Part shown: piece after piece, positions 1-22,401 of the stretch
Layout of the letters: the number at the start of each line of letters is the position of its first letter
Numbering within the stretch: the stretch's first letter is position 1
Virus record (IMG/VR): IMGVR_UViG_3300043602_000210
Coordinates: 1 to 22,401 of that record
Strand: one strand, 5' to 3'
Source of the DNA: a virus
DNA length: 22,401 bases
The notes under the pieces: generated by a model
Database searches by the model: none
Told to the model about the DNA's origin: nothing
Seen by the model: only the letters and a program-made list of their open reading frames with translations
Made by a program: the position numbers and the translations under genes

Positions 1-542
1 TCGGCCTCATTATAGGCCTGTTCCCAGACCGCCTTGGGTACGCCGGCCAGGATAGCGTTGCGGCGCGCAATCGAGCGCGCAGCATTGCCAGTGACCGTAA
101 TCATGTCGTCGGAATAGAGCCGTCCATGCTTGTCGGAGATGCGTCGCTCAGCCGTGGCTTTGACGGTGCTGTTGGTCTGCAGGTCGGTAAACAGGCCTTC
201 GGCGGTGATGATCTTGTTGATTCTGTCGATCGCCACCACGCGCGACTCCGATATGCAATTGCCCCAGCATTGTGAAACAATTTCAGCCAGCCGGATGGAG
301 GGACCGAGGATCGGCTTGTTGCCGCGAGGAAGCGCGTAAATCATCGTCTCGGCGGTCTTTTCGTTGAGGGTTGCCAACGAGAGGATGTCTTGCACTGACG
401 TCTGGGTCGAGCGCGGGAACGCGCGCGCGGTGGTGATGCGGGTGTCGAGCTCGGCCTTGGCGATGGCGGTCGCCATCGTGATGTTGACGGTTGCCGGCAG
501 GTTGGTGACCTCGCCGGTTTCTGGATTGATGCGTTCGTTCAT
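1..542 (-). CDS. conserved phage protein, exonuclease partner (3' end beyond window)
   Basis: Reading leftward from the ATG at 542, about 180 codons are open to the window edge, so the C-terminus is missing. The start overlaps the stop of the exonuclease gene (ATGA). Visible signatures are AFPRS (about residues 41-45), ATLNEKTAE, IYALPRGNKPILGPSIRLAE, a CWGN motif, and a later stretch rich in SDDMITVTGNAARSIARRNA. I recognise this as a conserved phage protein commonly encoded beside PD-(D/E)XK nucleases. Its position is where a RecT/Erf/Red-beta-type single-strand annealing protein would be expected. A role as exonuclease partner or annealing protein is an inference from position, not from a RecT motif that I can see. 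Transcription would come from the control region near 4500. Confidence 0.8.
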   Translation of the reverse strand, partial: MNERINPETGEVTNLPATVNITMATAIAKAELDTRITTARAFPRSTQTSVQDILSLATLNEKTAETMIYALPRGNKPILGPSIRLAEIVSQCWGNCISESRVVAIDRINKIITAEGLFTDLQTNSTVKATAERRISDKHGRLYSDDMITVTGNAARSIARRNAILAGVPKAVWEQAYNEA

Positions 543-1561
543 GTACCTCTCCCATAATAGGCGGGCAGTTGATCCACAGTCAGTTCCTCGACTGGCTCTG
601 ACAATGTCCATGGCTCATCGGGCGCGAAGCGTTGCGCAAAATCCTTGTAGCGCTCGATCGCGTGCTCGATAGCCATGCGGCCGATTTCGAGGACTGGATT
701 TCCAGGCGAGAGCGAACAGGCCCACGAGATCGGCGCGTCATCGGTCTGGAAAAACACGAAGACAAAGCCGAATTCCTTTGTCTCTGCGACCAGTGTCAGC
801 CAATCGCCATCATGATCGCCTTGGACATTGGTCAGCAGTTGCGGGATCTGGCGGCGGGCTTCCAGATAGTGCGCGGCCTGAATGTCGTAACGATAATTCG
901 CAATCGCGCGCCGGCAGTTATCGGGAAAGTCAAGCCCGAGCGGATTACGCGTTGACTTCAAGTCACCGATGCCGCGGGGTTTGAGGTAGTCAAAGCGAGC
1001 CTTGCAGCGCACCCCATCCGCACGATCCCAGAATACGGACACTTCGGGATGTCCGTTGGAAAATGCGGTAGCGAGGTGCGGGTTTTGCGTGATGAGATCG
1101 GACGCCTGAACGATGCGATCAAAATCCTGACGCTTGAGTATCTGGCGCCCGGCCTCTGCTGCGCGACGTTCGAACTCTGACAGGATGCGCACCTGTGGAT
1201 CGATACCGATTGCTTGCTTGACCTTTTCGGCCTTGCTGCGCGGCTGCTTGTTGACGCCGTGTGCGGTGAGCCACGCCGCCAAGTCTGCATCGGTATCTAG
1301 CAACCCTTCTTGATCTGGCGCGCGTTCATAGTGGGCCAGGAATTTGTCGTGGCCTTCCAAAACACGCTTATGAATCGCACGGCCATAGGCTTGCGCGGGG
1401 CTTGGCTCCACCGATGGCCGTGACGGGTTGAGCGCTGAGTGGTGCCAGTAGTCAGCCGCGCTGCGCCGCAAGCGCTTGGCGTCAGTCGAACCGACCGCTT
1501 TGTCGGCGTGATAGATCGTTTCGTCCAAACCGAAATAGATGCCGGGCTCTATCGGCGTCAT
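539..1561 (-). CDS. PD-(D/E)XK exonuclease, RecE/exodeoxyribonuclease VIII-like
   Basis: A 340-aa protein with the layout of the phage PDDEXK exodeoxyribonuclease VIII-like family. These nucleases resect double-stranded ends to make single strands for recombination. Visible elements are an N-terminal IYF...YHAD segment, GRAIH (residues 60-64, with conserved H64), PEVSVFW (E173), a FDYL strand with D191, IGDLKST with the D-x-K pair D200/K202, and YRYDIQAAHY (223-232) matching the QxxxY motif. All the metal-binding residues look intact, so the enzyme is probably active. Its start overlaps the stop of the upstream 423-aa gene (ATGA) and its stop overlaps the downstream gene, so the three are probably translationally coupled. 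The assignment as a recombination nuclease is strong; the exact polarity is unknown. Confidence 0.9.
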   Translation of the reverse strand: MTPIEPGIYFGLDETIYHADKAVGSTDAKRLRRSAADYWHHSALNPSRPSVEPSPAQAYGRAIHKRVLEGHDKFLAHYERAPDQEGLLDTDADLAAWLTAHGVNKQPRSKAEKVKQAIGIDPQVRILSEFERRAAEAGRQILKRQDFDRIVQASDLITQNPHLATAFSNGHPEVSVFWDRADGVRCKARFDYLKPRGIGDLKSTRNPLGLDFPDNCRRAIANYRYDIQAAHYLEARRQIPQLLTNVQGDHDGDWLTLVAETKEFGFVFVFFQTDDAPISWACSLSPGNPVLEIGRMAIEHAIERYKDFAQRFAPDEPWTLSEPVEELTVDQLPAYYGRGT

Positions 1562-2829
1562 GGCTGCGCTCCGGGCTCAATCCGGTATCGGTCGACATCT
1601 GGTTTTTTTGGTCTGATGCAACTGCCATCGGCATTACACGCCAGCGCGCGCGTCAATTCGACGACAAGACTCAGCACGCCCTTGATATTGTTTCTGGCGG
1701 GGCTGTCGTGCGCCTGTCGGTCGACATATTGGCTCAGCCACTTGACGAGTTGGCGCACGCGAATGCCGCACGATTTGGGTGATCCATCGCTATTCAAGCG
1801 GGCCAGGCGATTGGCGTCCTCGAAGAAGAACACAGCGGCGGCAAGCTGGTCATAGTCGTATGGCACGACCGCATTAAAACTCGGCCAGAATTGTCGGCCA
1901 AACATAATCACTTCGCTCTCCGACGCCGGCATCGCTGCCTTCGCGGCTTCGGTTCGCTCACGGTGCTGATTTGCATTCCGTTCGGACAGCATACGCTGCG
2001 CATGCTCGCGCAGGATTCGATCCATCTGATCCGGCGCTTTGAGAATCGCCCCGCGGTTAGCAAGCGCCGCCGGCATGATCTGGTCTCTGACCGTGGTGAG
2101 GTCGCGAGTGTCAGTCAGCAAAATATTGTTGGCCCATTTCGGTGGCGCATTCGGGAACAGCAGACGAGCCGTGGCGTGTTGCGGTTCGTATCCAGTCGGG
2201 GTCAGAAATCCAGCATCGATCGATTGCAGGATCAAAGACCAGATTTCATTGCCAATGCCTCGTTTGTTTAGAAGCTTGCCGATCAATGTCCGCGTATTGG
2301 GATTTTTAAAAACAGCATGGACTTCCATGGCGCGCGAGCGACCCAAAAATGGATGTCGCCCGGTGATGGCGGCGACGGGCTCGGGCAAATTCGCTTGTTG
2401 TTTTGATTCTGGCGATTGCACATTTTCGGCGCTGGGAGCGGTTGATACGATAGTTATCTCGGTCGTGCTCCTACCGGCGATCGGTTTCGCATAATGCGAA
2501 ACCGGCAACAGTTCCGCGATCGCGTCCCAGATTGTTCGTGGTGAGGTCCTATTGGTGGTGGGTATATACTTTGCGGCGAATGCCTCATGCTCACCGATCT
2601 TGATCAGTGCTGCGCGGTCATCCTTCTCCAGTTCACGGTAAGATGACGTTTGCAGCCAATCGCCGAAGACACGATCCGCCGGATATTGCCGGCGTGCGGC
2701 CAACAGCCCCAGCGCCATGGGCATGATTTGCTTGCGTGCAGTTGCTTGAGCCTTGTTGTACTGATCGACCGCCGCCTCGCCTTCGCGAATGAGGCAGCTA
2801 TCGTCGAGATTGGTTACGGTCGCGGTCAT
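1558..2829 (-). CDS. unknown phage protein, 423 aa
   Basis: A 423-aa protein that I do not recognise. The N-terminal third is helical and polar, with MALGLLAARRQYPADRVFGD suggesting a short helical domain. A low-complexity linker rich in S, T, P and E follows at about residues 125-155. The C-terminal half has alternating helices, ending with a basic proline-rich tail. No Walker, zinc or nuclease motif is visible. It is fixed between a 114-aa gene and the exonuclease by ATGA overlaps at both ends, so it belongs to the recombination/early operon. The N-terminus (AAVDQYNKAQATARKQIMPMALGLLAARRQYP) resembles small phage host-takeover or replication-accessory proteins only in composition, so I do not assign a function. 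Confidence 0.8.
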   Translation of the reverse strand: MTATVTNLDDSCLIREGEAAVDQYNKAQATARKQIMPMALGLLAARRQYPADRVFGDWLQTSSYRELEKDDRAALIKIGEHEAFAAKYIPTTNRTSPRTIWDAIAELLPVSHYAKPIAGRSTTEITIVSTAPSAENVQSPESKQQANLPEPVAAITGRHPFLGRSRAMEVHAVFKNPNTRTLIGKLLNKRGIGNEIWSLILQSIDAGFLTPTGYEPQHATARLLFPNAPPKWANNILLTDTRDLTTVRDQIMPAALANRGAILKAPDQMDRILREHAQRMLSERNANQHRERTEAAKAAMPASESEVIMFGRQFWPSFNAVVPYDYDQLAAAVFFFEDANRLARLNSDGSPKSCGIRVRQLVKWLSQYVDRQAHDSPARNNIKGVLSLVVELTRALACNADGSCIRPKKPDVDRYRIEPGAQP

Positions 2830-3170
2830 TTGACTGCTCCCTTTTTGTTTTGCTCGTGGGCTTCAAGCAGTTGGCCTAAAAGACTTTGCTTGCCGAATCT
2901 GCCTCCATTCGCGTACCTAAGAATATCCGCTACATCCTTGAACAGGCTGAGTTCAAATGCCGCCAAGTCGGCATGTTGACTGACATGCTTTGGCGGTTCT
3001 GTTATGGAAGGATTTGAGATAAGCCATTTGGCAATGGCACGATAACCATCGCGGCTGACTTCCTCACAAAGGATCTCATTTGCGGTCTGATATGTATTAC
3101 ACGCAGCATCCAATGCTTTTCGGTGGTCCTTTATCGCGCGGTCGAACCGTTCTTTTATCGGATCTTGCAT
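2826..3170 (-). CDS. unknown small helical phage protein, 114 aa
   Basis: The start was taken at 3170 rather than at further upstream codons because GGAGG lies 7 nt before this ATG, on the minus strand at about 3178-3174. The product starts MQDPIKERFDRAIKDHRKAL, is mostly charged helix, and ends in EQNKKGAVK. No motif is recognised. A segment DGYRAIAKWLISNP is compatible with a small helical bundle. Its stop overlaps the start of the 423-aa gene by ATGA. It follows the ParB-like gene after a 61-nt spacer that contains a perfect 8-bp hairpin. Function unknown. Confidence 0.8.
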   Translation of the reverse strand: MQDPIKERFDRAIKDHRKALDAACNTYQTANEILCEEVSRDGYRAIAKWLISNPSITEPPKHVSQHADLAAFELSLFKDVADILRYANGGRFGKQSLLGQLLEAHEQNKKGAVK

Positions 3171-3189
3171 TACCGCCTCCCTCCGAGTT

Positions 3190-3219
3190 GAGAGCGGCAG
3201 GACGAATCCCACCGCTCTC
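3190..3219 (-). other. intercistronic hairpin
   Basis: Perfect 8-bp inverted repeat GAGAGCGG (3190-3197) and CCGCTCTC (3212-3219) with a 14-nt loop. It sits between the ParB-like gene and the 114-aa gene. There is no T-run on either strand, so it is more likely an mRNA stabiliser or processing stem than a terminator. Confidence 0.5.
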
Positions 3220-3231
3220 GTCCGTCGTCCG

Positions 3232-4254
3232 TTACGCAGCTTCCTGCATCGGAGGTGCGCTCGGGTACGTCGGATCGGGGAGGTTCTTTCCATCCACGGC
3301 GGCGCGGATGTGCTTCAGATTGATTGCTTTAGTGCCCTTCTCGGTCTCCAGCAGGGCGTAGATGGTGATGCCCATTTCCTTGGCCGTGTTCAGCTTCTCG
3401 CCACGTGCCGCCTTCTTGCGCCGATTATCCAACAAGCTGGCTGCGACATAGAGTGGATCGGCCTCACCAAGCGTTGATACTCCGGTCTGGAATAGAGCAA
3501 GTCGTTCACGGATGCGCGCTTCTGGCCAGCCTGCCTTGAGCAGCACAAAGGCAATGGCGTCGGCTTTCGCTTCTGCCAGGGCTGGCGTGGCAATGCGGTC
3601 GCGCGAGTGTGTGCCGATATCCATGGCAAGCTCTAGTAGTTGATTGTCAGTCTCGATCGCCGCCTTCACTTCAGCAGGGGACCGCAGGGCGGCATCTTTG
3701 TTGCCAGCCTTGACAAAATAGCCGGCCGCGCTTTTCACGATCTGCTGCTTGCGATTGGCATCGGTGATGCCGTCGAGTCCGGCGTGGTCTGCGCCGGATC
3801 GCCGCATGTTGTCATCAACGGTGTCGATGGCATCGCGTTCGATACCGTAGACCACGACGACTTCCCAGGTAAAACCGGAAAGTGCGGCACTGGCCGTGCG
3901 GTGCTGGCCATCCTCCATGATGCCATCCACGTAGAAGCCTATCGTCGTGCTGTTCCATTTCCACTTTTGTTGGGACATCCGGCGGGCGTACTCGACGCTG
4001 CTATTGGGGCGCCAAGCACGGTTGTGCGAGTTATGGGTAAGAAACAGGAGCGCGCAAGTGGCCGGTGTCAGGGTGACGATGTCACAGGCCTTCTTGCCAG
4101 TTTCGGCTCGCTTGATGATTTTGCTGACAAGCTGGCGATCAACGTCAGTCGCTTTGCTAGCGATTGCCACAACCTTCTCTTGCAGTTCATCGGCCAGCGA
4201 TTTTCTCTCAGGTTCATCGGCTTGAGGTTTCTTACTGTTTGCGTCTATTTTCAT
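3232..4254 (-). CDS. ParB-like DGQHR-type phage/plasmid protein
   Basis: First gene of the leftward operon, 340 aa. The start was chosen at the ATG at 4254 because GGAGG (4265-4261) lies 6 nt upstream; a TTG two codons earlier abuts the Shine-Dalgarno and is unlikely. The central motif DGQHR (residues 115-119) is followed by TASAALSG and VVVYGIERDAIDTVDDNMRR. This matches a family of phage and plasmid proteins with a ParB/Srx-like fold that carries a GQHR loop. The N-terminus is a charged, lysine-rich helix. The ParB fold binds nucleotide (CTP or ATP) in characterised relatives; whether this one binds DNA, acts as a nuclease or acts as a regulator cannot be told. No helix-turn-helix is evident after the domain, which argues against a true partition ParB. 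Confidence 0.8.
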   Translation of the reverse strand: MKIDANSKKPQADEPERKSLADELQEKVVAIASKATDVDRQLVSKIIKRAETGKKACDIVTLTPATCALLFLTHNSHNRAWRPNSSVEYARRMSQQKWKWNSTTIGFYVDGIMEDGQHRTASAALSGFTWEVVVVYGIERDAIDTVDDNMRRSGADHAGLDGITDANRKQQIVKSAAGYFVKAGNKDAALRSPAEVKAAIETDNQLLELAMDIGTHSRDRIATPALAEAKADAIAFVLLKAGWPEARIRERLALFQTGVSTLGEADPLYVAASLLDNRRKKAARGEKLNTAKEMGITIYALLETEKGTKAINLKHIRAAVDGKNLPDPTYPSAPPMQEAA

Positions 4255-4311
4255 AACCAACCTCCGAACGGGAGTTTAAGCGTCCCGGTGCGCTTGTGGG
4301 CGCTGCTGCCC

Positions 4312-4342
4312 CGAACGCCCTCTCATGTGAAGAGGGTGTTCG
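4312..4342. other. 12-bp hairpin in leader of leftward operon
   Basis: Arms 4312-4323 and 4331-4342 pair over 12 positions with a single G-T wobble (on the + strand) and a 7-nt loop. It lies in the probable 5' leader of the ParB-like gene. With no U-run it is not a classic terminator; attenuation or antitermination is possible. Confidence 0.5.
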
Positions 4343-4371
4343 ATGCAGCATCCAGGCAACAATTGCCCGCC

Positions 4372-4393
4372 CATGGGAAACAGCCCATGTTTC
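4372..4393. other. two mutually exclusive hairpins
   Basis: CATGGG (4372-4377) pairs with CCCATG (4384-4389), a perfect 6-bp stem. GAAACA (4377-4382) pairs with TGTTTC (4388-4393), also perfect. The two stems share bases and cannot form together. The layout is that of a small RNA switch, but could also arise by chance. Confidence 0.35.
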
Positions 4394-4488
4394 ACAGTGC
4401 GCAGTAGTTTGGTCGTTGGTATCTTTTTTGCCGCGGGTGGAACTTCGGCGTGGCGCTCAAAACCCTGGGCAAACCGTCGCACCGTAAG

Positions 4489-4517
4489 TTTAACTCAGCA
4501 ATATTTTGCGCTGTCAA
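4489..4517 (-). promoter_or_regulatory. candidate leftward promoter
   Basis: On the minus strand a perfect TTGACA (4517-4512) is followed after 17 nt by GTTAAA (4494-4489), a weak -10. It points at the ParB-like gene, leaving a leader of about 230 nt that contains the hairpins at 4312-4393. Confidence 0.4.
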
Positions 4518-4568
4518 CTGTCCTCAGAATTGATTCGCGCGTAGCGATTTGCGTCTCAGTTGAATTGT

Positions 4569-4604
4569 CGCACAGTGGCGCACATCAGCGCACATCGGCG
4601 CACA
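4569..4604. repeat. four 10-bp-phased CGCACA repeats (operator or iteron-like)
   Basis: CGCACA occurs at 4569, 4579, 4589 and 4599, exactly 10 bp apart, so all copies lie on one face of the helix. The second copy is part of TGGCGCACA, sharing the core of the TGGCGCA repeats at 13648-13968. They are likely binding sites for a repressor, a Cro-like protein or a replication protein. Confidence 0.55.
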
Positions 4605-4745
4605 GTTCGCAGTGAAGCAGAAAATTATTTTTTTCGCCGTTGAGTGCGGCTAACGGTTGTCGCCGTCGCGCGCCACTATCAAATAATTTTTGCGCCAACT
4701 GTCCGCCACTGTCCGTTTGCCAGCACCCCGCTATTGACGCCCTCA

Positions 4746-4757
4746 GATCGCGCGATC
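4746..4757. promoter_or_regulatory. perfect 12-bp palindrome, possible operator
   Basis: GATCGCGCGATC is a perfect palindrome about 40 nt upstream of the Cro-like gene. That is the expected place for an autoregulatory operator. It also contains two GATC sites. No binding data; inference from position. Confidence 0.35.
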
Positions 4758-4799
4758 AAGTGTTCGCACTTCAACATCATCCAGGATTGGTGTGTGAGG

Positions 4800-5081
4800 A
4801 TGAGCAGAACGCGACGACAGCGCAAGCGGTCGGAGCCGTGGCGGCACAACGTGGTCCTGGCGATGGTGCACGTCATGCGCGGCACCGCGCCACGGATCGC
4901 CGAAGCCTGCGGCATTAATCGCGAGACCGTGTGGCTCTGGGAGCAAGTGCCGGCGAAGCACGTTCTCACCATCGAGCAGCTCCTGGAAATCCCGCGTCAC
5001 CTGATCAGACCTGACATCTATCCGCCGCCGCATGAGGCCGCGACTCAACGGTGGCTCACCAACAACGGGAGAACAACATGA
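4800..5081 (+). CDS. Cro/YdaS-like helix-turn-helix regulator
   Basis: A 93-aa basic protein and first gene of the rightward operon. A helix-turn-helix is visible at about residues 30-50, with PRIAEACGINRETVWLWEQV as a degenerate recognition unit. It is followed by IPRHLIRPDIYP (65-75). The RPDIYP ending is typical of YdaS/Cro-type regulators, which bind early operators and sit divergent to the repressor or leftward genes. The ATG at 4800 directly follows GAGG; a GTG at 4794 has AGGA 7 nt upstream and is an equally good start, adding two residues. Further upstream starts run into non-conserved sequence. Its stop overlaps the next gene's ATG. It probably controls one or both divergent operons. 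No CI partner is visible. Confidence 0.75.
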   Translation: MSRTRRQRKRSEPWRHNVVLAMVHVMRGTAPRIAEACGINRETVWLWEQVPAKHVLTIEQLLEIPRHLIRPDIYPPPHEAATQRWLTNNGRTT

Positions 5082-5452
5082 CGCTAGAGTCTGACGGCAA
5101 GCAGCTCGACAAATACCTACGCGAGATCGACAAGGCCGACGATCGGCTGATCAAGCTCAAGGTTGAGCACATGGACGCGTGCAAGGGTCCGCGCGGGCAA
5201 ATTCGCAATATCATGAAGGAAGCGCGTGAGCGCGGCGTCAACATGGAGGCTTTGCGCACGATCGTCGCCAAGCACCGCGCCGAGCGCAAGATCGAGCAGC
5301 GCATTGACGAGCTGGAAGCTGACGACCACAACGATTATGAATCCATGCTGGAAGCGCTCGGCGAATTCGGCGCTACCGACCTGGGCCAAGCCGCGCTGCG
5401 CAAGGCCAAGCCCAAAGGCGGCAGCGACAAGTTGGATTCGCTGCATTCGTGA
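5078..5452 (+). CDS. GapR-like (DUF2312-type) DNA-binding protein
   Basis: A 124-aa, highly charged helical protein with the GapR architecture. KQLDKYLREIDKADDRLIKL forms the first long helix. IRNIMKEARERGVNMEALRTI matches the GapR segment with EAKGNGFDTK(V/I). AERKIEQRIDELEADD leads into a last helix ending MLEALGEFG. GapR is an alphaproteobacterial chromatin protein that recognises overtwisted DNA and supports replication. A phage copy may organise replicating phage DNA or imitate host GapR. The start at 5078 was chosen because GGGAGA lies just upstream and the ATG overlaps the stop of the Cro-like gene; an upstream in-frame start would lie inside that gene. The C-terminal ATDLGQAALRKAKPKGGSD tail is extra relative to typical GapR. 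Confidence 0.8.
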   Translation: MTLESDGKQLDKYLREIDKADDRLIKLKVEHMDACKGPRGQIRNIMKEARERGVNMEALRTIVAKHRAERKIEQRIDELEADDHNDYESMLEALGEFGATDLGQAALRKAKPKGGSDKLDSLHS

Positions 5453-5456
5453 CCCA

Positions 5457-5588
5457 ATGTCAATCGCGGTCGCCAAGGGTGTCGTGATACCCAGAGAAAC
5501 TTTGCGACTGCGCGCGCCCGGCCAACGTCTGGTTGATGCCCAGTTGATCTGTGCCGGGCGCATCTTTTTAAAAAGCCGGGTGCCATGA
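5457..5588 (+). CDS. possible 43-aa micro-protein
   Basis: A short frame starting MSIAVAKGVVIPRETLRLRA and ending FLKSRVP. Its TGA overlaps the ATG of the winged-helix gene (ATGA), the same junction style used throughout this operon. It fills what would otherwise be a 130-nt gap. No ribosome site is obvious (only weak purines after the GapR-like stop), and I know no relatives. It could be a real coupled micro-gene or just a leader; a GC-rich inverted segment (GCGCGCGCCCGGCC) lies inside it. Confidence 0.35.
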   Translation: MSIAVAKGVVIPRETLRLRAPGQRLVDAQLICAGRIFLKSRVP

Positions 5589-5875
5589 CGGTCTGCCCGC
5601 ATTGTCACCAGCAAATTGCGCATGAGCGCCTAGGCGTGCGCCTGACGCCGCTCAAGGCTGCGATCGTCGACCGCATCAAGCGCGCCGGTGACCTCGGCAT
5701 CTCATCCGAGGGCCTCGTGCACGATCTGTATTTTGATCGCAAGCCGGTCAGCATGACCACGCTCAAGGCTCATGTCTTTCAGATCAACGACCTGCTTGAG
5801 CAAACCGACTGGGTGATCGCGTCGGATCGGCGGCGGTGGTTTCTAAGGCGACGGCGACGGAGCACAGCAGCATGA
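5585..5875 (+). CDS. small winged-helix protein with N-terminal CxxC
   Basis: A 96-aa protein. It begins with MTVCPHCHQ, a single CxxC that could be half of a zinc site. The body, LTPLKAAIVDRIKRAG to DWVIASDRRRWFL, follows the pattern of an OmpR/PhoB-type winged helix: helices ending with MTTLKAHVFQINDLLEQ as recognition helix, then a beta-hairpin wing. The tail is very basic (FLRRRRRSTAA). It probably binds DNA and acts as an early regulator. Its last codons (5825-5875) are present again as a relic at 6139-6186, beyond the next gene. Its stop overlaps a possible start at 5872 of the next frame. Confidence 0.75.
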   Translation: MTVCPHCHQQIAHERLGVRLTPLKAAIVDRIKRAGDLGISSEGLVHDLYFDRKPVSMTTLKAHVFQINDLLEQTDWVIASDRRRWFLRRRRRSTAA

Positions 5876-5901
5876 GCACTCGAAGGAGGAGGACACGTTC
5901 A

Positions 5902-6138
5902 ATGGATGCACATACCACAAACGGCAAAGCTTTGAAGTTTCGGTCCTTGGCGGAAAAGCGGGTGTCACTGGCTATGAAAAGCATTCGACGCATTGGCAAA
6001 CTTTCGCGTCGCGGTAGTTACGAATATGAGCCTGAGCAGATCGGAAAAATATTCACGGCGCTCCGCACAGAGATCGATGCGGCTGAGTCGCAATTTGTAT
6101 CTGACCGCGATCAGCTGCTGCTCTTTCGGCTGGATTGA
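5902..6138 (+). CDS. conserved small phage protein, 78 aa
   Basis: The product starts MDAHTTNGKALKFRSLAEKR, continues with VSLAMKSIRRIGKLSRRGSYEYEPEQIGKIFTAL and ends LLLFRLD. This pattern (FR-LAEKRV---MK-I--IG-LS-R--YEY) is common in small early proteins of alphaproteobacterial phages, with unknown function. The start was chosen because AAGGAGGAGG (5883-5892) is an excellent Shine-Dalgarno about 9 nt upstream. An in-frame ATG at 5872 overlaps the preceding stop and would add a basic MSTRRRRTRS leader. The gene lies between two copies of the winged-helix gene's 3' end, so it looks like an inserted cassette. Confidence 0.7.
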   Translation: MDAHTTNGKALKFRSLAEKRVSLAMKSIRRIGKLSRRGSYEYEPEQIGKIFTALRTEIDAAESQFVSDRDQLLLFRLD

Positions 6139-6186
6139 GATCGGCGGCGGTGGTTCCTGCGGCGGCGATCGAGGGCAGTAGCATGA
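6139..6186 (+). pseudogene. relic of winged-helix gene 3' end
   Basis: In the frame ending at TGA 6184-6186 this segment encodes DRRRWFLRRRSRAVA-stop. The intact winged-helix gene ends DRRRWFLRRRRRSTAA-stop (5825-5875). The first 17 bases are identical and later differences are largely synonymous or conservative. It is directly preceded by the stop of the 78-aa gene and ends at the ATGA of the ParB-like gene. It looks like the tail of an older allele left behind when winged-helix plus 78-aa gene were imported. Confidence 0.7.
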
Positions 6187-6785
6187 GTGAGATCAGAATT
6201 CACCCAGCGGCCGAGGCCTATCGCTTAATGACGGAGGATGAGCTTGCAAGCCTTGCTGAGGATATCAAGGCAAACGGCTTGCACGATCCGATCATCATCG
6301 GTCGAGTGAACGGCGCAGCTAGCGACGCCATAGCAGATGGGCGCAATCGCGAGCGAGCCTGTGAGATAGCCGGGATCGAACCGCGTTATGAGACGCGGCA
6401 ATTCAAGGACGAGGACGAGCTGATCGCTTTCATCAAGTCGCGCAGCGAGCGGCGCGACCTGACGAAAGGCCAGCGCGCGATGGGGCTGGCGCTGTTGTAT
6501 CCCGATCCGGAAAAGGGCGGGAAAGGTAAACGGTCTAAAATTCTAGACAGTTTAGATGGGAACCGAAAAGGTTGGAAAGACCGCCTTTCGCAAGCCCGCG
6601 CGGTTCTGCGCCACTCGCGCGAACTGGCACTGGCGGTACGCGACGGGACGATGGCACTCGACGAGGCGCTTGAGATCGTCAAGAAGGCCAAGCAGGCGAT
6701 CGAGAGCGACGAGACGCAGATAGCGCCGACGGCCGCTGATGACAATCCATTCAATGAAGAATCCGACCAAGAGATCGACGAATGA
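6183..6785 (+). CDS. ParB-like nuclease-domain protein
   Basis: A 200-aa protein with a ParB/Srx-type N-terminal domain. Visible are IHPAAEAYRLM, LASLAEDIKANGLHDPIII (helix then strand typical of ParB box I), DAIADGRNRERACEIAG with DGRNR at 52-56 (box II), and ELIAFIKSRSERRDLTKGQRAMGLALLYPDPEKGGKGK leading into a helical domain with HSRELALAVRDGTMALDEAL. The family is widespread in phages as a DNA-binding or putative nuclease protein. It ends in an acidic tail. The ATG at 6183 has GAGGG 8 nt upstream; extending further would absorb the winged-helix relic. The stop overlaps the next ATG. This is the second ParB-fold gene in the window, unrelated in sequence to the one at 3232-4254. Confidence 0.85.
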   Translation: MSEIRIHPAAEAYRLMTEDELASLAEDIKANGLHDPIIIGRVNGAASDAIADGRNRERACEIAGIEPRYETRQFKDEDELIAFIKSRSERRDLTKGQRAMGLALLYPDPEKGGKGKRSKILDSLDGNRKGWKDRLSQARAVLRHSRELALAVRDGTMALDEALEIVKKAKQAIESDETQIAPTAADDNPFNEESDQEIDE

Positions 6786-6973
6786 CCGACATTATTACGA
6801 CGGCCGATAAATTGGCTTGTGCGAAACGCGAACTCGCGATGCGCCGCAATGCGTACCCGCGCTGGATCGAGCAAAACAAAATGTCCGCAGGCAAGGCCGC
6901 GCACGAGATCGATTGCATGCGCGCGATCGTCGCCGATTACGAGGACGCGCTGGTCGAGGAGGCGGTCCCATGA
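6782..6973 (+). CDS. conserved small phage protein, 63 aa
   Basis: A 63-aa helical protein with CAKRELAMRRNAYPRWIEQN, GKAAHEIDCMRAIVADYE and an acidic end. I recognise this as a frequent small early protein in alpha- and other proteobacterial phages; no biochemical role is known. Both ends are ATGA overlaps (with the ParB-like gene and with the Cys-rich gene), so it is translationally coupled. Confidence 0.8.
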   Translation: MTDIITTADKLACAKRELAMRRNAYPRWIEQNKMSAGKAAHEIDCMRAIVADYEDALVEEAVP

Positions 6974-7446
6974 ACACAAAAGCAAACGCCAGCACCGGCC
7001 TGGAGCGGTGCGGTGCCGGCGGGGGATGCGCGCTTGGTACCCGCGCATCCCCAACGACCGACATTGCGACGACGTTTTGCCCGGCAACAATGTGCCCGTT
7101 GTTCGCGGCTGATGGCTCGCCTTGGACGGGCGACAAGAATTCCCGGTGCCCGCAGGCGCGCCCGTTGCCGATGCTTCCCGGCGGCGGCTGCGGCTGGTGG
7201 AAGGGCTTCGGCGGCTGCGGTTGCGACGGTGCGACGGCGGCACGTCAACAAATCGCCGACGTCGAGCGTCGCGGCGGCACTTTGCAAATTGGCCCGGTGC
7301 GACAAAAGCGCGGGCGCGCTGCGCCGCGCACTTTCGACTGCCCACGCGCCGACCATTGCCAATGGCAGCGCGAAGCCGGCGGCGCCCTCTGTCCGCCACG
7401 GCTCGCCTTGTCCAGGGGGATCGATCCCAAGGCGTGCGCATATTGA
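6970..7446 (+). CDS. cysteine-rich phage protein, 158 aa
   Basis: A 158-aa protein rich in Cys, Gly and basic residues. Cysteine motifs include ERCGAGGGCA, TFCPATMCPL, GGGCGWWKGFGGCGCDG, FDCPRADHCQWQRE and ALCPPR, ending DPKACAY. The spacing suggests several zinc or metal sites, and QQIADVERRGG is a helix between them. Similar hypothetical proteins with a DCPxAxxCQWQRE core occur in alphaproteobacterial phages. The ATG overlaps the previous stop (ATGA). The long leftward open frame antisense to this gene is a GC-driven shadow. Function unknown; nucleic-acid binding is plausible. Confidence 0.65.
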   Translation: MNTKANASTGLERCGAGGGCALGTRASPTTDIATTFCPATMCPLFAADGSPWTGDKNSRCPQARPLPMLPGGGCGWWKGFGGCGCDGATAARQQIADVERRGGTLQIGPVRQKRGRAAPRTFDCPRADHCQWQREAGGALCPPRLALSRGIDPKACAY

Positions 7447-7459
7447 GAGGAGTACCGCA

Positions 7460-8002
7460 TTGACCGACCTGCTCGCCCTCGACATCGCTTCAGTGACAGG
7501 ATGGGCGCGCGGCCCCGTCGGGCCCGACGGTCCTCGGTGCGGCTCGGTCCAGTTCGGCAAGACCGGCGCCTCACAGCTCGCCATCTGTGGCCACGCGCTC
7601 GAATGGGCGATCGACACCATCAAGCCGCCGCTGCCCGACATCGTGGCGATCGAGGACCTGCTGCCGCCGCACGTCACCCGCGGCAAGAGCAACGTCGACC
7701 ACGATCTGCTCGCGCACCTGCACGGCATCATCATGGCCGTGTGCTTCATGCGCGGCGTGTTCAAGGTCAACAAATATCCCGTGATGAGGATCCGCCGGCA
7801 CTTCATCGATCTCGGCTCCTGCGCAAAGGGCCAGGCCAAGGGGATGGTGCAGGATAAATGCCGACAGCTCGGCTGGCTCGCCGGTGACGATAACGACGCG
7901 GCCGATGCTTGCGCCTGCTGGAGCTTCGCCTGCAGCCTCATCGACCCACAACAGGCAGTGCGCATCTCGCCACTATTTCAAAGGGTAAGGGCGATCGCAT
8001 GA
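7460..8002 (+). CDS. RuvC-like Holliday junction resolvase
   Basis: The start is a TTG at 7460, with GAGAGGAG about 7 nt upstream; no ATG fits the family's N-terminus. The 180-aa product has the RuvC/RNase H fold acidic pattern: LLALDIASVTGWA (D8), DIVAIEDLL (E65) and GDDNDAADACACW (D146 and D149). Phage RuvC-like enzymes resolve branched DNA before packaging or during recombination. Some phage relatives have lost residues, but here all acidic positions seem present. Its 3' end (ISPLFQRVRAIA) is repeated with synonymous changes at 8104-8140. The stop overlaps the next ATG. Confidence 0.8.
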   Translation: MTDLLALDIASVTGWARGPVGPDGPRCGSVQFGKTGASQLAICGHALEWAIDTIKPPLPDIVAIEDLLPPHVTRGKSNVDHDLLAHLHGIIMAVCFMRGVFKVNKYPVMRIRRHFIDLGSCAKGQAKGMVQDKCRQLGWLAGDDNDAADACACWSFACSLIDPQQAVRISPLFQRVRAIA

Positions 8003-8304
8003 AAAGGTGGACAAAACCAAATCGAAATGCGGTCTACGGAGACCGCCGGAGCCCGGCCAGAGATGCGGTGATGCCCAAGGCGATCCTGCCGGGCTCCAAC
8101 TATCTCGCCGCTGTTTCAACGCGTGAGGGCCATCGCATGACCTCCTGGGCAATCGTTGAACTCGAACTGCGGCTGCACATGACAAACCTTTGCCTCGCCG
8201 TTCTCAGCAAGGAAGAGGGCAGACTCCGAGAGTGCAAGGATCTTCTGGTCGACAAGGTTTGTGAACTGATAGCCGCGGCAGAAGAGAAGGCGCCGTCGCA
8301 ATGA
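7999..8304 (+). CDS. small phage protein; two starts possible (7999 or 8137)
   Basis: The full frame gives 101 aa. The first 46 codons read through the relic of the RuvC tail, so the N-terminal part (MKRWTKPNRNAVYGDR...) is probably a fragment fused in frame by insertion. The original gene likely starts at 8137 (MTSWAIVELELRLHMTN), just after the relic's TGA overlap, giving 55 aa. That core is a charged helical protein (LSKEEGRLRECKDLLVDKV). It overlaps the zinc-ribbon gene by ATGA. Function unknown. Confidence 0.55.
   Translation: MKRWTKPNRNAVYGDRRSPARDAVMPKAILPGSNYLAAVSTREGHRMTSWAIVELELRLHMTNLCLAVLSKEEGRLRECKDLLVDKVCELIAAAEEKAPSQ
8104..8140 (+). pseudogene. relic of RuvC-like gene 3' end
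   Basis: Read in the frame ending at TGA 8138-8140, this segment encodes ISPLFQRVRAIA-stop. That is exactly the same peptide as the end of the intact RuvC-like gene (7966-8002), but with synonymous third-position changes in several codons (e.g. CCA/CCG, CTA/CTG, AGG/CGC, GTA/GTG). Similarity stops at the ATC codon. It ends at the ATGA start of MTSWAIV. This is evidence of two alleles rather than a fresh tandem duplication. Confidence 0.75.
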
Positions 8305-8483
8305 CCAAGATGCCATTCGTCTGCTCAAAAAATACGCCGTGGGTACCGTCAATGGGCACGCCAGTTGTTCATGTCGACGCTCATGAAGTCGGTGATCAGC
8401 GCAACGGCTGGCCTGGAGGTGATCTGGTCACCTATGAATGCCCGCATTGCGGCCATCGGTGGAGAGCGGAGTTGCCGCAGTGA
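8301..8483 (+). CDS. small zinc-ribbon phage protein, 60 aa
   Basis: A 60-aa protein starting MTKMPFVCSKNTPWVPSMG and ending in YECPHCGHRWRAELPQ. The CPHCG motif plus C8 could form a zinc ribbon. A similar short protein (VCSxNTP, GWPGGD, CPxCGHxW) is common in phages, with unknown role. ATGA overlap at the start; its TGA overlaps a GTG that begins a relic of the 61-aa MISW gene (8480). Confidence 0.7.
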   Translation: MTKMPFVCSKNTPWVPSMGTPVVHVDAHEVGDQRNGWPGGDLVTYECPHCGHRWRAELPQ

Positions 8484-8521
8484 TCTCCTGGCGCCACGTC
8501 ACGCAATGGACCCGTGAATGA
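8480..8521 (+). pseudogene. first 5' relic of the MISW gene (13 codons)
   Basis: GTG-initiated frame encoding (M)ISWRHVTQWTRE then TGA. The 28 bases at 8481-8508 are identical to 9892-9919 (second relic) and similar to 10437-10464 (start of the intact 61-aa gene). Its start overlaps the zinc-ribbon stop (GTGA) and its stop overlaps the methyltransferase ATG. Confidence 0.7.
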
Positions 8522-9894
8522 TCACGATCCGCCATGGCGACTGCCGTGATGTGCTGCGCGCGCTGGCGAGCGAGTCGGTACATTGCGTGGTGACCTCGCC
8601 ACCTTACTGGGGATTACGCGATTACGGCATCCCGCCGTCGATCTGGGGCGGCTCTGCGACGTGTGAGCATGAATGGATTGCTGAAGTTACCGCGCGTCCA
8701 AATTCCGGCGGCGGCGAAGGATTGGAACGCGATTACGGCGGGGCTGCTCAGTTCGCTCGCGAGAGCGGGCGCAAGACGACGGCGGCCGTTTGCTCATGTG
8801 GAGCATGGCGCGGCGTGCACGGCCTCGAGCCCACCTATCAGCTCTACGTCGAGAACGCCGTCGCGATCTTCCGCGAAGTCCGCCGCGTGTTGCGCAAGGA
8901 CGGGACGCTCTGGCTCAATCTCGGGGATAGCTATGCATCAAGCGGTGTGAGTGGAAAACAAAGCAACACGAGCCGACTAAGCCGTCATGGTTATAATGGC
9001 TTCAATCCAAAGATGGCTGATCAGGTGTTTGGTCGCGCACCAACTCCATTTGAATTAAAAACCAAGGACCTGATCGGCATCCCCTGGCGCGTCGCATTCG
9101 CGCTGCAAGCGGATGGGTGGTATCTCCGCCAGGACATCATCTGGTCGAAGCCCAACCCGATGCCCGAGAGCGTGCGCGACCGCTGCACGAAGGCGCATGA
9201 GTATCTGTTCCTGCTGAGCAAGAGCGAGCGGTATTACTACGATGGTGATGCGATCGCGGAACCGACATTGTCGCTTGATCCCGAGCATCCGAGCTTTCGA
9301 CCAAACAGCGCCGTGATCGCAGACGAGGGCCGTAAGGAATACAGCGCCAAACACAAAATGTCCGCGCGCTCCTACGATGCAGCGGGCCGCAACAAGCGCT
9401 CCGTCTGGACCGTGACAACGTGCCCTTACTCTGAAGCTCACTTCGCCACCTTCCCGCCGGCGCTGATCGAGCCGTGCATCATGGCCGGCACGAGCGAGAA
9501 GGGATGCTGTGCCAAATGCGGGGCGCCGTGGGTGCGGCAGGTCGAGCGAACGCGGACCAATCAAAGCGGATCTGGCCGCGCCGGCAATCCACCTGAAGGC
9601 AAGTGGGGGCTGACCGCGCAGCATGCAGGCACGATGCAAGACATCCGGATGGGGCCGACGATCTCAATTGAGACCATCGGCTGGTCGCCATCCTGCGCCT
9701 GCAACGCCGTTGCCGTTCCCTGCACCGTCCTCGACCCCTTCGCCGGCGCCGGCACGACCGGCCTGGTCGCCGACCGGCTCGGCCGCAACGCCATCCTGAT
9801 CGAGCTCAACCCGGACTATGTCGCAATGATCGAGCGGCGCATCAGCGCCGATGCCGGCATGTTCGCCCAGATATATTGCGAGGCCGCCGAATGA
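8518..9894 (+). CDS. orphan DNA methyltransferase, N4-cytosine/N6-adenine class
   Basis: A 458-aa beta-class amino-methyltransferase. Motif IV is TSPPYWGLRDYG (about 26-37) near the N-terminus, and the SAM-binding motif DPFAGAGTTG (406-415) with ILIELNPDY is near the C-terminus. This circular order, motif IV before motif I, defines the class. The SPPYW form is more common in N4-cytosine enzymes, but the base cannot be told by eye. Between them are LRKDGTLWLNLGDSYA and KPNPMPESVRDRCTKAHEYLFLL. Two Cys clusters (CSCGAW and GCCAKCGAPW) suggest zinc-binding inserts. No restriction gene is adjacent, so it probably protects phage DNA or alters expression. It is flanked by two relics of the MISW gene, indicating insertion. 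Confidence 0.9.
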   Translation: MITIRHGDCRDVLRALASESVHCVVTSPPYWGLRDYGIPPSIWGGSATCEHEWIAEVTARPNSGGGEGLERDYGGAAQFARESGRKTTAAVCSCGAWRGVHGLEPTYQLYVENAVAIFREVRRVLRKDGTLWLNLGDSYASSGVSGKQSNTSRLSRHGYNGFNPKMADQVFGRAPTPFELKTKDLIGIPWRVAFALQADGWYLRQDIIWSKPNPMPESVRDRCTKAHEYLFLLSKSERYYYDGDAIAEPTLSLDPEHPSFRPNSAVIADEGRKEYSAKHKMSARSYDAAGRNKRSVWTVTTCPYSEAHFATFPPALIEPCIMAGTSEKGCCAKCGAPWVRQVERTRTNQSGSGRAGNPPEGKWGLTAQHAGTMQDIRMGPTISIETIGWSPSCACNAVAVPCTVLDPFAGAGTTGLVADRLGRNAILIELNPDYVAMIERRISADAGMFAQIYCEAAE

Positions 9895-9974
9895 TCTCCT
9901 GGCGCCACGTCACGCAATGCGCGCGCTATGTCCCGCACGAGCGCGCCGAGGATTACTGCCGAGATTGGAGGTGA
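9891..9974 (+). pseudogene. second 5' relic of the MISW gene (27 codons)
   Basis: ATG overlapping the methyltransferase stop, encoding MISWRHVTQCARYVPHERAE and then DYCRDWR before TGA. Compared with the intact gene at 10436 (MISWRHVTKYTRYVPYHLAE, DYSRLGW) it is clearly homologous but diverged and truncated at the HNH gene's ribosome site (GGAGGTGA). It could still be translated as a 27-aa peptide. Confidence 0.7.
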
Positions 9975-9977
9975 ACC

Positions 9978-10439
9978 ATGCTTACATTAGGCCGATTGAA
10001 ACAGCTTTTAGAATATTCACCGGGCGACGGTGTTTTTGTCTGGCGTGTCAACCGCAGAGGACGCTTTGCGAGGACTGGCGAAGTTGCCGGCAAGTTGAAT
10101 GATCACGGCTACATCAGGATAGGGATCGACGGGCGCATATATTTGGCCCACCGCCTCGCGTGGTTCTATTGCCATGGAGAATGGCCCCTCGGCGGCATGG
10201 ACCACGCAAACGGAATGCCAACCGACAACAGAATTGCGAACCTTCGGTTAGCAACACCCTCGCAAAATGTCGCCAACTCTCGCGCACGTAATAGCGCCCG
10301 GCTAAAGGGGGCTTATTACAAACCCAAGATGATGGGACCTTCCACCGTGTTTGATTTGGGAGAGACAGCGGAGGCTGCAAATGCAGCTTACATGGCCGCG
10401 GCAAGGGAAGCCTTTGGCGTCTTTGCGAGGGCCAAATGA
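9978..10439 (+). CDS. HNH homing-type endonuclease with shortened AP2-like C-terminus
   Basis: A 153-aa protein. The HNH core is visible: YLAHRLAWFYCHGEWPLGGMDHANGM (H58, D75-H76), then PTDNRIANLRLATPSQNVAN (N84, N88). The C-terminus (GAYYKPKMMGPSTVF, then AEAANAAYMAAAREAFGVFA) resembles the AP2 DNA-binding domain of HNH-AP2 homing endonucleases but is about ten residues short in the middle. Such enzymes move themselves between phage genomes. A near-ideal Shine-Dalgarno (GGAGGTGA, 9967-9974) precedes the ATG. The gene sits between a relic and the intact MISW gene, as expected of a free-standing homing endonuclease that inserted there. Confidence 0.85.
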   Translation: MLTLGRLKQLLEYSPGDGVFVWRVNRRGRFARTGEVAGKLNDHGYIRIGIDGRIYLAHRLAWFYCHGEWPLGGMDHANGMPTDNRIANLRLATPSQNVANSRARNSARLKGAYYKPKMMGPSTVFDLGETAEAANAAYMAAAREAFGVFARAK

Positions 10440-10621
10440 TCTCCTGGCGACATGTAACAAAGTACACCCGGTATGTCCCATACCATCTCGCCGAAGATTA
10501 TTCTCGTTTGGGCTGGTGCGTCAGCGACGCATTCGATGGCACCCCACATGCGGCCTATTCGGTCCTTTGCGCCTGGCTGTGCAAGTGCACGCCGGTTGAG
10601 CCGCGGGAGCCGCGGCCATGA
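10436..10621 (+). CDS. intact 61-aa MISW phage protein
   Basis: A 61-aa protein starting MISWRHVTKYTRYVPYHLAE and ending CKCTPVEPREPRP. It is rich in W, Y and C. I recognise similar short proteins with MISWRHV...YVP...AEDY...GW in alphaproteobacterial phages; no function is known. The start overlaps the HNH stop (ATGA) and the stop overlaps the next gene's ATG. Two truncated copies of its 5' end (8480, 9891) and a second copy of its last codons (11212-11238) surround neighbouring inserted genes. Confidence 0.65.
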   Translation: MISWRHVTKYTRYVPYHLAEDYSRLGWCVSDAFDGTPHAAYSVLCAWLCKCTPVEPREPRP

Positions 10622-11238
10622 CGATTGCGGCATTGTTCGTCGAAACCGATGGAGTCTACTTCGGTTTGCCAAACGTGGACCCGTGGGACCGTGGGCGAGA
10701 TGCACGGACTTATGCCGGGCCGTGGCCGGTTATTGCGCACCCGCCGTGCGAACGCTGGGGGCGTTACTGGGGCGGGGCGCCCTGGCAGACCGAGCGCAAG
10801 AAGCTGGGCGACGATTGGGGCTGCTTTGCTGCAGCACTGGCTGCCGTCCGTGAATTTGGCGGCGTGATCGAGCACCCGGAAGCCAGCCATGCCTGGAGTC
10901 ATCACGGCCTGAATGCACCACCGCGCGGAGGCGGCTGGGTGTTCGCGGACTTCGTTGGCGGATGGACCTGCTGCGTCGAGCAGGGCAATTACGGACATCG
11001 GGCGCGCAAGGCGACCTGGCTTTATGCTCACGGCATCGACTTGCCTTCACTGAAATGGGGCCGCGCGCCCGGCAGCTTCAACCTGCTCGACGAGGGGTTC
11101 CATTCAAAAGAAGAGAGAGCGCGCAAGATCAAGACGGGCATTTGCCAGAGATTGTCTGCCCGGCAATGCAGGGCCACTCCGGTCGAATTCCGTGACTTGC
11201 TGATTTCGATGGTCGAGCCGCGGGAGCTGCGGCCATGA
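10618..11238 (+). CDS. conserved phage protein with HPPC motif
   Basis: A 206-aa protein. Conserved-looking segments are ALFVETDGVYFGLPNVDPWD, WPVIAHPPCERWGRYW, GCFAAALAAVREFGGVIEHPEASHAW, LNAPPRGGGWVFADF, GWTCCVEQGNYGHRARKATWLYA and a PVEFRDLLISM end. This is a known phage protein family without an assigned activity. The HPPC loop resembles the catalytic PC loop of cytosine-5 methyltransferases or related phage proteins, but no SAM-binding motif is evident, so I do not call it an enzyme. The final VEPRELRP repeats the tail of the preceding MISW protein (VEPREPRP). ATGA overlaps at both ends. Confidence 0.7.
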   Translation: MTIAALFVETDGVYFGLPNVDPWDRGRDARTYAGPWPVIAHPPCERWGRYWGGAPWQTERKKLGDDWGCFAAALAAVREFGGVIEHPEASHAWSHHGLNAPPRGGGWVFADFVGGWTCCVEQGNYGHRARKATWLYAHGIDLPSLKWGRAPGSFNLLDEGFHSKEERARKIKTGICQRLSARQCRATPVEFRDLLISMVEPRELRP

Positions 11239-11473
11239 TCGACTTCGATAAGCTGCAGCGCGACATAACCCGCGACAATGCGCTCGACATGCTTCGCGAG
11301 GTGGCCTGTCCGGCTTGCGGCAGTGTCGGCGCGTATCAGTTGTGTTCGACGAGCTCGCCAACAATGGCGTCGGCATTCAGTGCCGCGGCTGCGAGAAGCA
11401 GTTTCGAGGCTCTACAGGCGTGCGGCATCGGAATGCAGGCTCACCACACTCGTCCCTTCGCCGGCAATGGTGA
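11235..11473 (+). pseudogene. zinc-ribbon protein gene broken by a -1 frameshift
   Basis: Frame 1 starts at the ATGA junction: MIDFDKLQRDITRDNALDML then REVACPACGSVGAYQ, after which it becomes nonsense. In the -1 frame from about 11339 the reading continues VVFDELANNGVGIQC then RGCEKQFRGS and stops at TGA 11471-11473. Joined, these make an about 79-aa protein with two Cys pairs (CPACG and CRGC), a complete zinc ribbon. The gap is a missing base near 11336-11342; no slippery heptamer is visible, so programmed frameshifting is unlikely. It could be a real mutation or a sequencing error. Confidence 0.65.
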
Positions 11474-11565
11474 AAGCTACGCAAAGATTCCGCTTTGACG
11501 TCGTCTGCCACGAGCAGGCCACATGGCTGCAACGAACAATGAAGCGGTTCCTCGATCGACGATGA
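11467..11565 (+). CDS. possible 32-aa micro-protein
   Basis: The frame starts at ATG 11467, overlapping the end of the restored zinc-ribbon frame, and encodes MVKATQRFRFDVVCHEQATW then LQRTMKRFLDRR before TGA. The basic, aromatic composition and the close fit between the zinc-ribbon stop and the primase start favour a real gene. No ribosome site is obvious and I know no family. Confidence 0.4.
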   Translation: MVKATQRFRFDVVCHEQATWLQRTMKRFLDRR

Positions 11566-11574
11566 TTAGAGGTC

Positions 11575-13635
11575 ATGACATCAGCTGTCGCTGCTGCAAG
11601 GTTAGAGTTATTGCGTGCCGGCTTCGCGCCGTTGCCGCTGTCCGGCAAGCGGCCAGCATTCGACAAATGGTCACTGCATTTCCAGACCAACAGAACCGAG
11701 ATTGATCTCTGGGATCAACTTTATCCCTATGCCAGCAACACCGGGATTCTAACCCGGCTCACGCCGACTATCGACATCGACATCACCGACCCGGATGCAG
11801 CTGCGGCGGTCGAGAGCCTCGCGCGCGAGCGGTTCGAAGAACGCGGATATGTGCTTGTTCGCATCGGCAAGGCGCCCAAGCGCGCGATTCCGTTGCGCAC
11901 TGACAACCCGTTCGCAAAGATCGTCCGAAATGTCACCGCGCCCAACGGCGTGGAGCACAAGATCGAGCTGCTGTGCGATGGCCAGCAGGTGGTGTGCTTC
12001 GGCGATCACCCTGACACGCACCAGCCCTACACGTGGCACGGCGGGCAGCTGGGCACGATCAAACACGAGGATCTGCCCTATGTGAGCCGGGAGGAGGCCG
12101 CGCAATTTGTCGATGACGCGGTGGACCTCCTGGTGCAGCAGTTCGCCTTCAAGCTCAGTAACAACCGGCCAACCGCCGCTACTGCTGCCCGTGAGGAAGG
12201 GCACGCCGACTGGTCGTGGCTCCTGGGCAACATCCACGCCGGGCGCGAGCTTCACGATACCAGCGTGGTGCTGGCGTCCAAGCTCATTACCAGCGGCATG
12301 GGAGACGGCGCGGCGGTCAACATGCTGCGCGGCTTATTCGAGGCCTCGGGCGCACCGCACGATGCGCGCTGGCAAGAGCGCTACGACGAGATTCCGCGTG
12401 ACGTCGAATCCGCGCGCATAAAATTCGGTGGCATTGCCCAGAAGCCGCAGCAGCAGGCCAATGGGCATGACAAGTCACCACCTGCCGCGATCAAACCAAC
12501 ATCGTATGTACTGCCGGAGCCAGCAATGATCCCATCACGCAACTGGTTCTATTGCCACCACTACATGGCCGGCGTCGCCACCTCGACAGTCGCACCGGGT
12601 GGCTTCGGCAAGACATCGCTTGCAATTTATGAGGCTCTCGAAATGGTCAAAGCGGGATTCCGCGTCTGGTACGTGAGCGCAGAGGACGACCGCGACGAGC
12701 TTGACCGCCGCATTGCGGCTTATGTGAAACGACACGGCATGCCAGACGATTTGTGGGGCAGGTTTTTCGTCGACGACAAGCTGACATTCCCGTTCAAGAT
12801 CGCGCGCGCCGGCCGCGGCGGCGTCATCTTCGACGATGCTAAGCTTGAAGGTTTCGAAGCCGCCATCGCCACCAACCGTATTGATGTCGTGATTTTGGAC
12901 CCGTTCATCAGCTTCCATTATCTGCCGGAGAACGATACCGCCGCGATGGACGCGCTGGTCAAACGACTGGGCGACATCTGCGCGCGCCAGCGCATGTGCA
13001 TCGAGCTGCCGCACCATGTACGCAAGCGCCCAGCCGGAGGCGGTGAGATCACGGTCGACGACGCGCGCGGAGCTGGCGCAATCGTCAACGCGGTGCGCTC
13101 CTGCCGCGTGATCAATGTCATGAGCACGGTTGAAGCTGAGCAGGCCGAAATCCCGCGCGACAAGCGCTTGTTCTATCTCCGCATCGACAGCGGTAAGAGC
13201 AACATGGCTCCGCCCGAGAAGGCGCGATGGCTGCACCTCGCGTCCGTCGAGATCGCCAACGGAGACAATGTTGGCGTGATCGAGCCGTGGGAATTTCCGA
13301 AAGTGTTCGGCAAAATTTCGACCGCAGACGTGGAGTGGGTGCAGGAGCTTCTGCGCGCGGGCATTCATCGCGTGTTCCGCGCAGATAGCCGCTCTCCAGA
13401 ATGGCTAGGGCATGAACTCGCTCAGCGGTTTGGTCGCCGCGTCGAGGTGCCAGGGGACTGCAAATGGATCAATGCCGTCCTCTCGACCTGGGTCCAAAAC
13501 GGCGTCATCGGCAAGGAGCTGCGGACAGACAAGGATCGCAAGGAGAGAGTTTGTTACGTCCCGGTCGTCCGTAGCGAATCGGTGGTCGTACCGTTCGCGA
13601 AGCCGGTTGACGAGATGAGCAATGACGATGACTGA
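11575..13635 (+). CDS. bifunctional primase-polymerase / RepA-like helicase
   Basis: A 686-aa two-domain replication protein. Residues 1 to about 190 are an archaeo-eukaryotic-type Prim-Pol domain: LRAGFAPLPLSGKRP, NTGILT, the catalytic TIDIDITD (D67, D69), and IELLCDGQQVVCFG. Residues about 320-560 are a RecA-fold AAA ATPase: Walker A APGGFGKTS (340-348), VWYVSAEDDRDEL, Walker B VVILDPF (D442), ELPHH (H480-H481) and DARGAGAIVNAVRSC, as in RepA-like hexameric helicases. A C-terminal region with NAVLSTWVQNGVIGKEL looks like a small helical or winged domain. It would prime and unwind phage DNA. The repeat cluster immediately downstream is a likely origin. The start at 11575 has AGAGG only 2 nt away, but the N-terminal motif is complete. 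Confidence 0.9.
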   Translation: MTSAVAAARLELLRAGFAPLPLSGKRPAFDKWSLHFQTNRTEIDLWDQLYPYASNTGILTRLTPTIDIDITDPDAAAAVESLARERFEERGYVLVRIGKAPKRAIPLRTDNPFAKIVRNVTAPNGVEHKIELLCDGQQVVCFGDHPDTHQPYTWHGGQLGTIKHEDLPYVSREEAAQFVDDAVDLLVQQFAFKLSNNRPTAATAAREEGHADWSWLLGNIHAGRELHDTSVVLASKLITSGMGDGAAVNMLRGLFEASGAPHDARWQERYDEIPRDVESARIKFGGIAQKPQQQANGHDKSPPAAIKPTSYVLPEPAMIPSRNWFYCHHYMAGVATSTVAPGGFGKTSLAIYEALEMVKAGFRVWYVSAEDDRDELDRRIAAYVKRHGMPDDLWGRFFVDDKLTFPFKIARAGRGGVIFDDAKLEGFEAAIATNRIDVVILDPFISFHYLPENDTAAMDALVKRLGDICARQRMCIELPHHVRKRPAGGGEITVDDARGAGAIVNAVRSCRVINVMSTVEAEQAEIPRDKRLFYLRIDSGKSNMAPPEKARWLHLASVEIANGDNVGVIEPWEFPKVFGKISTADVEWVQELLRAGIHRVFRADSRSPEWLGHELAQRFGRRVEVPGDCKWINAVLSTWVQNGVIGKELRTDKDRKERVCYVPVVRSESVVVPFAKPVDEMSNDDD

Positions 13636-14170
13636 GTCTTTCTTAATTGGCGCAGAACTGGCGCAAACACTGGCGCAGACTGGCGCAGACTGGCGCAGGA
13701 AGTGCCCCCCCTTGACAAGGGTGCGCCAGTTGTTTATGGGGCCCCTCCCCCCAGGAGGGGGCCTCCCCATAAAAACATGCTACGCTTGGCGCGCCCTTCT
13801 CAATGGGGCTGGCACATACTGGCGCAAACCGCTGCGCCATGCGCCTTTCCGCCCAGTCGTCGCTTCAGCGAAGCATCAAAAAAGTCAAAAAAGAACTGGC
13901 GCAACAACTGGCGCAGACTGGCGGAAACCTCGATCCCATGCGGGTTTCTTTACGGTCAGACTGGCACACTGCCGGACTGGAGCAGCGCGACAGGCGCGAA
14001 AAAAATGCAAGCGCATCTCGTGGTTGATACTCGGAAATCCCGGATCAGTCCTGCCGCCGCGCCAGGGTCGATCCACACGCAAGCGCGCGGTTCAGCGAGT
14101 CACCCGTTCAAGGCTGCCGACGCGCGCACCAGCCCCAGCGGAGCTTGTTAAGGTTCGGGAGCGAAAATGA
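13622..14170 (+). CDS. open frame across the repeat region, doubtful gene
   Basis: A 182-codon frame begins 14 nt inside the primase-helicase gene and ends in an ATGA overlap with the next frame. The translation is low-complexity, basic and repetitive (ELAQTLAQTGADWRRK and TGATTGADWRKP derive from the DNA repeats). All three rightward frames are open over much of this GC-rich stretch. I think the DNA is selected as a repeat/origin region rather than as protein. The coupled stop at 14168-14170 is the only argument for translation. Confidence 0.25.
   Translation: MTMTESFLIGAELAQTLAQTGADWRRKCPPLTRVRQLFMGPLPPGGGLPIKTCYAWRALLNGAGTYWRKPLRHAPFRPVVASAKHQKSQKRTGATTGADWRKPRSHAGFFTVRLAHCRTGAARQARKKCKRISWLILGNPGSVLPPRQGRSTRKRAVQRVTRSRLPTRAPAPAELVKVRERK
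13648..13968. repeat. TGGCGCA iteron-like cluster, candidate replication origin
   Basis: TGGCGCA occurs in direct orientation at 13648, 13659, 13671, 13681, 13691, 13820, 13897 and 13909, and inverted (TGCGCCA) at 13722 and 13833. Variants are TGGCACA at 13810 and 13962 and TGGCGGA at 13919. The first five copies are spaced 10-12 bp. A large hairpin lies in the middle. Iterons directly after the primase-helicase gene are a typical phage or plasmid origin layout. The same core is seen in the control region at 4576 and 4691. Alternatives are regulator binding sites. Confidence 0.6.
13733..13773. terminator. large GC-rich hairpin (terminator or origin structure)
   Basis: TTTATGGGG (13733-13741) plus CCCCTCC (13742-13748) pair with GGAGGGG (13754-13760) and CCCCATAAA (13765-13773), leaving a 5-nt loop and a 4-nt bulge. 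That is 16 bp in total, with T-rich and A-rich ends as in a bidirectional terminator. It lies inside the repeat cluster, so an origin role is equally possible. A TTGACA at 13712 lies just upstream. Confidence 0.5.
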
Positions 14171-14457
14171 GTTTTGGCGGACATGAGGCGAAGCGCCGAG
14201 CCAGCGGCGCTGCCGGAAGGGTAGGCACCTCCCGGCGCGATGAGCGGCCGTGCCGTGTCCGCCAAATGGGGAGAGACCACGATGTCGCTCGTGATCTCTA
14301 TAACGATCAGGGAAACCGCGCGCCTCTGGCAAATACGGGTGCGGTTCACCCTGGTGCCGTGAAGCACGGGCGGCGGGTTCGCGCCTGCCGCCCGACCCCA
14401 ATAATAGGCTGCGCATCGCAGTCTTTTCAAGCCACATGGTGGAAGGCGCACCGATGA
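14167..14457 (+). CDS. possible 96-aa protein overlapping a structured RNA
   Basis: ATG at 14167 with GGGAG 5 nt upstream, overlapping the previous frame's stop; its TGA overlaps the ATG of the membrane micro-protein at 14454. This chain of coupled junctions favours translation. The translation itself (MSFGGHEAKRRASGAAGRVG, later basic and proline-rich) is unlike any family I know, and the DNA has long inverted repeats better explained as RNA structure. I leave both options open. Confidence 0.3.
   Translation: MSFGGHEAKRRASGAAGRVGTSRRDERPCRVRQMGRDHDVARDLYNDQGNRAPLANTGAVHPGAVKHGRRVRACRPTPIIGCASQSFQATWWKAHR
14172..14268 (+). ncRNA. candidate multi-stem structured RNA
   Basis: TTTGGCGGACA (14172-14182) is perfectly complementary to TGTCCGCCAAA (14258-14268), an 11-bp closing stem. 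Inside it, AGCGCCG pairs with CGGCGCT around a 6-nt loop, and GGCAC pairs with GTGCC in a second arm, which gives a three-way-junction drawing. Downstream are further perfect stems (GGGCGGC 14368-14374 with GCCGCCC 14387-14393; TTCAC with GTGAA near 14345-14364). No known RNA family is recognised. Confidence 0.45.
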
Positions 14458-14540
14458 ACCACGCACGCATGGTGATCGTGATCTGGACGCTGGTGCTCGC
14501 GGCCATCGGCGTTATCGTCCTGGTGCTGGTGTGGCCATGA
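14454..14540 (+). CDS. single-pass membrane micro-protein, 28 aa
   Basis: Encodes MNHARMVIVIWTLVLAAIGV then IVLVLVWP. Residues 6-26 form one strongly hydrophobic helix with a short basic N-terminus, so insertion in the inner membrane is likely. GGAAGG lies 7 nt upstream of the ATG. Both ends are ATGA overlaps. It could be a small membrane effector (superinfection or lysis related), but there is no direct evidence. A similar micro-protein is encoded at 18743. Confidence 0.6.
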   Translation: MNHARMVIVIWTLVLAAIGVIVLVLVWP

Positions 14541-14563
14541 TCTCGTGGCCTCGGGAGGCTGTA

Positions 14564-14920
14564 ATGGTCGGCAGCGATCACGATCTCAACCTCGATCAGT
14601 TTTCAGGCCTGCGCGACAGCACGGCAACGCGTCAGCTCGAGATCGTGCTCGGGGCCGATCGCATCGCGCGTATCAACGTCGACGGCGTTTGCGCGCTGCG
14701 CGTTCGCCTCGAGCGGGGCTGCCAGTTCGACATCCGAAACGATCTGCAAGCTACTTCGCTGCGCGACGCCGTCGCAATGATGATTCACGACTGCGAGTAC
14801 CTGCTGGATATTGTTGAGGGCAAGGCCGAGCAAGCGTCGAGCTACGAAAACAAACGTCAGCGGATCGCAATCGCCAGACGCGCACTCACACTGGAATCGT
14901 CGGACGAGGCCGAATCATGA
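14564..14920 (+). CDS. unknown phage protein, 118 aa
   Basis: The start was chosen at 14564 because GGGAGG lies 6 nt upstream; an in-frame ATG at 14537 gives nine extra residues (MISWPREAV) that may be yet another piece of the MISW head. The product has a strand-rich centre (LEIVLGADRIARINVDG, CALRVRLERGCQFDIRND) then helices (LRDAVAMMIHDCEYLLDIVE). No family is recognised. Its stop overlaps the next ATG. Confidence 0.65.
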   Translation: MVGSDHDLNLDQFSGLRDSTATRQLEIVLGADRIARINVDGVCALRVRLERGCQFDIRNDLQATSLRDAVAMMIHDCEYLLDIVEGKAEQASSYENKRQRIAIARRALTLESSDEAES

Positions 14921-15066
14921 AACCTTTCACCAAGCCAAAGCGAGCGCGCCCGAAATGGACGCGGCTGGCGCTGCTCAAGCGCGACATCCGGTCGGCCGCA
15001 ACGCTGTCGAAAAAGAAGGGCACCAAGGTCTCGCTCGCCAATGTGCGCACGCACGAGGTGCGGTAG
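14917..15066 (+). CDS. basic 49-aa micro-protein
   Basis: Frame coupled by ATGA to the previous gene, encoding MKPFTKPKRARPKWTRLALL and continuing KRDIRSAATLSKKKGTKVSL before ending THEVR. About a third of residues are Lys or Arg, so nucleic-acid binding is possible. The next gene begins directly after its TAG, and its last codons (GAGGTG) supply that gene's ribosome site. Confidence 0.55.
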   Translation: MKPFTKPKRARPKWTRLALLKRDIRSAATLSKKKGTKVSLANVRTHEVR

Positions 15067-15330
15067 ATGACCTCGACAGCCGGCTTCGTCGTCTGGGTGC
15101 AGGGCACGAAAGGGCCCGAGCTGCAGCGCTGGTCCGAGCGGCCGCAAGCAGTCGGGTCGGACTATTGGTCAACGAGGGGCGGTCGCCTCCTGGCCATTGT
15201 CGAGGTCCCGGCTGAAGACTTCGCGCAGCCGCTCGACTATCTCGCGATGAAATATCCGGCGCCAAAGAGCCAGGGCGCCAAGACAACCATCGCCGTCGAC
15301 ATCCGCAAAGTGCTGGAGTGCGATCCATGA
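15067..15330 (+). CDS. unknown small phage protein, 87 aa
   Basis: An 87-aa acidic-neutral protein with a strand-rich pattern: FVVWVQGTKGPELQRWSERP, YWSTRGGRLLAIVEVPAEDF and KTTIAVDIRKVLECDP. GAGGTG lies 6 nt upstream of the ATG at 15067. I recognise no domain; similar short proteins are found in early regions of alphaproteobacterial phages. Stop overlaps a short ATGA start at 15327 (seven codons, probably not a gene). Confidence 0.65.
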   Translation: MTSTAGFVVWVQGTKGPELQRWSERPQAVGSDYWSTRGGRLLAIVEVPAEDFAQPLDYLAMKYPAPKSQGAKTTIAVDIRKVLECDP

Positions 15331-15337
15331 GCACGCC

Positions 15338-15823
15338 ATGCCGCGCCTAAGCACCATTGCCATCGATAGCCGCGGCTCGGCGCCGCCCCAATGGTCCGCC
15401 TCCTGGGTGCAACGCCGGCTGATCGAAGCCTACAGCGTCGAGCGCAGATTGCCGGAGAAACGCCGACGTTTGTTGATTGCCAGTGCCTGGCCGAGCATGG
15501 CTGTTGAATGGGAAGACCTGCTCGGAAGAGCCGATCAGGCGCGCGAACGGGTGTTCCAATCTTGGGAATACGCCAGACTCGGAGTCTCGGCGCAGGATAT
15601 CAGCAGGATGAATGAAGCCCAGGACTGGTTGGCCATTCTCTCACCGTATCCCGAAGAGCGGTTATGCCTTGCTCAATGGGCTGCCGCAGTTGTGTATCAT
15701 CGGCCTTTGCGCCGACTGCTATTGCAGCGGAAATGGTCTAGAACGACGTTTTATCGTTACGTCACTGCTGGCGCCTACGTCATTGCGCTAGAGCTGGAAC
15801 GCAGGGGAACCTCTGCATCTTGA
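15338..15823 (+). CDS. DUF6362-like protein with C-terminal helix-turn-helix
   Basis: A 161-aa protein resembling the phage DUF6362 family. WVQRRLIEAYSVERRLPEKR at the start, ASAWPSM, a central ISRMNEAQDWLAILSPYPEERLCLAQWAA, and a C-terminal LLQRKWSRTTFYRYVTAGAYVIALEL that looks like a sigma-region-4-type helix-turn-helix. Position as last gene before the late operon suggests a late-gene regulator or packaging-linked regulator; this is inference. The ribosome site is weak. The stop is just upstream of the candidate late promoter. Confidence 0.65.
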   Translation: MPRLSTIAIDSRGSAPPQWSASWVQRRLIEAYSVERRLPEKRRRLLIASAWPSMAVEWEDLLGRADQARERVFQSWEYARLGVSAQDISRMNEAQDWLAILSPYPEERLCLAQWAAAVVYHRPLRRLLLQRKWSRTTFYRYVTAGAYVIALELERRGTSAS

Positions 15824-15851
15824 CGATATTAAAATTTGTGGTATCAAATTT
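15820..15851 (+). promoter_or_regulatory. candidate late promoter with overlapping palindrome
   Basis: TTGACG (15820-15825) and TATCAA (15842-15847) are 16 nt apart, a reasonable sigma70-like promoter. A palindrome, AAATTTG (15832-15838) and CAAATTT (15845-15851) with 6 nt between, overlaps it and could be an operator. It is the most AT-rich spot between early and late genes. The remaining sequence to 15999 shows nothing else. Confidence 0.45.
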
Positions 15852-15999
15852 GCCCGTTTTCCCGATATGGTGGATTGGTGCGCCCCGGGCTCTGGCGAGG
15901 CCGCTGGTGCGGTTTGCGGTCTACCCTCATTCCCCCCTATCCGTCCCCGTCTTAGCGAATGTAGCCGCCTCCTAGCGGGCGCTGAGGGTATGCCATCCG

Positions 16000-16332
16000 A
16001 TGACCAAACTACGCACCCTCGCACCGATGGTCCGTCACGCCGATACCCGCACGACCAAGCTGCCACCCAAGCAGGCCGATCCGCACTACCTGACGCCTGA
16101 GCACCGTGCCTGGCGGGAGCAGGTGCTGGCCCGGGCTGGTGGCAGGTGCGAGGCCATCGACAACGGGCACAGGTGCAGCAAGGCACAGCCCGAGCACCGC
16201 ATGTTTGCGGACCACATAGTCGAGCTTCGCGACGGCGGCCGACTGCTCGACCTAAACAATGGCCAATGTCTTTGCTTCTCGCATCACGAGCGCAAGAGTG
16301 CGGCCGCTCGATCTCAGCGGTTGAAGTCTTGA
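16000..16332 (+). CDS. terminase-associated HNH endonuclease
   Basis: A 110-aa HNH protein. C50 and C59 (GGRCEAIDNGHRCS) begin a zinc site, ADHIVELRDGG has D71-H72, LDLNNGQC has N86-N87, and CLCFSHHERKS completes the site. Small HNH proteins located beside terminase genes stimulate specific cleavage during DNA packaging in cos phages such as HK97. Here it is immediately followed by a likely cos region and the small terminase. The ribosome site is weak (AGGG 11 nt upstream). Confidence 0.85.
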   Translation: MTKLRTLAPMVRHADTRTTKLPPKQADPHYLTPEHRAWREQVLARAGGRCEAIDNGHRCSKAQPEHRMFADHIVELRDGGRLLDLNNGQCLCFSHHERKSAAARSQRLKS

Positions 16333-16371
16333 CCTCCGGGGGGTGGTCAAAAATAAAAAACCCCTCCGAGG
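16333..16371. other. candidate cos-site region with GC-rich inverted repeat
   Basis: CCTCCGGGGGG (16333-16343) pairs with CCCCTCCGAGG (16361-16371) with one mismatch and one G-T pair, around an A-rich loop. It lies between HNH and small terminase, where cos lies in HK97-like phages, and starts right after the HNH stop. There is no T-run immediately after it, so a terminator is less likely. The ATTTTTTT at 16399 is the only nearby T-tract. Confidence 0.35.
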
Positions 16372-16425
16372 AATAACCCCCGCCGCTCCCATGCGCAGAT
16401 TTTTTTGGGCCTAGAGAAGGGAAAA

Positions 16426-16728
16426 ATGAGCCTACAGCCAAAATCCAGCCCTGCGAAGCGAGGCCGACCGCCGAAGATGCAAGTCGTCGTTGAAAGTAAC
16501 CCGACTTGCATCATGCCGCTCGATTACATGCTTGCTGTTATCCGCGACCCGAATGCCGGCATAACCCGGCGTGACCGGATGGCAATCGCGGCGGCACCCT
16601 ATTGTCACCCACGGGTGGCCGACACGACAAAGGGCAAGAAGGATCAACGGGCCGAGGCTGCGGCAACGGCGGGTGGAATCGGGACCGACTGGGCGAACGA
16701 CCTCGAGATCGATAGCCGGGCCAACTGA
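16426..16728 (+). CDS. small terminase subunit
   Basis: A 100-aa protein. The start at 16426 has AGAAGGGA about 5 nt upstream. Basic N-terminus (KSSPAKRGRPPK), then CIMPLDYMLAVIRDPNAGIT, RRDRMAIAAAPYCHPRVAD and KGKKDQRAEAAATAG, a pattern I know from phage small terminase subunits, which recognise the packaging site. The RGRPPK segment is AT-hook-like. The stop overlaps the large terminase start (TGATG). Confidence 0.8.
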   Translation: MSLQPKSSPAKRGRPPKMQVVVESNPTCIMPLDYMLAVIRDPNAGITRRDRMAIAAAPYCHPRVADTTKGKKDQRAEAAATAGGIGTDWANDLEIDSRAN

Positions 16729-18398
16729 TGCTGACGCAGTCATGGGATACGAGCTGCCGAGATTGGGAAGAGCGCATTCTCGATGGCCGCTCGCTGGTGC
16801 CGGAACTGCCGCTGTTCAAGGCCGAGGCTGCGAAGGCGCTGCGGTGTTTCAAGCGGCTGCGGCTGCCGGACGTCATCGGCACGCCGAAGCTGGGCGAGGT
16901 TTGCGGGGCATGGGTTTATCCGATCGTGGCGGCGCTGTTCGGATCGTACGATCCGGAGACCAACATCCGGCATATCTCGGAAGTCTTCCAGCTGATCCCG
17001 AAGGGGAACAGCAAGTCGAGCAACGGCGGCGCGGTGATGGTCACGGCGATGATCGTCAACCGTCGGCCCGAGGCAGAGTTTCTGTTCATCGCACCGACGA
17101 TGGAAATTGCAGCGATCGCCTACAAGCAGGCGAAGGGGACGATTCGGCTCGATAGCGAGCTGTCCAAAATCTTCCAGGTGCAGGATCATCTTCGCAAGAT
17201 CACGCATCGGCAGACAGGAGCCACGTTGCAGATCAAGGCGGCGGACACGGATGTCATCACTGGATCAAAAGCAACCGGCACGATGATCGACGAGACCCAC
17301 GTCTTTGCAAAGAAGAGCAACGCGGCCGAGATTTTCGTCGAGCTGCGCGGCGCGCTGACGAAGCGCACGGATGGGTTTCTCTTTCAGACGACGACGCAAA
17401 GCAAGCAGGCGCCGAGCGGCGTGTTTGCGTCCGAGCTCGCGCTGGCGCGCGCGGTGCGCGACGGCAAGATGCAGATGCCGATGCTGCCGGTGCTGTACGA
17501 GCTGCCCGACCGGCTGGCGAAAGACGGCGGCTGGAAGGACCGGCGTTATTGGCCGTTGATCAACCCGAATCTCGGCCGCTCGACGAACGAGGACTTTCTG
17601 GCGCGCGAGGTGATGCGGGCCGAGGCGGACGGGCCTGCGGCGGTCGCGCTGATCGCGAGCCAGCATTTCAATGTGCAGATCGGCATGGCGCTGCGCGCCG
17701 ACGGCTGGGCCGGCGCGAACTACTGGGGCCGCGGCGTCGAGGAGGGGCTGACGCTGGATGCGGTGCTTGAGCGCTCGGAGGCCGTAGTGGTCGGCATCGA
17801 CGGCGGCGGGCTCGATGATCTCTTGGGCATTGCGGTGCTCGGGCGTGAGAAGGAAACCAAGCAGCATCTTGCTTGGACGCATGCACTGATCAGCCCGGAA
17901 GGCCTCGAACGGCGCAAGGCGAACACCGGTTTCTATGAGAAGTTTCAGGCTGACGGCGATCTGACCGTGGTTGAGGAATTGCCGGACGACATCAGCTACG
18001 TGACCGACATCGTCGAGAAGGCGAAGGACAGCAAGAAGCTCTCCGGAGTTGGCGTTGATGCGATCGGCATCGGTGGCATCGTCGACGCGCTGGCGAAGAT
18101 CGGTGTCACACAAGAGGACAAGATGCTGGTCGGCGTGCGACAGGGGATTTCGCTGATGGGTGCCATCAAGACCGTCGAGCGCAAGCTGGTGGACGGCAGC
18201 TTCAAGCACGGCGGCCAGGCGCTGATGACGTGGTGCGCCGGCAATGCGCGCATCGTGCCGACGCCGACCGGGATGCGGGTTGCGCGGGATGATTCCGGCT
18301 ATGGGAAAATTGACCCGCTAATGGCGCTGTTCAACGCCTCAGCGCTGCTCGCGCTCAATCCGACCCCGCAGCCGCGATATCAATTGTTCTTCGCGTAG
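16728..18398 (+). CDS. large terminase subunit (packaging ATPase/nuclease)
   Basis: A 556-aa large terminase. Walker A is PKGNSKS (91-97), followed by EFLFIAPTMEIAAIAYKQA; Walker B is GTMIDETHVF (D188 and catalytic E189); motif III is TTTQSKQAPSG (about 221-231). The nuclease domain is seen as VVVGIDGGGLDDLLGIAVLG (D358 and following), GVGVDAIGIGG and SGYGKIDPLMALFNA at the C-terminus. It pumps DNA into proheads and cuts concatemers. Length matches HK97-type terminases. Transcription should end at the terminator at 18466. Confidence 0.95.
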   Translation: MLTQSWDTSCRDWEERILDGRSLVPELPLFKAEAAKALRCFKRLRLPDVIGTPKLGEVCGAWVYPIVAALFGSYDPETNIRHISEVFQLIPKGNSKSSNGGAVMVTAMIVNRRPEAEFLFIAPTMEIAAIAYKQAKGTIRLDSELSKIFQVQDHLRKITHRQTGATLQIKAADTDVITGSKATGTMIDETHVFAKKSNAAEIFVELRGALTKRTDGFLFQTTTQSKQAPSGVFASELALARAVRDGKMQMPMLPVLYELPDRLAKDGGWKDRRYWPLINPNLGRSTNEDFLAREVMRAEADGPAAVALIASQHFNVQIGMALRADGWAGANYWGRGVEEGLTLDAVLERSEAVVVGIDGGGLDDLLGIAVLGREKETKQHLAWTHALISPEGLERRKANTGFYEKFQADGDLTVVEELPDDISYVTDIVEKAKDSKKLSGVGVDAIGIGGIVDALAKIGVTQEDKMLVGVRQGISLMGAIKTVERKLVDGSFKHGGQALMTWCAGNARIVPTPTGMRVARDDSGYGKIDPLMALFNASALLALNPTPQPRYQLFFA

Positions 18399-18465
18399 TA
18401 TGCTTCGCTCGTCGTTTGTCTCCCCTCCGTGTCCTCGCGGGCGTGGGGGTTGAGTTCAACGGCAC

Positions 18466-18502
18466 GGCCGGCGGGACGCCAATCCCGCCGGCCACTGTTT
18501 TT
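18466..18502 (+). terminator. strong rho-independent terminator
   Basis: GGCCGGCGGGA (18466-18476) and TCCCGCCGGCC (18483-18493) form a perfect 11-bp stem with a 6-nt loop, followed by ACTGTTTTT. It sits between large terminase and a leftward micro-gene. Late transcription of the capsid genes must then restart or read through, perhaps by antitermination. Confidence 0.8.
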
Positions 18503-18614
18503 AGAATACCCAGTGCACGATCTTCGCGGCCCAGAGGCACACGGTCATGGCGACTTCCGGGTCGTTGCCGCCGAGGTTGTCCCAGGCGATTGCGGTGATG
18601 AGGGGCAGGTTCAT
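18501..18614 (-). CDS. leftward 37-aa micro-protein in the late region
   Basis: ATG at 18614 with GAGG 8 nt upstream. Encodes MNLPLITAIAWDNLGGNDPE then VAMTVCLWAAKIVHWVF before TAA at 18503-18501. Mostly hydrophobic and amphipathic. It runs opposite to the surrounding late genes and stops beside the terminator at 18466-18502. Such independent inserts (morons) often carry lysogenic-conversion or exclusion genes. Upstream in-frame starts extend into the AT-rich segment but have no ribosome site. Family unknown. Confidence 0.5.
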   Translation of the reverse strand: MNLPLITAIAWDNLGGNDPEVAMTVCLWAAKIVHWVF

Positions 18615-18668
18615 TTGGTGGTCCTCGCGGTACTTGCCGGCGCCAACCGGCTTTCGATGAAAGTAAAA

Positions 18669-18713
18669 TATAGTATTCATAGAATAGCGCAAGTCTAAAA
18701 CGCGAATACTATA
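18669..18713. promoter_or_regulatory. 10-bp inverted repeat in AT-rich intergenic segment
   Basis: TATAGTATTC (18669-18678) and GAATACTATA (18704-18713) form a perfect 10-bp inverted repeat separated by 25 nt. Each arm includes a -10-like TATAGT (plus strand in the left arm, minus strand in the right). On the minus strand TTGACT (18741-18736) lies 20 nt before the TATAGT of the right arm, which is longer than ideal. The segment may carry the promoter and operator of the leftward micro-gene. Confidence 0.4.
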
Positions 18714-18742
18714 GGTTATTTCTTGGACAACACAGTCAAGAC

Positions 18743-18826
18743 GTGTCGCAATACAATCTAGTCCTAGTTCTCTGGGCGCTGTCGGTCGTCGCCGCCGGCG
18801 CCATCGTCATCGCGCTGCTGATCTGA
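18743..18826 (+). CDS. single-pass membrane micro-protein, 27 aa
   Basis: GTG start at 18743, encoding (M)SQYNLVLVLWALSVVAAG then AIVIALLI. It is a single hydrophobic helix after five polar residues. It has the same length and pattern (V-V-W-L---A-G-IV--L) as the micro-protein at 14454. Its stop region includes GAGGA, the ribosome site of the protease-capsid gene. There is no clear ribosome site for itself, so confidence is limited. Confidence 0.45.
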   Translation: MSQYNLVLVLWALSVVAAGAIVIALLI

Positions 18827-18838
18827 GGAAACACCGCC

Positions 18839-20809
18839 ATGCTGAACCGTGCTTACAGCCTGCTGGCGATAAAGCAGGTCGACGAGGACGCGCGTGTCAT
18901 CACCGGCATGGCGACCACGCCGACGCCTGACCGGATCGACGACGTGATGGAGCCCGATGGCGCGCAGTTCAAACTGCCGCTGCCGCTACTTTGGCAGCAC
19001 GACTCCAGACAGCCGATCGGTCACGTCACGAAAGCAAAGGTCAGCAAGGCCGGCATCGAGATCGTCGCCAAGATCGCCAAGGGCGTCACCGCCGAGATCG
19101 ATCGCGCATGGGCGCTGATCAAAGCCGGACTCGTGCAAGGCCTCTCGATCGGGTTTCAGCCGATCGAGACCGCATTCATCGACAAGACTAATGGGATGCG
19201 TTTCATAAAATGGGACTGGCTCGAGCTGAGCGCCGTGACGATTCCAGCGAATAGCGAAACCACCATCGCGACCATCAAATCGATCGACACCGCGCAGCGG
19301 GCTGTGCCTGGCCAACGAAGGCTGCACCGTGTCGTTCATCTCACCCCGCCCGTTGCATCGGGACAATCTCAACCGACTGCCCAGGAGGGCGCTACGATGA
19401 AGACCATTGCTGAACAGCTCACTGCTCTTGAAGCCAAGCGCATGGCGAGCGCCGCGCGCATGGAAGCCATCATGCAGAAGACACTTGATGAGGAGCGTAC
19501 GACCAACGCGGAAGAGCAGGACGACTTCGACAAGCTGTCAGGCGATGTCGAGGCCATCGACAAGGACTTGGTCCGGCTGCGCGCGGTCGAGAAGGCCAAG
19601 GCGTTTGCCGCTAAGCCAATCGGTATGAAGGCCGAGACTGCGGCCGAAGGTGCTGCGTTGCGCGGTGGTGGCATTGTCGTTCGGACCCAGCCGGCTTTGC
19701 CGCCCGGCATCGAGGCCACGCGCATCTGGAAATGCCAGATGAATTCGCTTCTCTCGATGTCGCGCCAGTTCTTCAGCCCCGTTGAAATGGCGGCCCGGAT
19801 GTATGGTCCGGATTCAACCGTGTACGAAACATTGACAAAGGCTAACGTGCCGGCCGCAGCGACTGTCAGTGGCAACTGGGCTGCCAACCTGGTCGGTGCG
19901 GAGACCAGTGCGCTCGCCGACTTCGTTGCATATCTTCGCCCGATGACGATCCTGGGAAGGTTCGGGAATGGCGGCGTCCCAGCGCTGCGAATGGTGCCAT
20001 TCCGCACGCCGTTGATCACCCAAACCGGTGGCGGTGCCGGCTACTGGGTCGGCGAAGGAAAGGCCAAGCCACTCACCTCGTTCGCGTTCACGCGAACGAC
20101 GCTCGGGCCGTTAAAGGTCGCGAACATCTGCGCGGTGACGGACGAGTGCATCAGGGACAGCAGTCCGAAGGCCGACATGATCATCCGTGACAGCTTGGCC
20201 GAGGCACTGCGCGAGCGGCTGGATCTCGACTTCATCACACCGACCAAGGCGGCGGTGGCTGGAGTGTCGCCAGCCTCGATCACTAACGGCGCTGCCTCGA
20301 TCGTCTCATCCGGTGACGATGCCGACGACATCCGTCTCGATGTCCGTTCGCTCTATGCCAAGTTCAGCGCGGCCAACAACCCGGTGTCGAGCGGCGTTTG
20401 GGTCATGCAGTCCAACAACGCTGTCGCTCTGGCGATGATGACCAATCCGCTAGGGCAGCCCGAGTTCCCATCGATGACCATGAACGGCGGAACGCTCAAC
20501 GGCATGCCGGTGATTGCCAGCGATTATGTCCCCGCCGGCGTCGTCGTCCTGGTCAACGCTTCAGATGTTTACCTGGCGGACGACGGCGACATCACCGTCG
20601 ACATGAGCCGCGAGGCCTCGCTGGAAATGTCGGATGCGCCCGCACACAATTCGATCACGCCGACCGGTTCGTCAACGCTCGTCTCGATGTTCCAAACCAA
20701 CACGGTCGCGATTAGAGCGGAGCGCACGATCAACTGGATGCGCCGGCGCACACAGTCGGTGGCGTATCTGACGAGTGCCGATTGGGGCGGCCCGGTTCAT
20801 ACCGCGTAA
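18839..20809 (+). CDS. prohead protease fused to HK97-type major capsid protein
   Basis: A 656-aa fusion. Residues 1 to about 150 are an S78-type prohead protease: LLWQHDSRQPIGHV (H54), GLVQGLSIGFQP (S103), WDWLELSAVTIPAN (E129). After a linker, residues 187-270 form the charged coiled-coil scaffold (delta) domain (MKTIAEQLTALEAKRMASAA, then TNAEEQDDFDKLSGDVEAID). The capsid proper begins near residue 290 and contains LVGAETSALADFVAYLRP, GYWVGEGKAKPLTSFAF and MTNPLGQPEFPSMTMNGGTLN, ending in an NWMRRRTQSVAYLT segment. GAGGA is 9 nt upstream of the start. A second start with a strong ribosome site occurs at 19397, so the capsid can also be made alone. Confidence 0.9.
   Translation: MLNRAYSLLAIKQVDEDARVITGMATTPTPDRIDDVMEPDGAQFKLPLPLLWQHDSRQPIGHVTKAKVSKAGIEIVAKIAKGVTAEIDRAWALIKAGLVQGLSIGFQPIETAFIDKTNGMRFIKWDWLELSAVTIPANSETTIATIKSIDTAQRAVPGQRRLHRVVHLTPPVASGQSQPTAQEGATMKTIAEQLTALEAKRMASAARMEAIMQKTLDEERTTNAEEQDDFDKLSGDVEAIDKDLVRLRAVEKAKAFAAKPIGMKAETAAEGAALRGGGIVVRTQPALPPGIEATRIWKCQMNSLLSMSRQFFSPVEMAARMYGPDSTVYETLTKANVPAAATVSGNWAANLVGAETSALADFVAYLRPMTILGRFGNGGVPALRMVPFRTPLITQTGGGAGYWVGEGKAKPLTSFAFTRTTLGPLKVANICAVTDECIRDSSPKADMIIRDSLAEALRERLDLDFITPTKAAVAGVSPASITNGAASIVSSGDDADDIRLDVRSLYAKFSAANNPVSSGVWVMQSNNAVALAMMTNPLGQPEFPSMTMNGGTLNGMPVIASDYVPAGVVVLVNASDVYLADDGDITVDMSREASLEMSDAPAHNSITPTGSSTLVSMFQTNTVAIRAERTINWMRRRTQSVAYLTSADWGGPVHTA
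19383..19399 (+). promoter_or_regulatory. internal Shine-Dalgarno and ATG of the capsid part
   Basis: AGGAGGG (19383-19389) lies 7 nt before the in-frame ATG at 19397, which begins MKTIAEQLTALEA, the usual start of a capsid scaffold domain. This would yield a 470-aa capsid precursor in addition to the fusion protein. Confidence 0.65.
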
Positions 20810-20840
20810 CGGGCCGACCTTCGTTCTCCGGAGAGTTTGA

Positions 20841-21188
20841 ATGCAAAAGAAGCTCAGCAAGCTGATTGCCATCAAACCTCATAGGTATGGCACGCGGCAT
20901 CTGACCGCCGGAGACGAGTACGAGGTGCCAGCGCGGCATGCGATCGCGCTTCTCGCCGGCAAGAAAGCACGCTTTGCGGCGGCGACTTCGCGTCCTCCCA
21001 AGGATCCGCCGCAGCCGGCGCCGGTTCGGGTCCCTCCCGGGCCGGCGGCCGTTCCTGAACCGACGATCGTCGCCGCCGTCGAGCGCATGGAGAGCCTGCG
21101 CGTGGAAGCCGAGCGGCTCGGCATCGAGGTGGACGGACGCTGGGGCACGATCCGCCTGCAGCAAGAGATCGCGAAGGCGCGCGGCTGA
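20841..21188 (+). CDS. small head-associated protein, 115 aa
   Basis: Begins MQKKLSKLIAIKPHRYGTRH, followed by LTAGDEYEVPARHAIALLAG, a proline-rich linker (PPKDPPQPAPVRVPPGP) and a helical end, AERLGIEVDGRWGTIRLQQEI. The N-terminal part matches small phage proteins often found next to capsid genes; the C-terminal part resembles short SAP/HeH-like helix-hairpin motifs. GGAGAG lies 6 nt before the ATG. The stop overlaps the portal start (TGATG). Role likely in head assembly or head-tail joining, unproven. Confidence 0.65.
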   Translation: MQKKLSKLIAIKPHRYGTRHLTAGDEYEVPARHAIALLAGKKARFAAATSRPPKDPPQPAPVRVPPGPAAVPEPTIVAAVERMESLRVEAERLGIEVDGRWGTIRLQQEIAKARG

Positions 21189-22401
21189 TGCGCATCTTCG
21201 GCTTGCCGGTCCCGTTCACCGGCGAGAAGCAGAAAGCATTGAACTCGGTGCCGACAGGCGGCGGCTGGTATCCCATCATCCGCGAGCTATACGCCGGCGC
21301 CTGGCAGCGCAACGTCACCATCAATTACGACACTGCGGCGACGTTCCATGCCGACTTCGCGTGCAAGACGCTGATCGCACGCGACATCGCCAAGCTGCGC
21401 GTCAAGCTCGTCGAGGAGGACGACAACGACATTTGGAGCGAGACAACCAATCCGGCATTCTCGCCGGTGCTTCGTCGCCCAAACGATTACCAGACAAGAA
21501 ATCAATTCTGGGAATGCTGGCTGCTCTCGAAACTCAGCCGCGGCAACACCTACGTTCTCAAGGAGCGCGATAACCGTCAGGTCGTCACTGCCCTGCACGT
21601 CCTCGATCCGACCAGGGTGCAGCCGCTCATCGCCGACGACGAGAGCGTGTTCTACCGCCTGAGCACCGACAACCTCGCCGGCATTGATACGGATATCATC
21701 GTGCCGGCGCGCGAGATCATTCACGACCGCATGAACTGCCTATTTCATCCGCTGGTCGGCACGCCGCCGGTGTTCGCGAGCGGCTTGTCCTCAATGCTCG
21801 GGATCAATGCGCAGAATGCCTCCGCCTTGTTGTTCGAAAACAGCTCGACGCCCGGCGGCATCATCACTGCGCCCGGGAATATCGACTCGGTCGAGCAGGA
21901 TCGGTTCAAGACGGAATGGGAGGCCAGGTTCATGCGCGGCAATCGCGGCCGCGTCGCGATCTTGGGTGGCGGGCTGAAATACGAGCGGGTTTCGATGACC
22001 AACGTTGAGGGGCAGTTGATCGAGTCGCTGAAATGGTCGGCCGAGGTCGTGTGCTCAGTCTACCATGTGCCGCCGTACAAGGTCGGTGTCGGTGCATTGC
22101 CATCGTACACCAACGTTCAGGCGCTCAACGTCGAATATTATTCGCAGGCGCTGCAAAGCCACATCGAAGAGATCGAGGAGCTGCTCGATTACGGGCTCGG
22201 CCTTGGTGGGAGCAGCCTCGGCACCGAGTTCGATACCGAAACGCTGCTGCGCATGGATACCACGACGTTGGTGACGACCCTTCGCGATGCGGTCGGCGCC
22301 GGTGTCATGTCGCCGAACGAAGGTCGCAGCAAGCTCGACCTCAAGCCGGTCAAGGGCGGCGAGTCGCCGTACCTGCAGCAGCAGAATTATTCGCTCGCCG
22401 C
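21188..22401 (+). CDS. HK97-type portal protein (3' end beyond window)
   Basis: About 404 codons open to the right edge. It begins MRIFGLPVPFTGEKQKALNS and shows GGGWYPIIRELYAGAWQRN, TAATFHADFACKTLIARDIA, FWECWLLSKLSRGNTYVLKE, HVLDPTRVQPLIADD, IIHDRMNCLFHPLVGTPPVF, and LKYERVSMTNVEGQLIESLK, VCSVYHVPPYKVG. These are hallmark HK97-family portal segments. The portal forms the dodecameric DNA entry ring. It is coupled to the small head gene by TGATG. It follows rather than precedes the protease-capsid gene, unlike the HK97 order. Confidence 0.93.
   Translation, partial: MRIFGLPVPFTGEKQKALNSVPTGGGWYPIIRELYAGAWQRNVTINYDTAATFHADFACKTLIARDIAKLRVKLVEEDDNDIWSETTNPAFSPVLRRPNDYQTRNQFWECWLLSKLSRGNTYVLKERDNRQVVTALHVLDPTRVQPLIADDESVFYRLSTDNLAGIDTDIIVPAREIIHDRMNCLFHPLVGTPPVFASGLSSMLGINAQNASALLFENSSTPGGIITAPGNIDSVEQDRFKTEWEARFMRGNRGRVAILGGGLKYERVSMTNVEGQLIESLKWSAEVVCSVYHVPPYKVGVGALPSYTNVQALNVEYYSQALQSHIEEIEELLDYGLGLGGSSLGTEFDTETLLRMDTTTLVTTLRDAVGAGVMSPNEGRSKLDLKPVKGGESPYLQQQNYSLA

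Follow-up and report, generated by a model that had tools for sequence, protein, structure and literature searches.

It has long been asked how phages acquire single genes while leaving tightly overlapping neighbors unbroken, and the joints of mosaic genomes rarely retain enough sequence to separate homologous from illegitimate exchange. In the Cluster I mycobacteriophage Island3, an extra 85-codon gene 68 follows gene 67, with ~60 bp common to both 3' ends, and the only copy in its relative Brujita is recombinant between them (PMC3029335). From this one case, Pope et al. (2011) were unable to decide between intramolecular deletion and intermolecular gain (PMC3029335). The start-associated sequences (SAS/ESAS) of Cluster K mycobacteriophages are short repeats upstream of start codons that were proposed as targets of homologous recombination (Pope et al. 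2011, PMC3203893). They share a single conserved sequence that recurs at numerous genes, and 17-bp inverted repeats accompany half of them (PMC3203893). On a broader scale, phage mosaicism has been ascribed to relaxed homologous recombination by Rad52-like recombinases, with a minimum of ~30 bp for Red-beta (De Paepe et al. 2014, PMC3945230).

Here, a 22,401-bp IMG/VR virus record of an uncultivated phage (the window; G000 where phages are compared) was analyzed, in which the end of one gene recurs on the far side of the gene that follows it. The kind of scar is already known from Island3/Brujita; what is new is its presence at many sites in one phage group, together with evidence for an intermolecular origin. 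Island3/Brujita is one case, whereas several sites are seen here and their allele matches favor intermolecular gain.

The repeated segment is the final 51 nt (5825-5875) of a gene for a small, 96-aa winged-helix protein (5585-5875, + strand), and it is present again at 6139-6186, across the inserted gene C78 (5872-6138, + strand). Aligned together with their junction bases, copy 1 (5825-5876) and copy 2 (6139-6187; both + strand) span 52 columns with a single 3-nt gap, within the 50-60 bp of shared 3' end that characterizes the Island3/Brujita type, and a blastn search within the window recovers the pair at E ~1e-5. The alignment score of 31 lies well above those of 3,000 dinucleotide shuffles (mean 13.5, sd 2.0, maximum 23.5), which bears out the recurrence across a 78-aa gene claimed in the first-pass annotation. 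A common low-complexity Arg-rich repeat spread elsewhere would undermine that claim. However, the tail occurs only twice in the window and is not such a dispersed repeat, since, with identical scoring, the true copy reaches 32 and the next-best window position only 20.5. When IMG/VR was searched with a 20-nt core pattern, one genuine relative was found (IMGVR_3300043611_000020, or G001), which has both copies; the remaining 12 matches are unrelated reading frames.

Copy 1 is the genuine 3' terminus of the winged-helix gene with its ATGAG junction, and the gene's TGA (5873-5875) overlaps the ATG at 5872. Copy 2 (TTCCTGCGGCGGCGATCGAGGGCAGTAGCATGAG) starts at the base right after the C78 stop codon (TGA, 6136-6138), in the same frame, and its own TGA (6184-6186) overlaps the ATG at 6183 of a 200-aa ParB-like gene (6183-6785, + strand), so that the orphan tail does end on that gene's ATGA, as had been noticed previously. 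It also holds the likely Shine-Dalgarno sequence of the ParB-like gene, GAGGG. The two copies encode DRRRWFLRRRRRSTAA and DRRRWFLRRRSRAVA, respectively, each followed by a stop. As in SAS, a short repeated sequence thus stands just before start codons; unlike SAS, the sequence differs between the sites described below and derives at each from a neighboring gene. In contrast to Island3, the tail is separated from C78 by a stop codon, although in-frame fusions are seen in a 206-aa gene of the window and in the gene at 1467-1940 of another phage contig (L061).

An AlphaFold2 model of the 96-aa protein, built on eight relatives (mean pLDDT 82), predicts three helices followed by a two-strand wing (strands 76-81 and 84-89). 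Foldseek matches this model to OmpR-type DNA-binding domains and to ScpB (TM ~0.6-0.7, best E 2e-3), and with such a predicted fold "winged-helix" appears to be a fair name. The repeated segment starts at Asp81 and comprises the second wing strand and the C-terminus; it is therefore unable to fold alone. Ten relatives were found in IMG/VR, all ending in SDRR.WFLR or a close variant, with 82-83% identity in G001 and in IMGVR_3300020016_000008 (G002) and 54-60% in the others. Nine of the 10 records contain one winged-helix match, and the tenth contains one frame-broken gene. In most of the distant relatives inspected in detail, the gene is followed by a VRR-NUC-like gene (as read from translations), and none of those inspected has a second tail downstream. 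INPHARED phages gave no winged-helix match. Scans of GTDB genome contigs with winged-helix and C78 alignments likewise gave nothing, although host prophages may be missed because few short peptide patterns were used.

The ParB label of the 200-aa gene is weak, its ParB_N match (E 2.9e-4) being below the Pfam cutoff. Relatives of this gene are present in four other contigs, with a different upstream neighbor in each. C78 encodes 78 aa if translated from the ATG at 5902, which has its own strong Shine-Dalgarno sequence (AAGGAGGAGG), or 88 aa from an alternative open start at 5872. It has no Pfam, PHROG or NCBIfam match. It occurs in only three phages (G000, G001 and G002), with distant relatives on rhizobial plasmids that have no winged-helix neighbor. 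In INPHARED, no DNA match was found to positions 5000-7500 of the window, and the C78 and ParB matches were weak only.

Several familiar sources of an inserted gene were considered and rejected. C78 and copy 2 share a frame with one stop between them, and C78 could be read as a degenerate winged-helix paralogue with copy 2 as its own tail, for which profile comparison gave a probability of 0.1%. A transposon with a target-site duplication does not fit a gene that has no family match and no terminal inverted repeats and whose flanks differ, nor does insertion by a homing endonuclease fit one that lies outside the nuclease families. A different scar site does have an HNH gene (9978-10439), which may be relevant at that site. 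An integron would place a common attC-like recombination site behind every cassette, but scars at different sites share nothing beyond a Shine-Dalgarno sequence and ATGA.

G001 has the same C78/copy-2 joint as the window. DNA identity between these two phages is 77.5% (186/240) in the winged-helix body; it jumps to 51/51 across the tail and to 89.5% across C78, which indicates that the tail travels with C78. The joint is followed directly by the ParB-like gene in the window, whereas in G001 copy 2 has lost one base and runs into another small gene before ParB, with GGAGGG kept before the start codon. G002 has C78 without copy 2 and with other sequence behind it, and its winged-helix tail is chimeric, copy-2-like in its first part and copy-1-like in its last. 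The locus thus resembles Island3/Brujita in insert size, in insert position and in a chimeric single copy, although G002, which has that single copy, carries C78. No close relative that lacks only C78 is known, and no more than three phages carry this gene; a single-copy relative without the insert is found at two of the sibling sites described below.

In the first 10 codons, copies 1 and 2 differ at 5 nt, and none of these differences alters an amino acid in the winged-helix frame (P ~0.003 for unconstrained change, from five changes only, in Arg-rich codons). Copy 2 is no gene now and yet looks constrained, which suggests that it once ended a working gene, and the all-synonymous differences make it look like the tail of another phage's allele. 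Copy 2 is therefore probably the end of another phage's winged-helix allele and not a copy of the window's own. The first-pass annotation had assigned the repeat to the same scar type as those at the RuvC and MISW junctions; that grouping is supported, but the leftover probably did not come from the window's own gene.

At all of these junctions, partial copies of neighboring genes at stop/start overlaps bracket a variable insert. At the RuvC site, the authentic gene end (copy 1, 7965-8002) is followed by an orphan tail (copy 2, 8103-8140) behind a 100-bp hairpin element. By sequence comparison, the orphan matches the intact RuvC ends of G001, G002 and G013 at 35/37 positions and the window's own at 31/37. 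Two orphan heads of the MISW gene precede the intact gene (10436-10621, 61 aa, ending in VEPREPRP and a stop). The second, before the HNH gene (9891-9956), matches the intact G002 MISW gene at 60/66 positions and the window's own at 49/66. The first (8480-8517) is a 13-codon ORF that ends on the ATGA of a methyltransferase gene. An ORF of this kind (MISWRHVTQW...) stands before the methyltransferase in G000, G002 and L061, and it is possibly a leader for coupled translation. The end of the MISW gene (VEPRE tail copy 1 with ATGA, 10594-10621) also recurs, at 11211-11238, where copy 2 forms the in-frame end of the 206-aa gene. This orphan matches the uninterrupted junction of the MISW gene and the next gene in G002 at 28/28 positions and its own counterpart at 26/28, a difference of two bases. 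(All features of these sites lie on the + strand.) The 206-aa gene itself ends in VEPRELRP and a stop, a MISW-gene tail joined to an unrelated protein. Uninterrupted junctions were found only at sibling sites, for RuvC in G001 and G002 and for VEPRE in G002.

Similar repeats are found in the other phages. Those that share the stop/start overlap number two in the window, two in G001, one in G002, three in L061 (7.8 kb) and one in eight distant relatives together. In L061, the C-terminal tail of RuvC is present three times behind the methyltransferase (1392-1470, 1907-1941 and 2257-2291), each time on the ATGA of a different gene, and the gene at 1467-1940 ends in ...PLFNRVRAIA and a stop, the RuvC tail in frame. 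Taken site by site, the allele argument is strong at RuvC and at MISW, moderate at the winged-helix tail and weak at VEPRE. Since orphan ends resemble pieces of other phages' genes, they appear to record gene swapping between phages and not a local copying accident. At several joints here, the allele type of the retained gene fragments points toward the other parent, something that Island3/Brujita could not show. If this proves true in more genomes, orphan gene ends would reveal the direction and the partners of gene gain.

We consider it likely that copy 2 is the scar of an out-of-register exchange at a gene joint, in which two related phages recombined. The winged-helix gene and C78 would have come from one parent; the other would have had a winged-helix allele of its own with the ParB-like gene behind it, an order that we infer. 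The right-hand joint, where little sequence is shared, would have connected the C78 stop to the interior of the winged-helix gene from the second parent, of which only the last 16 codons would remain before ParB. A winged-helix gene directly followed by a ParB-like gene, the arrangement that the first-pass annotation proposed looking for and that the second parent should have had, was absent from IMG/VR, INPHARED and the GTDB contigs at the sensitivity used; the phage group is small, and its records are incomplete.

Random out-of-register exchange is expected to give both deletions and duplications, and presumably selection lets the duplications survive. For an insertion between ATGA-overlapping genes to spare the function of both, each side of the insert would need the overlap. 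Out-of-register joints would survive because the overlap is duplicated and not deleted: the upstream gene retains its end, and the ribosome-binding site of the downstream gene is retained as well. Neighboring genes here overlap by ATGA, the downstream Shine-Dalgarno sequence sits in the end of the upstream gene, and a Shine-Dalgarno-like GGAG, GAGGG or GGGAG precedes the ATG in each tail scar. That the tail scars hold this sequence for the downstream gene is a likely reason for their persistence. Both selection for the Shine-Dalgarno sequence and involvement of a recombinase are what we infer from these arrangements.

The window encodes a RecE/exonuclease VIII-like protein (542-1561, - strand; DUF3799, phrog_412), for which no partner annealing protein was identified in the window, and G001 encodes a YqaJ/RecE-like exonuclease. 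Scars of 30-80 bp might then serve as homology for further cassette exchange by the phage's own recombination functions, since the Red-beta minimum of ~30 bp makes scars of such length usable in later exchanges. Exchange between diverged phages and scar lengths within reach of Red-beta are consistent with the mosaicism described by De Paepe et al. (2014). That study scored exchange in register; the present scars lie out of register, and partial gene copies remain at them.

Among the alternatives, local tandem duplication fares best, although we regard it as unlikely. The window's own winged-helix tail would have been copied as C78 inserted, through a long target-site duplication or a template switch, and would later have diverged. 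The tail-insert-tail geometry is that of a target-site duplication, and the winged-helix site, taken alone, is compatible with it. However, the differences in the first 10 codons are all synonymous even though copy 2 encodes nothing now, the sibling orphan copies are closer to other phages' alleles than to the copy beside them, and C78 has neither a transposase nor inverted repeats at its ends. Less probable still is that the entire winged-helix gene was duplicated in tandem and that C78 later took the place of all but the tail of the second copy. Such a history would also give a coding-constrained second tail, and ParB and winged-helix genes do lie close together in some phages (L008 and L009), but none of the 10 records has two winged-helix genes, and the same two-step history would be required at every sibling scar. 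That the tails are functional translation-start modules spread by selection, like start-associated sequences, with their origin as gene ends secondary, is very improbable: each tail scar does have a Shine-Dalgarno sequence and a terminal start codon, and three different L061 genes have the RuvC tail before them, but the sequences are site-specific and match particular neighboring genes, the MISW scars are gene heads and not start modules of the same kind, and no common motif was seen beyond the Shine-Dalgarno sequence and ATGA.

Beyond the favored reading, in which copy 2 is left from out-of-register recombination between two phages, a more speculative extension is that the duplicated gene ends of this phage group are reusable exchange handles. 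The early region would then be an array of cassettes, each a tail or head with a cargo gene or a hairpin element, shuffled by the phage's own RecE-type recombination. The RuvC tail before three L061 genes and the unit of hairpin element and RuvC tail at differing places are as expected under this tentative scheme. By analogy, the shuffling might be integron-like but would involve neither a dedicated integrase nor a common site, a comparison that we also offer as no more than tentative.

The hairpin element at the RuvC site belongs to a dispersed twin-hairpin family with the structure GCGCCCGGCA-N9-TGGGCATCA-N9-TGGCCGGGCGC then GCGGTCGCA-N9-TGGGCATCA-N9-TGGCGACCGC. Across 16 copies, the scaffold hardly varies, in contrast to the four 9-nt stretches, each of which is hypervariable. 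The window contains one element at 5467-5562 and a shortened one at 8031-8098 (- strand). In G001, copies are found at 22246, 22356, 24554, 25681 and 33347, and G002 has five tandem copies at 38248-38729, plus others. The element is present in G000, G001, G002, G011 and G013 and absent from three distant relatives tested, and Rfam gave no match in the window, this element included. It looks more unusual than the scar. Element and RuvC tail also form a shared unit, at 8031-8140 in the window and at 2163-2290 in L061, with 79% identity and at differing positions. Finally, iteron-like repeats of CTGGCGCAGA were observed at 13654-13700 and 13892-13928, just behind a primase-polymerase/helicase gene, and possibly mark a replication origin.
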